Source: Candidatus Heimdallarchaeota archaeon (GTDB lineage Archaea > Asgardarchaeota > Heimdallarchaeia > Hodarchaeales > Hodarchaeaceae). Taken from it: a stretch of 64,000 bases of DNA. A program made the translations under genes and the position numbers. Below are positions 1 through 64,000 of the stretch, in pieces (positions within the stretch are counted from its first letter, which is position 1; the number at the start of each line of letters is the position of its first letter). The notes beneath the pieces are model-generated. The model ran no database searches and was not told the origin of the DNA. It saw nothing but the letters and a program-made list of their open reading frames with translations. The DNA lies in NCBI GenBank assembly GCA_011364965.1, contig RDOB01000002.1, positions 124,001 through 188,000 on the forward strand, read 5' to 3'.

Positions 1-244
1 AAAATTCGCATATCGCTTCTCTCACTTGAAGCGAACCCATTGAATCAGTGTAGCGCGTTTGATTAAATCTTAACGCTTCTATGGTAGCTTCCTTAATAAA
101 TTCTGGTGTATCTAAATCAGGTTGCCCTATATTCAGTTTAATTTGGGAAGATTGAGGTATTTTTGAGGGCCAATTATTTACTAATCTGATCCCAGAAATT
201 GGAATATTTTTTACATTAGAATTCAAGTATTTTTCATAATCCAA
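1..244 (-). CDS. PLP-dependent class I/II aminotransferase, N-terminal fragment (continues past the left edge)
   Basis: Reverse-strand translation gives ...NSNVKNIPISGIRLVNNWPSKIPQSSQIKLNIGQPDLDTPEFIKEATIEALRFNQTRYTDSMGSLQVREAICEF, the typical aminotransferase I N-terminus (GQPDxDTPExIKEA, Y(T)xSxGxxxxREAI). The start is probably TTG near 244 or 226. Not in the ORF track. Confidence 0.8.
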   Translation of the reverse strand, partial: MDYEKYLNSNVKNIPISGIRLVNNWPSKIPQSSQIKLNIGQPDLDTPEFIKEATIEALRFNQTRYTDSMGSLQVREAICEF

Positions 245-357
245 GGTTGAATAGCCTCTGGAGTGGCATAAATAATTAAGAAGATGATTAACTACTTACT
301 TATCATGAGTTATATCAATATTGATTTTAGCAAAAAGGAAGAAGTAATAAGGAATTC

Positions 358-1026
358 CTAATCCCATAGAATTCCATCAAGAACAGAGGAAGCAATATTG
401 ACTCCTAATTCCCCAAGAATAGAATACCCACTTTTCCCACCACCAATTTTTAGAAGCTTTTCATTCTCTGCGATGACAATTCCTTCAACAGGATCAATCA
501 AAATTAGCTTTGATTCCCCTTTCCGAACTGCAATTTGTTTATCATATATCAAAACAATGTTATTTTCTGAACCAACAAGCAAAAATCTTCTTTTGCCGAA
601 AATAATATATTTTGCATTAGAATCGTCTTCATCAAAATCTATAGACGCCTTCTTGTCTTTTAAAGTAGACTCCAACTTTGCTATCATAGCATTCGCTTCA
701 TCATAGAGAAAATGTGTTTCTTCCTCTGTTGGATAATAGTTCATTATAGATTTGGTGATGTTCTCAACTGTAAGGCCAAAAATAACTAAATTTTTACCCG
801 TAAACTCAACTGTGGTGCCCACATCCCCATGTGTGTTGCTGTAAATCAGAGCATCTACAATTACTTCAACTCTACCAAGAAGTATTACTCCAGTTAGGTC
901 TTTATCAACGCGTACTTCAATTAGCTTAATTGATTCCTTTCCCTTGACCTTAAAATAAACCGTGGAGAGAATATCAGGAGTATCAATCCATTCATATATT
1001 TCCTCCCCTAGATGAATTCTTTTCAT
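358..1026 (-). CDS. Conserved hypothetical protein, 222 aa, in apparent operon with the upstream ArsR-like gene
   Basis: Complete ORF, 5 bp after the stop of the 1032..1817 gene on the same strand; no family recognised. Confidence 0.75.
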   Translation of the reverse strand: MKRIHLGEEIYEWIDTPDILSTVYFKVKGKESIKLIEVRVDKDLTGVILLGRVEVIVDALIYSNTHGDVGTTVEFTGKNLVIFGLTVENITKSIMNYYPTEEETHFLYDEANAMIAKLESTLKDKKASIDFDEDDSNAKYIIFGKRRFLLVGSENNIVLIYDKQIAVRKGESKLILIDPVEGIVIAENEKLLKIGGGKSGYSILGELGVNIASSVLDGILWD

Positions 1027-1031
1027 TGGGA

Positions 1032-1817
1032 TTATTCCGCCTCTTCTGAATTTATATCTTCTTCTGATTTTGCATCCTCTTCGTCATCAATAATAACTGG
1101 AACCTGAAGTCGCCTTTTTCCTCGAATATAAAGAAATTCTACTAACTTTAATGCTTCACGTCCAGCAAAAGTTAACATATATCGTTCCCTGACTCCTTCT
1201 TGGCGAACTAATCCCTGTTCCATAAGGATAGTAATATGATGTTTAAAATTTCCGCCTTTTGTGTTTGTTCGGTCGGATAAATCCGATTGTCTTAAAGGTT
1301 CTTTCTCTAGTTCTTTAAGCATCCTTAATCGTGTTTGATCGGATAATGCAGCCATTATTGCAGACCCTTTATCATAGAAATCCTCAATCTCATCCTTTGA
1401 GATCTCATATGATTCCCTAGCTCTTCGCTCTGCTCTTCCTCGTCTTTTAGGAGGTGAGTGTTGAAAAATAGATCCAATTGATCGATCAATAGAATCTCCT
1501 ATAGAATCTGCGATACTTGTTACAAAATTCTCGATTGTTGTGCCAAAATTCTCACCCCAGTTATCCCATCCTTCATCATGATATTTTCGAGTTCGCTGAG
1601 CTCTTGGCTTTCTATGGGGAGAGGGACGCTCATAATCGAACTCTTTATGCATCTCATCCTTTATTTCATCAATTTCGTCTTTTAAGGTTCCAATTTCTTC
1701 TTTAACGGTACGCTTTAAATCACGAAGCATATCATTTAGATCAATGACCTCTTCTTCATCATCAGGTAAGTCATCATCTCTCTCATCTCTATCTTCGTCA
1801 AAATCCACCTTTAACAC
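1032..1817 (-). CDS. ArsR-like winged-helix regulator with long acidic/coiled-coil N-terminal extension
   Basis: C-terminal wHTH: IMAALSDQTRLRMLKELEKEPLRQSDLSDRTNTKGGNFKHHITILMEQGLVRQEGVRERYMLT. N-terminus is D/E/K-rich. Confidence 0.75.
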   Translation of the reverse strand: MLKVDFDEDRDERDDDLPDDEEEVIDLNDMLRDLKRTVKEEIGTLKDEIDEIKDEMHKEFDYERPSPHRKPRAQRTRKYHDEGWDNWGENFGTTIENFVTSIADSIGDSIDRSIGSIFQHSPPKRRGRAERRARESYEISKDEIEDFYDKGSAIMAALSDQTRLRMLKELEKEPLRQSDLSDRTNTKGGNFKHHITILMEQGLVRQEGVRERYMLTFAGREALKLVEFLYIRGKRRLQVPVIIDDEEDAKSEEDINSEEAE

Positions 1818-2027
1818 CTGTTTTATTAATCATTTAAGCAAAATGTAAATTTCTTACAACTGTAATTAAACTACAATTTTTTGTATTAAAAACTATTTGT
1901 TCGTGGCAAACGAATATAATTAAAATTAAGACCGTTAAAATTCGTTTCTCTTGTCATTTCTCAGATTAAATAACGATTTATTTATTAAAAGAGAAATTAT
2001 GACAATTTTCCCAGTTTTACCGTCTTA

Positions 2028-3380
2028 TTAAATAATAAAAGGAGAAATTATTATTAAATAGATAGTACCTATTAGAAGATGGAGAAAACCAAGTAAAGCT
2101 CCTATCTTTAGAAATTCTATGAATGTAATAGGAGATCCCTCTCTATTTGCTAAATTTATTGCTAAGATATTTGCTGGACTGCCAATCGGAAGAATATACC
2201 CTCCTAAATTAACTGCTATTACTAATCCCCACCAAGCAATATCCCCTATTACCCCTGCCGTTTGTAAGTCTGCGAATACAGGAGCTAAGGCTGCTGAGAT
2301 TGGAATATTATCCACCACTGCAGAAATCATGCCAATTCCAAACGTGATAAATGGTAATGATAAAATCAAGGGTAATTCCAAAAAGGGAGTTAATAGTTCT
2401 CCTAGCAATTCAAGTATTCCTAATATTTCAATAGATCCAACTAAAATGAATAAACCCATTATGAAATAAATTGAGATCCATTCTACATCCTTAAAAATGT
2501 CCTTAGGATGCATCCCTGAGAATAGAAGAAGTAGTGCTGCAACCAATAGAGCAATTTCCGCTGCTTTCAGATGAAATGCTCCTCCGAATATAAAACCTGA
2601 CACTAATATAATTAATCCGATAATTACCACATAAAATGTCCGTCGATTTTCAACCAATACATTAGGATCAAGTAAAAAAATTTCCCTTACCAAAAACTGA
2701 GATGGTTCCTTAAAATCAGCTTTAGAAGTAATATAATATATTGGTAAGGCTGTCAATAGCAATATAACACTTAAGGGCCCCATAACTATGACAAAATCTA
2801 TAAATGAAGCTCCACTCTTGTCTGCTAAAACTATATTCGGAATACTTCCTACAAGAGAAGGTATTGATGCAAAATTAGCTGTTAGAGCTTCAACTATTAA
2901 TGTGGGACGGAAATCAAACTCAAGAATTTTATAGATCTCAACTGTTAACGGCGCTATAATCAGCATTGTTGTTATTACGTCAAATACGAAACTTATGACG
3001 TAAGTTAAAAGAGTTAGGGATATCAATAATGTTTTGGGATTTCCTTTTGTAAACCTGACTATAATAATACTAATATATTGGAATAATCCAGATCGACTAG
3101 AAATAATAGTAATAATCATCATCGCTGTAATAAAGATGATTGTATTCCATTCGACTCTAGAAACAATCGTGTGAAATTCCGTTGCGTGCCCCTCGTATTC
3201 CCATTGTGTTATTATTAATAGGATAGAAATTGCTCCTGCGCCTAGTAAAGCGGAAATTGGTCGATGGAATTTTTCAGTGGAAATTAGAATATATATGCCA
3301 ATAAAGATAATTAATCCTACCAACTGAACTGGATTTAGAGCTGACACAAAACGAACCACCATGACAATTAGAATAGCCAT
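2028..3380 (-). CDS. ArsB/NhaD-family ion transporter (SLC13-like permease)
   Basis: 450 aa polytopic protein; SFVFDVITTMLIIAPLTVEIYK and SIPNIVLADKSG / GMISAVVDNIPISAALAPVF repeats typical of the IT superfamily. Confidence 0.8.
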   Translation of the reverse strand: MAILIVMVVRFVSALNPVQLVGLIIFIGIYILISTEKFHRPISALLGAGAISILLIITQWEYEGHATEFHTIVSRVEWNTIIFITAMMIITIISSRSGLFQYISIIIVRFTKGNPKTLLISLTLLTYVISFVFDVITTMLIIAPLTVEIYKILEFDFRPTLIVEALTANFASIPSLVGSIPNIVLADKSGASFIDFVIVMGPLSVILLLTALPIYYITSKADFKEPSQFLVREIFLLDPNVLVENRRTFYVVIIGLIILVSGFIFGGAFHLKAAEIALLVAALLLLFSGMHPKDIFKDVEWISIYFIMGLFILVGSIEILGILELLGELLTPFLELPLILSLPFITFGIGMISAVVDNIPISAALAPVFADLQTAGVIGDIAWWGLVIAVNLGGYILPIGSPANILAINLANREGSPITFIEFLKIGALLGFLHLLIGTIYLIIISPFII

Positions 3381-3773
3381 ATTTTATAATTTCGCATTTA
3401 TATAATAGACCACGAAGTTACTGTCCAGTATTACAGAAAAAATTTCATTCATATATAGTATTATATGTCGAACTTTATTGTTTAAAGTGGTTCAAAACTA
3501 CTTGGCACAAATTATAAAATATTTTGTTTCTTCCTTGAATAATCATATTTTATTATTTAATGGCATAGAAATTATATCATATTAAATTAATTTCAAATAC
3601 TTCAAACAAATCCAACACCAAGTTCTTTAGATAAAACGTATTTACATCTTAACTCTTTTCTAACGTTTAGTTCGTTTAACAATTGAAAAGTAGGATCTCA
3701 AGAAATTTATATGAATAAAAACTAAACCTCTTCAGCCAGAAGAACGCAATCCTAAGGAAATTAAGGGGATCAT

Positions 3774-3836
3774 ATGTCTAAGTCTCTTAAAATCTCCTTG
3801 GGTGATGGAATTAAAAAGGTGTATGATATTTTATGA
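3774..3836 (+). CDS. Putative 20-aa leader ORF (MSKSLKISLGDGIKKVYDIL) overlapping the hydB start codon
   Basis: ATG at 3774 preceded by AAGGGGAT; its TGA (3834-3836) overlaps the hydB ATG (3833-3835) in an ATGA arrangement. Coding status unproven. Confidence 0.35.
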   Translation: MSKSLKISLGDGIKKVYDIL

Positions 3837-4873
3837 TACCTAGGTTTATCTCTCAGGAAGCTTTAAAAGAATGGGTAGAGCATTTAATAACACAATTTAG
3901 TGTGTATGCTCCTGTTCAAGAAAAAGGAGACTATGATTTTGCAAAGATTGCACATGCTGAAGAGATTGCATTTGATTTTGATCGTACTCGGATGTCAATC
4001 AAAGGTTTTTTTTTGAAGCCTGAAGAGAAGCTCATGTCCGCATCAGCCTCAAAAGGGGATCCTGTTGCATCATCACCAGATACTAGTAAAAGAATTATTT
4101 TTGGTGCGCGACCTTGTGATATTACAGCCTTAAATTTGACAGATAATGTCTTTGTTAAGGATTTTTATGATCCATATTATATGAAGCGTCGTCAGTCAAC
4201 AATAATAATTGGTATACGTTGTACAGAGAAGTGTCGTACCTGTTTTTGTGGAACAATGGATAGCAATAACCCACTAACTGGATATGATATCATGTTGACT
4301 GAAATGGATACTGGGGAAATTCTGATCCAAGCTGGATCCGATAATGGAGAAAAATTATTTCGGGGAAGTCGTCATCTAACACGCCAATCATCTGAGGAAG
4401 ATCAAAGTCTTATTTTAAAGACATTCAAAAAAATAACTGAAACTTTTACTCCTGATATTCCTACCACTGGCTTAAAAGCGATTATAGATTTAGGAAGGAC
4501 AGAATTTCTTTGGAAAAAATATGAAAAGATCTGTTTGTCTTGTGGGCAATGTGTATTTGTGTGCCCAACTTGCTGGTGTTTTGATGTTAAAGAAATAGTG
4601 GGAGCAGATGAGACGGATTTTGGTAATTTAGATAAAACTGCAAGAATTCGACGATGGGCCTCATGTTTGTATAAAGATTATCATACAGTGTCAGGTGGTC
4701 ACATTTTTATGCCAACTGTTGCTTCTCGTTTAGAAAACTATTACAAACACAAATTACGAGGGATTCCTGAAAAATTCGGGGTATGGGGTTGTGTTGGATG
4801 TGGAAGGTGTGTGAGTACATGTCCTGTGGGAATTGATATTAGAGAGTCATTAAAGGAGTTAACAGGTGATTAA
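3833..4873 (+). CDS. hydB: [NiFe] (sulf)hydrogenase beta subunit, 4Fe-4S protein (HydB/AsrA-like)
   Basis: Two ferredoxin-like motifs (CLSCGQCVFVCPTC, CVGCGRCVSTCPVG); first gene of a beta-gamma-delta-alpha operon. Confidence 0.88.
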   Translation: MIPRFISQEALKEWVEHLITQFSVYAPVQEKGDYDFAKIAHAEEIAFDFDRTRMSIKGFFLKPEEKLMSASASKGDPVASSPDTSKRIIFGARPCDITALNLTDNVFVKDFYDPYYMKRRQSTIIIGIRCTEKCRTCFCGTMDSNNPLTGYDIMLTEMDTGEILIQAGSDNGEKLFRGSRHLTRQSSEEDQSLILKTFKKITETFTPDIPTTGLKAIIDLGRTEFLWKKYEKICLSCGQCVFVCPTCWCFDVKEIVGADETDFGNLDKTARIRRWASCLYKDYHTVSGGHIFMPTVASRLENYYKHKLRGIPEKFGVWGCVGCGRCVSTCPVGIDIRESLKELTGD

Positions 4874-5720
4874 AATGCGGAAACCAAGAGAAAATCCATA
4901 TATACCCTTTGATGCTACAATAACAAAAATTGTTGATCTTAATGAAGAATCTAAGAGTTTTCACCTTGATTCTTCGGAATTACGTAAAATGATCTATCAA
5001 CCTGGACAATTCATTCAAGTAACTGTATATGGGGTGGGGGAAGTAGCAATAGGAATAACTGATACAATATATGATGAAGGATTTGAGGTTGCTATAAGGA
5101 ATACTGGTGGACGTGTAACTTCTTATCTTCATACAATGAAAGTTGGAGATATAGTAGGAATTAGGGGGCCACTAGGTAAACCGTTCCCTATGGATGATTT
5201 TAAGGGTAAGAATTTATTATTTATTTGTGCTGGAATTGGTTTCTGGCCAATTAGGGCCTGTATAAAGCATGTTATTAACCACAGGGAAGATTATGGTAAA
5301 CTTTTGGCTATTTTCGGTGTAAGAAATCCTTCTTTATTCACTTACACTGATGAAATTGAATCTTGGATGTCTCGCGAGGATATGAAGGTTCAGAGAACTG
5401 TTGATTCGTGCTCAGATGAAGATTGTTGGGACGAGAATGTAGGACTGATTACTTCATTAACTGATGACTTCAAACCGCAAAATCCCGAAGATTGGATAAT
5501 TTTATGCTGTGGACCTCCAGTTGCATTTAAGTTTATTGGAGAGTCACTCAATAAGAATGGATTCAATGATGATCAAATCTGGGTGAGTTTAGAGCGCAAA
5601 ATGAAGTGTGGTATTGGGAAATGCAACCATTGCTTAATTCATGGTACTAGATACGTCTGCATGGATGGGCCTGTCTTTACGCTAGGAGAAGCTAGGGATA
5701 TGCCAGGAGGATTGGATTAG
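4866..5720 (+). CDS. hydG: [NiFe] (sulf)hydrogenase gamma subunit, FAD/NAD(P)-binding with 2Fe-2S motif (HydG/AsrB-like)
   Basis: Ferredoxin-reductase fold; LLFICAGIGFWPIRACI nucleotide-binding segment; C-terminal MKCGIGKCNHC...C. Confidence 0.87.
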   Translation: MIKMRKPRENPYIPFDATITKIVDLNEESKSFHLDSSELRKMIYQPGQFIQVTVYGVGEVAIGITDTIYDEGFEVAIRNTGGRVTSYLHTMKVGDIVGIRGPLGKPFPMDDFKGKNLLFICAGIGFWPIRACIKHVINHREDYGKLLAIFGVRNPSLFTYTDEIESWMSREDMKVQRTVDSCSDEDCWDENVGLITSLTDDFKPQNPEDWIILCCGPPVAFKFIGESLNKNGFNDDQIWVSLERKMKCGIGKCNHCLIHGTRYVCMDGPVFTLGEARDMPGGLD

Positions 5721-6503
5721 ATGTCAGAGAAACCACGTGTAGGAATTTTTGGTATGACAAGTTGTTATGGTTGTCAGTTAGAAATAATAAATTTGGAAGA
5801 AAATATCCTCCGCTTACTTGATCATGTGAACATATCTTATTGGAGATTAGCTCTAGAAACTCCATCTGATCCTAAAAATCTTGATATAGCAATTATTGAG
5901 GGTTCTGCATCCAACCAAGAGGAGATTGAGGAACTTAGGGAAATTAGGCAAAATTCCAAGATCGTTATTACAATTGGAGCATGTGCAGCACTCGGAGGAG
6001 TTCAGGGAATGCGGAACTTAATGAATAACGAGAGAGTTATGTCAGCAGCCTATTCTAATTTATCTGGTGTACGAGCAACAGAGGTTAAAGCTATCCATGA
6101 GGTAATCAAAGTGGATTATGCTGTACGAGGTTGTCCTATAAATAAAGAGGAATTTGCTGCAGCAATTCTTCATCTTCTTGCTGGTACACAACCTCCAGCA
6201 TGGAATATGCCAGTGTGTAATGAATGTAAGATTAAAGGTAATGAATGCTTTTTTGAGCGTAAGAAACCATTACCCCATTATCAATCAAGAGTTTGTCTTG
6301 GACCAATTTCGGAAGCTGGATGCGGAGCACGGTGTCCCTCAAATGGAATGCCTTGCGATGGATGTCGTGGATGGACTGAAGACGCTCATGTCAAACAGTG
6401 GATAAAGGAAGGCCTAGAACGAAATCAAACGATAGAGGATCTCGCGATGTTAGTTCACCGGTATTCTGGTGGAACTAAGGATTCAGAAATAGCAAAGGAA
6501 TGA
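5721..6503 (+). CDS. hydD: [NiFe] hydrogenase small (delta) subunit
   Basis: TSCYGCQLEI proximal cluster motif, later CPINKEE and cysteine motifs. Confidence 0.9.
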   Translation: MSEKPRVGIFGMTSCYGCQLEIINLEENILRLLDHVNISYWRLALETPSDPKNLDIAIIEGSASNQEEIEELREIRQNSKIVITIGACAALGGVQGMRNLMNNERVMSAAYSNLSGVRATEVKAIHEVIKVDYAVRGCPINKEEFAAAILHLLAGTQPPAWNMPVCNECKIKGNECFFERKKPLPHYQSRVCLGPISEAGCGARCPSNGMPCDGCRGWTEDAHVKQWIKEGLERNQTIEDLAMLVHRYSGGTKDSEIAKE

Positions 6504-7804
6504 GAAAAATGAATGAAACAATAGATCTTAAGCATATTGCTCGTGTAGAGGGCTATGGAAGATTAATCGTTGATATCGATAACAAACAGCTGAAAGATGC
6601 TAAATTTAACGTTTTAGAAGGAGCGCGCTTTTTTGAAGGTATCTTACTTGGAAAAAAATATAATGAGGTTCCTATAATTATTTCTCGTATCTGTGCTATA
6701 TGTTCTGCATCTCATAGTATCGTATCAACATATGCTGTTGAGAATGCACTAAGTATCCGTCCATCAGAGCAAACTCATCTTTTAAGGAAATTACTTGTCT
6801 ATGGAGAGATGATAGAAAGCCATTTATTGCACACTTACTATCTTGCTTTACCTGATTATATCAGACAACCAAGTGTAATTCCACTTGCCTCAAGCCATCC
6901 AGATGTAGTTAAACGTGCATTCTATGGTCATGGTCTTGGTAATGAAATTCAGCGGAAAATCGGGGGTCGGGCAGTTCATCCAATAAGAAATGTCGTGGGT
7001 GGATTCTCTATGTTTCCTTCTCTTGAAGAAATGGAATCAATTCGGAAAAAAATTCCTCTGATGATTGAGGAGACTCTAGAAACTATTAAATTATTCCGTG
7101 ATCTTCCTGATCAACCTACTATCGAATCAAAACGAGATTATGCAGCCATCTGGGATTGTAATGAATATGCTTATTGCTATGCAAAAGAAATTGCACATGG
7201 ATATGGAGATCCTTTCCCAGCGACAGAATATCAAACTCATCTTATTGAAGAAGTTCGACCATATTCGCATACTAAATTTTCATCATTGAATGGAGAATCG
7301 TTTATGGTAGGCGCTCTTCCAAGGTTGAACCTTAATCATCATTTATTGACTAATGTGGGAAAAGAGGCTTTGGAGTTATCCAAGTTAAACCTTCCAGACT
7401 TTGATACTTATCATAATAATATTGCCCAACTAGTTGAGACGGTTGATTGTGCTCAGCGTTCAATAGACATTTTGGATAAATTTATTTCCGATGATTTTGA
7501 ATTTGAGACCTTTGATTTCAATCCTAAACCAGGAAATGGAATTGCAGTTACAGAAGCACCCCGTGGGTTGTTAGTACATCAATACACATTTGATGAAGAT
7601 CTTCGTTGTACATATTGTGATGTTGTGACTCCCACTGCTTACAATCAGCATAAGATGGAAACAGATTGTGTAGATTTGATACCTAGGATTGCACATCGTC
7701 CGCGCGAGGACATAGAGCTGTTCTTAAATATGCTTATTCGAGCATATGATCCATGTATTTCGTGTTCAGCTCATTCTGTTAAGTTAGATGTGAAATTTGT
7801 TTAA
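6500..7804 (+). CDS. hydA: [NiFe] hydrogenase large (alpha) subunit
   Basis: L1 motif RICAICSASH and L2 motif DPCISCSAH followed by a short C-terminal extension SVKLDVKFV that would be cleaved on maturation. Confidence 0.93.
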   Translation: MRKMNETIDLKHIARVEGYGRLIVDIDNKQLKDAKFNVLEGARFFEGILLGKKYNEVPIIISRICAICSASHSIVSTYAVENALSIRPSEQTHLLRKLLVYGEMIESHLLHTYYLALPDYIRQPSVIPLASSHPDVVKRAFYGHGLGNEIQRKIGGRAVHPIRNVVGGFSMFPSLEEMESIRKKIPLMIEETLETIKLFRDLPDQPTIESKRDYAAIWDCNEYAYCYAKEIAHGYGDPFPATEYQTHLIEEVRPYSHTKFSSLNGESFMVGALPRLNLNHHLLTNVGKEALELSKLNLPDFDTYHNNIAQLVETVDCAQRSIDILDKFISDDFEFETFDFNPKPGNGIAVTEAPRGLLVHQYTFDEDLRCTYCDVVTPTAYNQHKMETDCVDLIPRIAHRPREDIELFLNMLIRAYDPCISCSAHSVKLDVKFV

Positions 7805-7832
7805 GTGATTCAGTAACTCACTTTTTTCCTTT

Positions 7833-8346
7833 TTAATCTTTCTGGTTATGAATAATCACTTTTATTTCATTAATAGCCTTTGGTATTGCATTTATAGCCT
7901 GTTCTGAGAGAGATTCGCCATAACCGATATCAGAAACAATGATTGCTAGGATTTTCAATCTTTTTGGCATTATTTCTGGTCTTAAATCTTTAAGCATTTT
8001 TAAAAATTCAGTGATTCGTATTCCATGTGTAGTAGTAGTTAATTCAGTTTTAGATCCCATAACTGTATCTAATGTAATTTGTATAACAGTACCTACAGGA
8101 TATTCCTTAGAGGTCGCTGCATCTATAAAGAGTGCAAGTTTGAGATTTGGATTCTTTTCCAAAATTGGTTCAACGTCAAATATCCCAATATCAATCTCAT
8201 AAAGTAAAAAATTATTAAAGAAACTGTCCTGATGAAGTGACGCTAATATCCTTAAACCTATCCCATCGTCTTTACGATATCTATTTCCAATTCCAAAAAT
8301 AGCAATACTTTTTTGCTTGGAAGCTCGTTTTGAGATCTTCTTTCAC
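7833..8346 (-). pseudogene. Hydrogenase maturation protease (HyaD/HybD/FrcD family), apparently frameshifted near its N-terminus (intact, frameshifted or assembly error unresolved)
   Basis: The frame of the 109-aa track ORF extends upstream as SIAIFGIGNRYRKDDGIGLRILASLHQD... (GxGNxxxxDDGxG protease motif) but has no ATG/GTG/TTG before an in-frame TGA. A GTG-initiated frame (VKEDLKTSFQAKK...) with an aggtg-type RBS joins it if one A of the A6 run (plus-strand T6, 8309-8314) is removed. Confidence 0.75.
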
Positions 8347-8488
8347 CTTTTCAAGCTGATAACTCGTTCGTTTTGTAGTTTATTGGACGAATATTGTATA
8401 AAATTAACAATGAATACGCCATGGCTACCTAGTAAAATTCAGTAGAATACATCAAAAGGCATTTAAGGGCAATTATTAATATTTAATC

Positions 8489-9916
8489 TTGTATAAAAAA
8501 ATGGGGCTTTTTTTCTTGAGAATGGAAACGGATATTGCAATTATAGGTGGTGGGCCTGCAGGATATGTAGCTGCCATTCGAGCTTCACAATTAGGAGCAA
8601 AGGTTATATTAGTAGAGAAAGGGGAAATAGGTGGAACTTGTTTAAATAGGGGCTGCATTCCAACAAAATCCCTTTTGGAATCAGCTAAAAGATACAATAT
8701 GCTTTCTGATGCAGGGAAATTTGGATTGAACGTTGAGAATTTTTCATTTGATTACATTAAAATACAAAAAAGGAAAAATCAAATTGTTACGCGACTTGTG
8801 AAAGGAATAGAGTTTTTATTAAAGAATAATAGTGTTCAAATAGTAAGAGGTACCGGGAGTTTTATCGATTCTCATACAATTTCTGTTAAAACCCAAGATG
8901 AGACCTATACAATAATAACAAAAAAAACTATAATTGCTACCGGAAGTAAATCTTCTTCTGTTCCAATTCCTGGAATTCAAGGCGTAAAAGTATTAAATAG
9001 TAATGAGCTATTAATGTTAGATCGAATTCCAGACAGTATATTAATAATTGGGGGAGGTATAATTGGGGATGAATTTGCTTCAATTTTCAATTCTTTTGGA
9101 TGTAAAGTAACTATAGTCGAAATGTTGTCTCATCTGATTCCAATGGAAGATAGGGAAATAAGTATTGAGCTTGAGGCAGCTTTCAAGAGGATGGGAATCA
9201 AAGTGTATACTAATTCCAAAGTTACTGGTATCAGCGACGCAGAAAATGGTGAAAAAGTAGTTAAATTCCTCGATCATGAAGGAGTAGAGCAAATAATACG
9301 CTCAGAATATGTATTAGTATCTGTCGGACGAACTTCGGTTATTGAGGATTTAAATCTTGATGTATTGGAAAGTTTGGACTATGGACGAGGGATAACTGTT
9401 AATTATAAAATGGAAACTACCATACCTGACATTTATGCTATTGGAGACGTCATTCAAGGTGTTCCCTCCCCTATGTTAGCTTATACCGCTTCTCAAGAAG
9501 GCGAGATTGCAGTAGAAAATGCCCTCGGTAATAATATGGAAATGAAATATCATGGTATCCCTAGTGCTATATTTACATTCCCAGAGGTTGCTTCCGCGGG
9601 TTTAACAGAGGATAAAGCCAAAGAAACGCATGAGGTGCTTGTGGGAAAATTTCCATTTCAAGGAAATGGTCGAGCTATTATAGCAGGAGAGAATCGCGGA
9701 TTTGTGAAAGTTATTCTGGATAAGAAAACCACTGAGATTTTAGGAGTTCATATTATTGGGCCTCATGCAACAGAACTAATTGCTGAAGCTTCATTAGCCG
9801 TTACAAACCGTTTACATGCGAAATCTATTATCAAAACAGCGCATGGTCATCCTGTTTTGTATGAAAGTATAAAAGAAGCAGTACTGGATGCATTAGGAAG
9901 AGCAATTCATAAATAA
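8489..9916 (+). CDS. lpd: Dihydrolipoamide dehydrogenase / pyridine nucleotide-disulfide oxidoreductase (true start may be ATG at 8522)
   Basis: IIGGGPAGYVAAIRASQLGAKVILVEKGEIGGTCLNRGCIPTK redox-active disulfide; C-terminal HxHP...E dimerisation motif (AHGHPVLYESIKEA). Confidence 0.93.
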   Translation: MYKKMGLFFLRMETDIAIIGGGPAGYVAAIRASQLGAKVILVEKGEIGGTCLNRGCIPTKSLLESAKRYNMLSDAGKFGLNVENFSFDYIKIQKRKNQIVTRLVKGIEFLLKNNSVQIVRGTGSFIDSHTISVKTQDETYTIITKKTIIATGSKSSSVPIPGIQGVKVLNSNELLMLDRIPDSILIIGGGIIGDEFASIFNSFGCKVTIVEMLSHLIPMEDREISIELEAAFKRMGIKVYTNSKVTGISDAENGEKVVKFLDHEGVEQIIRSEYVLVSVGRTSVIEDLNLDVLESLDYGRGITVNYKMETTIPDIYAIGDVIQGVPSPMLAYTASQEGEIAVENALGNNMEMKYHGIPSAIFTFPEVASAGLTEDKAKETHEVLVGKFPFQGNGRAIIAGENRGFVKVILDKKTTEILGVHIIGPHATELIAEASLAVTNRLHAKSIIKTAHGHPVLYESIKEAVLDALGRAIHK

Positions 9917-9923
9917 TTGATGA

Positions 9924-11939
9924 TTAAGTACTCAATCTACTTTTCCCTTTCTTTTCTTTATTTGAGCTTTTTTCATTCTCTGGATTTTGAAGGGAGAAGA
10001 TGAGATCTCGGATTTCAGCTGCTTTTTCAAATTCCAGCTCTTCAGCTGCTAGCTTCATTTCTTCTCTTAAAGCTGATAAATATTGTGGTAATTCATCTGC
10101 TGAGATGGTTTGAGACTTTATATCACTGAATGAGGTATGCATCTCTATCAAAGGTGAGCGAATATCTTTCTTTATTGTTTGAGGCACAATTCCTAAATCT
10201 TGATTATATTTAATTTGTATTTTTCTCCTCCTCTTGGTTTCTGCTATTGCACTCTGCATTGAATCAGATATATCATCTGCATAGAATACCACGCGTCCAT
10301 TTACATTTCTTGCTGCTCGGCCAATTGTTTGTATAAGTGCTCGTTCATTACGAAGGAACCCTTGCTTATCTGCATCTAGAATGGCAACTAAAGAAACTTC
10401 GGGTAAGTCTAATCCCTCGCGTAAAAGATTTATCCCTACTAAGACGTCAAATTCTCCTAATCTAAGAGATCTTAGGATGTCAGTCCGCTCTAGTGTTTTT
10501 ATTTCAGAGTGTAAATACCTTGCTTTGATTCCTATTTCATCAAAATAATCTGCGAGGTTTTCTGCCATTCTTTTAGTTAAAGTTGTCACCAAAGTTCTTT
10601 CATTTCTTTTGGTTGTGTTTTGTATTTCGGTTATAAGGTCATCAATTGGATTTGGAACATTAAGTCTAAGGACGATTTCAGGGTCTATTAATCCTGTGGG
10701 TCTTATAATTTGTTCAACTATTGCCATTTTACTTTTTTTTCTTGCATAAGGACCTGGGGTAGCACTTACAAAAATAGTCTGACCCATTCTTTCTTCAAAT
10801 TCTCTAAAATTCAGGGGACGATGATCATAAGCAGAAGGAAGACGGAAACCATAGTCCACTAGACTTTTTTTCCGTGAGCGATCTCCTTCAAGCATTCCCC
10901 CTATTTGAGGAATAGTCATGTGAGATTCATCTATAACTAATAAATAATCACTTGGAAAGAATTCAAAAAGTGTCGAAGGCGGCTCTCCAGGGTCTCTTCT
11001 ATCAAGATATCTGGAATAGTTCTCCATTCCTGGACAATGACCTAGTTCTTCGATCAACTCCAGATCATATAAAGTACGCTGTTGTAAACGATGTGCTTCA
11101 ATTTGTTTACCTTCAGCGTTCAATTCCTTTAACCGTATTTCTAGCTCCTTTCGAATCTCTTGGATTGCAAACTTTAACTCTTCCTTCTCCCTGACATAAT
11201 GTTTTGCAGGAAAAATATACGCTTTATCTAATATTATTTGGATTTTACCAGAAACAGGATGTATCTCTGCGATCCGATCGATTTCATTACCAAATAATTC
11301 AATTCGAATCGCTGTTTTATCTTCATATACAGGCCATACGTCAATAGTATCCCCCTTTGATCTAATTGTCCCTCTTGTTAAAGCCACCTCATTTCTTTCA
11401 TATAGATTTTCGATTAAACGAGAAAGGATTTCTCCTTTTGTTATTGTCATTCCCTTTTCTACGAATAATCCCATTTTCTTATAAGTTTCAGGCTTCCCTA
11501 ATCCATAAATACAAGAAACAGACGCAATCACGATCACATCCCATCGCTCGAGAAGACTTCGAGTAGCAGATGCACGCATTTTATCTATTTCTTCATTAAT
11601 GTCGAAGTCCTTTTCGATGTATCTATCAGGAGTTGGTAGATATGCTTCTGGTTGATAATAATCATAGAAAGAAACAAAATATTCTACAGCATTATTCGGG
11701 AAATATTCTTTGAATTCTTGATATAATTGCGCTGCAAGAGTTTTATTATGGGAAATTATTAATGTCGGTTTCTGAACTTGTTCTATTACATTAGCTATAG
11801 TAAAAGTTTTCCCCGATCCTGTTACTCCCAGAAGAGTTTGAAATTTATTGTTTTCTTTGATCAATTTTACAAGTGTCTCTATAGCTTTACTTTGATCACC
11901 ACGGGGGCTATAAGATGATTCTAATTTGAATTCAGGCAC
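9924..11939 (-). CDS. uvrB: Excinuclease ABC subunit UvrB
   Basis: GVTGSGKTFT Walker A, YYQPEAYLPTPDRYIEKD beta-hairpin, DESHMTIPQ, helicase motifs, C-terminal UVR motif. Confidence 0.98.
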   Translation of the reverse strand: MPEFKLESSYSPRGDQSKAIETLVKLIKENNKFQTLLGVTGSGKTFTIANVIEQVQKPTLIISHNKTLAAQLYQEFKEYFPNNAVEYFVSFYDYYQPEAYLPTPDRYIEKDFDINEEIDKMRASATRSLLERWDVIVIASVSCIYGLGKPETYKKMGLFVEKGMTITKGEILSRLIENLYERNEVALTRGTIRSKGDTIDVWPVYEDKTAIRIELFGNEIDRIAEIHPVSGKIQIILDKAYIFPAKHYVREKEELKFAIQEIRKELEIRLKELNAEGKQIEAHRLQQRTLYDLELIEELGHCPGMENYSRYLDRRDPGEPPSTLFEFFPSDYLLVIDESHMTIPQIGGMLEGDRSRKKSLVDYGFRLPSAYDHRPLNFREFEERMGQTIFVSATPGPYARKKSKMAIVEQIIRPTGLIDPEIVLRLNVPNPIDDLITEIQNTTKRNERTLVTTLTKRMAENLADYFDEIGIKARYLHSEIKTLERTDILRSLRLGEFDVLVGINLLREGLDLPEVSLVAILDADKQGFLRNERALIQTIGRAARNVNGRVVFYADDISDSMQSAIAETKRRRKIQIKYNQDLGIVPQTIKKDIRSPLIEMHTSFSDIKSQTISADELPQYLSALREEMKLAAEELEFEKAAEIRDLIFSLQNPENEKSSNKEKKGKSRLST

Positions 11940-12158
11940 GATCTAACACCTGTGTATCAATATCGCATGGATACTGGAAAATACATTGACTTCAAAAGTA
12001 TGTTTCTTCTGGTAAATAAGCAATTATTTTTTTAGTATATATGAGATTCCTTGATATTTTATTTTAGAATTTGAATTGGTTTTTAAATTATGTTGGATTT
12101 TGTTTCAATTGACCATATTCGGGTATAAAAGAATTGTTCTCTGATAAGAGGTTGTAAC

Positions 12159-12833
12159 GTGTTCGATAGAGATATTCGTGTTACTATTTTGGGTAATACT
12201 GGAGTTGGAAAGACAACTCTAATCGAACGTGTGAAGGGTAAAAATGTAGTGAAATTAACACCCGATAAATCATTAGATGTGAATATAGAGGAAAAAAGGA
12301 TTCGATTAAGGAGCTCTGAAGATTCTCCATGGTATTCGTTGGAAGCATATCGAATGTATCGTGTATTCGCCATAGATAACCCCGGGGATTATAAATTACG
12401 TCGAGTTTGGCGTGAATCGATGAGGAAGTATAAAACAAGAGGAATGCTATTTCTTTTAGATCCTAAACAGTCCATTGAAGTCCAAAGGGTAGCCATGGAG
12501 GATAGTTTCAATTATTTTTTGGATTCGTTGGATCTTAATCCTGCAAAAGCTGATAAAAAGGCTCAAAGCACTAAATATGTATTCCATTTCGTTGTAAATA
12601 AATGTGATCTATTATCTAATGTTCAACTCGAAACCCCAACCTTTTTAATGAACCCGGAAGTGAAGGAACAAGCTGTTGACTTCCTTTCAAATTTTGCTCA
12701 TACGATAGATGAATTCAAATCCACATTTCCTTATTCTAATATTGGGATATCCTATTTTTCTGCTTTATATAGCCCATATGAGGATATTGATAAGTTATTC
12801 GAGATTCTAAAGGTTTTTATTTACGAAAGTTGA
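12159..12833 (+). CDS. Atypical small GTPase (Ras-like P-loop)
   Basis: G1 GNTGVGKTT, G3 DNPGDYK, G4 NKCD; 224 aa. Confidence 0.8.
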   Translation: MFDRDIRVTILGNTGVGKTTLIERVKGKNVVKLTPDKSLDVNIEEKRIRLRSSEDSPWYSLEAYRMYRVFAIDNPGDYKLRRVWRESMRKYKTRGMLFLLDPKQSIEVQRVAMEDSFNYFLDSLDLNPAKADKKAQSTKYVFHFVVNKCDLLSNVQLETPTFLMNPEVKEQAVDFLSNFAHTIDEFKSTFPYSNIGISYFSALYSPYEDIDKLFEILKVFIYES

Positions 12834-12842
12834 GGATGGTTG

Positions 12843-13652
12843 TCAAGGTTCCACCAAAGGAATCAATTTTTCTTCAAATCGTTGTGAATCAATTTGGAGG
12901 GGTTTTATAGAAAATTCAATACATTTCTTCTTATACTTAAAAATAACATATTTATCTAATACATTTAACATACGTATCTTTCTCAAAATAGGACTAAAAA
13001 TGTTGAAGGAAAGCTGTTGATTATCAGAAACTTGTTTTGCTTGGGTATATAAGATGGTTAAAAGGTCTCTATGTAACTGGAAAAATCGTGGAAAATCTCT
13101 AGAAAACTGATTTAAAACCAGTTTCGGATCTTTGTTCGTAGAATTATGAATTGCTGATACGAAACGTTGTTTGAAGGGATTATAAACATTTTCATCAAAG
13201 GTGGTTATCGTAGTAGTTATTGTATCCTCTAAAGACATAGTTAATCGGTAGAATTGCTCATATATATCTCTGGGAAGGTATTTTAACTCATAAAATAGTG
13301 CTTCGTAACCCTCAATCGTAAATGGAAGTAAATCTTTGAAGTAAAAGTCCATTAACAATCTTTGAGATTGAAATTTCTGTTCAGAAGTAAGAAAACATAG
13401 CTCTACGATACCTTCACAAATATTGTGTAACACTTGTTCTGTATCAAATTCAGAAGAAGAAGGAAGGTTGTTAATTTGGCCAGAGGATTCAAAAGGGCTG
13501 AATTGAAGAAAATTAGTTTTCGATTTTCCCAGTGTATATTGAATACTATTTTTAGAAATTTCAAATTGGCCTTTTTTAGCAACTACAACACGCTTCTTCC
13601 CACTAATGGATATTGGAGGGCACATCAAAAAGGAATTGAAATTCTGAGCCAA
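12843..13652 (-). CDS. Hypothetical protein, 269 aa, convergent with the atypical GTPase
   Basis: Complete ORF 9 bp from the end of the GTPase gene; no recognised family. Confidence 0.65.
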   Translation of the reverse strand: MAQNFNSFLMCPPISISGKKRVVVAKKGQFEISKNSIQYTLGKSKTNFLQFSPFESSGQINNLPSSSEFDTEQVLHNICEGIVELCFLTSEQKFQSQRLLMDFYFKDLLPFTIEGYEALFYELKYLPRDIYEQFYRLTMSLEDTITTTITTFDENVYNPFKQRFVSAIHNSTNKDPKLVLNQFSRDFPRFFQLHRDLLTILYTQAKQVSDNQQLSFNIFSPILRKIRMLNVLDKYVIFKYKKKCIEFSIKPLQIDSQRFEEKLIPLVEP

Positions 13653-14095
13653 TTTAGATACCTACTGCAATACCAGACAGAATTCTACTAAATAGCTCAA
13701 ATGCTCAGTTTGAGATTATAAAATATTCGAAAAAGAAAATATTACCCTTAATTATGCGCTCATTTCGGGGATTAACCCAAAAGGCCTCAAATTCAACATC
13801 AATCGTTGGTTAAACCTGTAATTCGTTCAAGAAATATTTAATTGTCATTTTTGAGGTCTATTTCAACTAAATTCGCCTATTTTCGCGTAGTTCCATTTCT
13901 TATCCCAATTTTCACATTATGGGTTTGTTTGGATTCTCAATGCAATCTTTCAAAAGTATTAATTCCAGAGTTACAGATAATCTGACTCTTTTCTTCTCTA
14001 ATCTAAAACCTGTATAAAAAAGGAAATTTTAATGAAGGGATTGTTTCTTATCTTAATCACCAAAATTGAATGTAAATCACTAAACAACGGATGAA

Positions 14096-15931
14096 TTGAC
14101 CACAATGAAAGATTTCCCTGAATCTATTAGGTTAACATTAAGTTCATTACCTCAAAAGCCAGGGGTTTATCTAATGATAAACGATCAGGGAAAAGTCATA
14201 TATATTGGAGCAGCTTCGAACCTCAAAAATCGTGTTTCCTCTTATTTTCGCAAAGATATACCAGATCCAAAGACTAGGAAATTAGTTACAAAAATCTCAA
14301 CTCTAGATTATGAGATTCATGAGTCAGAAGAAAGTGCTTTTCTCCGCGAGAGAGATCTAATTAGAATTCATAATCCCCGATTTAATTTAGATTGGAAAGA
14401 TGACAAAGAATATCCGATGATTAGAATCACGAAAGTGTCTGATTCTGAGAAATTTTCTCGATTATTCATTGTCCGTAGTATTGATAACCCTAATGATTGG
14501 CATTTTGGAAGAAAAACTGATGTGAAAGCGCTCCGATCTTCAGTGAGATCTTTAAGGAAAATATTTCCTATTGCAAATAAAAATTATTGCTTTCGTACGA
14601 AAAAACCTTGTTTAGATTATTCAATTCAGCGATGCTCTGCCCCTTGTGTAGGGAAAATCACTTCGAAGGAATATCAAGGCATTGTTACTCAATTAGTACT
14701 CTTTCTTCAGGGTAAACGTCATGATTTAATTTCCTCACTATATAATGAAATGAATTCTGCAAGTGAAGATCTTAACTACGAATATGCAGCGAAGATTAGA
14801 GACAGGATTACACAAATAGAGAAATCCATTGATTCCCAGAAAGGGTTTCCCGAACCACGCGATCAGGACGCTTTAATTCTATTAAATGACAATAATCATT
14901 ATATGATTATTATATTTTGGTTAAAAAATGGAGTTGTTATTAATTTTGAGGAAAGATACCTTGGTATTCTAGAAGCTCTTCCTGATTCTGAAATAATGAA
15001 TTCATTTATTAATCAATATTACATGGTTTCTGATTTCATACCTAATTTAATAGAAATATCAACAAATCTCCTAGAAGAGATCGAGATTCTCGAAATTTGG
15101 TTGTCTAAGAAGCAGGGAAGGACTGTAAAAATAATATCGAATCCAAATATAATTTCCAACTCTATTTTCAAACATAATATCCTTCGTTCACATTTTCATT
15201 TGGGAGAGAAATTTCGGAATGAAGTACGGAAGAATGAATTTCAGGAAAAAGCACTTATTGAATTAAAGGAATATCTTGGATTAGTAAATATCCCTAGAAA
15301 AATAGAAACATTTGATATCTCAAATATTCAGGGTTCATTACCAGTTGGATCAATGGTTGTATTTCGAGATGGAAAACCAGCTAAAAGGGAGTACCGTAAG
15401 TTTAAAATAAAATCTGTCTCACCTGAACCAAATGATGTTGCTATGCTACAAGAGGTTCTTCTTCGTCGATTAACTCATAAAGATGAAGCTTTTTCTGAAT
15501 CCGAACCCGATTTAATTGTGTTAGATGGAGGTAAACCTCAAGTAAATGCTATAAAAAAGATATTAGATAAGTTAGAAAAAGATATTCCTGTTATTGGACT
15601 AGCAAAAAGAGAAGAAGAGGTTTATTCACCTCATAAAAGCAAATCTATACCAATCCCAAAGAATAGTTTTGGTCTACAGTTACTGAAGCAGACACGGGAC
15701 GAAGCCCATAGATTTGCAATAACATATCATAAGAAACGTAGGATTTTGACATCAAAATCAGCTCTGGATCAAATTCCTGGAGTAGGGGTAAAAAGGAGAA
15801 ATGCTTTGCTATCCTTTTTTGGAGATATTTCCTCAATTAAAGCAGCAACCGTTGATGAACTTTGTGAAATCGAAGGAATTAGTAGGAATTTAGCAGAAAA
15901 GATCTTTTTATTCTTTAAATCAAAAAACTAG
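14096..15931 (+). CDS. uvrC: Excinuclease ABC subunit UvrC (start may be ATG at 14105)
   Basis: GIY-YIG N-terminus (PGVYLMINDQGKVIYIGAASNLKNRVSSYF), UVR motif, RNase H-like domain, C-terminal HhH. Confidence 0.97.
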   Translation: MTTMKDFPESIRLTLSSLPQKPGVYLMINDQGKVIYIGAASNLKNRVSSYFRKDIPDPKTRKLVTKISTLDYEIHESEESAFLRERDLIRIHNPRFNLDWKDDKEYPMIRITKVSDSEKFSRLFIVRSIDNPNDWHFGRKTDVKALRSSVRSLRKIFPIANKNYCFRTKKPCLDYSIQRCSAPCVGKITSKEYQGIVTQLVLFLQGKRHDLISSLYNEMNSASEDLNYEYAAKIRDRITQIEKSIDSQKGFPEPRDQDALILLNDNNHYMIIIFWLKNGVVINFEERYLGILEALPDSEIMNSFINQYYMVSDFIPNLIEISTNLLEEIEILEIWLSKKQGRTVKIISNPNIISNSIFKHNILRSHFHLGEKFRNEVRKNEFQEKALIELKEYLGLVNIPRKIETFDISNIQGSLPVGSMVVFRDGKPAKREYRKFKIKSVSPEPNDVAMLQEVLLRRLTHKDEAFSESEPDLIVLDGGKPQVNAIKKILDKLEKDIPVIGLAKREEEVYSPHKSKSIPIPKNSFGLQLLKQTRDEAHRFAITYHKKRRILTSKSALDQIPGVGVKRRNALLSFFGDISSIKAATVDELCEIEGISRNLAEKIFLFFKSKN

Positions 15932-15947
15932 TTTAGTTTGACCAAAT

Positions 15948-18494
15948 TTATTCCTCTTTGGAGGAAATCACACGAAACTTTGCATTTATTTGCGATATTG
16001 TTTCTTTTATTGTTGTTTCAATTAAATGGTTTGGTATATCTTCTTTTGAAGTGATATAAAGATTTATTGTGAGTGAAACATTCAGATTTTCAACTAATAG
16101 AGGATTAATGATACCTTTTACAAATTCATTTAAATGACCAGCATTTAATTCTGTAATTTCAAGATTGAGAAGTTTTGGTATTTTTTTGTCTTGTTTCTGA
16201 TCCCTTACAGACTCTGATTCTGACGGACTAAATGCACGATTAAGAATAAGTCCTTTACCTATGGACTTCAATTTAAAATCACCTCCAAATTTCTTGATAT
16301 ATCCCTTCTCAGTGTCATAAATCGAAAATATTCCTCTAGAAATTCCCTCTATTATGGATAATTCAAAAATCTCAATTGATTTGACTTTTACTAACTCAAC
16401 GTTTAAATAAAACAATTCAACTAAATCCAATATTCTCATTCCCTTCTCAGGTAAAAGATCAAGAAGAATATTCGGATCAATTTTATCAGTAATTACGTCT
16501 CGTCTCATTAGCTCGTTCAAATACCATTTAGTCAATTTCTCCTCTGTCGAATTTGCGGCCTGTAGATAGAGAATTTGGCTTCCATCGTAAACAATTGAAT
16601 AGATTTTTTTGACATAGTGAATTATCAACGGAAAAAGTTTATCTAGTCGTCGTTCAATGACATCCTTATAATTTACTGAATTAGAATCCGCTTTAAGTCT
16701 TTTTAATGCAAGATTTGTCAGTAAAAGATCCTTTAAGCGATCTAAATGTAATTCATCAGCATATATATAGATGATTGCATTTTTATATATCCTAAATCCT
16801 TCACCTTTCTTTTCTAACCATTCTTTTCTTGCTTCTATTTTAAAAATAGGATCCATGATAACTATTCTTAGTTCCATTTCATCAGGTATTTCTTTATTAT
16901 CTTTTGGCCACACAATTGTTTTTACTTCATTTCCAAGTGAGAGCATAATCTGTTTTCGGAATTCCTCATCTATAAAACGAACACATTCGATTTTAATGTC
17001 ATGGATTAAACCATTAATATTCTGCTTTTTTCTAAAAAGATATCGACCGAAATTATGATGAAGGAAGTGGAGAGAGTCAGCTAGTATTTCCACAATATCC
17101 TGTATAAATAAGCTTCCTGACGTATCCCTTAGCATTGCAATTTTTAATTCTGGTAAGGAAATCCCTCGGTTAACATTAGCTTTAGAGAAGGAAGATAAAT
17201 AAATAACTTGAGCAATTTTCCTAGCAGATTGCAATAAATTCTGGTTCTTTATTGCATTGAGATGAGAGGTAGGATTTAATATCTCAGAATTTAAAATTGT
17301 GTCATATTCTGAAGAAAAATGTTTTGTAAATTCATTTCTTAAATTACTAGAATCCAAAGAAATATCAGAGAGCAATATATAGTCAATTTCCATATTTGAA
17401 TTCCAGAGATTTGTTAATATCAAGGCTAAAATTCTTAGGATTCCTCGTGTGCCCTGAAAACTATGCAAAGTAGTCCAATTCTTAGTTAGAAGGTTTATAA
17501 TTTCTGGTTGAAATGGATAAGACACATCCATTAATTTTTTATAGTCAGCAAAATTTGACATACTTGGAATTTCCTTTTGAATGTCATTATGAATTTTGAA
17601 ATAATGTGAAATTATCCAAGTTTTTGCTCTATGATCTACGACCTTTTTCACAAGACGTTTTGAAACTATCCCATAAATTTCATCTGGACGAATTGGGATT
17701 TCAATTGATTCCAATCTTCCCAAAATTTGATTTAATTTAGCTATTGTACTCTCCTGTTGATCATTAAATTCTTCCTGCTGTTGTACGGGAGTTGTGAGTA
17801 CCAATAAAGTATGAGGGATGGAATATAGTGTCTCTGTAAGTTCTTGTAGAAATATGAGGCTTTGTGAACCCAAATTTGATTTATAAATTTCAACACCATA
17901 TGTTTTAGATAAATAATTAACAATTTCATCAAGAAGGATAATACATGGTCCAATTCCTTGAAAAAGAGACAATATCTTCCCCTTTCCTGGAGATATACCT
18001 CTAGAATCATTTTCTTTTATTATGTCGAATTTATTAGTTCCTCCCAATTGTTGAGCTATTTCTCCCCAAAGCGTTCTGATTGTCTCATCTGGAGTTTTAC
18101 GACCTTTTAGAGGATCTAGATAACTTCCACTTATGGCGATTAGCTTGATATTAGGAATAGTTTCAATAAAGGGTAATAAATTTCGAGAATCGTTACCAAT
18201 AGTAGCATAATGATAAATAGCAAGGAGGGAATGTGTTTTTCCTCCGCCAAAAGGGGATTGTAGTTTGATAATTGGAGGACCGATATCTTTTAAAATTTTT
18301 AAATGCACAGCTCGAAGAAGGTTTTTTAGGCCATTTGTCATATAAGTGTATGAAAAAAACAATTTTGCATCTTTATAATCTTCTATACTTCTATTCTCAA
18401 TTACATCTATTAAATCTGCTACAAAAAGTGTTTCGTTGATAATCCCCTCTTTAATCTTTGGATGGGGTTCAATAACATCTCTGAAAGATTTCAT
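15948..18494 (-). CDS. DUF499 family ATPase (BrxC/PglY-like AAA+)
   Basis: Walker A QSPFGGGKTHSLLA, Walker B PCIILLDEIVNYL; 848 aa architecture typical of DUF499. Confidence 0.8.
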   Translation of the reverse strand: MKSFRDVIEPHPKIKEGIINETLFVADLIDVIENRSIEDYKDAKLFFSYTYMTNGLKNLLRAVHLKILKDIGPPIIKLQSPFGGGKTHSLLAIYHYATIGNDSRNLLPFIETIPNIKLIAISGSYLDPLKGRKTPDETIRTLWGEIAQQLGGTNKFDIIKENDSRGISPGKGKILSLFQGIGPCIILLDEIVNYLSKTYGVEIYKSNLGSQSLIFLQELTETLYSIPHTLLVLTTPVQQQEEFNDQQESTIAKLNQILGRLESIEIPIRPDEIYGIVSKRLVKKVVDHRAKTWIISHYFKIHNDIQKEIPSMSNFADYKKLMDVSYPFQPEIINLLTKNWTTLHSFQGTRGILRILALILTNLWNSNMEIDYILLSDISLDSSNLRNEFTKHFSSEYDTILNSEILNPTSHLNAIKNQNLLQSARKIAQVIYLSSFSKANVNRGISLPELKIAMLRDTSGSLFIQDIVEILADSLHFLHHNFGRYLFRKKQNINGLIHDIKIECVRFIDEEFRKQIMLSLGNEVKTIVWPKDNKEIPDEMELRIVIMDPIFKIEARKEWLEKKGEGFRIYKNAIIYIYADELHLDRLKDLLLTNLALKRLKADSNSVNYKDVIERRLDKLFPLIIHYVKKIYSIVYDGSQILYLQAANSTEEKLTKWYLNELMRRDVITDKIDPNILLDLLPEKGMRILDLVELFYLNVELVKVKSIEIFELSIIEGISRGIFSIYDTEKGYIKKFGGDFKLKSIGKGLILNRAFSPSESESVRDQKQDKKIPKLLNLEITELNAGHLNEFVKGIINPLLVENLNVSLTINLYITSKEDIPNHLIETTIKETISQINAKFRVISSKEE

Positions 18495-18623
18495 CCTTTG
18501 TATATCCTGAAAATAGTAGAATAAATAGATAAATGTCTATTAATTTACATCCTTATTAGTGCATTTTGTACCCGTATAACCATATTTTTGAAGAGACAAT
18601 ATTAAAGGTTTACTGGGAACAAA

Positions 18624-18818
18624 ATGAAAGATTTAACCAAAAAAATGGTAAATAAGGGATCTAAGGAAGCATTAAATATTACAACTAGAGGTTTAACAGG
18701 TAGTATTGCAGATGTCGCGAAAGAATCAATTAAAGATGAAATACAAAGGAGTGGAGTATCAGATTCAGTTATAAAAAAGATATCAAAATCAATGAAAAAG
18801 TTAGTGAAAGATAAATAG
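18624..18818 (+). CDS. Small hypothetical protein, 64 aa
   Basis: Lysine-rich helical ORF directly upstream of the cupin gene, same strand. Confidence 0.5.
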   Translation: MKDLTKKMVNKGSKEALNITTRGLTGSIADVAKESIKDEIQRSGVSDSVIKKISKSMKKLVKDK

Positions 18819-18829
18819 AAAGTAGACAG

Positions 18830-19189
18830 ATGGGAAAACAAATGAAATTAAAGAAGCTACACGATATTCCAGCTGAAGATGTTGCGATGTATGGCTCAAC
18901 TAAAACAAAAATCGAGTGGATTTGGGGAAAAGCTGATAATGTTCCTCACTTTGCGCTTCGTCGTTTCATTATAAAACCTGGTGGAGAAATTGGTTTACAC
19001 GCACATCCAGAGGAACACGAAATTTTCATTTTATCTGGAATGGGTCTTGTTTTTAATGATAAAGGACAAGAAATTGATGTTGCTACAGAAGACTCACTAT
19101 ATGTTCCGCCAGGAGAAGCTCATGGATATAAAAATTCAGGAGATTGTGATCTGATCTTTCTCTGTATAATCCCTCTATTAGCAAAATAG
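18830..19189 (+). CDS. Cupin domain protein
   Basis: GGEIGLHAHPEEHEIFILSGMG and PPGEAHGYKNSGDCDL cupin motifs. Confidence 0.9.
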   Translation: MGKQMKLKKLHDIPAEDVAMYGSTKTKIEWIWGKADNVPHFALRRFIIKPGGEIGLHAHPEEHEIFILSGMGLVFNDKGQEIDVATEDSLYVPPGEAHGYKNSGDCDLIFLCIIPLLAK

Positions 19190-19218
19190 TAAACAATCAG
19201 TATTGGATCGAATCTAGA

Positions 19219-20580
19219 ATGCCACAAGAACCAAGAAGGGAGTGGCTTGCTCTCTATCATGAAGGTGATTCCCGATTACAAAATAAGCGTCATGGTATCT
19301 TCCGATTAAATAAAAAAAATTCAAGAATTGAATTCGCTGTACAGACAAGTGAATCTGATTCCTCCCCCGTAGTTGTCGTGAATTATCCCCTAAGATTGCT
19401 CAAATCAGTAGATATTGTTGAAAAGCGTCAAAGAATGAAAAAAAAGGAATACATCCAATTAACTATGGGAGAACCTCCAAATGAAATGTTTCCACTCTTT
19501 TCATTTAGTATTGATGATTTAGGTTCAATCAAAGCGGAAATTGAGCGATTCAAGTTGCAGAGTCAAGTTCAGGATATACAAAAAGAGGAGAAGGACGAAG
19601 GAGATGTCCTTGACATGTTTGCAAAGTTATTAATGACTCCAATTGAACAATTCCAACATTTAATAGAGGATATGACTTCACGTATAATCTCGATTACTAA
19701 AAAACCTACCAAAGTAACCCAAACATTTTTCTCGGGGTTAGAACCTAAATCGAGTTATCAAACACGGCAAATTAAACTTAAAGACCGAATCTTTACTTAT
19801 TTTGAATCTCCTAAGATATTTCCAAGAGTTCTCCTATTCCTTTCCCCTCTAGGAGGGAAAATTGAAGATTATTACTCATTGATTCCCTATCTCCAAGGTA
19901 GCTATCAGATAATGATTTTGGGGATTCGGGGTCATGTTCCCCCATTTGAACAAGATTTAGAATACAAATTAAAGGATTTTGTTCAAGATCTGCGAGATTT
20001 CATTGATTTTTTGGGACCTGATAGGCAGATTATATTAACTGCTCATTCTCTAATCTCTGCGGTAATACTTGATGAATTTTTAAAGGACAATTACAGCAAC
20101 ATTGAAAAAATCATATTATTATCAGGTATTCACCGTCCTCCTGACACATTTAAGAAGGGGATAAAAGCTCTCCCCCCGATTATTACATGGGGACCATTTA
20201 AAACTCATGTGAAAAAACTCGCTCCCAAAGTCTTATTTGATAAGAAAACAGATGATGATCTTAAAAAACCTTATATCAATCATGCTTTTGAAATTTCTGA
20301 TAAAGTATATTATGAGATCTTCAAAGATTTTCTTTCTAAATATGATTATTCAGATAATATCGCGATATTAAAAAAACCAATGCTTATAGTTTGGGGATTA
20401 AATGACCATATAATTACCACCGACCTTAAAAAAGAAATGAAAGATAATTTATTATCCTCAAATCTTTCGTTAAGGGAAATTCCAGGTGGACATATGCTTT
20501 TTTTAGATTCTCCTAGAGAATTAAGCAAGGAGATTAACGAATTCATTTTTGGAAAAAGGAGTTCAATTGAAATTGAATGA
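19219..20580 (+). CDS. Alpha/beta hydrolase fused to an N-terminal ~150-aa domain of unknown function
   Basis: C-terminal hydrolase fold: TAHSLISAVILDEF nucleophile-elbow region, PMLIVWGLNDHIITTDL, IPGGHMLFLDSPRE. N-terminus beta-rich. Confidence 0.75.
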   Translation: MPQEPRREWLALYHEGDSRLQNKRHGIFRLNKKNSRIEFAVQTSESDSSPVVVVNYPLRLLKSVDIVEKRQRMKKKEYIQLTMGEPPNEMFPLFSFSIDDLGSIKAEIERFKLQSQVQDIQKEEKDEGDVLDMFAKLLMTPIEQFQHLIEDMTSRIISITKKPTKVTQTFFSGLEPKSSYQTRQIKLKDRIFTYFESPKIFPRVLLFLSPLGGKIEDYYSLIPYLQGSYQIMILGIRGHVPPFEQDLEYKLKDFVQDLRDFIDFLGPDRQIILTAHSLISAVILDEFLKDNYSNIEKIILLSGIHRPPDTFKKGIKALPPIITWGPFKTHVKKLAPKVLFDKKTDDDLKKPYINHAFEISDKVYYEIFKDFLSKYDYSDNIAILKKPMLIVWGLNDHIITTDLKKEMKDNLLSSNLSLREIPGGHMLFLDSPRELSKEINEFIFGKRSSIEIE

Positions 20581-20896
20581 ACAAGAGAAAAGAAAATCTT
20601 TTAGTCTTAGATTTCAAGATAGAAATGCTTGGAATACATTCAAGGAAGATTTAAAAGTTATTTTTAGAAATCACCAGATAAAATTTCAGTATTCAGAACA
20701 AAGTCCGAAATTTTATATTCGATATAAAAGTAATTCAATCAATATAATCGTTACTTGGGAAGAAGATTCACTTCTTTTTCTTTTAGAATCTTTCAACTTT
20801 GAACCAGAAACCCTCAACACATGCATTGAGATATATGATCTCTTGATTCTTTTTTCAGGTGAAATTATTGATGGTACTGAACCATATAACTGGTAA
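20549..20896 (+). CDS. Hypothetical protein, 115 aa
   Basis: ORF overlapping the end of the hydrolase gene; non-ATG start. Confidence 0.55.
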   Translation: MEKGVQLKLNEQEKRKSFSLRFQDRNAWNTFKEDLKVIFRNHQIKFQYSEQSPKFYIRYKSNSINIIVTWEEDSLLFLLESFNFEPETLNTCIEIYDLLILFSGEIIDGTEPYNW

Positions 20897-20901
20897 ATAA
20901 G

Positions 20902-21069
20902 TTATTCACCATAATCCCTTTCTAATTGCATAACAAATGCTTTTAAATGTGTATAGAATGGTTTCACTATTCCTTGTTCCCATTCTAAGGCAATTTTCCT
21001 GAAAATATTGCCATCGAGACGGATTTCAATACCAACACCTGTATCTCGAATTGAAATTCCTTTTTCCAT
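20902..21069 (-). CDS. Small hypothetical protein (MEKGISIRDTGVGIEIRLDGNIFRKIALEWEQGIVKPFYTHLKAFVMQLERDYGE), possibly N-terminally extended or truncated
   Basis: Open minus-strand frame filling the gap between convergent neighbours; the frame is open upstream to a TGA at 21148-21150. Not in the ORF track. Confidence 0.4.
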   Translation of the reverse strand: MEKGISIRDTGVGIEIRLDGNIFRKIALEWEQGIVKPFYTHLKAFVMQLERDYGE

Positions 21070-21210
21070 GATTTCCACTTCATGTGAAATGTAGATTATT
21101 GACTTGGGATGATTAAAGATTAAAAACTTTACATCAAAAGAAACATTTCATTTTGCTTTGCTTATTAACCTTGAGAAACAAAAAAAAGGAAAAAAGAAAA
21201 AAGGAGTTGT

Positions 21211-22176
21211 TTAATATCCTGTTTTTTCTAACAACTCTTCCCAGCGTTTGTCGACTTCGGTTTGAAAAATGTTGATTAAGTCATCTCGACGAGTAGGTTT
21301 GAAGAAGTGTCTCCAGCGTCCTTCTAGTTTTAAATATTCCTCTAGTGGAAGTTTTTTAGAAGGATCTTTGGCAATTCGTTCACTAGGTCTGCTTAATTTA
21401 TATTCCCCCTCTATCACACTGTAGAGTGGATGAAGACATGTTTCAGTTGCCAACCTTACATATTCAATAGACTTTGCTGGATCGAATCGTTGTCCACGAT
21501 TGCAGGATGACTCTACGTGCAGAAATGCAGGTCCATCTACATCTAATCCTGCTCTTACTTTAGCAATCAAGTCTTCTGGATAAGCAGGGGAAGCTGTAGC
21601 CACAAATTTTATTCGGTGGGCAATAATTATTTCGGTGATTGGCTTCCTGAATTGTGTTTTACCTGGAATTACTGACCCAGCAGGAGAAGTGGTGGTAGAT
21701 GCGCCATAAGGTGTGCCACCAGATCGCTGTATACCTGTATTCATGTATGCTCCATTATCATACAATATGTAAAGAAGGTCGTGACCTCTTTCTAGAGCTC
21801 CTGAGAGTGCTTGAATTCCTATATCATAGGTACCCCCATCTCCACCAAAAACTACAATATCGGTCTTTCCATCTTTGTATATTCCTTTACGAGTCATAGC
21901 TTTGATTGCACCTTCAACTCCAGAAGCTACAGCAGAAGCATTCTCGAAAGCAACATGAAGCCATGGTACTTTCCAAGCAGAGAAAGGATAAATAGTACTA
22001 GCAACTTCTAAACACCCTGTTGCATTAAAAATCATCGTTGGTTTATTGAAGGCCATAGTGACCTGTCGAGCCATACTACCTGCAGCACAACCAGCACATA
22101 AGCGATGACCTCCAGCAAAATAAGTTGGTTTATCAACTACATCTTTTAATTTAATATTTGGCAATTCTGTACTCAT
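21211..22176 (-). CDS. porB: 2-oxoacid (pyruvate):ferredoxin oxidoreductase beta subunit
   Basis: TPP-binding GGDGGTYDIGIQALSGALERGHDLLYILYDNGAYMNTG; CAGCAAG. Confidence 0.93.
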   Translation of the reverse strand: MSTELPNIKLKDVVDKPTYFAGGHRLCAGCAAGSMARQVTMAFNKPTMIFNATGCLEVASTIYPFSAWKVPWLHVAFENASAVASGVEGAIKAMTRKGIYKDGKTDIVVFGGDGGTYDIGIQALSGALERGHDLLYILYDNGAYMNTGIQRSGGTPYGASTTTSPAGSVIPGKTQFRKPITEIIIAHRIKFVATASPAYPEDLIAKVRAGLDVDGPAFLHVESSCNRGQRFDPAKSIEYVRLATETCLHPLYSVIEGEYKLSRPSERIAKDPSKKLPLEEYLKLEGRWRHFFKPTRRDDLINIFQTEVDKRWEELLEKTGY

Positions 22177-22188
22177 TACTATTCCTCC

Positions 22189-23364
22189 TTATTCTCGCAA
22201 GCCCCACCAGTATATAGGTAAGTTTTTACCTTCGTTAAAAGCGTCTTTTGCCCTGTAATACATATTATGATAGTCCTTAATGAGAGTATCACGACCACCG
22301 AGACCTATTGTATATTCTGCTACATTGGGTGATAATCCAGTATTGAATAATGCGGATTTAATATCCGTACTAAAAATTCCGCCAGGACCACCGAATGAAT
22401 GTGCCCGTTCAATAGTAATTATTCCTTTAAGATTTGTACATAATTTAGTAATTTCATCACCGAAAAAAGGCCTATATACTCGGATTTTAATTAATCCTAC
22501 CTTTTCACCTTTCGCTCGTAGTTCATCGACAGTAGTTCGTGCATTTCCAGCTGATGATCCCATAGTAATGAAAGCATATTCCGCATCATCCATCATATAG
22601 GATTCTACTGGTTTATACTTCCTACCAGTCAATTTTTCCCATTCATTAAAAACTTCGACTATAATTTGTCTTGAACGTTCTTGTGCATCTCTTATTTGGG
22701 CTCTTGCTTCCATATAATAATCTTGTAAATGAAGCAAACCGATAGAAATAGGATCTTTAGTATCAAGTTTCAATTCGGCCGTTCTTTCTCCACCAATGAA
22801 CTTTAATGCTTCTTCACGGGAAACTGCTTCTATTCCCTCAATAGCATGGGAAAGAATGAATCCATCGAGTCCAATTGCTACTGGGAGTAAAACATCTGGA
22901 TGTTCGCCAATCTTGAAAGCCATAATAGTTTGATCGTGTGCTTCTTGGTTATCTTCTGAGAAAAGACTTATCCATCCCGAATCTCGGAACAGCATTTGAT
23001 CTGTCATTTCCCCATGAATATTAATTGGGCCGCTAATAGCACGATTTGCTATCGCCATGACAATAGGTGTTCTTGAAGAAGCTGCTATAAAGATAATTTC
23101 ATACATGAGCATAAGTCCAGCACTAGCACTGCTAGTAAACACACGAGCTCCAGCTGAGCTGGCGCCAACACATGCGGACATCGCACTGTGCTCAGATTCT
23201 ACTGTAATGAATTCAGTATCCACTTCGCCATCAGCAACAAAATCAGCAAATCGTTCGACAATAATTGTTTGGGGAGTGATAGGATAAGCCGCAACTACAT
23301 CTGGGTTGACTGCTTTGGCAGCTAATGCAACTGCGTCGTCTCCTGTAACTGCAATTCTAGCCAT
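22189..23364 (-). CDS. porA: 2-oxoacid (pyruvate):ferredoxin oxidoreductase alpha subunit
   Basis: AAYPITPQTIIVE..FITVESEHSAMSACVGASSAGARVFTSSASAGLMLMYE. Confidence 0.94.
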   Translation of the reverse strand: MARIAVTGDDAVALAAKAVNPDVVAAYPITPQTIIVERFADFVADGEVDTEFITVESEHSAMSACVGASSAGARVFTSSASAGLMLMYEIIFIAASSRTPIVMAIANRAISGPINIHGEMTDQMLFRDSGWISLFSEDNQEAHDQTIMAFKIGEHPDVLLPVAIGLDGFILSHAIEGIEAVSREEALKFIGGERTAELKLDTKDPISIGLLHLQDYYMEARAQIRDAQERSRQIIVEVFNEWEKLTGRKYKPVESYMMDDAEYAFITMGSSAGNARTTVDELRAKGEKVGLIKIRVYRPFFGDEITKLCTNLKGIITIERAHSFGGPGGIFSTDIKSALFNTGLSPNVAEYTIGLGGRDTLIKDYHNMYYRAKDAFNEGKNLPIYWWGLRE

Positions 23365-23712
23365 TTAGAGATCCTCCATATAAATTGCTTTTTCGCCTTT
23401 TCGGCCAGGACATTCATTTGAACATACCCCACAGCCTTTACAATAGAAATAATCAAATTCTGGACGAAGTTTTCCGTCATTTCCCGGTTTCATTGTAATA
23501 GCACTGTCGGGACAGAAAAAGTAACATTTTAAACAGGATATACAATTATCAGCATTAAGTTTAGGTTGTTTAGCTGCCCAATCTCCTGTGCGAAAGAATC
23601 TAGAAGAACCAGGGGGAGTACTTCCAGCCATAGGTAGCTTTTTATAACCCCATTTTTCTTTTACCCAAGTTTTAAAATCATCATCTGAAACTTCATTTGG
23701 TAAAGCTGGCAT
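23365..23712 (-). CDS. porD: 2-oxoacid (pyruvate):ferredoxin oxidoreductase delta subunit (2x 4Fe-4S)
   Basis: CISCLKCYFFCPD and CKGCGVCSNECP motifs. Confidence 0.92.
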   Translation of the reverse strand: MPALPNEVSDDDFKTWVKEKWGYKKLPMAGSTPPGSSRFFRTGDWAAKQPKLNADNCISCLKCYFFCPDSAITMKPGNDGKLRPEFDYFYCKGCGVCSNECPGRKGEKAIYMEDL

Positions 23713-23714
23713 AA

Positions 23715-24284
23715 TTAGCTCACCTCATTAAACGAACGCTCGACAGCTTTAATATTCTTATCAGCGCCTTTATGTTTGAATCGCTCATTGATAGCACTAA
23801 TTACCGAATCAAGCTTAATTATATTGCCATTAGTTAGTTTAACCAATGCACCCAAAATGGCGGTATTCGTCTGTCTGATTCCAATCTCTTCTGCTGCGAT
23901 TTTTGTTGCATCAACAGTCGCAAATCTTGCACCTGGAGGAAGAGAATTTCTCAGTTTGACAACAGCTTCAGAATTTGGATTATCAGTATTCACAATGACG
24001 ATACCACCTTCTTTCAATCCTGCTGCCACATCGACTTGCCCTAATAATGTAGGGTCTTGAACCACCACAATATCGGGGTAATATATTTCCGTCTTTATGT
24101 AGAACCTTTCATCCGAAACACGAGCGAACGCAGCGATGGGCGCGCCACTCCTTTCAGGTCCAAAAGATGGAAATGCGTGTACATATTTATTCTCCAGTAG
24201 AGCGGCCTCTGCAATCAAATAACTACTAGTCATGACGCCTTGACCACCTCTACCATGCAATCGTATATCAATAATTTCAGCCAA
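23715..24284 (-). CDS. porC: 2-oxoacid (pyruvate):ferredoxin oxidoreductase gamma subunit
   Basis: RLHGRGGQGVMTSSYLIAEAALLENKYVHAFPSFGPERSGAP. Confidence 0.93.
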   Translation of the reverse strand: MAEIIDIRLHGRGGQGVMTSSYLIAEAALLENKYVHAFPSFGPERSGAPIAAFARVSDERFYIKTEIYYPDIVVVQDPTLLGQVDVAAGLKEGGIVIVNTDNPNSEAVVKLRNSLPPGARFATVDATKIAAEEIGIRQTNTAILGALVKLTNGNIIKLDSVISAINERFKHKGADKNIKAVERSFNEVS

Positions 24285-24566
24285 ATAATAACAACTCCTA
24301 GTTTAATACTTCAGAAGTTTTTTATAAGATTGTTTGGTTAAAATCAAGATCATTTAACCTTACTAGGCAAATCCTCCTATTTCAAAAACCTCCTATTTTA
24401 TCTTGCTTAACAATAATAAAGCACCATAAAGTTGAAATGAATTCACTGAAAAAGAGATATAGTTAAAAAACATGAAGAAATCTATTTTTCAGAAGTTGGT
24501 TAATTTATGGTTTTGTCATCTATTTATCCTCCTGAGCGGACGTTTTAGTCAAAGAGGGATTTTCAT

Positions 24567-25088
24567 ATGCGTGACGAATGGGTTTTAAAAATCTGTGCTG
24601 CTGGATCATTTCAGGTCGGTAAAACGTCTCTCATTAGACGATACGCTGAAAATAAATTCTCTGAATCTTATACACCTACAATTGGGGTAGATGTAACAGT
24701 TAAAAAAATAGTCGTAGATAATCAACCAGTAAAGTTATTACTTTGGGATACCGCTGGGCAAGAGGTTTTCGGTAGGATACGTAGAACATACTTCGAGGGG
24801 GCTTTTGGATGTATTGTTGTTTATGATATAACAAGAGAGGAAACTTTCAAAGAATTAAATAGATGGATTTCTGATTTTCGTAATGTTGCTGGTGACAATT
24901 CCTCCATCGCTGTCTTGGGTAATAAAGCTGATCTTGAAACTCTTAGAAAAGTAACAAAGGTGGATGGGGAGAATTTTGCGAAGAAATTTAATGTACCTTT
25001 TAAGGAATGCTCCGCAAAAATTGGTGGGGATGAAATAACAGAAATTTATACCCACCTTGTCAAAAAATACCTAGATTCACTATCTTAA
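24567..25088 (+). CDS. Rab/Ras-like small GTPase
   Basis: G1 GSFQVGKTS, G3 WDTAGQE, G4 GNKAD, G5 ECSAK; no C-terminal prenylation cysteine. Confidence 0.93.
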   Translation: MRDEWVLKICAAGSFQVGKTSLIRRYAENKFSESYTPTIGVDVTVKKIVVDNQPVKLLLWDTAGQEVFGRIRRTYFEGAFGCIVVYDITREETFKELNRWISDFRNVAGDNSSIAVLGNKADLETLRKVTKVDGENFAKKFNVPFKECSAKIGGDEITEIYTHLVKKYLDSLS

Positions 25089-25096
25089 TCTCTTTC

Positions 25097-26335
25097 TCAT
25101 TCTTCCTCTTCACCCTTAAGAAAAGAAATTTTGCCAATAACAGCCTGATTTAAGTCATCATCAGCGTTTTTTTCACTTTCTTCGTCTTTTTCCTCCTCCT
25201 CTTCTGCTTCGGGTTCTACTTCAGCAGTTTCACTTTCTTCGTCTTTTTCCTCCTCCTCTTCTGCTTCGGGTTCTACTTCAGCAGTTTCACTTTCTTCGTC
25301 TTTTTCCTCCTCCTCTTCTGCTTCGGGTTCTACTTCAGCAGTTTCACTTTCTTCGTCTTTTTCCTCCTCCTCTTCTGATACTGTTTCAATATCTTCTTCC
25401 TCTTCTGATTCCCAATCACCCATCAATCTTCGTAATCTCCAAAGCATTTGAAGTTTTAAACGTCGACTTTCATTGTCAAATCCAAAATCATGAGCAAATT
25501 TTGGTGTTGTTGTGTATACTGATGATCTTGCCCGTGTTTCACCTATTATGTATTCTCTATCTTCAAGCTGTTTACATATTTCATTTATTCGAAGTGGCCC
25601 AATACCTTTTACGATTTTTTTGACCATTGCGACAGATATTGGTTGTCGATAGGCTATCTCGGTTAAGATTCTTCTTACATCTTCTTCCATGAATAGGTGA
25701 GGAACTTGCATTTGAAAAAAATCATGATATAAGGGATTTAATTGAAGCACCCATCGATCCTTTGAAATTTCTTCGATAACTATTGGAGAGTTCTTTTTAC
25801 GATTTCTTGATACTTTTCGGATCGCTCTTTTGACAACAGGGGATTCTTCTTGTAAAAACTCAATTAACTCATCAGCATGAATGGGTCTTCCAATTGAGAA
25901 AAGTGCTCCTTCAATTCTTTCTTCAAGAGTGATTGGCGGTAGTATTCTCTTGGGTTTGAAATATAATTCCAATTTATCTTCTTTTTCTTTCGTTGATTCC
26001 ATAAACATTTCAGGTGAAATGAAATCATCATAAGAGTCAATTTCATTATTTAAGATGCTTTCAATATACCTAGGAGGTGATAAATACTCTGAAACTATGG
26101 ATGTATCTTCTACTATGGTTTCTGGGGAAACTTTTTTTAGGATTTCAAATTTCTCTTCGAATGGCTTTTCTGATGGTAGACTTAAAACTTCATTCGACTC
26201 TTGTGTTGATTCAATTTGAGTAGTACCTTCAGTAGAAACTGGAGATATAACCTCTTTAATAGATTCCTCATCCTCTTCTTTTTTCTTGCTTATTTCTTTC
26301 TTTTCTTTTCCCTTACGTCGAAATAAACGAAACAT
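25097..26335 (-). CDS. ScpB-like winged-helix condensin subunit paralog with acidic repeat tail
   Basis: Central ERIEGALFSIGRPIHADELIEFLQEE...VRRILTEIAYRQPISVAMVKKIVKGIGPLRINEICKQLEDREYI double wHTH pattern; Glu-rich 19-aa repeats at the C-terminus; next to a second ScpB-like gene. Confidence 0.75.
   Translation of the reverse strand: MFRLFRRKGKEKKEISKKKEEDEESIKEVISPVSTEGTTQIESTQESNEVLSLPSEKPFEEKFEILKKVSPETIVEDTSIVSEYLSPPRYIESILNNEIDSYDDFISPEMFMESTKEKEDKLELYFKPKRILPPITLEERIEGALFSIGRPIHADELIEFLQEESPVVKRAIRKVSRNRKKNSPIVIEEISKDRWVLQLNPLYHDFFQMQVPHLFMEEDVRRILTEIAYRQPISVAMVKKIVKGIGPLRINEICKQLEDREYIIGETRARSSVYTTTPKFAHDFGFDNESRRLKLQMLWRLRRLMGDWESEEEEDIETVSEEEEEKDEESETAEVEPEAEEEEEKDEESETAEVEPEAEEEEEKDEESETAEVEPEAEEEEEKDEESEKNADDDLNQAVIGKISFLKGEEEE
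25171..25377. repeat. 57-bp coding tandem repeat (about 3.6 near-identical copies)
   Basis: Unit tcagcagtttcactttcttcgtctttttcctcctcctcttctgcttcgggttctact repeated; encodes (EEEEEKDEESETAEVEPEA)n on the minus strand. Confidence 0.95.
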
Positions 26336-26354
26336 AATACATCACTACAATAAA

Positions 26355-26915
26355 TCACTCGAATTGTAATTGACCAAGGGCATATTCCCTAAGACCACCT
26401 TGAATGGCTTTTTTTATTTGATTTGGATCTTTAGGTAATTTGAAAAGTGCTAGAAAATCTTCTGTGACATTAAGTATTCTTTTATTTCCTTTAGGAGTGA
26501 AAGTTACAAGGTTCATTGCTTGTAATTCTTCTATATCATCTACTGCCCTTTTTCCAAAAATTTTTTGCAATTTACTGGGCGTAACTTGCTCATTTAGAAC
26601 ATACTCTTTAAAAGCAAGAAGACTTAATACCTTTAAGAGATGTCTAGGCACCTCTGAGCGTTTGATGAAAGGCCAGTGGAGTCTTGTGGTAACTTCTTCA
26701 CGTAATTTCAGTTGAAATTTACCCTTGTCAACTTCAAAAATAGAATATGCCTTTTTTTGATCCATATGGCTATCTCGTATTTCCTCTATATATTTTTCAA
26801 CATCTGCTTCATCTTTCTGAATTAAGGTGGATAGCTCGGATAGAGAACATGGTCTATCAAATAAATAAAGGGCTGCTTCTATAATTTCCTTTTCCTTGAG
26901 AGCTCCTAAGTCCAT
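26355..26915 (-). CDS. scpB: Segregation and condensation protein ScpB
   Basis: KEKEIIEAALYLFDRPCSLSELSTLI...HLLKVLSLLAFKEYVLNEQVTPSKLQKIFGKRAVDDIEELQAMNLV. Confidence 0.82.
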   Translation of the reverse strand: MDLGALKEKEIIEAALYLFDRPCSLSELSTLIQKDEADVEKYIEEIRDSHMDQKKAYSIFEVDKGKFQLKLREEVTTRLHWPFIKRSEVPRHLLKVLSLLAFKEYVLNEQVTPSKLQKIFGKRAVDDIEELQAMNLVTFTPKGNKRILNVTEDFLALFKLPKDPNQIKKAIQGGLREYALGQLQFE

Positions 26916-27069
26916 ATGTTAGTCAAATCCCAAGATTTTTTATCTTGCAAAGTATACTTAAATTTAAAGTTTATATTGCTGTTGTTACAAAATCAGCTTA
27001 ATGAAAGCAAAGGTTAATTTATACTCGGTTTTTACCATTGACTTAATGATTTTCAAAATATTTTAGGAA

Positions 27070-29481
27070 GTGAATATAACATTGACTCTAGGATTAGATA
27101 CTCTTAATCTCACTCATCAAGAAAGTAAAGTATACATCACATTATTAGCACTCGGACCGTTGTCATTAGGGGAAATTATACAGCATACTGGATTTTCTCT
27201 CGATGATACAACCCAATGCATAGATGTGTTAAAAAATAAAGGATATTTACATGTGATTCCAGGAGTTGCAATTCGATATAGGGTAATTCTTCCACTGGAC
27301 GACTTGAAATCTTCAACTGAAGCAACTATCTCTAAAATGGAAGATTTAGCAGCTCAACTTGATGAACATATCTCTAAAAAATTAGGTGTAATTATTACCA
27401 AGTTAAGGGAAGAAGCTAAGAAAGTGAAGGATGGTGTTGCTCATTCTCAAGAAAATATAAATCAATCTGAAATGAAAGCAGAGAATGAAGTTGAAGCTCG
27501 CATAGCAAAGTTTTCACTAGATGTCGAAGAAAGCACTGGGCAAACAAAGCAAGAAATTTCTTCTACAATGGATGAGAAGAAATCTGAACACCAAAATCTA
27601 ATCGAGGGATTAGAAGATTCCTTTAAAATTGAATCCAATAGAATTAAAGACGGCCAACAAGCTGTTAATAAAAATCTAATGGATAAATTTCATTCTGGGT
27701 TAGATGAGTTAGTTACACAAGAATCAGAGAGAGTAAAATCTCTCACGGATGAACAAAATGATATTTCTGAAACAACTGGCAATTTGGTTGTCGAAGGCAT
27801 TGAAAATGTCCGTCAAGCTGTCAATCAAACCGGAACATCTCTCTTTAGCTCAATTGATCAGAGAAATGAGAGGTTAACAAGTTCTATTAATACAGCTAGT
27901 ACCGAAATTTCCACTGCAGTTTCTGAATTCTCTACTGAAAACCAAGAGAGAATCATCTCATCTTTAAAGACGTATAATGATAAAATCCAGCAACAGATTG
28001 GTATAAGCTCTAAAGAAGCAACAGATATCTTCTCTACAACAGGCGAAGAGGTTAAAACAAAAACAGCTGAAAGTGTTCAAAATCTTCAACAAGCCTTAAA
28101 TACTACTCTTAAAGAAACTCAGACACAAATAGCAGAGATATTGACAAAAACAAAGGAAAATTTTGAACAGAAGATTGTAGAAACACAAAATCAAATTGAA
28201 ACGAAGATGAATGAGCTAACTACAAACGTTCAAAACCAAACTGATGACAAAATTTTGAAAGTTATCACTAATTCTGAAACTATGTTTAAGGATTTTGCTC
28301 AAGAATCAGACTCAATGTTTGAAATCACACAGAATGAGGTTAATACCGCTTTCACTAATTTGGTGTCAACAAGTAGTGATAGCGTTACTAATATAAAAAA
28401 TCAATCTTTAACTGAGTTAAATCGAATTGTAGATGCTTTAAAAACAGAAGTAAAGCTTCAGATTGATAGTTTTAACGAAGCTTTGAAACCTCAAGAACTA
28501 AAAATCCGTGAGGAATTCTCTAATTTTAGAAAACAATTAAGTTTATCGCAAGATCAAGGTCTTGCGTCATTCAATCAAGTTATGACGGCTTTTAAAACTT
28601 CGATTGATCAAAAGCATCAGGAATTAAATGATTTAGTAAGTAAAGAGAGTCAGAGTCTTATTGAGAGTGTCAATCAATATTTAAAAAGCGTGGAAGAACA
28701 GCTTACTGGGTATGATTCAAGATATAGGGAAACTCTTGTTGATTCTGCAGTTAGAAATTCAGAAAAATTAATTGCACAAACTCGCGATATTCAAGAGCAA
28801 ATGAAATCTACTGTAGGAGAATTTAGCAAGATTGCCTCCGAAGAATTATCAATGATTGTTGAAGTGGTTACCCAGAGTGTCGATGCAGAAGTTAAAACCT
28901 TAGAGAATGAATTAACAGATTATTCCTACAAATTTAATGAAGTTACTCAAGCTAATCAAGAGATTTTTAGGAATTATCTTCATTCAATAGAGAAAATTGA
29001 TTCTTTAATTAAAGACACGAAACAACCTGTTGTTGAAACAGCTCCAATTGTGTCAAAAGAAGCAACTCTTACGTATGTAAAGGATATGTTCTCTCGAATA
29101 ACATCAGGGATTACTCTTCTAATTCCAAAAATAGAAGATGTTCCCATAGATTTAATTTTAGCAACAAAAACATCTCAAAGGGTCAGCTTGGTGACTATTT
29201 GTAAACCTGAAAAGGATAAGGACTTTCTGCAAAAATTGCTACAGAAACCTAACGTTAGAATCCGTGCAGTTGATCCTGTAAAATTCGAGGACGTTGATAA
29301 ATATATAGCTGCAGATCGAGATGGTGAAGAAGTGATTATTGGAGTAACAGAGGATTCTGGAGAAGTATTAGCAATTGCTAGCCTCGCTGATTCCTTTATC
29401 AAATTGATGGGAAAGATAGTGTTAGGAGATTATTTCCTAGCTCGTTCCCAAGAAATTCAACGCAGTGACTTAGGCCTATAA
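27070..29481 (+). CDS. TrmB-like HTH protein with ~550-aa coiled coil and TrmB-like C-terminal domain (GTG start)
   Basis: N-terminal LGLDTLNLTHQESKVYITLLALGPLSLGEIIQHTGFSLDDTTQCIDVLKNKGYL; long Q/T/E/N/K coiled coil; C-terminal NVRIRAVDPVKFEDVDKYIAADRDGEEVIIGVTED...FIKLMGKIVLGDYFLARS. Confidence 0.8.
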   Translation: MNITLTLGLDTLNLTHQESKVYITLLALGPLSLGEIIQHTGFSLDDTTQCIDVLKNKGYLHVIPGVAIRYRVILPLDDLKSSTEATISKMEDLAAQLDEHISKKLGVIITKLREEAKKVKDGVAHSQENINQSEMKAENEVEARIAKFSLDVEESTGQTKQEISSTMDEKKSEHQNLIEGLEDSFKIESNRIKDGQQAVNKNLMDKFHSGLDELVTQESERVKSLTDEQNDISETTGNLVVEGIENVRQAVNQTGTSLFSSIDQRNERLTSSINTASTEISTAVSEFSTENQERIISSLKTYNDKIQQQIGISSKEATDIFSTTGEEVKTKTAESVQNLQQALNTTLKETQTQIAEILTKTKENFEQKIVETQNQIETKMNELTTNVQNQTDDKILKVITNSETMFKDFAQESDSMFEITQNEVNTAFTNLVSTSSDSVTNIKNQSLTELNRIVDALKTEVKLQIDSFNEALKPQELKIREEFSNFRKQLSLSQDQGLASFNQVMTAFKTSIDQKHQELNDLVSKESQSLIESVNQYLKSVEEQLTGYDSRYRETLVDSAVRNSEKLIAQTRDIQEQMKSTVGEFSKIASEELSMIVEVVTQSVDAEVKTLENELTDYSYKFNEVTQANQEIFRNYLHSIEKIDSLIKDTKQPVVETAPIVSKEATLTYVKDMFSRITSGITLLIPKIEDVPIDLILATKTSQRVSLVTICKPEKDKDFLQKLLQKPNVRIRAVDPVKFEDVDKYIAADRDGEEVIIGVTEDSGEVLAIASLADSFIKLMGKIVLGDYFLARSQEIQRSDLGL

Positions 29482-29483
29482 AT

Positions 29484-30371
29484 CTAGTTTTCTATTTTAT
29501 TCTTCTTCTCTTTTTTATCTGTTACTTGGATATAAATTTCGTAAGGGGGATTCAATTCTTGTTCTGCAGTGATTAATTCGTCCCTAAATAAATACAAGCA
29601 TGAAATGAGAACTCGAGCTCTCGTTAATCGCCTCTGTTCATCAGAACCCGCTTTTGGTTCCATTTCCCTTACAATCTTGGAAAATTCAGCTTCATTATTT
29701 TTATCCATTTCAGCTATTCTTTTAATTATTTCCAGAATATTTTTTACCATATCTTCTATTGCAACACGATCTAAATCTAGCTCATAGTCAAAGCTCTCAA
29801 AATCTGCTAAAGCAAGCTTTCTCCTTCGTTTTCTTTCTTGAGCAGTTCCTGCAAGTTCAGCTTTTTCTGCTTTGATTTTTTCTAATTTCTTCTTTTCATC
29901 CTCTTCTTGAAGAGCTAGTAATAATTCCGCATAGAAAGCATCAGGGTCAGCTGATTCCGCTAGGGAGAGCATTTGACGAGTCACATAGAAGTGAAGAGGA
30001 ATTTTAAATTGAAATTCACGTCTTTTTGCTCTAATTGCTAATTTTTCTTCTTGTTTCTTTTCATATTGAATAGCCATACTAACTTTTTTCTTTAAAATTC
30101 TGGAAGCAGAATAAATTGCTTGTCCTAAAATTCGAAAATCTAACCCTTGATCATTTAATTTTTTATAAAAGTCAGGAAGTATTTCCTTGATATTGAATTC
30201 TCTGATATAAGAGACTCTTTCTGGAAAGAGATCAGGATTAATTAAATAAACATATGGCTCCTCCAAGAAAAATTGACCACTATGACTCATCATACGAATA
30301 TAATCGTCATCATCATCGTCATCTTCTTGGTCTTCTTCATCAGGGGCTTTTGTTCCAAACAATCTAGACAC
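29484..30371 (-). CDS. scpA: Segregation and condensation protein ScpA (kleisin)
   Basis: Position directly downstream of smc; C-terminal FSKIVREMEPKAGSDEQRRLTRARVLISCLYLFRDELITAEQELNPPYEIYI resembles the kleisin C-terminal wHTH. Confidence 0.75.
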   Translation of the reverse strand: MSRLFGTKAPDEEDQEDDDDDDDYIRMMSHSGQFFLEEPYVYLINPDLFPERVSYIREFNIKEILPDFYKKLNDQGLDFRILGQAIYSASRILKKKVSMAIQYEKKQEEKLAIRAKRREFQFKIPLHFYVTRQMLSLAESADPDAFYAELLLALQEEDEKKKLEKIKAEKAELAGTAQERKRRRKLALADFESFDYELDLDRVAIEDMVKNILEIIKRIAEMDKNNEAEFSKIVREMEPKAGSDEQRRLTRARVLISCLYLFRDELITAEQELNPPYEIYIQVTDKKEKKNKIEN

Positions 30372-30381
30372 TTTAAATACC

Positions 30382-33300
30382 TCAGAAGCTCGTGGCTCGT
30401 TCTAATTGCTTATCTTCACTCATTTGAATTGAAAATATTGAGCTAAGTCCTTTAACATTTGTACAGCCATATAATCTATCAGCCCATGCCATTAGAATGT
30501 CACGATGACTAATAACTAGAAATTGAGCTCCAGGGGTGGATTTTTTCTTTCGTTGATCTTCATCACCTTCATCCTGACCAACACTTCGACTCATTCGATG
30601 AAGCAATTTAGCTACTCTTCTTACATTCATAGGATCTAAAGCGGCATCAATTTCGTCTAAGATGTAAAAGGGCTGTACATCAACTGTTTGAACTGCGAAT
30701 ATAAAAGCTAATGCAGTAAGAGCTTTTTCGCCGCCTGACATTGCTTCTAGTGAGGCAACCCTTTTTCCAGCAGGATGTGCTTCAATAAATAATCCTCCCT
30801 CAAAGATATCTTCCCCCTTTTTCGGATCTTTTTCCAATATTAATCTTGCGTCCCCTCCAGATAGCTCATTAAAGATAGATCCAAAATGCTTGTTCACAGA
30901 TCTGAAGGTTTTCATGAAAACTGTATATTTTTCAGTTTCAATATCCTCTATGAAATCTAAAATCACTTGACGTTCTTCAATCAGAATATCTCGTCGATCC
31001 AACAGCTCAATATATCTCGAATTTTCCTCCTGAAACTCTTTTAATGCGCGCATATTTACTGGTTCGAGGCGTTTCTTTTCAGCACTTTTGCTCTCAATAT
31101 CCTCTGTAATTTTACTTTCTTTAATTTTCTTTAATTCTTCAGCATCTGCTGAAAGAATTTCAATATTATTTGCGACTGCTTCATTTTGCAGATTTTCGAT
31201 TTCTACTGAAAAACGTTCACGTTGTAACTTAATCGAGGTAATTTTCTCTTCAAGTTGAGTAATTTTTTCGTTTAAGCGTTCTTTGTCTTTTACAAGTTGG
31301 CCTTGGTATTTTTTCTGGGTAGAAAGATCAGATTTTACTTCTTTCATTTCATCGGTTATGGAATCTTCTTTTTCTAAAATCTGTTTTAATTGAATACCAA
31401 TTTGCTCTTTTTGCTCTGATATCGCTTCAAGTTCCCCTTCAAGGTTTGCATTTTCTACTTTGAGCGCGTTTATTTCTTCTTGAGTCTCTAATATTCTGGC
31501 TTCTCTTTCTTCTTTGCTCTTAGTTAAGCTTTCGATCCTTGAGTCAATACCAGTCAATCTACCTTGTAATTTGCCTAATTTTTGTTCAATTTGATTCATT
31601 TGTTCTAAAAGGGGGCGTGTATCTGCAGCTTCTAAACGCGTTTCGATCTCATTCATTTCTTGTGCAATTTCCTCGATAGTTTTTTCGTATTGGTGCATCT
31701 CCTGCTCTTGTTCGTCACGAGACCTTGTTCTATCTGCTAATTGTTGCAGTAATGGTTTAATTTCTCCTTTATTCTTCTCAATGTTTTCTCTGTACAATTT
31801 AATTTCATTTTCTTGTTGATTTAAGGCAATAGTATTGTTTTGGATATTTTTTTCGAGTTTTTCAAGGGATTTTACTATAACATTTTCTAGATCATTGAGT
31901 TTCTTTAGACTGGTCTGGACCTCTTTCAGTTCATTCTTCTTTAAGTTTAATTTTTCTTCTGTTTCATCTCTCTCTATTATTAACTGGTTAATTGTTTCTT
32001 GTGCAGAAACTAAATGAAAACCACCAAAAATAATACCATTTGAGTAAAATACATCTCCATCAGTTGTTGTTACAGTTTGCTTTCCTTTACGCCAAATATT
32101 CACTGCCTCATTTAGATTATCAATAATTTCGTTCTGTTCCTTTATTTTTTTGACAATATTGGAAAATTTATCCTCTAATTTTAGTTTAAATTGCTCTAAA
32201 GGTATAAAGTTAGCAGCACCTATCGCATTTTCTTTTAACATCTTAATACAGAAAATTGCAGTATCGATTGTATCAGTTATTATGGCATCAGAGAGATGTC
32301 CGACCTCTGAGGGTAATGTTTCACCTTCTCTGGAAATATTTTGAAATTCCCCCAAAACACCTGAAATTTCTCCAGAGTTGGCTTTCTCACTTATGAAGGA
32401 TACTGCGGGGTTTTCTTTTCCTGACTCCGCTTTGAGAAAAGATGAGATTGTATCGATTCTTGCCTTCTTTACAATATACTGATCATTTAGCTGTCTAGTT
32501 TCTGAATCTAAGGTTAGAATTGTGTTCTCAATATTCTGTTTCTTCTCTTGGATCTCCTCCATCCTTTGTTGGGTTTCAGAGGTTTTGGTAGTATCTTCCT
32601 CAATTATCTGCTTTAATTCATTAAGTTTTGTTTGATTAATATTGATCTGTTCATCTAATTCTTTTTGACGTTTTTCATATTCATTTACATTATTTTGAAA
32701 TGCTGTGACCATATTCTGAGAAACTTCAAATGATACTTGGGTTTTTGTCAGCCGATCATTCTCTATACGGTATCTTCGCTCTGCATCATCATATTCATTT
32801 TTTATATCATCATACTCTTCGTTTTTTGCTTCGAGATCTTTCTCAACTGAAGATTTTTGAGTTTGTGTTTCTTCAATTTTAGCAATTAACTCTCTTTTAC
32901 CTTCTTCTAATTGACTTTTTGTTTGAAGATCCTCTTCTTTCTTTTTCTCAATTTGAATAAGTCGTTCTTCTAATTGTTTCATACGGTTTTCGTTTGTTTG
33001 GAGCGTTTTATTGTTATATTCTGTCTTTTCATCAATTTTTGCTTTCTCAATATTCTTTTCTTCAATATTCGATCTAATTTCTTTTAATGAGGTTTCTAAT
33101 CTGATGGTTTGATCTTCAAGATTTCTTATTTTTTCAGTCGTTTCATCAATATTTGCTGTTTTTCCATCTCGTTCGGTTATTAATGCTTCTTGATTAGTTC
33201 TAAATTCAGAGATTTCATCATCAAATTTCTTTATTCCCTCACTATTTTTATGAAATGCAAAGGAAATGAGTAATGCTTTAAGTTTTTTCACCTCGTTATC

Positions 33301-33963
33301 TAGCTGAGTCCAATGTTCTGCGTCATCTTTTTCTTTTCTTAGCGATTCAACTCGTTTTGAAACCTCACTCACTAATAACTGGAGTTCATCCATTCGTCTA
33401 TTAGCTTCATCCAATTCCACTAACGCTGATTGCTTCTTCTCATCAAATTGTCCCACACCTGCTAGATTTTCCATTAACTTTCTTCGTTCAATTGGATTCA
33501 TTCCGACTATCTCCCCCACTTGACCTTGAGCAATAATATTATATGAATTTATTACATCAATCCCAGCGATTCTCAATTTGTCCAAAATATCTGTCCTTGT
33601 TGTCCTTTTACCATTTAATCTATAAGTACTTGACCCATTACGTTTCAACTCACGAGAAACTATAATCTCTTTCTCCTTTAAAGGAATCAAAAAATCAGAA
33701 TTATCAAATATTATTTCAACAGTTGCTTTATCTGCTGGTTTTTTCCCTCCTATCCCGTTATAAATCAAACCAATCATTTTATCGGCACGCATGCTTTTCT
33801 TAGACATTGCTCCTAAGCAGAAATTTATACCATCAATACTATTTGATTTTCCACTTCCATTAGGGCCAACAATGACAGTAAAGCCTGTGGCAAGGGGCAT
33901 ACGCACTGTTCCAGGACCATAAGATTTCCAACCAGTCATTTTGATTTCTTTGATGTGAACCAT
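30382..33963 (-). CDS. smc: Chromosome segregation protein SMC
   Basis: Walker A GPNGSGKSNSIDGI, hinge domain, two coiled-coil arms, signature MSGGEKALTALAFIFAVQ, Walker B FYILDEIDAALDP. Confidence 0.97.
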   Translation of the reverse strand: MVHIKEIKMTGWKSYGPGTVRMPLATGFTVIVGPNGSGKSNSIDGINFCLGAMSKKSMRADKMIGLIYNGIGGKKPADKATVEIIFDNSDFLIPLKEKEIIVSRELKRNGSSTYRLNGKRTTRTDILDKLRIAGIDVINSYNIIAQGQVGEIVGMNPIERRKLMENLAGVGQFDEKKQSALVELDEANRRMDELQLLVSEVSKRVESLRKEKDDAEHWTQLDNEVKKLKALLISFAFHKNSEGIKKFDDEISEFRTNQEALITERDGKTANIDETTEKIRNLEDQTIRLETSLKEIRSNIEEKNIEKAKIDEKTEYNNKTLQTNENRMKQLEERLIQIEKKKEEDLQTKSQLEEGKRELIAKIEETQTQKSSVEKDLEAKNEEYDDIKNEYDDAERRYRIENDRLTKTQVSFEVSQNMVTAFQNNVNEYEKRQKELDEQININQTKLNELKQIIEEDTTKTSETQQRMEEIQEKKQNIENTILTLDSETRQLNDQYIVKKARIDTISSFLKAESGKENPAVSFISEKANSGEISGVLGEFQNISREGETLPSEVGHLSDAIITDTIDTAIFCIKMLKENAIGAANFIPLEQFKLKLEDKFSNIVKKIKEQNEIIDNLNEAVNIWRKGKQTVTTTDGDVFYSNGIIFGGFHLVSAQETINQLIIERDETEEKLNLKKNELKEVQTSLKKLNDLENVIVKSLEKLEKNIQNNTIALNQQENEIKLYRENIEKNKGEIKPLLQQLADRTRSRDEQEQEMHQYEKTIEEIAQEMNEIETRLEAADTRPLLEQMNQIEQKLGKLQGRLTGIDSRIESLTKSKEEREARILETQEEINALKVENANLEGELEAISEQKEQIGIQLKQILEKEDSITDEMKEVKSDLSTQKKYQGQLVKDKERLNEKITQLEEKITSIKLQRERFSVEIENLQNEAVANNIEILSADAEELKKIKESKITEDIESKSAEKKRLEPVNMRALKEFQEENSRYIELLDRRDILIEERQVILDFIEDIETEKYTVFMKTFRSVNKHFGSIFNELSGGDARLILEKDPKKGEDIFEGGLFIEAHPAGKRVASLEAMSGGEKALTALAFIFAVQTVDVQPFYILDEIDAALDPMNVRRVAKLLHRMSRSVGQDEGDEDQRKKKSTPGAQFLVISHRDILMAWADRLYGCTNVKGLSSIFSIQMSEDKQLERATSF

Positions 33964-34398
33964 TGCATATGCCTCAATCTATGGTTTTTTAGTGATGGTT
34001 TTTTACTATTAAGAAATAACTAACCGCAATTTTACCAATTTCAATGTATTGATTAAAGGCATTCCTTTTGGAATTTTGCTGATAAGTAAGGAATCAGTGT
34101 TTGAATCCATTATAAATCTATTCTAACATAACTTATGGAATATAAAGAGATACAATCTATGATTTGTATGGAATTTCTGTAACAATGGATTAAGGAATCT
34201 ATATCAAGTTTTTTACTATTCTGAATATAGTTTGATTGTGCTAATTTACCCTATTAAAATGAATTCGATTTTTCTTAGTAAAATATGGAAAGATGTCCCG
34301 GGTTTTTTAATTTGCTAAAAGATCTAGAATGATATAAAATAGGATAAGAAATAAAATTCCTTTACTATTTTCGGTTAAACACTTCAGGAGTGCTATAA

Positions 34399-35877
34399 AT
34401 GGAAGTAAAAGCTAGTGAAGATAATGGATGTAAGGTAAAAAAGAAACTAGATTTTCTTACGACTGAGCATTTAAGAGAAAACAGATCTACGAGTCAGAAA
34501 GTCAGAAATATTATTGGTATGGGTCTTTTTGCCTCTGCTAATTCTATTTTAATCTCTTTTATTATAGCCTACTTTAATTCAGCTTATTTGCAAGGTTTAT
34601 TGAAATTAGAGGCATCCATTGCCGAAACTATTTTTTCTTACTCCGTTGCTGCGGGGAGTGTCGCCTTTCTTGGGACTGTTATCATTGGAGGGGCATTTTC
34701 TGATGATTATCGTTCTAAATATGGTGCGAGAGCGCCTTTTATTTTGGGGGGGTGTCTTCTTGCGGGAATAATGTTAATAGTCACTCCTTTTTTTGCAGGT
34801 AGTTCTAATGATCCCGAATTAATGAAAATTTTATTCCCAATATGCTTCTTTTTAATTTACGCGGGGTTAGGACTTGCTAGTTCACCATATGGTGCCCTAT
34901 TATCTGAACTATTCACAAAAGAACAGAGGGGATGGGTTGGCATTGTTTTAGCAGGTTTTACAACTCTTGGTTCTTTCTTGGGTTTAGTATTATTTAAAGA
35001 AATAACAAAAATTCTTCTAGGAGTCGCAGAACTATTTCAGATGAGCTTAGTTCTAGAAGTTAGTTTTTTCATTTTTCCTGCTTTAGTAATAGCCATATCT
35101 GGAATTTTTATCTTTTTTTTGGTTGAAAAAGCCAATCCCCCATATCCACCCATTGATTCAGTTATTACAGATATAATACAGACTCCTACATATCTACTTA
35201 ACTTTTCTGGCTCCGATTTTGGCAAAATGTTCTTTGTTCAATCTTTTTGGGGTTTTGCAGGAGAAACAGTATCTATATATCTGATAATTCATATTTCAAA
35301 AGCTTCCAGTATTTCTCTTGATGAAGCACCTACGGCTTTGGTAATTTTAGCCGTTGTTTCTGCTTTAATGGTTATACCTGCTGGTTTTTTTATTCAAAAA
35401 TTTGGAAAAGTTAACACTGCAATAGTTGGATCAATAGCATATTCACTTTTCTGTCTTCTTCTAGGTGGAATGGAAATCGGTGGATATTCTTGGGCCTTGA
35501 TAATAATAGCAGCCTTAGGTGGCTTGGGCGCGGTATTTGTAGAATCAGTTCGTGTATCTCTACCAGCTGATTTGGTACCAGAGGGAAAGGAGGCTCAATT
35601 CATGGGATTGAATAAATTTGGAGCAACTTGGACTCAACCTTTAGTTGCTTTAGCAGGTGGATTCATTTTATCAGCTTTTGCGGATTGGAATTACTCCGCA
35701 ACCGCGGTTATGTTTTTAGTTGCTGGCATTGCTTCCATTATTGCTACTATACTTCTATTCCTGATAACTTATGAGAAAATGGTACGATCCGAATACCAAA
35801 AGTTTTACAAACGTTACTTACAAGCAAAAGGATTTTTCGAGGGCAAATTAGATAGTTTGGTTGATTCCATAGTATAG
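34399..35877 (+). CDS. MFS transporter (GPH-like)
   Basis: 492 aa, 12-TM pattern; DDYRSKYGARAPFILGGC loop 2-3 motif. Confidence 0.82.
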   Translation: MEVKASEDNGCKVKKKLDFLTTEHLRENRSTSQKVRNIIGMGLFASANSILISFIIAYFNSAYLQGLLKLEASIAETIFSYSVAAGSVAFLGTVIIGGAFSDDYRSKYGARAPFILGGCLLAGIMLIVTPFFAGSSNDPELMKILFPICFFLIYAGLGLASSPYGALLSELFTKEQRGWVGIVLAGFTTLGSFLGLVLFKEITKILLGVAELFQMSLVLEVSFFIFPALVIAISGIFIFFLVEKANPPYPPIDSVITDIIQTPTYLLNFSGSDFGKMFFVQSFWGFAGETVSIYLIIHISKASSISLDEAPTALVILAVVSALMVIPAGFFIQKFGKVNTAIVGSIAYSLFCLLLGGMEIGGYSWALIIIAALGGLGAVFVESVRVSLPADLVPEGKEAQFMGLNKFGATWTQPLVALAGGFILSAFADWNYSATAVMFLVAGIASIIATILLFLITYEKMVRSEYQKFYKRYLQAKGFFEGKLDSLVDSIV

Positions 35878-35901
35878 AAATAAAATTCTTTTTCCTAATA
35901 T

Positions 35902-36465
35902 TCAGATTTGCCCTTTTCTCTTTTTATTTTCAATTATTAGAATTCCAAGATGCGAAAATGGAGATTCCATCCCTTCACCAGACTTAGCAGAGCATAAATA
36001 ATATCCCGACAGTTTATTCTGTCTAACAAAATTACCAGCTGACTCTGAAATTAGGTCTCTTTGATCCTCGGGTATTGTGTCGATTTTATTTCCTAATAAG
36101 ACAATAGGTATGTTAGGATCATTGTGTTGACGTATCATTCTGACCCATTCAGGTATTTCAGAAAGGGTTTGGATCCTTGATGTATCAAATGCAACAAATG
36201 CCCCCGATGAGCCAGTACAGTATCCTGGAAAAAGGGATCTAAATCTATCTTCACCCGCGTAGTCCCAAAATGCCATTCGAACAATATTTTCTCCGATTTC
36301 TTGATCCATAACAAGAAAATTGATACCTACAGTACTAACAGCAGGGATATAGCTATTGGTTTCATGACGTTTTAAAAGTGTCGTCTTACCTACTCCCCCA
36401 GGCCCTGCCACTACAACTTTAACTGTAAGGACGTCAGGACTAACTATAAATCTAGTCTTCGACAT
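35902..36465 (-). CDS. Small GTPase with switch II Gln-to-Glu substitution
   Basis: G1 GPGGVGKTT, G3 DYAGEDRF, G4 GNKID, G5 CSAKSG. Confidence 0.9.
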   Translation of the reverse strand: MSKTRFIVSPDVLTVKVVVAGPGGVGKTTLLKRHETNSYIPAVSTVGINFLVMDQEIGENIVRMAFWDYAGEDRFRSLFPGYCTGSSGAFVAFDTSRIQTLSEIPEWVRMIRQHNDPNIPIVLLGNKIDTIPEDQRDLISESAGNFVRQNKLSGYYLCSAKSGEGMESPFSHLGILIIENKKRKGQI

Positions 36466-36481
36466 ATTTGGATTCCTCAGA

Positions 36482-37006
36482 TCACATAGCTCTTTTTGGC
36501 TTTTTATAAATCCTTTCAGCCATCAATTGAAAGACTCTTTGCGTATTTTCGCCAGTAAAAGCACTTGTTTGGAAGTATTCATCAATTTGGTGGGTGTTTC
36601 GAAATTCATTAATTTTTACAGGGGATAATGTAACTCCTAAATCTGCCTTAGTAGAAACAAGAAAGTTAACACTTTCGTTCTCTCTCCCATAAACACGTAT
36701 CCACTCATGAAGAAGATCTAAAGTCTCCTCACGTGAAGGATCAAAAGCTAATATCAATCCATCGCAATCTGAAGCGTATTGGGGAAATATCATACGAAAT
36801 TTTGGTTCTCCTCCAAAATCATAGACATGAATAACAACAGATGTACCATCTTCAAGTTGAACAGTTTTCAATGTAAATTCAAACCCAACAGTGGAATATA
36901 GTCCTTTAAGTGGGAACTGTTCATGAATAAATCTATGAACAAGTGATGATTTCCCTACATGCTTTTCTCCTGCTATCACAACTTTTAATGGTCGATCGAT
37001 TGACAC
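36482..37006 (-). CDS. Small GTPase with switch II Gln-to-Glu substitution and noncanonical G4
   Basis: G1 GEKHVGKSS, G3 DFGGEPKF, G4 STKAD, G5 TSAF. Confidence 0.88.
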   Translation of the reverse strand: MSIDRPLKVVIAGEKHVGKSSLVHRFIHEQFPLKGLYSTVGFEFTLKTVQLEDGTSVVIHVYDFGGEPKFRMIFPQYASDCDGLILAFDPSREETLDLLHEWIRVYGRENESVNFLVSTKADLGVTLSPVKINEFRNTHQIDEYFQTSAFTGENTQRVFQLMAERIYKKPKRAM

Positions 37007-37141
37007 GAATTATTCCCACTTCATATAATTAAATCTAACCTAAACTAGCTTATATCAATTCTTTTGACGGTAATCAGCGGCAAATTAGATTTTTAATATT
37101 ATATCTTCAGTTTTTGTATCAGCTTTCATCATTTTTATTTA

Positions 37142-38329
37142 TTATTTAATATCAATTTTTGTTTCGTTTTTTGGATGTATATTTTTCAAAGTATTGGCTG
37201 ATTTAGGAATATGGACTTCTGCGGTCTTAATCAATAATGATAATTCTTCACTTCGCGTTATCACTTTTGCGAGTAAAGAATAGACGATCTCATATTTTTC
37301 ATTTACCTTCCTATCAATTATTGCCTGAATTTCATCATGGAAACGCTCTAATTCACGTTGGTGGTTTTTGATTCGAATATTTTGTTCATCCATAATTTTT
37401 TCGTATTCTTTCACCGTCTCTTGAAGTCCTTTTACTAATTCCTCCCTTGATTGCTTTGCCTCTGTTTTTAATTCCTCGGTTAGTTCTGTAATCATGTTTT
37501 CTAATTTTTCCCCAACTTTTTTTGGCATAAAATTTACTGAAATTTCATCAAGAATCTTTGTATCAGACTCTTTAAGTGATTGCGCCGTTAATCCCAATTC
37601 AGTCCGTATACTTTCATTATAACTCTCTATTATTCTTGAAAAGTTCTCAAAATGGGTTTCCTGATCTCTTTTTATAACAGATATTATTTCATTAAACTGC
37701 TGTTTGAGGTTGGATAAATTATCCCTATGCTCATCAAGACTATCTGCATGATTGTCTCCCAATCGACCAAGCTGCTCTAGACCTTCTCCGAGAATTTCCA
37801 TTGAATTCTTTAGGGCATCAAATTGATTTTGTGATAAAGCAATATGGTCAGATATCTTAGAATTCACACTATCGAATGCTGAGTTGGTTTTCCCTTGCTC
37901 ATCGGTAAATGCGTTTAAAATCAATTCTCTTGATTCTTTAATTTCTGTGGAAAAATTAGTCTTCAAATCCTCTTGAATCGTCTCTAAATGTGATAAATCT
38001 TCTTTAATTTCTCCCTCCAATTTATTCTGAGAGCTTTTAATCTCAGATACATTATTTTCCAAGTTTTTATTTAACTCGGAAATCCTTTCCTGGATTTTTG
38101 TAGATAATCTAGAAGTTTCTTCGTTTTGATTTTCTAGCGTCTCTATCTTATGATTTAGCTCCTCTTTCCAATTCCCTAAAGCAAGATTATCCTCCTCAAA
38201 TCGCACTTCAATGTTATCAATAATTTTTTTCAGATCAGTAATTTGTTCATTATTTTCTTCTAAGAACTTTGTTATATCCAATAGTCTTTTTGCAAGTTCT
38301 AGGTCTTCGCTGTCTTCATTTTGCCTCAA
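37142..38329 (-). CDS. Coiled-coil protein, 395 aa
   Basis: Continuous charged heptad-like sequence; overlaps the upstream 146-aa gene by 14 bp. Confidence 0.75.
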   Translation of the reverse strand: MRQNEDSEDLELAKRLLDITKFLEENNEQITDLKKIIDNIEVRFEEDNLALGNWKEELNHKIETLENQNEETSRLSTKIQERISELNKNLENNVSEIKSSQNKLEGEIKEDLSHLETIQEDLKTNFSTEIKESRELILNAFTDEQGKTNSAFDSVNSKISDHIALSQNQFDALKNSMEILGEGLEQLGRLGDNHADSLDEHRDNLSNLKQQFNEIISVIKRDQETHFENFSRIIESYNESIRTELGLTAQSLKESDTKILDEISVNFMPKKVGEKLENMITELTEELKTEAKQSREELVKGLQETVKEYEKIMDEQNIRIKNHQRELERFHDEIQAIIDRKVNEKYEIVYSLLAKVITRSEELSLLIKTAEVHIPKSANTLKNIHPKNETKIDIK

Positions 38330-38756
38330 TATTCATCTTCTCCTTCAAATTTTTATTTGCCTCTGTCAATGCGATGTGAATGTCATCTAGGGCATTTAAT
38401 AGTTTCGTTTCAATGCTTTCCTGTTGAATAAACTCATTAATATCCATTCCTTTTTCAACAGCAGGTAAAAACCGTTTCCAATGAGGTCTGATTTCCTCAA
38501 TGTTTTTTGAATCCGCCATTAATATCAATTTTGTTTCAGCATGTAATACTTCGACAATAACTCCTAATTTATGTTCCCCAATGGTAATTTCTGTAATTCC
38601 TGCTGGAAGAATTCCCTTTCTTTTCAAGATTAACAGGGTATCTGCTCTTTCCTGAATGATTGGAAATAGCTCCGTAGGAGTTTGAAGAAAAATTCCTTTT
38701 ACAGAGAAGGCTTCTGCAAATTTTTCTAAAATTTGTTTAAGACTCACAACCATCAA
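38316..38756 (-). CDS. Hypothetical protein, 146 aa, overlapping the coiled-coil gene
   Basis: Complete ORF, start overlap implies translational coupling; no family recognised. Confidence 0.7.
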   Translation of the reverse strand: MMVVSLKQILEKFAEAFSVKGIFLQTPTELFPIIQERADTLLILKRKGILPAGITEITIGEHKLGVIVEVLHAETKLILMADSKNIEEIRPHWKRFLPAVEKGMDINEFIQQESIETKLLNALDDIHIALTEANKNLKEKMNIEAK

Positions 38757-38900
38757 TCCAAATGCACGAAAGTTTTTCTAGGCATATAGAAAAACTTGTT
38801 GATAATCTTCAATTAATTTAAAATGAACAATTTCTTAAAGATTACATAATACACTCATAAAACAATAACTTCAATACAAATTATAGGAATTTGATAAATT

Positions 38901-39611
38901 ATGAATGACATCTCTTTAGGTTCACAATTGACCGTTATCCTTCCCACATTGAATGAAAGCGAAAATATTGGAAAAATGATTTCGCATTTGCACTCACTCC
39001 TATCAGATTTGAAGATAATAGTTGCTGATGATGGATCAACTGATGGAACCATAGAAATTGTAAATCAGAGGATTATTGAAAACAGGAATATTTCTTTGTT
39101 AAATCGAAGTGAAGATCCAATAAAAGGGCTTTCTGTTTCCATCGCTGAAGCGATCAATCAAACTGAAACAGATTATTTTGTAGTTTTAGACTCAGATTTC
39201 CAACATCCCCCTGAAAAGGTAATTGATGCCCTAAAATTGCTGAATGAAGGATTTCCCCTTGTTATTGGATATCGTACCGAATTTAAAGGTTGGAGTTTTA
39301 AACGGCGCTTAATTTCTTGGGGTGCGACTGATTTAGGGAAGTTTGCTCTTTTCATTCGAGGCAGAAATAGACCAAGAGACATTATGAGCGGTTTTTTTGG
39401 CGGAAAAACAGATTTTGTCCAAAAAATTTTACATGAAAATCCTGGAATTATAGAACCTCGTGGATATAAAATTTTATTTGATTTATTGAAAATTTTACCA
39501 AAAAAAGACAAGATTGGGGAATTTCCTTATAGCTTTCAGGAAAGGGAGGAAGGAAAATCAAAAATCAAAATGAAGCACTTCTTAATCTACTTTAGATCGT
39601 TATTCAAATAG
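38901..39611 (+). CDS. Family 2 glycosyltransferase (dolichol-phosphate mannosyltransferase-like)
   Basis: LTVILPTLNESENIGKMI, VADDGSTDGT, VLDSDFQHPPE, GYRTE. Confidence 0.92.
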   Translation: MNDISLGSQLTVILPTLNESENIGKMISHLHSLLSDLKIIVADDGSTDGTIEIVNQRIIENRNISLLNRSEDPIKGLSVSIAEAINQTETDYFVVLDSDFQHPPEKVIDALKLLNEGFPLVIGYRTEFKGWSFKRRLISWGATDLGKFALFIRGRNRPRDIMSGFFGGKTDFVQKILHENPGIIEPRGYKILFDLLKILPKKDKIGEFPYSFQEREEGKSKIKMKHFLIYFRSLFK

Positions 39612-39612
39612 T

Positions 39613-40227
39613 TTAATACTGTCGTTGTCCAGGAACTGTTGAACGAATGCGACTAGTAGTAGACCGGCTAGTTTTTCTCTGGCCATCTACAAATCGCATA
39701 ATATTGGTGCCTAGAAGCTGAAAAGCTTTTTGGATATTAACTCCAGTTTTTGCTGAAGTTTCTACATAATGACACGTAAACCCTTCTGGTTTGGTTAAAT
39801 TACTTAATCTGTCAGTGAAAATACGTCCTTGTTCTGGAGATACAGTATCATCGGATAATTCTCTCATATCAATTTTATTGGCCACAACAACAATAGGAAC
39901 TCTTCCCCGACCATTATTGGTCCATAATTCATTAATCCATTTTGGGGTGTTAAAATAAGAATCTGGTCTTGTTACATCGTAAACTAATAAAGCACCTACA
40001 CATCCTTTATAATATACTTCTCTGACTGCATCGAACCGCTGTTGTCCTGCTAGGTCCCAAATTTGATATCGAATGTGTTTCCCGCTTACATCATCATCTC
40101 GCATTGCGAAGTCGGCACCAATAGTTAACAAATATTGCGCCTTGAATCCTTTCCCTAAATAGCGCTCACGAATGGCTGTTTTTCCAACACCACCATCACC
40201 AATCAAGACTATCTTAAGAACGGTCAT
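39613..40227 (-). CDS. Rab-like small GTPase with basic C-terminal tail
   Basis: G1 GDGGVGKTA, G3 WDLAGQQRF, G4 NKID, G5 ETSAKTG; tail TSRSTTSRIRSTVPGQRQY. Confidence 0.93.
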   Translation of the reverse strand: MTVLKIVLIGDGGVGKTAIRERYLGKGFKAQYLLTIGADFAMRDDDVSGKHIRYQIWDLAGQQRFDAVREVYYKGCVGALLVYDVTRPDSYFNTPKWINELWTNNGRGRVPIVVVANKIDMRELSDDTVSPEQGRIFTDRLSNLTKPEGFTCHYVETSAKTGVNIQKAFQLLGTNIMRFVDGQRKTSRSTTSRIRSTVPGQRQY

Positions 40228-40545
40228 TCTGAATCATACCCTCTTTCTTACATGAAGCGTATATATTTTGACGACATACTTCAGTAAGATTTTGGTATTA
40301 CAATTATTGAATGAGTGAATAATTTATATTAAACTATCTAGTTAGTCTATTCGACTTTCTTAATTACACTCGTTATCTGTCCCTTTTACGAGAAATTTAA
40401 GAGTTTTTCTTAAAATTTAAGCCAAATTTCCACTGTAACAATCTTTTTTGATGTCTTTTTTTTAGAGATTGATTATTAGATCAGAACCAAAGGAATATTA
40501 ATTTGACTTCATAAAGTTATTTTTTAATAAAAATAGGGTGTAAAT

Positions 40546-41532
40546 ATGAGTAAAGTGTTATTACTTTCAAGAAAAAATGTTGAAGCAGTTTTAAACATGC
40601 GAGATACAATAGAAGTACTGAAATCAGCGTTTAGTGAACTTTCTAATGGAAGTGCTATCCTTCCTCAAAGAATTGTCATCCCAGTAGAAAAACAAAAAGG
40701 AATTAGTCTTTATATGCCAGCTTTTCTTCCTGAGACTGGTTCGTTGGCTGTTAAAGTGGTTACCGTCTTTAAAGAGAATGTTAGCAAGTTTAATATCCCT
40801 ACAACTCTTGGAAAAGTCTTATTACAGGATATAGAAACTGGAGATGTTAATTGCATTATGGATGGAGGGTACTTAACTGCAATGCGTACTGGCGCTGTCT
40901 CTGGATGTGCTATCGAATATTTAGCAAAAAAAAATGCCCAGATATTGACCTTATTCGGTGCAGGTGTCCAAGGAAGTACTCAATTATGGGCTGCGATTGA
41001 GGCACGACCAAGTCTTCATACTTGTAGAATATATGATATACAGAAAGAGATTGCTCAAGATTTCGCTAAAAATGCAAAGCATCATAATCTTAATTTTGAG
41101 TTCCCTAATTCCCCTAAAGAGGCTATAAAAGACACAGATATCATTGTTACTTCTACAACTTCTCTTACTCCTATATTCAAGGGAGAATGGCTTGAATCGG
41201 GAATGCATATCTCTGGTATTGGTTCTCACAACCCTGGGGCAAGAGAATTGGATACTATAACAATTCAACGATCAAAAATTATATGTGATCAAATAAGTGC
41301 TTGTTTGGCTGAAGCGGGAGATATTATGATCCCAATTAAAGAAGGAGTCATATCAAGAAATCAACTCACCGAGTTAGGTGAAGTCATAAATGGTCTGAAA
41401 CCAGGAAGAGAAAATTCTGAGGAGATTACTCTCTTTAAATCTGTCGGCTTAGCAATTCAGGATGCTGCTGTGGCTAAGTTGGTCTATGATAAGGCTTGTG
41501 AAAAAAATATAGGTACAGAGGTAGAAATATAA
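40546..41532 (+). CDS. Ornithine cyclodeaminase / mu-crystallin / alanine dehydrogenase family
   Basis: DGGYLTAMRTGAVSGCAIEYLAKKNAQILTLFGAGVQGSTQL; HISGIGSHNPGARELD. Confidence 0.92.
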   Translation: MSKVLLLSRKNVEAVLNMRDTIEVLKSAFSELSNGSAILPQRIVIPVEKQKGISLYMPAFLPETGSLAVKVVTVFKENVSKFNIPTTLGKVLLQDIETGDVNCIMDGGYLTAMRTGAVSGCAIEYLAKKNAQILTLFGAGVQGSTQLWAAIEARPSLHTCRIYDIQKEIAQDFAKNAKHHNLNFEFPNSPKEAIKDTDIIVTSTTSLTPIFKGEWLESGMHISGIGSHNPGARELDTITIQRSKIICDQISACLAEAGDIMIPIKEGVISRNQLTELGEVINGLKPGRENSEEITLFKSVGLAIQDAAVAKLVYDKACEKNIGTEVEI

Positions 41533-41571
41533 AAAATTCACACAAAAAAAGAAGAAAGGGGGGAGGGAATT

Positions 41572-42882
41572 TTATTCTGATTTTGCTTCTCCTGATTTTA
41601 CCCCAAACATCATAATAAAAGCAATTATAAAACAGATAAGGCTAACAGGGAATAGAAGTTCAAATGTGCCTCCTGTTAAAAGATCAAAGACCAAACCAAT
41701 TAAAGCAGGGCCAGCTACTGCAGCTGAACTACTGAAAAGATAATACAAACCTGTATATGATCCTAGTTTTTCATCTGTAGCAATCTCCCAGACAATAACG
41801 ATTGAATTGATATTGATTAAAGCCCATCCTATTCCTGCGAATGCTAGTATAATCATCACGATGTAATACTGATTCGTAGGAGATAAATTAAGCAAGTTAA
41901 ATTGTCCAAGGAACAAAACTGCAATAAGAAAGACAGAAAGGATCGGTAAACCAATTTTAATAGTGTTCGCTCTACCAATACGTTGTCCGATATATCCAGC
42001 AGGAATTGCAAAGAGAACGAAGACTAATGAAAATGAAGTTAACATTAAACTGGCAGCACCTTCTGCTGCTTGAATCGCCTCTTCAGTTGCGGGAGCTGCA
42101 AGATCTACTAGATAAGGAAGAGTTGTCGTTGCCCAACTCGTATACCATGTTTCCAGCGCATTGTATCCAAGAAACCAAAAAAATATCGCAAACAAAACAA
42201 ATAAGCAAGATTTATCATTGTCGGTTAAAACTTCTTTAACGCTTGTTATAACTGATACTTTGGTTTCTGGTGCCTCTTTGCTGGCATATTCTTCAGGTTC
42301 TTTAACAAATAGAACTAATAAAAACATTGCGATTATCATTATAGCAGAAGTACTACCAAATGCGACTAATGGACTAATAGTGTATAGTCTTGAACCGAAT
42401 AGAAAGGCATAAACAGCCCCCAAACCACCCATTAAATTAATTACACCATTAGCTTTACTACGATGTTTTGAAGAAATAATATCAGGCATCAATGCAACTA
42501 CAGGTGCTCTATAGAATGCCATCATTAGTAAGAAACAAATAATTGCTGCCATCAAGTAGAGGATTACACCTTTTACTAAAGGAAGCACGAATAAGAAAAT
42601 CGCTGAAATCGGAACACCTATTATTAAAAATGGTATGCGACGGCCCCATCGAGTACGAGTATTATCAGAAACAGATCCAATTATCGGTTCCATAATAATC
42701 ATTGCGAGATTGTCAAGTCCCATGATTGCACCGACTATAACTCTATCTGGTATGAAACTATTAAGCCAGAGTGGAACATAACTATTATAAAGCGCCCATG
42801 AAACACCGGTTGTGAAAAAGCCTAATCCAATTAAAAATGTCTTAGTCCAGCTAAATCCTGTCTTGTTTTCTGTAATTTGCAT
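41572..42882 (-). CDS. MFS transporter (GPH/sugar-type)
   Basis: 436 aa polytopic; GSVSDNTRTRWGRRIPFLIIGVP motif. Confidence 0.87.
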   Translation of the reverse strand: MQITENKTGFSWTKTFLIGLGFFTTGVSWALYNSYVPLWLNSFIPDRVIVGAIMGLDNLAMIIMEPIIGSVSDNTRTRWGRRIPFLIIGVPISAIFLFVLPLVKGVILYLMAAIICFLLMMAFYRAPVVALMPDIISSKHRSKANGVINLMGGLGAVYAFLFGSRLYTISPLVAFGSTSAIMIIAMFLLVLFVKEPEEYASKEAPETKVSVITSVKEVLTDNDKSCLFVLFAIFFWFLGYNALETWYTSWATTTLPYLVDLAAPATEEAIQAAEGAASLMLTSFSLVFVLFAIPAGYIGQRIGRANTIKIGLPILSVFLIAVLFLGQFNLLNLSPTNQYYIVMIILAFAGIGWALININSIVIVWEIATDEKLGSYTGLYYLFSSSAAVAGPALIGLVFDLLTGGTFELLFPVSLICFIIAFIMMFGVKSGEAKSE

Positions 42883-43155
42883 CTTATTTTACATCCTATT
42901 AAGTAAGTATGCCTAATTTCTTTATCCTACCTCACTTAAAATTAAGGATTTTACATTTATTTCAGAAGAGGTCAATAAAGTGTCGATTTTAAAGCTAATT
43001 CTTTCTTCTCTGTCTACAATTTTAAATATTTACCCCTCTTTCAATATTTTATAGGTTCGTAATCATGGTGAAAATGATCACAGAAAAGTGCATTTAAAAG
43101 ATTGAGAAGCTTTATTCAAAAATGAATCCACATTGGAGTAAGGAGTTGAAGAAAT

Positions 43156-43569
43156 ATGAATTCTTTTTTCCAAAGAATTTCCAGAAACCGTCCTTTAGTC
43201 CTTATTGGTATGATAATTGTCACGATATATTCATTCTTTGCATTTCTCTTTGCTCTTTCAATACTTATTCAAGAATTTAGCAATTCAGGAGGATATTCTT
43301 TCTCATATTTACTGAATTTAATTCTAACGCTTCTAATTAGTTATCCCTTATTGTTTATTTACTTAAGTCCAATATTCTTGTGTTTCGTGCTATTATTTCA
43401 AATCTTTAGTTTTGATTTAAAGAAAATACCAATGAAAACAACGTTATACGAAAGCATTTTTCTTCCCACCCTTTATTACGGTTCAATAAAAGTGATAATC
43501 CCCCACTTTGAGCAGGAACACAGGATTATATCTGCTAAAGAAGACTCTAATAACGATTTAAAAACATAA
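43156..43569 (+). CDS. Small membrane protein, 137 aa
   Basis: Complete ORF with three hydrophobic segments. Confidence 0.6.
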   Translation: MNSFFQRISRNRPLVLIGMIIVTIYSFFAFLFALSILIQEFSNSGGYSFSYLLNLILTLLISYPLLFIYLSPIFLCFVLLFQIFSFDLKKIPMKTTLYESIFLPTLYYGSIKVIIPHFEQEHRIISAKEDSNNDLKT

Positions 43570-43670
43570 TAAATTTTAATGATTTTCAATGGAAGGATTA
43601 TAAAAACATCGTTTTTCTGCTTCGCTTGGTTTCTAACATATAGTAAGAATGATAAATACTTATAAAAGGG

Positions 43671-43982
43671 TTGAGAAATATGAGAACTAGACGAGAATCA
43701 ATAATAAAGCTCCTCCGAGAGCATGATGATATTACTTTACAAGAATTAGCAGATTTGACTCAAACTGCTGTTAAAACTATTGCTCGTGATTTAGATTCCG
43801 TTAGAAAAACCATAAAATCAGAAGGTTTGAGGATTGAAGTTCGTCCTGCAAAATGTATGGCATGTGAGTATCTATTTACGGGTAGAAATCGCGTATCAGA
43901 TCCCACAAAATGCCCTGAATGCCATTCAGAACGAATTGATCCTCAAAGGTTTCGACTTGCAGAAACCAAACAGAGGGAATGA
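43671..43982 (+). CDS. HTH/zinc-ribbon transcriptional regulator
   Basis: RRESIIKLLREHDDITLQELADLTQTAVKTIARDLDSV plus CMACEYLF...CPECHSERI. Confidence 0.85.
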   Translation: MRNMRTRRESIIKLLREHDDITLQELADLTQTAVKTIARDLDSVRKTIKSEGLRIEVRPAKCMACEYLFTGRNRVSDPTKCPECHSERIDPQRFRLAETKQRE

Positions 43983-43983
43983 A

Positions 43984-44418
43984 TTAAGTTCCGCTACTCC
44001 CTAATCCTCCTCCTCGATCATTTTTAGCGTCCAAATTTGTTGTTTCAATTATTTCACAATCTTCCACTTTTTGAAACACCATTTGTGCTATTCTATCCCC
44101 TGATTTTATGGAATAAGGCTTTAAATTAATTGAATTAAGAATAACCATTATTTCTCCACGATATCCTGAATCAATAACCCCCCCAGTAACAAAAATCCCG
44201 TTGCTAGCCATTGAACTTCTTCCCTTTATTTGACCATAAAATCCTTGAGGAATTTCCATTGATATCCCAGTATGAATAATAGCTGTTTCGCCAGTGTTTA
44301 AGGTAATTGATTCGATAGAATATAAATCGAAAGCTGCATCCAATTTATTATGTTTCTTAGGTATCTTGGCTATTTGACTCAATTTCTTGACTTTTATTTG
44401 CAAATTTAATCGACCCAT
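43984..44418 (-). CDS. dut: dUTP diphosphatase
   Basis: GRSSMASNGIFVTGGVIDSGYRGEI, KSGDRIAQMVF, C-terminal RGGGLGSSGT (all dUTPase motifs). Confidence 0.96.
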   Translation of the reverse strand: MGRLNLQIKVKKLSQIAKIPKKHNKLDAAFDLYSIESITLNTGETAIIHTGISMEIPQGFYGQIKGRSSMASNGIFVTGGVIDSGYRGEIMVILNSINLKPYSIKSGDRIAQMVFQKVEDCEIIETTNLDAKNDRGGGLGSSGT

Positions 44419-44668
44419 TGGAATTCCTGCAGTGCTATTGTAAAAGCATATTATAATCTTGATTTTTTGAGATGTATAATCCTATATGGATTATAGAAAA
44501 CAAATGAAAGATTATACACCCCACTTTTAATGTTTATAATATTATTTGTTTATAATAGTACAAGAATTCATTCTATATAGAGTCCGTGTTTCAAGGAAAT
44601 TAATAGAAATTGGAAACAGATTAAAAGACTCATTATAAGTTAAGAAAATATGCCATATTTTAGGTGAA

Positions 44669-45325
44669 ATGAGAATGGCAACGAGAAAATGGCACCTATT
44701 TACCGCAATCTTGGTTTTTTTAGCTTATATAATTGGTTACTGGTATTTGCAGTCGTATTTTATGGCACAACTACCTATCCTCGCTCCTCTATTGATACTA
44801 ACTGCGTTTTTAATGGCCTTAATCGGTTCAGAGGCGCCAGATTGGGATTTCATGATGAGTTGGTTGCAACATAGAGATATTACAACTCATTCTGTCGGAA
44901 TTCCAGCTATAATTACATTTGTGATCTTTATTCAGAAAGTTATTATGCCCATGAATCCTTCTTTAATGCTAGCTTTGATTTTCATACCCTTCATGTTTGG
45001 TTTTAGTTCTCATTTACTACTGGATTTATTCCCAGGAGTTGATCCTGAGAAGGAATTGAAAAAGGGTGGAATAACTCACACAACTGCTTTACTCTTGAAA
45101 GGATTTATTTCTGGATTAACTGGTGTTGAAACAGCTAAGGCGCTCCAAGGAACTTATCTAATCCATTTACCATTTAAAATGAAACTTCAGAGTGAAAAGG
45201 GCAGAAAAAAGTGGGAAATACGGAAAACTTTACCTCTTCATGCTTCTAGGTGGTGGTTGTTTTTTAATGGGTTATTATCTCTGAGTTTGGGCATTTTTAT
45301 CCTAACTGCTTACCTTTGGAGATAA
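44669..45325 (+). CDS. Membrane-bound metal-dependent hydrolase-like protein (YdjM/DUF457 type)
   Basis: IGSEAPDWDF, HRDITTHSVGIP, SSHLLLDLFPG. Confidence 0.75.
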   Translation: MRMATRKWHLFTAILVFLAYIIGYWYLQSYFMAQLPILAPLLILTAFLMALIGSEAPDWDFMMSWLQHRDITTHSVGIPAIITFVIFIQKVIMPMNPSLMLALIFIPFMFGFSSHLLLDLFPGVDPEKELKKGGITHTTALLLKGFISGLTGVETAKALQGTYLIHLPFKMKLQSEKGRKKWEIRKTLPLHASRWWLFFNGLLSLSLGIFILTAYLWR

Positions 45326-45334
45326 AATTTCCAA

Positions 45335-46534
45335 TTATTTTCCAAGTATACTTTTTATAATATCAAGTGCCCAGTTTAGGTCTTCTTTTGAGATGACTAA
45401 AGGAGGAGCGAAACGGATTACATAGTCATGAGTTTCCTTAGCTAAGATACCATTTTGGATTAATTGCTCCGTAAAAGGACGAGCTTTTTCTGATAATTCT
45501 ACTGCAACTAACAATCCTTTCCCTCTTACTTCTTTTATTCTTGGATGATTAATCTTTTTCAGCTCTGTAATAAACATTTCTCCTAATTCTGCCGCCCTAA
45601 CGTCAAGTTTTTCTTCTACTAGTACATTTAAGGCAGCCTCTCCAACTACGCAAGCTAAGGGGAAACCACCAAAAGTTGAACCATGAGACCCAGGTATAAA
45701 AACTTTCATAATTTCTTTTCTTGAAACTACTGCTGAAACTGGCAATAATCCTCCTCCTAAAGCTTTTCCCAATGTCAGAACATCAGGAGTTATTCCTTCA
45801 TGTTGAAAACAAAACATCTTTCCAGTTCGACAAAAACCCGTTTGAATCTCATCAAGCACAAATAACACATTATTTCGAGTACAAATCTCTCTAATTTGCT
45901 TTAAATAGCCATTGGAAGGAACTATGACTCCAGCTTCACCTTGAATTGGTTCACATAGAAATGCAACAGTATTATTTGTTATTGCAGTTTCTAAAGCTTT
46001 AATATCATTAAATGGTATAATTTTAAATCCAGGAGTAAAAGGTCCAAAATTTGTATTTGCGTCTGGATCAGTTGAGAATCCAACAATAGTTGTGGTTCTT
46101 CCATGAAAATTATTGGCACAGACTATTATTTCTGATTTACCTTCTGGAACTCCTTTGATTTCATATCCCCATCGCCGAACCATCTTAATTGCAGTTTCAA
46201 CAGCTTCTGCCCCAGTATTCATAGGTAAAGCCATATCAAAGCCCTTACCACAAATTTCAAGTAAGTGTTTAAGGTAAGGCCCCATACGATCATTATAGAA
46301 TGCTCGTGATGTTAAGGCAACATTTTCTAATTGATCTTTTAGTGCTTGGACAATTTTCGGATGAAGATGGCCTTGATTCACAGCGGAATATGCAGAAAGA
46401 CAATCAAGGTATTTTTTCCCTTCAACATCCCACACCCATGGGCCTTTGGCTTTAGCAATTACAACTGGAATCGGATGATAATTATGAGCTCCGTATTCTT
46501 CTTCAATAGCCATATAATACTGCGAATTTTTCAT
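45335..46534 (-). CDS. rocD: Ornithine--oxo-acid aminotransferase
   Basis: Class III aminotransferase: MNTGAEAVETAIKMVRRWGYEIKG, FHGRTTTIVGFSTDP, LFVLDEIQTGFCRTGKMF, GKALGGGLLPVSAVV. Confidence 0.92.
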   Translation of the reverse strand: MKNSQYYMAIEEEYGAHNYHPIPVVIAKAKGPWVWDVEGKKYLDCLSAYSAVNQGHLHPKIVQALKDQLENVALTSRAFYNDRMGPYLKHLLEICGKGFDMALPMNTGAEAVETAIKMVRRWGYEIKGVPEGKSEIIVCANNFHGRTTTIVGFSTDPDANTNFGPFTPGFKIIPFNDIKALETAITNNTVAFLCEPIQGEAGVIVPSNGYLKQIREICTRNNVLFVLDEIQTGFCRTGKMFCFQHEGITPDVLTLGKALGGGLLPVSAVVSRKEIMKVFIPGSHGSTFGGFPLACVVGEAALNVLVEEKLDVRAAELGEMFITELKKINHPRIKEVRGKGLLVAVELSEKARPFTEQLIQNGILAKETHDYVIRFAPPLVISKEDLNWALDIIKSILGK

Positions 46535-46673
46535 TTTTATCTACCACAAGACAAATCGAAAACCATTCTTCATGTGGTAAGAAAAAATGATTTTCATTTA
46601 AATTTTGTCAATATGATACTTATATACGATCTTGATTATGCTATAAATTTTTCAACATTTGATTGATTTTAAT

Positions 46674-47135
46674 TTATTCATCCAAATTTAAAACTTGTGA
46701 ATCTTTAACCTTCTTCAATGTAATGGATGTATAGGTTTTGTTCACCCCAGGAATGGTAGATATTTTTCGTTCTACAATATCATGCAAATTTTCTATTGAA
46801 GCTGCGTTTCCAAAACACAAAATATCATGTATTCCCGTTGTTATTCTTATGATATGAATTTCTGTTATAGTTCTTAGAACTTTTAACACTTTATCCATTA
46901 CTGTAGCGTTAATATCAAGTTCACAGATGAACTCAATGGGGTATCCAATTTCCTCAGCTCTAAGTGTTAAAGTGAACCTTGAAATAATCCCTCTCTTTTT
47001 CATTCGTTCAATTCTATCGGAAATTGTCTGGGAGGTGACATTTAGTTCCTCTGCTATTTTATTATAGGCAATTTTGCCATCTTTACTTAACATTTTTAAT
47101 ATTTCGAGATCTTTATCATCTAAAGTAAATTTCAT
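46674..47135 (-). CDS. Lrp/AsnC family transcriptional regulator
   Basis: LDDKDLEILKMLSKDGKIAYNKIAEELNVTSQTISDRIERMKKRGII plus ligand-binding domain. Confidence 0.94.
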   Translation of the reverse strand: MKFTLDDKDLEILKMLSKDGKIAYNKIAEELNVTSQTISDRIERMKKRGIISRFTLTLRAEEIGYPIEFICELDINATVMDKVLKVLRTITEIHIIRITTGIHDILCFGNAASIENLHDIVERKISTIPGVNKTYTSITLKKVKDSQVLNLDE

Positions 47136-47173
47136 GTCGAGATATCCCTTTTTTTAATGAAAAGAAAATAGTA

Positions 47174-48001
47174 CTAGCTATCTCTTTTATCAAGTTTCCA
47201 TAACATCCAAAATCTGTGTGCTACACTTGCTGGAAGAAGAGCAGGAAGAAGAACGATGAATCCTAGGACTATTATGCTGGTTGTTTCAAGTTGGATTGTT
47301 GAGAGAAACAGCCATATAGCTCCTGCTGATATAATATAGACGATAGTAAAGACTAGATAATCAGCAAAAGTATCAAAGGCCCCTTTTAGAAACCCAAAGA
47401 GATTATTGAAAATAATAATAAATAATTCAGCAAATCCTCTTATTAATAGGTAGAAAAATTCAAAAATTCCTCTAATGATAGCTATAAAAGTCGTGGTGCC
47501 TCCCATTATTACTGATCGAGCTCCTGCGAGAATTGAATCGAGTCCCAAGTAAGCACCTGGAATTGCTACCAATAATAAATATATTAAGAAGAGCATTATC
47601 GCTAGTATTTCATTAAAATCTGTAAAAAGGATTAAAAACCCTAATAGTACCGCAAAAGGTGCTATGAGTATTGAGAAGCTAACCAAACCATCAATACCTG
47701 GATTCATTTCTCTTTCATCTGGATTTCGAGAGAAGAATTGAACTGTGCGATTCGCTTGAGTATAAGTCTTTGTGGGACGAGCTCGACGTGTGAATTCAAT
47801 TCTAGATTCATTTTTCGGTTTTTTTATCGGTTCTACTATAACATTGGTGATATCAAAATCTTTAAATTCGTCTTTAGCTATTTTTCCAGCTTTTTGAATC
47901 TCTTGGTTTATAATATTTCCCGCTTCAACAGCTTTTTTCCCTAGAAATCGACCAAGTTTCTTTGTTTTACTTTCCTTTTCATCTTTCATGGGTTTGTCCA
48001 T
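47174..48001 (-). CDS. Hypothetical multi-pass membrane protein, 275 aa
   Basis: Basic cytosolic N-terminus followed by multiple TM segments. Confidence 0.7.
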   Translation of the reverse strand: MDKPMKDEKESKTKKLGRFLGKKAVEAGNIINQEIQKAGKIAKDEFKDFDITNVIVEPIKKPKNESRIEFTRRARPTKTYTQANRTVQFFSRNPDEREMNPGIDGLVSFSILIAPFAVLLGFLILFTDFNEILAIMLFLIYLLLVAIPGAYLGLDSILAGARSVIMGGTTTFIAIIRGIFEFFYLLIRGFAELFIIIFNNLFGFLKGAFDTFADYLVFTIVYIISAGAIWLFLSTIQLETTSIIVLGFIVLLPALLPASVAHRFWMLWKLDKRDS

Positions 48002-48349
48002 CCTTCTTTATTATCTGAAAAAGCTTAATTCCCCATTTTTAAGTCTTCGTTTCATTGCGCACGATCTAAGTTCTTTAGCTCTATATAGTAGAATTATCAG
48101 GATATTGAATTTAATTGGTAAAGATTCATATCCTTAGAAATTAATCTTGAATTATCCCTTTGAAGAAGAAAAGAAATAATACTGATGATAATATCATAAC
48201 TAATTCAGAAATCCATGAATATTGATCTTAAATCTGTTAATATCTTCCTTGGGATTCTGCTTATTCCTTGAATCATTTAAAAAATATTAAACACTAGCAG
48301 GATATTTAAAAGAATTACAATTTCTGCAGGTTTTGATAGTCTCAATTAT

Positions 48350-49126
48350 TTGAATAGGATTGTGTGGGATATCGAAACGAGAAGTGCCAAAGGACAGGAA
48401 GAAATAATAAAAAATGAGTTTTTAGGTAAAGCATCTTTTGAAAATTTGATCAAATTCTTTCCTTTGAAATTGATCGAGTGGTTCTCTAGAAATCAGAGGG
48501 ATCTTCCTTGGCGAAGGACGAGAGATCCTTATAAAATTCTTGTAAGCGAAATTATGCTTCAACAAACAAACGTAGAGATAGTAATTCCAATTTATATGAA
48601 TTTTCTTCAGAAATTTCCTACAATCCAAGCCTTAGCTGCAGCAAAGGTTGAAGATGTGAAGATTATTACAGATAAATTAGGATATAAACGAAGAGGAGAG
48701 TTTTTACATTCTATCGCAAATCAAATTGTTAATGAAAAAGGTGGAAGAATCCCTGATTCATTGGATCAATTGCTAACTTTGAAGGGAATAGGCCGTTACA
48801 CTGCAGGAGCAATTTTAAGTTTTGCATTCGAGCGATCTGACCCCACAGCTGCAATTGTTGATGTAAATGTAGATCGCGTATTAAGTCGAATAACTGGTAT
48901 TTGGACTGAAGAACGCGATGCTTCTTTTATCAAAACGATTTGGACACTTGCTGAATCGATAATAATTCCAGGTAAAGTTTGGGAGGTTAATCAGGGAATA
49001 CTTGATCTTGGAGCAACGATTTGTGTATCAAAAAAACCAAAATGCGCTATTTGCCCAATGATAAAGATTTGTGAGTATTATAAAAGTGAATACCCAAAGC
49101 AAATACCACTTGATTCATTTTTATAA
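48350..49126 (+). CDS. mutY: A/G-specific adenine glycosylase-like HhH-GPD DNA glycosylase (MutY/MIG family)
   Basis: RDLPWRRTRDPYKILVSEIMLQQT, LKGIGRYTAGAILSFAFE, VDVNVDRVLSR, C-x6-C-x2-C-x5-C Fe-S loop (CVSKKPKCAICPMIKIC); no C-terminal NUDIX-like domain. Confidence 0.88.
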   Translation: MNRIVWDIETRSAKGQEEIIKNEFLGKASFENLIKFFPLKLIEWFSRNQRDLPWRRTRDPYKILVSEIMLQQTNVEIVIPIYMNFLQKFPTIQALAAAKVEDVKIITDKLGYKRRGEFLHSIANQIVNEKGGRIPDSLDQLLTLKGIGRYTAGAILSFAFERSDPTAAIVDVNVDRVLSRITGIWTEERDASFIKTIWTLAESIIIPGKVWEVNQGILDLGATICVSKKPKCAICPMIKICEYYKSEYPKQIPLDSFL

Positions 49127-49268
49127 TACTTTTCTCCTAAATTGATACTTCCAACTAAAAAATAGACAGCTAGGTTCCAAATCTGTTTTAAATGGAATCA
49201 AACTATGATGATTTACTAAAGATCATAATTCATAATAATTATAATTATAATCTATATAGACTAAAATA

Positions 49269-51764
49269 ATGCCTTATCATCGCAAACTATCGTCAGAGGT
49301 GTTTCCTCGAAAATTATTCTGGGAAACTTTTATTGAATTGGACCATTCAGTCGAAAAAAAACTCTTAATCGAAATTTTACAAATATCGAAGAAAAGAAAT
49401 CTCATTTTTGAGGTTTTGGATGAACAAGGTTGGTCGGAATGGAAAGATAACCCAGACAAATTAGTAAAAGGTATTGTTCCACTATTAATTGCATTATTTT
49501 GTGATAGAATAACAATTTCGATTTCTATATTTAAAAAATCCTTTCAATTTGAAGATTTAGTAGCTCAAATGCGAAGAGATATTGGGAGTAGTTCTTCAAA
49601 TAAAAAAATTCTGAGTTTTTTCAATTTAGTGTCCAAGCTTTTGGATCAATCTCCAGAAAATGATTCAGAGTATCCAATAACTTGTCTTTCATATTTTCCT
49701 TTGAATAGAATTCTACATATTCTTTTTGAGTCCGAAGATGAATGTTTACTTGGATTAATTCTAATTCAAGAGTTACTACACCATAGTGATCAACAATACC
49801 TTTTACTTCCCTTTCTATACGAAAATGGGGTTCCCAGTCGATTACAACAGCTTCAAGGACAAGTTTTTACTCCACCAGAAATAACTAATTTTCTAGCAAA
49901 ATTTTCATTATCAAAAGCTGATTTTCGCAAAATAATTGATCCTGCTTGCGGAACGGGACTATTTTTATTAGCAGCTTTGGATTATATTTCTCATTCTCAT
50001 CAGAGGACTTCGTTGAAATATATAATTGGAATTGAGAAAGATCCATACTTAGGATCGATTACAAAAAGTGCTATAAATTACTTTTTATATAAAAATCCAT
50101 CAATGAGCGTTAAGAGTAGTATTATTATACAAGATTTCTTTTGTTTAAATAATGAAGAAGAAAAAAGGCTGAAATCTGATGAAAAGGTTATTTATTATGT
50201 GAATCCTCCCTATACTCGACAAGAGAATATTCCAATGCAATATAAAACCTTGATTCAAACCATTATTCAGAAAGATTTAATTTTTTTTTCTAAGACTGGA
50301 GAAAATGTAAGAAAAGAATTTTCACGACGCTCTGGATTATATGCTTATTTCTTGCTTCATATTGCTGGAAAATTAAAAGAAAATGACTCTATCGGCCTTA
50401 TTATACCCAATTCTTGGCTAGATGTGGACTATGGTCTCTATATTAGACAATTACTTTATAAATACTTTCATATTCATACAATTATTATGACGACAAAGGA
50501 GAAGCTCATTCCAGCAGCTGAAGTTAATACAGTAATTCTATATGTAATTCGAGATTCCAAGAAGTCGATAAAGCAAGTAAACTACTATTTAATAGAGAGA
50601 AAAAGTGATCTAGCATTAATTTCCCTTGGTATGAGGGAAAAGATCCCTTTTCATAAGAAATTTGATCAACATGTATTAGATCCTCCAAAAAAATGGAATG
50701 CAATTTTAAAAGCCCCAAATTGTTATTTGAATCTCTTAAATCTATTAAATGATAAATTAATGCCCCTTAAAAGCATTGCATCTATAAAAAGAGGTTTTAC
50801 AACTGGAGCGAATGATTTTTTTTATCTAGGTAAACCTGGATGTGAAAATAAATATTTTCGATCGGAATGGGATTCTGAAAGTGGGGACCTTCTTCTATAT
50901 CTGAGAGATGATAGAATTCAAGAATTTTATCGTTTGGGATGGACTATAAAGGAGCCCATGTTCAGGATTGAGAAAGAATACTGGATGCATTCATGTAGGA
51001 ATAAATCAAAGGGATTAAAAATAAAATTTGTAGATTCCAAAGAAGTAGAATGGATTCCCAATTATGTAGTTAAATCCCCTAAAGAACTACAAAAGTTTGA
51101 AATCAACGAGTCTGAAATTAACTACGTTGTATTAATTATTTGTCACTCAATTTCAATTGAAAAGGGAGTGCAAGAATATATTCATTGGGGAGAAAAATGG
51201 GTTCCTTCCTCGGGAAGAAAATATCCTCTTAGGCCTACTTGTAAAACGAGAGCGAATTGGTTTTGTTTACCACTCTTAAAAAAAGAATCATTTCCTATTT
51301 TGGGAATGATGACTATCAATGATCGATTTGCATTTTTTTACAACCCCTCGAAATATTATTTTGATGCGAGATTTTATGGCATTCAATTGACAAATTCCCT
51401 TGATGAAATTGCTTTTATTTTTCTTTTCTTGAATTCTATCGTGGCAGCATTTCAATTGGAATTATTGGGAAGGAGTAATTTAGGAGAAGGAGGACTTGAC
51501 ATCAAAGTTTATGAATATGAAGATTTAATGATTCCCAACATTAATTTAATAAATGGAAATGCTGTTTTAATATCAAAAAAGATCTTTAAAGAAACAATCC
51601 ATAAAAGACCCCTTTCGATTCGTGAGGTAGATTTTGAAGATGAATTTATCAAGGTTAATCTTCTATTCAACGTTCAACTAGATCCTGAGGTATTAAAAAA
51701 TTTAAAAACCGAACTAGAAACTTTAGTTCGATTAAGACTAAGCAAAGCAAAATCATTTCAATAA
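49269..51764 (+). CDS. Eco57I-like N6-adenine DNA methyltransferase (831 aa)
   Basis: GQVFTPPEITNFLAKF, motif I IIDPACGTGLFLLAAL, motif IV VNPPY, C-terminal specificity-like GFTTGANDFFYL. Confidence 0.88.
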   Translation: MPYHRKLSSEVFPRKLFWETFIELDHSVEKKLLIEILQISKKRNLIFEVLDEQGWSEWKDNPDKLVKGIVPLLIALFCDRITISISIFKKSFQFEDLVAQMRRDIGSSSSNKKILSFFNLVSKLLDQSPENDSEYPITCLSYFPLNRILHILFESEDECLLGLILIQELLHHSDQQYLLLPFLYENGVPSRLQQLQGQVFTPPEITNFLAKFSLSKADFRKIIDPACGTGLFLLAALDYISHSHQRTSLKYIIGIEKDPYLGSITKSAINYFLYKNPSMSVKSSIIIQDFFCLNNEEEKRLKSDEKVIYYVNPPYTRQENIPMQYKTLIQTIIQKDLIFFSKTGENVRKEFSRRSGLYAYFLLHIAGKLKENDSIGLIIPNSWLDVDYGLYIRQLLYKYFHIHTIIMTTKEKLIPAAEVNTVILYVIRDSKKSIKQVNYYLIERKSDLALISLGMREKIPFHKKFDQHVLDPPKKWNAILKAPNCYLNLLNLLNDKLMPLKSIASIKRGFTTGANDFFYLGKPGCENKYFRSEWDSESGDLLLYLRDDRIQEFYRLGWTIKEPMFRIEKEYWMHSCRNKSKGLKIKFVDSKEVEWIPNYVVKSPKELQKFEINESEINYVVLIICHSISIEKGVQEYIHWGEKWVPSSGRKYPLRPTCKTRANWFCLPLLKKESFPILGMMTINDRFAFFYNPSKYYFDARFYGIQLTNSLDEIAFIFLFLNSIVAAFQLELLGRSNLGEGGLDIKVYEYEDLMIPNINLINGNAVLISKKIFKETIHKRPLSIREVDFEDEFIKVNLLFNVQLDPEVLKNLKTELETLVRLRLSKAKSFQ

Positions 51765-51788
51765 AAGAAATGAAAAGGTTTTGAATTT

Positions 51789-54008
51789 ATGGTAAATATA
51801 AGTGTCGTTGAAAGAAAGCAAAAGGGACAATTTTTCACCAAAACTGAGATTGCAGTAAAAGTTGTAACGGAAATTTGCAATGACTTAATCGGGTATTTAG
51901 ATCAAGGTAATAAGAAAGACTATTCTATGTTTATAAACAAAATATTAAACATTAAGTTAATTGATCCCGCAATGGGTGATGGAGTTTTTCTTGTTGTTGC
52001 TTTAGAATATTTTACGAAAATCATTCAAGATATCTGGGGAGAAATAGTGAAAGATAATAATGTTCGTGCAAAGAATGATTTTAAAGAACGATTCAGGATA
52101 AATGGAATGAATAATGCTTTAACTGAATTAGATCGAGACCTGATTTGTCTTAAAATTCTATCTGAAATGATTTATGGAGTTGAAGTAGATCGTTTTATCT
52201 ATGAAAAAGCTATTCAAAATATTTTAGGTTTGTTTAATGTTCCTGAAGTTATAGAGATGGCAAAAAAACTCGTGAAAATTAAAATTAAACAAGGGAACTC
52301 TCTTATTTCTCCTTTACCATTAGAATTTAAAAAAAGTTTCAAATTTCTTTCTTTATTTAAATCAGAAATTAATTTAATTGTGAAAAATAGAGAAGCAATC
52401 TCTAAATTAATACTTGAAGGTTCTGATGTTTTAATTAAGAGAAAATTTATTGAAAACTCCCAAATTCGTAATTTAGTTATATCTAAGCTTAAAGGAGAAT
52501 TTTCAGATAGTAGTCAACTGCTTTACTTAACTTTGTTAAAGAAAAAAGAACAAATTCCTTTTTTTTGGGAGTTAGAATATCCTGAAGTCTTTTTATCAAA
52601 TAAATTTGGATTTGATGTGGTAATAGGTAATCCCCCTTGGGATAAATGGAAACTTTATGACAGAGAATGGCTAGGTTCGACTGTTCTTTCTTCTCCTGAA
52701 TTAATTAAGGAAACAATCAATGGTGCTCCATCAGAGTCTAAATTAAAATATCTTGAACTAAAAGAGTATTATAAAGAAACCTCAAAATACTTTAATACAT
52801 GCTATAAATGGCAACCTGGGGAAAAAAATCTTTATAAATTATTTCTGGAACGTTTTTATGATCTTACCTCTGAAATGGGTTATTTTGGAATAATTATTCC
52901 GAGTGGAATTCTAGGGGAATATTTTAGTAAATCATTACGAAAAATGCTTTTAGAGAATGTAAAATTAATATCTGTTACAGAAATTGTATCTAATAAGGAA
53001 ATTTTCTCTGAGGTTGAACCAGGGATTAGTATTTCAGTAATACTGGCACAGAAGAATACACCTGATGTTACTTTTCTCTTTTCTAAAGATATTCATTCTT
53101 TAGATGATTTTAAACAAGCTCAAATGCGACTAATAGAAATAAACAATACTAATCATGTTCGAATGAATCGTAATGAAATAATATCTACTTCCCCTCATTA
53201 TATCATTCCATCAATACGTAATAACAAGGAATTAGCAGTCACAAGAAAAATTATTTCATTTCCATCGTTAACGTCTAAAGAATGGAAATGTAAGACATCA
53301 CGTGGTTTAGACATGACCAATGATCGTAATATGTTAACAAAGGATCCAAACGCATATCCTTTGGTTGAAGGCAGACATTTAGTCAGATTGGGGTATGATG
53401 ATAAACACCCTCGTTTTTGGATTCAATCACCTCAAAGATATTTTGAAAAATTCCCTTTTTGGAGAAGAACTTTCATTGGATGGAAAAATTTCTCTGGTAA
53501 TCATAGAAGAAGAAGAATGCGAATAGCTATTTTCCCAAAATCCACTTTCATATCTAATAGCATTTTATGTCTTTATGATTTTCCTGAGCAGGAAGATATT
53601 GAATATTATTTAGCTGGGGTATTATGTTCCGTTCCTTTTGAATTTCGAATTCGACAGATTTGTTATGGATTAAATATCAATCAATTTATAATCAAAAAGA
53701 TGAATATCCCAGCTTATGAAATGAAAAATCCTTTGCACAAAGCACTAGTTAATTTAATCAAAGACTTCGAACCCATTGGGATAAACTGGGCTTATAGAAA
53801 AATGGAGGCCTCCTCCTCTTCCGCAAAATCAGCTCTCGAGAAAGATTATTATCTTTATATAGCCCAAATAGATGCATTGGTTGCTCTAATTTATAATTTA
53901 ACAAAAGAAGAGTTTATTGTTACGCTTCAAGCACATCAAAGGTTAGAATCTTCCTACACAGAAGCAGCAGTGAATTCTTATACAAAATTCTCCCAAAATT
54001 TTAATTGA
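51789..54008 (+). CDS. Eco57I-like N6-adenine DNA methyltransferase (739 aa)
   Basis: KGQFFTKTEIAVKVV, motif I LIDPAMGDGVFLVVAL, motif IV FDVVIGNPPWDKW. Confidence 0.87.
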   Translation: MVNISVVERKQKGQFFTKTEIAVKVVTEICNDLIGYLDQGNKKDYSMFINKILNIKLIDPAMGDGVFLVVALEYFTKIIQDIWGEIVKDNNVRAKNDFKERFRINGMNNALTELDRDLICLKILSEMIYGVEVDRFIYEKAIQNILGLFNVPEVIEMAKKLVKIKIKQGNSLISPLPLEFKKSFKFLSLFKSEINLIVKNREAISKLILEGSDVLIKRKFIENSQIRNLVISKLKGEFSDSSQLLYLTLLKKKEQIPFFWELEYPEVFLSNKFGFDVVIGNPPWDKWKLYDREWLGSTVLSSPELIKETINGAPSESKLKYLELKEYYKETSKYFNTCYKWQPGEKNLYKLFLERFYDLTSEMGYFGIIIPSGILGEYFSKSLRKMLLENVKLISVTEIVSNKEIFSEVEPGISISVILAQKNTPDVTFLFSKDIHSLDDFKQAQMRLIEINNTNHVRMNRNEIISTSPHYIIPSIRNNKELAVTRKIISFPSLTSKEWKCKTSRGLDMTNDRNMLTKDPNAYPLVEGRHLVRLGYDDKHPRFWIQSPQRYFEKFPFWRRTFIGWKNFSGNHRRRRMRIAIFPKSTFISNSILCLYDFPEQEDIEYYLAGVLCSVPFEFRIRQICYGLNINQFIIKKMNIPAYEMKNPLHKALVNLIKDFEPIGINWAYRKMEASSSSAKSALEKDYYLYIAQIDALVALIYNLTKEEFIVTLQAHQRLESSYTEAAVNSYTKFSQNFN

Positions 54009-54033
54009 GAAGTAAAGCGATCAATTGATTTAT

Positions 54034-56661
54034 TTATGCTTGTGAAGATAGAAAATCTTTGATATAAGCGATCTCTAACTCAGTAATTTTAAATAATTCA
54101 TAGATTATTTTATTGATTTTATCAAACTCACCAATAAATTTATTCGAGTTATTGAACATCTTCCTTACTAAATTTACCAAATACGAATAATTCTTTGAAT
54201 TTTTCATCAAAAAAATTGGAAAGTGTTCAATTTGACGTGGATAAAATTCATACACGTTGCCTAAATTTTTAATAGAGTTGAGTGCATAGAAAGTGAGAAG
54301 CTCTGAATTGAGCAATGAAAGCAAATAGTAAAGTATATCTTCCTCAGTTCGATATTCATCTTTGGGAATAAGCCAAATCACATCCTTTGAAGAGAGCGAA
54401 CCTAGTTGATCTAAAGCAAAGGTATTTTTTTTGGATTTATATGGTGAGACGATTTTTGGACGTTCCCAATCCATTGTATTTCTTTCATCACCTTTTCTCC
54501 ACAAAAAATATTTTTGAACCCTCGATCTGTCAAATAACAGCTCTTTATTATTTCTTAGATAATCCATGAGTTTAACATCTTCTAAAATATCCTTTTCTTT
54601 ATAAAAGGGAGCAAAAATCACTTTTCTTTTTTTATATTCAACAAAATAGTTTTTAATGTCTTTACCTTTGATCCATGTTCTCAAATTAGAATCTTTTATT
54701 CCCATCTCATTTGAAAAATAGTCAGGTTTGTTTGTTGTGAAAACTTTGTCACAACCAGTCTCCACTCCTTTACTTATATCAAAAAATTGATTCAGGGTAA
54801 AGTTTGAAGCTTCTCTAATCTTTTTAAGAATTTTAAGAGTCATTTCATTATGAAATATCCATTTTTGTGGTTTTAATGAATTTTGATGTACTTGTAAGAA
54901 AGAATCATAATTCAAATCATTTTTCGGAGTATAGCGAAAAACAGCGATAGAATTTGTTTTCATCTCCTTTTTTTTCAGTATTAATACAATATTACTTATT
55001 TGTACTTCATTGAATAAGGAAATATTCAAAAAATCGTGGATTTCAAGTATTTGAGCAGAATTTTGAATAAATTCTCGTGTTCTAGCTGCATAAACGCTAT
55101 GCAGTAAATATTTTGGCAAAATAAATCCCAATAATCCTCTTAAGGGTTTTAAAGCTTCAATGCTCCTAACCAGAAAAAAGTAGGAAATATCATTATTTCC
55201 TGTGTAGATTTCTGGATATATAAAGCTCAATCTTTTTCTCAATAGTAGAGGAAGATCTGTTAGAGCAATAAAAGGTGGATTTCCGAGAATAATATCAAAT
55301 TTAGGATTTTTTCCAATTTTGAAGTCTATCCAATGAAATAAATTCGTAATTGTTGAAGGTTGTAGATGAGGTTGAAGAATAGATAGCTCATTAGCCTCTC
55401 CCCTAGTCATTGGTGATGAAAAAACAGCATATAGAGTAGTATTTGTTTGAAATGTATTTGAAAACCTTATTTTTGTTAAGGAAATGTCATCTAGTTTTAA
55501 TTTTAATGATGTCCATCTAATACGATCTCCTTCAAAAATAAGATATCGAAATTTAGGAATTTTTCTGAATATTTCTAATAATCCCGAAATTGTATTTTCA
55601 TTATCGAATTCATTATTATTAACATTATTAAAAGTGATTCTATAAACGGGATACTTCAATTCTAAATTCTTATTAAATAAATCATCTCGAGAGCATTCTA
55701 TGTTATCATTTTCTTCTCTCTGGTTTTCATTATTTTGAAATCCAAATAATGAGTTCCCTTTATATATATTGCATCGAAAAGGAGTTTCTTTAGAGTTACT
55801 CGAATCAAAACTCCATAACCATAATTTTAATCTTGAAATAAGAATTGCTACTGTATCTATATCAATACCAAATAAAATATTTTCAACAATCATTTTTTTA
55901 ATCGTTATTTCATCAGTTGGGGTAGAAAAAGATTCAAGCATTTCATTAATTATATTTCCACAGGCAATTAGGAAAATTGAACTTCCAGTAGCTGGATCCA
56001 GTATTTTTAAATTTGAAATTTGCTTTATTATATGTCTATTATCTGAGGAATCCTCTAAGTGAATTCTAGATATCCAAGAATTCACCATTTTTTCCGAAAG
56101 TTTAAGAGCAAACCAATATGGAGTGTAAATTTGGCCAAAACTTTCTATGTCGGTCTTATATGATCTTGAAATGAACTTTACATAATCAAATATAGAAAAA
56201 TCTATTACATTACTTTCTTGATCATATTCTTTAGTATGGTCGTTGATCCAGACGTAATTTTCCTTAAATTCTCTTGCAATGTTTTTCCAATTGATTTTAT
56301 TCAATTTAACTTGATCTACATAATCATAATGGTCAAAAAGATTAAAACAAACCTCTTTTGGTATTATGGAATTTATAAAATTTAAAAAATCCTTTTCTTG
56401 AAACAAAATTTCCTCCCAGGTCGTAATCTCTCTATTTTTCTTATCTATTTTATTTGGATCCAAAAAAAATAATGAGATAAATTGTAAGAGGATTATTTTG
56501 GAATAATCCATTTGTAAATGGCTTGGAATGATAACATCTGCAATATTTTCATATAGATTTTCTAATAGTATGCGAATACTTCTTGGTAGTTGCTTAATGC
56601 CCTTATTTCTGTCCTTAAGACAAAATATTAGCTTTTCCTCCAACCAAGAGAATCTAATCAT
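54034..56661 (-). CDS. Eco57I-like N6-adenine DNA methyltransferase (875 aa)
   Basis: FGQIYTPYWFALKLSEKMV, motif I ILDPATGSSIFLIACG, motif IV FDIILGNPPFIAL, TaqI-type specificity region FFDISKGVETGCDKVFTTN. Confidence 0.88.
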   Translation of the reverse strand: MIRFSWLEEKLIFCLKDRNKGIKQLPRSIRILLENLYENIADVIIPSHLQMDYSKIILLQFISLFFLDPNKIDKKNREITTWEEILFQEKDFLNFINSIIPKEVCFNLFDHYDYVDQVKLNKINWKNIAREFKENYVWINDHTKEYDQESNVIDFSIFDYVKFISRSYKTDIESFGQIYTPYWFALKLSEKMVNSWISRIHLEDSSDNRHIIKQISNLKILDPATGSSIFLIACGNIINEMLESFSTPTDEITIKKMIVENILFGIDIDTVAILISRLKLWLWSFDSSNSKETPFRCNIYKGNSLFGFQNNENQREENDNIECSRDDLFNKNLELKYPVYRITFNNVNNNEFDNENTISGLLEIFRKIPKFRYLIFEGDRIRWTSLKLKLDDISLTKIRFSNTFQTNTTLYAVFSSPMTRGEANELSILQPHLQPSTITNLFHWIDFKIGKNPKFDIILGNPPFIALTDLPLLLRKRLSFIYPEIYTGNNDISYFFLVRSIEALKPLRGLLGFILPKYLLHSVYAARTREFIQNSAQILEIHDFLNISLFNEVQISNIVLILKKKEMKTNSIAVFRYTPKNDLNYDSFLQVHQNSLKPQKWIFHNEMTLKILKKIREASNFTLNQFFDISKGVETGCDKVFTTNKPDYFSNEMGIKDSNLRTWIKGKDIKNYFVEYKKRKVIFAPFYKEKDILEDVKLMDYLRNNKELLFDRSRVQKYFLWRKGDERNTMDWERPKIVSPYKSKKNTFALDQLGSLSSKDVIWLIPKDEYRTEEDILYYLLSLLNSELLTFYALNSIKNLGNVYEFYPRQIEHFPIFLMKNSKNYSYLVNLVRKMFNNSNKFIGEFDKINKIIYELFKITELEIAYIKDFLSSQA

Positions 56662-56680
56662 ATTTTTTTTAAGAAATTTT

Positions 56681-57142
56681 TTAGTCTCTTATCTTTTCAA
56701 ATATTATTTTTATCTTCCCAATTCCCTGATTTATTAGTTTTCGGGGCAAGTTTGGTTTAGTTTCCTCCACAAGAATATCTCCTTGCTCAATTAAGGTAAT
56801 GAAAACAGTAGTAATATTCTCTTCTACCCAGTTATCTAATTCCTCTTTATTCACAGAGGGGAAAGCTGAATTTGATTGCAGAGCTTGCTCGAATACCATT
56901 TGATGAATTCTCCTGTTTTGGTTCTCCTTCAGATCGTACCATAGATTCCGAATTAGCTTTCTTTCTTTTACTCGTAATGCTTCTATCTTCTGTAATATTG
57001 TCCATACTTTGGATGGGACTATAACAGACTCTTTTTGTTTCTTTTTGGACATTGTTGCTCTCTCTACTTCTTTTCGCTCTATATTGACCCCGTTGACTTC
57101 ATCAAAGTGTTTATCGTCTGAGGAGATCTTCCAATGTTTCAA
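56681..57142 (-). CDS. Hypothetical helical protein, 153 aa, upstream partner of the third methyltransferase
   Basis: ORF 19 bp upstream of the 875-aa methyltransferase, same strand; no recognised family. Confidence 0.65.
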   Translation of the reverse strand: MKHWKISSDDKHFDEVNGVNIERKEVERATMSKKKQKESVIVPSKVWTILQKIEALRVKERKLIRNLWYDLKENQNRRIHQMVFEQALQSNSAFPSVNKEELDNWVEENITTVFITLIEQGDILVEETKPNLPRKLINQGIGKIKIIFEKIRD

Positions 57143-57192
57143 TTAAAAGATATGTATTTAATATATTTTTGGATTTATCCCTTCTGTTCTCT

Positions 57193-57456
57193 TTAGTAGA
57201 TATAATCCATTTTTCTTTTTTTTACATAATAACGATGGATAATGAATAGATAGAAGAAAAGTACTATACCCATACCGATCATGAGAAATGATAATGAAAT
57301 CTTAAACCAAGTAGCATCTGGGATTATGGGAAGATCTTCAAATAATTGATTAGGAATAAAGAAAGGAAATATTACTCCAGTAATAATAAGAATAAAAGCT
57401 GCGATACTCCCAAAAAATTCTGTTCGATTTCTTTGTAGGAAGCGACGAAAGGCCAT
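57193..57456 (-). CDS. Small membrane protein, 87 aa
   Basis: Two hydrophobic helices, complete ORF. Confidence 0.55.
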   Translation of the reverse strand: MAFRRFLQRNRTEFFGSIAAFILIITGVIFPFFIPNQLFEDLPIIPDATWFKISLSFLMIGMGIVLFFYLFIIHRYYVKKRKMDYIY

Positions 57457-57707
57457 TTTAGATCATTTTTCCTTTTTCATCTGGATTGAGAATTGTTTTC
57501 ATGATTTTATCCGTAATTATCAACAAATTTATACATGTGATTAAATAAACTTTCTTATTACTAGCAATAGTCGGGACTACCAAGTCTTATTTCAATAATT
57601 TTGAAGCAACTAACTTGATTTTTGTTATCCGACATAATTATTTTACCCTTATTTTTTCTTCTCTATTTTAACCTTTTTTCAAGAAAAGGAGTATCTTTTA
57701 ATCAGAC

Positions 57708-57780
57708 TTTATAAATGCATGTGATACGCCTTATAAATGTGTGAGGAATTAAGTAGGATTTATAAAGGCCGATACGCCTT
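57708..57780. promoter_or_regulatory. Cluster of three TATA-box-like TTATAAA motifs with duplicated GATACGCCTT upstream of the polymerase gene
   Basis: TTTATAAATG (57708), TTATAAATG (57731), TTTATAAAGG (57759); GATACGCCTT at 57723 and 57771. Confidence 0.4.
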
Positions 57781-58023
57781 GCTATCGAAGACTATTCCTG
57801 AATCAAATATGCGAATAGTTTTTTAATTCCCCAATAAGTTGTGTATATCGCGTCACCCACTAAAAGGACTGATTTTGGCTTTGTTTTCCATCTTGCTGAG
57901 CAATAATATGGAAGAATTACAGCCAATAAATGAAAAAAAGGGTTCAATTGGCATAATTATGAAAGCAGAGTTAAGTTTCTATGAAACTGACCTGTAAATT
58001 TTGTTATTTCATGAGTCGATTTA

Positions 58024-61000
58024 ATGGCATCCTCACAAAGAAGAAACGAAACATTTTTAGGTTATAGATCGTGGTTTGATGCGTTTCGATTTAATGAAAG
58101 AATCTCCCTTCCAATTTTTATTCTTGATTATCAAACATCAAGTTTTTGGAAGGAAAATGAGGAGACAATTAATGAGTATGAAACTGATCAAAATCACTCG
58201 CGATCCATGCTAATAAATGGTATACAAATTTTCTTCCTTGATGAAAATCATCAAAAACGTAAAGCATTTTTACGTCATGAACCTTACTTTTATCTCTTAC
58301 TTGAAAAAGACCTTTCAAAGGAACATCTCAATCGAATCATTTCACAAATCTATCAAATAGGAGAAAATCACGTTCAACAAATAGAGGAGAAGAATTACTA
58401 CGATGCTGCTGATCTTACATTCCTTGTTTCCAAGTCATTTCTAAAGATCACCGTTGATCATCCCGGTTCTGTTCCTAAATTACGAGATAAATGTGAAGCA
58501 TTAAATGGAGTAATCGAATGGCGAGAAGCAGATGTATTATTTCATCATAGAACTGCAATAGACCATAATTTACGCGTAGGATATTGGTATCAAGCTGAAA
58601 TCCGAGGTGGAGAAATTCAATCTATTTATCATATAAATAATAAAGCACCACCTCAATTAAAAATACTAGCATTCGATATAGAAACTGCTTTTGAAACAAC
58701 AAGAGAACCTAATCCGAACCGCGATGAAATATCAATGATTTCATTATTTACTGGAGATAGGAACTATCTTCTAGTAAATTCGTCTGTGGTTGAAACCAAG
58801 GATATCAGAAATATTGATATACTCCTAAGGTACGCTGATAAAGAACATAAGAAGCCTTGGGTGGATTGGCGATATTCAAATGATACTTTTGAAGCGCCTG
58901 AACATATTGAAAAGTATTATTTTAATATCCAGCTCTTTGATAACGAGCGAGAAATTTTACAGGCATTTTATCAAGTGATCAGAGACTATCAACCTGATGT
59001 TCTTGCTGATTTTTTTGGGGGAAGATTTGATATCCCTTTTCTTTCTGTGAGGTCAGAGCTTAACAATTTGTCTTTGGAAAGGGAAACTGGATTTAAGATT
59101 GTTTTTAAAATAGGTACCGGTAAAAGATCAAACGAAAAGACTGATTTGAAGAACAATTATACTCCTAATAGCATAGATTATGTTGAAGGAGCAGGAATTA
59201 TACATCTAGATGCCTTCCTATTTAATGAGAAATACAGTTACCTTCCCAAGAAGGATTTAGGTTTAAAACAGAGTGTTGAGAAAAAACTCAAAATTATTCC
59301 AATAGGTAGAGAAGCATTATTTGCTATCGAAGAAAATCCTGCCGAAGCTGCTGCATATGCGGGATGTGATGGATATATTTCGTGGAAATATGTTAAGGAA
59401 ATTGTCCTTGATTTTTTCATCTCTATGGGACAGATGTTTCCCGTTCCTGCTTCAGAGTTGTTATCCCGAAGATCAGGCTCTTTGGATGACTTATTGATCG
59501 ATGCAGAAAATTTCCAGCATGGAATTGTCAGTAAAAGAAAAATCTCTTCCAAAATAATTGAATCTTTTTCGCCTAAACTTGTGATAAACAATCTTGCTTA
59601 TACAGGTGGACTAGTTGAAGCTAGACGTCCTGGAATTTTCAGAAGTGATATTTTCTATGATTTTAAATCAGAGAAAGAAGCTTTAGATGAATTAAAGATT
59701 GCAATTGAAAAAGTAATACGAAAAGAAAGTATGGAATTAAATAAAAAGATTATAAAGGAGGAATTTGAGAAACAAGTCCTCTCTGAGCTTGGAGATGTGG
59801 TTATTGAGTATTCAGAAGATCCTTCTGAGATCTTATCACAAATTGAATCTGGAATGGTAAGAAATGGTGTTCCAAGAGCGAAATTAAAGATCCAGTTGAA
59901 TAAAATTCGGGATATATTAGAAAATATATCTGCATATCACCCTGAAGATGTGGAAAATATTATAGATGAGGTATTTCAAGCACTAGACAAATTAAAGCTT
60001 TCTAATGACAAAACAAAGTTAATTGGAGTTCATGTTGACGTTACAAGTATGTACCCATCTCAAATTCGTCAATATAAACTTCAACCTTCAGGAATTGTAC
60101 CTTTAACGAAATGCCAAACATGTGATTTATACGAAAAGGATGAAAGTTGCCTTTTTGACGGAGATTGGGTTATAAAAATTTCATCACAGCGTCCTTGTCG
60201 ATTTAAGGTGGAAGGTTCTAGTAAATGTGATCCCTCAGTTTGCAAAGCGGAGAATGAACTAAAATGTAAAAGGTATCAACCTTTGCAAGATTCACTTGGA
60301 CGATCTCAAGAGATTTATACCTTTAATGGAGAAAAAACAGAAGCTTATACCAGAAGAGGTGACCAATTAATACAAGTTCCAATAAGTGAAACCTATTTGG
60401 GTTTAACAACTGAACATGATCTTTTCATTTCTGTTCAACAGTGGTTACGAAGAAATGTAGAGGCAACTCAATTAACAACTAAATTGGACAAGAACTATTT
60501 TGATATATTTGAAGATCAACCTCCTGATTTTGAACTTCCTCCCAATACGTTCATGAGTATTGATACTAGAACGAAAAAAATTAGTATATTGTTATCTGTA
60601 AATTCTCGGGTGTGCCAAAAAGCATATAATTTTGTTGCCAGAATTATGGATGATTTTTTCAATACAAGGGTAAAGCATAAGTTAGAGGCCCAAAGACTTA
60701 AACAGGTTATTTCTCAAAGGAAATCTGCAAATTTAGCTATTCCTTCTGAATTAACTAGACTTCAAAAATTCCATGATAGCACACAATTAGGAATGAAAGT
60801 TCCTTTAAATAGTATATACGGACTTTTAGGTATGAAGGGAGGTGTAAGAAATGCTAGTACGCCCTGCGCTGGAATTACAACAAAATTGTCAGCAGATTTA
60901 ATCCATTGGGCTGCAGAAGAGCTAGAGTACGTTGGTTTAGTTACAGAATTAGATACTGATGGTATCTGGTTATGGGTACCCCAAGATTTTCCGCTTTTCT

Positions 61001-62427
61001 TTAAAGTTTGCCTTTCCAATCCTAATGTTAAGAACAGTAAGAAGCAATTTGAAGTAAGTCTAATCGACAAAATTCTCAACGAAAAGGTCAAGAAATTTTC
61101 TCAGAACGATAATTATTGGGTAAATGACGGGCATTGTATTAGTCGATCGCGAAAGAACTTAATTAAATTTGAACAAGACGGCCCCTATGATTTTCAGTTT
61201 GTCATGGGAAAAAAGAAATATATAATTTATAATTATGAAAATAATGAATGGCAAGAAAAAGAGATAACTGGATTAGAATCAAAAAGAGCAGACTTTTCAA
61301 AATTACAGAAATATTTTCAAGAAAAGATCATCAATAGCTATCTAGAGGACTATGATCCGCAAAATCCCATTACTTTAGAAGAGCTTTATCAAAATGCAGA
61401 TAAAATGGCTCAGAAAATAAAAGAAGAAATTTATAGCGGAACTATTGATCCTAGTTATTTCGTAAAACCAAAAGCTATCAACAAACCTTTAAGTGCTTAC
61501 AAATCCAAACTTCCCCAAGTGAACGCAGCTTATATCCTTCGAGACCTTGGTTTTTCTGTGGATCCAGGTACAAGGATCCAGATGTTAAATTTAAAAGGTA
61601 ATCATGTAATCCCTCGACAAGTTTTTGATTTTGATTTCAAGAAAATAAAGGAAGTTCTTGTTAAGCATGCAATTGCTACATTGAGTTTCATGCTGGGAGA
61701 ACTATCGACAAAAGAGGACCTAATGAAATTAATTGATGTGAATCAGTACTCAGAAGATCTTTTTGGTCCCGGAAGAATTTATGATAGAATGATAAAATAT
61801 CCAATGGAAATTCAACAAGTTTCGAGTAGTGCACAAACAACTTTGAATCTAAAATCGAAAATCAGAAGTAAGAAGACTGAGACTGATAGTAATTTTGAAG
61901 ATGAAGGCCCCATTACTGATGAGAAAGAAAATTTAAAAAATGAAAAAGCATTACCACATCTTAAACCAAAACCGAGACAAAAAAGAGGGATTCGCAGAAA
62001 GAAAAAGAGGCAGAGGAATGAAGCTCAGCCTATTGCACTTGATGCTTTACTTGAACCTTCACAATCAGTTAATAAGGGAAATAAAATTGAAATCAAAGAG
62101 AATGAGTATATAACAAGAGAAACCGAGGCCAAAAAAGTAATCCAAATAAGGGGCTCCTCCGATAAAGTAGAATCTGAAGTTTTTAGAGAAAATTCCCAGA
62201 ATAAATCTCTAAGTAAAGATGCTTTGGTTTCCACTGATGAAATTTCTGAGTTAGAATCAGATGAGATTTTTAATAATGGATCTGGCAATGGTAAGAGTGC
62301 AAAAAGTCTAGAGTTAGGAACGTTGGAGGAAGAGCTAATTGTCTGCTCGGAATGTGGGGCGTTAGTAAGCCCGCGAGAAATTACTAATGAAGGGTGTATT
62401 TTCTGTGGAGGAGAATCTTTAATCTAA
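58024..62427 (+). CDS. B-family DNA polymerase, Pol epsilon-like, with 3'-5' exonuclease and C-terminal zinc ribbon
   Basis: Exo I [9 protein letters not shown], Exo II [26 protein letters not shown], Exo III YAGCDGY; motif A [23 protein letters not shown]; motif B [25 protein letters not shown]; motif C [10 protein letters not shown]; C-terminal CSECG...CIFCG. Confidence 0.96.
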   Translation: [1467 protein letters not shown]

Positions 62428-62660
62428 AACTTCTTCTGTTATTTAAGAGAAGGATTTATCCAGTTAATATGTCATATATATTCTAATTCTTGTTATTCAT
62501 TATTATTTTCATTATTTACCACAACACAACTATTTAAAATAAAATGTAATTTTGTTACACAAAATTTATCTTATGACACTTAGGAGACTTTTTTTATCTC
62601 CTATCTCTTGGTCTGTAGTATTCAAAAATACCATCAAATCTGCATATGGGATGAACATAC

Positions 62661-64000
62661 ATGGAAAATATAGCTAATTTACAATCAATTGGATCACTTG
62701 AAAATTTTGCCTTAAATAAAACTGAACAATTTTTAAAACCCCGAACACCTTTAGATTTTCTATTTTTAGTATTATGCATATTATGGTGGATAATTGCAGT
62801 TGTTTTTCCAAGTACCCCAATTTTTCGAGGTACAATATTTAGTTTTGCTATTGTTGTGTTTTTCCTGATCCCTATATACATTCTTTTTAATAAAGAAGGG
62901 CATACCATGGCTTCTCCCCTGAACCGTGCCTTCAAACTTCTATTATTTTATCTATTGATTAATTTCTTTATTCCCTCTTCTAATATTCCCAATTTTCTTC
63001 CTCCAAGTATTCCGATAACGTATGGTGAGATAGAAAGGACAATTGTATGTCTATTAATACCTCTCACTATGTTAATAAAAGCCTTTGCCCTGGATACTCT
63101 GCGAATTGGATATTTATTTTACATTCAAAGCATTATACGAGGTTTCTGGACTGCATTTATTATTTTGTTCATTATGAAGGGGATTCAACTCTTTATTCCT
63201 ACTCCTCTAATAAATTTCGATTTTGATCTCTTTCTGCTACTAGCTTTTGGATTATATTTATTTGGATCAGTGTTACCAGGAGTACCAAAACAAATATCTT
63301 TTGATGCTAGTTCATTCATTAACCAGTATCAGGCGTTACAAACAAGAATGGAAAGAATTCGTGACGCATTACTTACATCAGCAATTACTTTGTTAATTTT
63401 CTTGTGGTTACAATGGATTAATTTATCAAATCGGGAATTATTTCAATATATCGCTTTTATTTGTTTAGTTATGGGTATTTTATTAATATTTGCACCCAAA
63501 AAGAAAACACAGAATGGATTAAATTCACTCTTAAGTTCTCTTTCCCAAAAGGGAAATTTTATTGATCCAAAAAGTCAGCTTGGTTCCAAGGTACAAGAAT
63601 ATGCAAAAAGCATACAAGCAGTAGAATTTAATAAACCAAATCAAGTATATTCGATCCCTTCTGAATCCCTTAAGTTAATAAGTAAAGGTAAAACCTCAAT
63701 TAGCGCTAATAAAGGTACTTTAGCTGTTCCAACTGTAACAGATAAGGGAACAGCTCTGGTACTAATGGGAAAATCAGAAATGACAACTGAAGAAGGTGAA
63801 AAGGTGCTTGGAGAAACAACAACAATATGGCTTCCACCAGAGGAATGGGATAGAGTAAAAGTAAACTTACAGCCCAAAAAGATGGAAGAAATTCTTCAAA
63901 CTGACCTTAAAGAAGCTGGTCTTGAGAATTTTAATGATTTAGTCAATAAATCCAAACACGCTTTAGAGGAGTTAAAATCCTGGAAAGGGCCCGAAAATAT
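62661..64000 (+). CDS. Multi-pass membrane protein with C-terminal soluble domain, truncated by the right edge
   Basis: Frame from ATG 62661 (MENIANLQSIGSLENFALNKTEQFLKPRTPLDFLFLVLCILWWIIAVVF...) stays open to the window end. Absent from the ORF track, which lists only antisense ORFs here. Confidence 0.8.
   Translation, partial: MENIANLQSIGSLENFALNKTEQFLKPRTPLDFLFLVLCILWWIIAVVFPSTPIFRGTIFSFAIVVFFLIPIYILFNKEGHTMASPLNRAFKLLLFYLLINFFIPSSNIPNFLPPSIPITYGEIERTIVCLLIPLTMLIKAFALDTLRIGYLFYIQSIIRGFWTAFIILFIMKGIQLFIPTPLINFDFDLFLLLAFGLYLFGSVLPGVPKQISFDASSFINQYQALQTRMERIRDALLTSAITLLIFLWLQWINLSNRELFQYIAFICLVMGILLIFAPKKKTQNGLNSLLSSLSQKGNFIDPKSQLGSKVQEYAKSIQAVEFNKPNQVYSIPSESLKLISKGKTSISANKGTLAVPTVTDKGTALVLMGKSEMTTEEGEKVLGETTTIWLPPEEWDRVKVNLQPKKMEEILQTDLKEAGLENFNDLVNKSKHALEELKSWKGPEN

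Follow-up and report, generated by a model that had tools for sequence, protein, structure and literature searches.

Members of the archaeal order Hodarchaeales encode a family B DNA polymerase (PolB) that, judged by its sequence, is an archaeal sister to the catalytic N-terminal half of eukaryotic DNA polymerase epsilon (Pol epsilon), which copies one strand of eukaryotic chromosomes. Its gene was studied in a 64,000-nucleotide stretch of Candidatus Heimdallarchaeota DNA, the whole of which we call the window. Assignment to polymerase group B10 rests on the published traits of that group and on a phylogenetic tree. We consider it probable that this enzyme is a proofreading replicase that has supplanted PolD in chromosomal synthesis, and that PolD persists as a scaffold without catalytic function.

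The gene and its relation to Pol epsilon

The open reading frame (ORF) starts with ATG and is intron-free and uninterrupted, and its Pfam matches comprise one exonuclease and one family B polymerase domain (Table 1). An earlier note, made from the sequence alone, had reported a Pol epsilon signature here, and the ORF and motif strings that it quoted are real: HVDVTSMYP at residues 670-678 (motif A), KVPLNSIYG at 925-933 (motif B segment), ELDTDG (motif C) and a string at residues 528-543. Alignment with yeast Pol2 extends over motifs A, B and C, the acidic residues of the exonuclease and the stretch GG.VEA..G.FRSD. Motif C has its Glu, as ELDTDG, in all ten aligned family members, and the catalytic residues are invariant among them. 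The three exonuclease motifs claimed in the note hold for the acidic residues D218/E220, D336 and D449, but Exo II (FFGGRFD) lacks the Asn of yeast FNGDFFD, while retaining the catalytic Asp.

All PDB chains were searched with phmmer. The best 22 matches are all Pol epsilon (1.3e-58 to 3e-53), behind which come archaeal PolB (3e-17) and Pol delta (7e-6). A profile built from ten family members separates epsilon (7e-92) from archaeal PolB (3e-29) by a wider gap than the single sequence does, so that the signature stands far above chance. Identity to yeast Pol2 is 29% over 744 columns, vs 18-22% to Pol3, Pol1 and the other two PolBs of the same genome; the yeast sequences were taken from PDB or matched to it letter for letter.

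A maximum-likelihood tree was built from 353 columns of the palm region; alongside the family it includes Asgard PolBs and the yeast polymerases Pol1, Pol2 and Pol3. It joins the epsilon-type family to yeast Pol2 with support of 99.9/100, to the exclusion of Pol delta, Pol alpha and the Asgard PolBs, and the B10 family is itself monophyletic (98.5/99). The polymerase thus falls neither within PolB3, a placement that would have spoken against the note's reading, nor among other Asgard PolBs, and it does not have the YGDTDS motif C of archaeal PolB3 and PolB1. A second tree, with the exonuclease region added and Pol3 and Pol1 omitted, agrees with the first, as do published trees (PMC7544198, PMC12198294). 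Yeast Pol2 is the one eukaryotic epsilon sequence in our tree, which holds no bacterial G3 and no viral sequences; given this sampling, long-branch effects may contribute to the grouping and the exact sister group may be another.

Table 1. Features of the epsilon-type polymerase gene in window coordinates
Feature	Position	Strand	Evidence
Pol epsilon-type (group B10) family B DNA polymerase, 1467 aa	58024..62427	+	ORF, PDB matches, tree
3'-5' exonuclease domain (Pfam DNA_pol_B_exo1, residues 167-412)	58522..59259	+	E 8.7e-24
Exo I, DIET (D218, E220)	58675..58686	+	alignment with yeast Pol2
Exo II, FDIPF (D336)	59026..59040	+	alignment with yeast Pol2
Exo III, YAGCD (Y445, D449)	59356..59370	+	alignment with yeast Pol2
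Start of Pol2-specific peripheral region (POPS), matching yeast GGHVESLEAGVFRSDL...DPSAIDELLQ	59605..59697	+	
Motif A (catalytic D672; SMYP as in Pol2)	60031..60057	+	
CysX cysteines 1-3 (C697, C700, C709)	60112..60150	+	
P-domain-like insertion between CysX cysteines 3 and 4 (residues 710-863)	60151..60612	+	
Extra C4 cluster (C725, C735, C740, C748)	60196..60267	+	family-invariant, absent from yeast Pol2
CysX cysteine 4 (C864, in SRVCQK; yeast AIVCQR)	60613..60615	+	
Motif B	60796..60822	+	
Motif C ELDTDG (D977, D979; residues 975-980)	60946..60963	+	
KxY region KKKYIIY	61210..61230	+	
Basic patch RRKKKRQR then short conserved motif IALDALLEP	61993..62058	+	in poorly conserved linker
C-terminal C4 metal-binding motif (C1441, C1444, C1458, C1461)	62344..62406	+	

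The enzyme shares with the N-terminal half of yeast Pol2 motifs A, B and C, SMYP, the exonuclease residues, CysX, an insertion of P-domain size and the start of POPS, a region described in PMC7228970. It differs in lacking the inactive C-terminal polymerase half, in its longer insertions and in the extra cysteine cluster. No second PolB-exonuclease module was found at the C-terminus, where the ORF ends with a linker and the C4 motif. This single motif, in place of paired CysA and CysB, is also present in most relatives and is what has been reported for group B10 (PMC7544198). No canonical clamp-binding motif was found in the polymerase; the linker motif is weakly SLDxLF-like, its counterparts in other family members read SLDTIF and SLESLF, and it is possibly a clamp-binding element.

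CysX cysteines and the insertion at the P-domain site

CysX and the P-domain have been described as exclusive to Pol epsilon (PMC7544198, PMC9581978). The four cysteines C697, C700, C709 and C864 align with the CysX cysteines of Pol2, are invariant in the ten members and are predicted to bind a [4Fe-4S] cluster. Between the third and fourth lies an insertion of 154 residues, and none comparable was seen at this site in the other Asgard PolBs compared. The insertion contains the second four-cysteine set, which is likewise invariant in the family and missing in yeast Pol2.

The note had made a P-domain a condition of its reading, and the site is indeed not empty. A model of residues 640-1130 (491 aa, palm and P-domain; pLDDT 76.9, pTM 0.75) was compared with known structures using Foldseek: the first 36 matches are all Pol epsilon, with TM 0.54-0.61 over about 500 columns, vs 0.42 or less for other PolBs. 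The rmsd of the superpositions is high (8-13 A in most), the model is disordered at its residues 84-119 (pLDDT below 50) and the stretch with the extra cysteines is poorly modelled. A P-domain fold is therefore supported by the model, short of proof. An AlphaFold2 model of 1200 aa was too poor (pLDDT 57, pTM 0.35) and was set aside in favour of the 491-aa model.

The notion that a metal site at the CysX position is unique to epsilon had to be softened. Asgard PolB1-type genes (L001, L108, L116, L119 and others) have a conserved C-x2-H-x2/3-C...WVC set just past motif A, at the CysX position and without a P-domain, which may be a short metal site.

The note was right that the class might already be known (PMC7544198, PMC10307638). 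The B10 polymerases described from LC3 and B3 (Kazlauskas 2020, PMC7544198) likewise have the motif C Glu, one C-terminal C4 motif, a place adjoining the catalytic half of Pol epsilon, a Heimdallarchaeal host and PolD partner subunits whose activity was reported to be incomplete. They were known from two genomes, and P-domain and CysX were there called absent from other PolBs, whereas here CysX cysteines and a P-domain-like insertion run through the whole family. The note's remark that this copy keeps unusually many features is accordingly true of the entire family and not peculiar to this copy. A family-wide CysX set, P-domain-like insertion and extra cysteine cluster seem not to have been described in the literature that we searched, coverage of which was incomplete.

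Distribution and gene neighbourhood

The polymerase gene lies in a genome of 2.97 Mb in 16 contigs, from a relative of Hodarchaeum (Heimdallarchaeia). Its closest named locus is in Ca. Hodarchaeum mangrovi (59%). Homologues are present in 10 of the 11 other genomes of the genus, the exception being a 1.4-Mb assembly, and in the two searched genomes from elsewhere in the order. Among 232 Asgard genomes searched by profile, 13 have the polymerase, all Hodarchaeales (13 of 14 Hodarchaeales, 0 of 218 others); a Lokiarchaeum homologue mentioned in PMC12395588 was not seen among the Asgard genomes searched. Eme 2023 (PMC10307638) agrees, placing epsilon only in Hodarchaeales. The order there and in PMC12198294 is the same and, judged by distribution, so is the gene; both papers, as far as their accessible text goes, treat presence and phylogeny, without the anatomy of the enzyme or the state of PolD.

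Since the solved structure that the polymerase matches best is that of a eukaryotic enzyme, eukaryotic contamination of the metagenome bin had to be considered. It is barely credible, given the low identity to yeast Pol2, the intron-free ORF and, above all, a gene neighbourhood shared with 9 further Hodarchaeales genomes, contigs of 4.9 and 3.2 Mb included, which rules this reading out. With a further contig of 646 kb, these long contigs and their conserved neighbours show the locus to be chromosomal and not an obvious mobile element.

Within that neighbourhood, three large N6-methyltransferase genes resembling Eco57I and TaqI lie upstream of the polymerase (49269-56661 of the window), with related genes at the same place in relatives. 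Downstream on the same strand is a conserved gene of about 750 aa (62661-63998, continued in L097:11662-13917), for which no family or PDB match was found. It was set aside as a candidate partner subunit on that ground and on its membrane-protein-like sequence.

The polymerase gene may have entered Hodarchaeales from a stem eukaryote or by way of a mobile element, in which case the order's gene would be neither the donor nor the ancestor of Pol epsilon (the view of Forterre, PMC12395588); we regard this as possible, if somewhat doubtful. The gene's confinement to one Asgard order and its strong divergence from other Asgard PolBs point that way, as do in-frame inserts of about 440-530 codons in two genomes, at motif B in one (L015, G010) and within motif C in the other (L014, G011), which are apparently inteins and would record visits by mobile elements. 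Against it, the family forms a well-supported clade outside the single eukaryotic epsilon sequence, yeast and human epsilon are about equally far from it by score, and searches of IMG/VR contigs and phages turned up nothing close, plasmids yielding only a weak partial match. This opposing evidence may still be compatible with transfer from an extinct stem lineage. Acquisition is also compatible with a replicase role, and the gene may have passed in either direction between Hodarchaeales and the stem of the eukaryotes.

PolD in Hodarchaeales and the proposed exchange of replicases

The catalytic triad of the large PolD subunit DP2 is N954, D956 and D958 (PMC10721889). D956 is replaced in all 11 aligned Hodarchaeales sequences (for example NCSGNID in the genome of the window, and NCNGDID and SCNGATD elsewhere), vs an intact N[AC]DGDED motif in 4 of 4 aligned relatives. 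At the DNA level, 19 of 44 other Heimdallarchaeia yielded an intact motif, as against 0 of 14 Hodarchaeales; DP2 genes with inteins or variants are missed in these counts, so that firm evidence is confined to the aligned sequences. Scores of the DP2 N-terminal domain are 120-157 bits within the genus and 30-37 for the order's other family, vs 328-382 for those remaining Heimdallarchaeia that gave a match. A C-terminal clamp-binding-like stretch seen in DP2 of some relatives is missing from Hodarchaeales DP2. Between species pairs the dN/dS of DP2 is mostly about 0.1, which indicates that DP2 is under purifying selection and not a decaying pseudogene. The loci concerned (G000:C13:10970-14293, L067:2971-6294; and L068-L077) have a broken triad in an otherwise conserved sequence.

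The small subunit DP1 is retained in most Hodarchaeales genomes and in most of them keeps most metal ligands. Its PGNHD motif has become PGEHD or PGERD in 10 of 10 sequences, replacing metal ligand N450 by Glu, and in the genome of the window the essential H451 is Arg. Inactive or missing PolD parts were already noted for LC3 and B3 (Kazlauskas 2020, PMC7544198); from these sequences, inactivation appears to extend to the order Hodarchaeales, in the genomes checked. That the DP2 active site is lost throughout the order while the subunit stays under purifying selection seems to be undescribed in the literature searched, again with incomplete coverage. A partial parallel is the B6-aenigma PolB that replaces DP2 in Aenigmarchaeota (PMC7544198), where a PolB with a C-terminal metal motif likewise accompanies loss of PolD catalysis; it belongs to another PolB group, and DP2 is mostly absent there, whereas in Hodarchaeales it is kept with a broken active site.

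That PolD has lost its active site while DP2 remains under purifying selection suggests that the epsilon-type enzyme probably replaced it as replicase. Polymerization would proceed by a two-metal site of D672 and D977/D979, and proofreading by a DnaQ-type 3'-5' exonuclease. By analogy with Pol2, the P-domain, anchored by the [4Fe-4S] cluster, would close on the duplex and confer processivity. Most simply, replicases would have been exchanged: an epsilon-type enzyme with its own proofreading would have replaced PolD, which lost catalysis yet kept a structural role.

Two further PolBs occur in the genome, with similar ones in relatives and YGDTDS motifs intact, and one of these (L001 or L002) could instead be the main replicase that succeeded PolD, leaving the epsilon-type enzyme to repair or auxiliary synthesis. 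We judge this unlikely: PolBs of both kinds also occur in other Heimdallarchaeia with high-scoring PolD and do not track PolD loss, whereas the epsilon-type gene does, and the latter has the parts tied to processivity in Pol epsilon. Replacement of PolD by the epsilon-type enzyme is made directly testable by the coincidence of that enzyme with a broken PolD.

More tentatively, and with slightly less than even confidence, we suggest that the entire order Hodarchaeales replicates with an epsilon-type enzyme bearing an Fe-S-anchored P-domain, PolD being a dead but conserved scaffold. If so, the switch from PolD to epsilon would have an archaeal precedent, as would a catalytically dead polymerase serving as replisome scaffold, comparable to Pol2 in its C-terminal half. 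Hodarchaeales have been proposed, among other groups, as sister to eukaryotes. If their main replicase is already epsilon-like, down to parts regarded as eukaryotic inventions, an archaeal protein amenable to laboratory production would open to study a key stage in how the replication fork of eukaryotes arose.

What the first reader, a model, noticed from the sequence alone, without database searches (positions are those of the whole stretch)
60112..60615. Pol epsilon [4Fe-4S] (CysX) ligand set conserved in the archaeal polymerase
Seen: KCQTCDLYEKDESC gives Cys697, Cys700 and Cys709 (CxxC-x8-C) just after motif A, and a distant VCQKAYNF supplies Cys864. From memory, yeast/human Pol epsilon has CATCDFNRPGKTC / CAACDFNKPGANC (the same CxxC-x8-C spacing) followed by VCQREN. 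Those four cysteines were shown to bind a [4Fe-4S] cluster in the catalytic domain. Finding all four in an archaeal enzyme suggests the cluster predates eukaryotes. I do not know whether this has been described.
Basis: partly seen in the sequence, partly recalled or inferred. Interest (0 to 1): 0.8.

Follow-up and report, generated by a model that had tools for sequence, protein, structure and literature searches.

The report
Archaeal Pol epsilon with iron-sulfur site
A DNA polymerase found only in the Hodarchaeales, archaea proposed as close relatives of eukaryotes, carries the exact four cysteines that hold an iron-sulfur cluster in our own leading-strand polymerase (Pol epsilon), although published work calls that cluster unique to Pol epsilon; it also has a second conserved set of four cysteines that Pol epsilon lacks.

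Summary
Window ORF 58024-62427 (+, 1467 aa) encodes a B-family polymerase whose best solved relative by far is Pol epsilon (309 bits by profile; next, Pyrococcus/Thermococcus enzymes, about 100). C697, C700, C709 and C864 align with yeast C665/C668/C677/C763, with identical spacing from motif A (+25, +28, +37). All four are invariant in every one of 13 Hodarchaeales genomes that carry the gene (38-64% identity), out of 14 searched in the order; 214 other Asgard genomes have no orthologue. The polymerase itself is already known (group B10 of Kazlauskas 2020; 'epsilon subunit' of Hodarchaeales, Eme 2023). In the texts I could read, however, CysX is said to occur only in Pol epsilon, so its presence in B10 looks unreported. 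Best explanation: a [4Fe-4S] cluster at the base of a P-domain-like insertion, as in eukaryotes. Iron occupancy is inferred. That the cluster predates eukaryotes is likely but unproven; transfer from proto-eukaryotes has been argued. AlphaFold models were too poor to use.

The parts
58024..62427 (+). Pol epsilon-like B-family DNA polymerase (group B10), 1467 aa
   Evidence: ORF; Pfam DNA_pol_B_exo1 8.7e-24 and DNA_pol_B 1.5e-14; Pol epsilon top in PDB, 201 bits by phmmer and 309 bits by profile
60037..60060 (+). Motif A DVTSMYPS (catalytic D672), invariant
   Evidence: alignment A1; catalytic role by homology
60112..60150 (+). CysX part 1: C697, C700, C709 (CxxC-x8-C)
60613..60615 (+). CysX part 2: C864 in SRVCQK, aligned with yeast C763 and human C747
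60151..60612 (+). P-domain-equivalent insertion between C709 and C864 (154 residues; 85 in yeast, 83 in human)
   Evidence: spacing; fold not modelled
60196..60267 (+). Second invariant Cys4 set: C725, C735, C740, C748 (C-x9-C-x4-C-x7-C), absent from yeast and human Pol epsilon; metal unknown
60946..60963 (+). Motif C ELDTDG (E975, D977, D979), Pol epsilon-type
   Evidence: sequence; invariant in A1; conserved glutamate described as a synapomorphy of PolEpsilonN, B10 and G3 in PMC7544198
62344..62406 (+). C-terminal Cys4 (C1441, C1444, C1458, C1461), probable zinc ribbon; the single CTD motif of group B10
   Evidence: weak zinc-ribbon hits below cut-off; B10 description in PMC7544198

Best explanation
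The gene encodes an active, proofreading B-family polymerase of the Pol epsilon N lineage (archaeal group B10, confined to Hodarchaeales). C697, C700, C709 and C864 together ligate one [4Fe-4S] cluster where an insertion (the P-domain counterpart) leaves the palm. By analogy with yeast and human Pol epsilon, the cluster pins the base of that insertion, so that the insertion embraces the nascent duplex and the enzyme can bind primer-template; oxidation or loss of the cluster would lower synthesis. Shown here: orthology, invariance, spacing, position. Inferred: cluster identity, P-domain fold, effect on DNA binding. The cluster site most likely existed in the common ancestor of B10 and eukaryotic Pol epsilon N.
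For: Pol epsilon is the top PDB relative by a wide margin. All four Cys fall on the known ligands, with identical motif A spacing, P = 2.7e-6 for the coincidence. Invariant in all 11 aligned orthologues plus L015/L016, down to 38% identity. Found in 13 of 14 Hodarchaeales genomes and in none of 214 other Asgard genomes, by both single-sequence and profile search. Neighbouring genes are conserved around the orthologues within the genus, so this is a stable chromosomal gene. SufBD-type Fe-S assembly is in the same genome. In human Pol epsilon, C651/C654/C663/C747 hold [4Fe-4S] (PMC11638069); loss of the cluster abolishes DNA binding (PMC9581978), and its oxidation in yeast inhibits synthesis reversibly (PMC8499023).
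Against: No metal data for any B10 enzyme. The insertion is longer than in Pol epsilon and holds four more invariant Cys, so ligand sharing or zinc is possible.
Confidence: 0.85

Rival explanations
1. The CysX cysteines of the archaeal enzyme bind zinc rather than an iron-sulfur cluster: the same geometry, but a purely structural site.
For: Cys4 sites can take either metal, and mis-incorporation is documented for the C-terminal zinc site of Pol epsilon (PMC9581978). The archaeal protein has a C-terminal Cys4 that is probably zinc.
Against: Both eukaryotic homologues with structures carry [4Fe-4S] at exactly these residues, and the ligand spacing is identical.
Confidence: 0.1
2. [quoted passage not shown] (This is a rival to the evolutionary claim only, and is compatible with the [4Fe-4S] mechanism.)
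For: Restricted to one order: 13 of 228 Asgard genomes. Argued explicitly by Forterre 2025 (PMC12395588), who also reports a Lokiarchaeum homologue.
Against: Deep divergence within the order (38-64%), a conserved neighbourhood, extra archaeal-only features (second Cys4, single CTD Cys4, no Pol epsilon C module), and no match in phage, viral or plasmid collections apart from a 28.7% exonuclease-region hit to another PolB. Kazlauskas 2020 infers the opposite direction.
Confidence: 0.3
3. Ligands are shared or swapped: the cluster is held by a mix of the CysX triplet and the second set (C725/C735/C740/C748), and C864 is not a ligand.
For: Eight invariant Cys lie in this stretch, seven of them within 52 residues.
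Against: C864 is invariant, sits in an RVCQ context aligned to yeast C763, and the second set varies in spacing while the CysX triplet does not.
Confidence: 0.05

Closest known systems
Eukaryotic DNA polymerase epsilon, catalytic N-terminal module (yeast Pol2 1-1228, human POLE 1-1200)
   Same: Exo and pol domains, DTDG-type motif C, CysX at identical spacing, VCQ context, an insertion between the third and fourth CysX Cys
   Different: No second inactive PolB module, no CysA/CysB pair; longer insertion with an extra invariant Cys4; about 34% identity in the aligned polymerase columns
Archaeal PolB group B10 (Heimdallarchaea LC3/B3; Kazlauskas 2020, PMC7544198)
   Same: Same taxon, sister of Pol epsilon N, one C-terminal metal-binding motif
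   Different: The paper states CysX is in Pol epsilon orthologues but not in other PolBs; here it is invariant in the Hodarchaeales set. Its supplements were not readable, and membership was not tested with its own HMM
PolB1 (Sulfolobus 1S5J) and PolB3 (KOD, Pyrococcus)
   Same: A Cys shortly after motif A and one just before the fingers helix align with the first and fourth CysX Cys
   Different: No CxxC-x8-C, no insertion; in hyperthermophile PolB3 palm cysteines are proposed to form disulfides (PMC6051491)

Membership tests
Pol epsilon catalytic module (PolEpsilonN) | B-family exo + pol domains with Pol epsilon as nearest relative | tested here: met
   Pfam; PDB searches: 309 bits against about 100 for the next family
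Pol epsilon catalytic module (PolEpsilonN) | CysX: four Cys at CxxC-x8-C plus distal VCQ | tested here: met
Pol epsilon catalytic module (PolEpsilonN) | [4Fe-4S] actually bound | not testable with these tools
   needs purified protein
Pol epsilon catalytic module (PolEpsilonN) | P-domain fold inserted between palm and fingers | tested here: inconclusive
   Insertion of 154 residues at the right place; models at pLDDT about 30 are meaningless
Full eukaryotic Pol epsilon catalytic subunit | Second, inactivated exo-pol module after the catalytic one | tested here: not met
   ORF ends at 1467 aa; after about residue 1270 only a variable linker and one Cys4
Full eukaryotic Pol epsilon catalytic subunit | C-terminal CysA and CysB pair | tested here: not met
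   only one Cys4, 1441-1461
Archaeal PolB group B10 | Heimdallarchaeial PolB, nearest to PolEpsilonN, with one C-terminal Cys4 | tested here: met
   L005 is Candidatus Hodarchaeum mangrovi; the sister-group tree is from PMC7544198 and was not rebuilt, and the B10 HMM itself was not run

The most novel reading that the evidence does not exclude
The Hodarchaeal polymerase carries two iron-sulfur clusters side by side at the palm/P-domain junction: the CysX cluster shared with eukaryotes and a second one on C725/C735/C740/C748. Eukaryotic Pol epsilon would then keep only one cluster of an originally two-cluster processivity domain, and the CysX site itself would have grown out of an older Cys pair at the same place in archaeal PolBs.
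Probability: 0.25. Interest if true: 0.8.

Novelty: new variant of a known kind. Interest (0 to 1): 0.6.

Why it matters
The [4Fe-4S] cluster in Pol epsilon is essential in yeast and needed for DNA binding by the human enzyme, yet its origin is unexplained and it is described as unique to Pol epsilon. An archaeal enzyme with the same ligands, and with no attached inactive module, allows direct tests of what the cluster does in a simpler protein, whether it predates eukaryotes, and how the P-domain arose. It also gives a Pol epsilon-type shared character, finer than overall sequence similarity, linking Hodarchaeales and eukaryotes, which bears on the debate over Hodarchaeal ancestry versus lateral transfer.

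Tried and rejected
Chance similarity of a Cys-rich stretch: rejected (P = 2.7e-6 for the coincidence, invariance in 13 genomes). Structure prediction: two AlphaFold jobs with the window plus L005 (A2, A3) gave mean pLDDT 29.7 and 31.8; discarded, not interpreted, and no fold search run. Viral, phage and plasmid sources: no relative except a 28.7% exonuclease-region hit in a Methanomethylovorans plasmid. Pfam scan of the insertion with the second Cys4: nothing meaningful. Feng et al. 2025 (Nat Ecol Evol, Asgard replication machinery) and ter Beek 2019 are not in the library, so prior mention of CysX in B10 there cannot be excluded. A broad eukaryote tree could not be made: only yeast and human Pol epsilon sequences appeared among the PDB hits.

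Full report
What is there. ORF 58024-62427 on the + strand encodes 1467 aa. Pfam finds a B-family exonuclease (residues 167-412) and polymerase domain. By eye, the exonuclease carboxylates (D218, E220, D336, D449) and polymerase aspartates (D672; D977/D979) are present, so an active proofreading polymerase is predicted.

Is it the Pol epsilon site? The best PDB relatives are all Pol epsilon: 201 bits by phmmer and 309 bits with a profile of 11 Hodarchaeal orthologues, against about 60 and 100 bits for Pyrococcus/Thermococcus PolB3 enzymes. In both alignments C697/C700/C709 fall on yeast CASC...C and C864 on VCQ. Distances from the motif A aspartate are +25/+28/+37 in both; human Pol epsilon has C at 0/+3/+12/+96 from its first Cys, which are C651/C654/C663/C747, modelled with [4Fe-4S] by cryo-EM (PMC11638069). 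Over 322 aligned columns with 7 Cys on each side, four coincide (P = 2.7e-6).

Conservation. Of 14 Hodarchaeales genomes, 13 have the gene; the missing one is a 1.4 Mb assembly at 71% estimated completeness. The other 214 Asgard genomes have none, by single-sequence or profile search; the weak hits there are other PolBs without the motif. In the 11-row alignment (38-62% identity to the window) exactly eight Cys columns are fully invariant, C697, C700, C709, C725, C735, C740, C748 and C864, plus four C-terminal ones (1441, 1444, 1458, 1461) where sequence exists. Every other Cys in the protein varies. Two more orthologues (L015, L016), split by inteins, have the same motif. Flanking genes are shared between the window and orthologous loci of the genus, so it is a stable chromosomal gene.

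The conserved cysteines form three sets of four: CysX; a second set C725/C735/C740/C748 inside the insertion between C709 and C864; and the C-terminal set. The second set has variable inner spacing (middle gap x2 in L009, x4 in most, x6 in L017 and L018) and is absent from yeast and human. Its metal is unknown; Pfam gives nothing. The insertion is 154 residues against 85 in yeast and 83 in human, and occupies the P-domain position.

A possible older layer. When motif A-to-fingers segments of B10, Pol epsilon, PolB1 and PolB3 are aligned by MAFFT, the first CysX Cys lines up with a Cys of PolB1/KOD PolB3, and the fourth with the Cys of WVC/IVC/RFC in those enzymes. In hyperthermophile PolB3 palm cysteines are proposed to form disulfides (PMC6051491; that it is the C428-C442 pair is from memory). 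The Pol epsilon/B10 site may thus have grown at an old Cys pair, with the insertion placed between the two. This is inference from a short alignment.

How it most likely works. [quoted passage not shown] without it the human enzyme does not bind primer-template (PMC9581978), and its oxidation in yeast lowers synthesis reversibly (PMC8499023). The same residues in the same frame imply the same role here (confidence 0.85). The genome has SufBD-type assembly. It also keeps PolD large and small subunits, so B10 probably works beside PolD, not instead of it; the division of labour is unknown. The own DP1 has PGERD where its sisters have PGEHD, in line with the published remark that DP1 decays in some B10 carriers.

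Known and new. The polymerase is known: group B10, sister of PolEpsilonN (PMC7544198), 'epsilon DNA polymerase subunit only found in Hodarchaeales' (PMC10307638), discussed as lateral transfer (PMC12395588). But PMC7544198 says P-domain and CysX are in Pol epsilon orthologues and not in other PolBs, and PMC9581978 calls the cluster unique to Pol epsilon. I found no text in the library that reports CysX in B10. Feng et al. 2025 and all supplements could not be read. It is not a full Pol epsilon: no inactive second module and one CTD Cys4, both tested and not met.

Limits. Structure prediction failed (mean pLDDT 29.7 and 31.8) because only the window and L005 were admissible; no distance test was possible. 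Direction of inheritance between B10 and eukaryotes was not tested.

Noticed in passing
L016/L026 (G010:C117) and L015/L027 (G011:C130): Two Hodarchaeal B10 polymerases carry inteins in the active site: one in motif B (PLNSI | ... HN | SVYG), one in motif C (TELD | ... CHN | TDGVW).
   Followed up: partly
L036 and L038 (G059, G060): Another Asgard PolB has an intein-like insertion right after motif A (LDFR | CHPKGT...).
   Followed up: no
L001:1252-3954:- (own genome, PolB1-like): C-x-H-x2-C-x12-C after motif A ending in WVCQ; may be a metal or disulfide site at the same place as CysX.
   Followed up: partly
L047 (own genome DP1, G000:C12:307775-308392): DP1 phosphoesterase motif reads PGERD where sister genomes read PGEHD, a likely loss of a metal-binding His.
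   Followed up: partly
window 49269-54008 (+) and 54034-56661 (-): Three consecutive large genes upstream of the polymerase look like Eco57I/N6 adenine methylase-type restriction-modification proteins (the first two by Pfam, the third by eye).
   Followed up: no
window 62661-63998 (+), 56681-57142 (-), 57193-57456 (-): Uncharacterised neighbours (a multi-membrane-span protein and two small proteins) whose synteny with the polymerase is conserved across the genus.
   Followed up: partly
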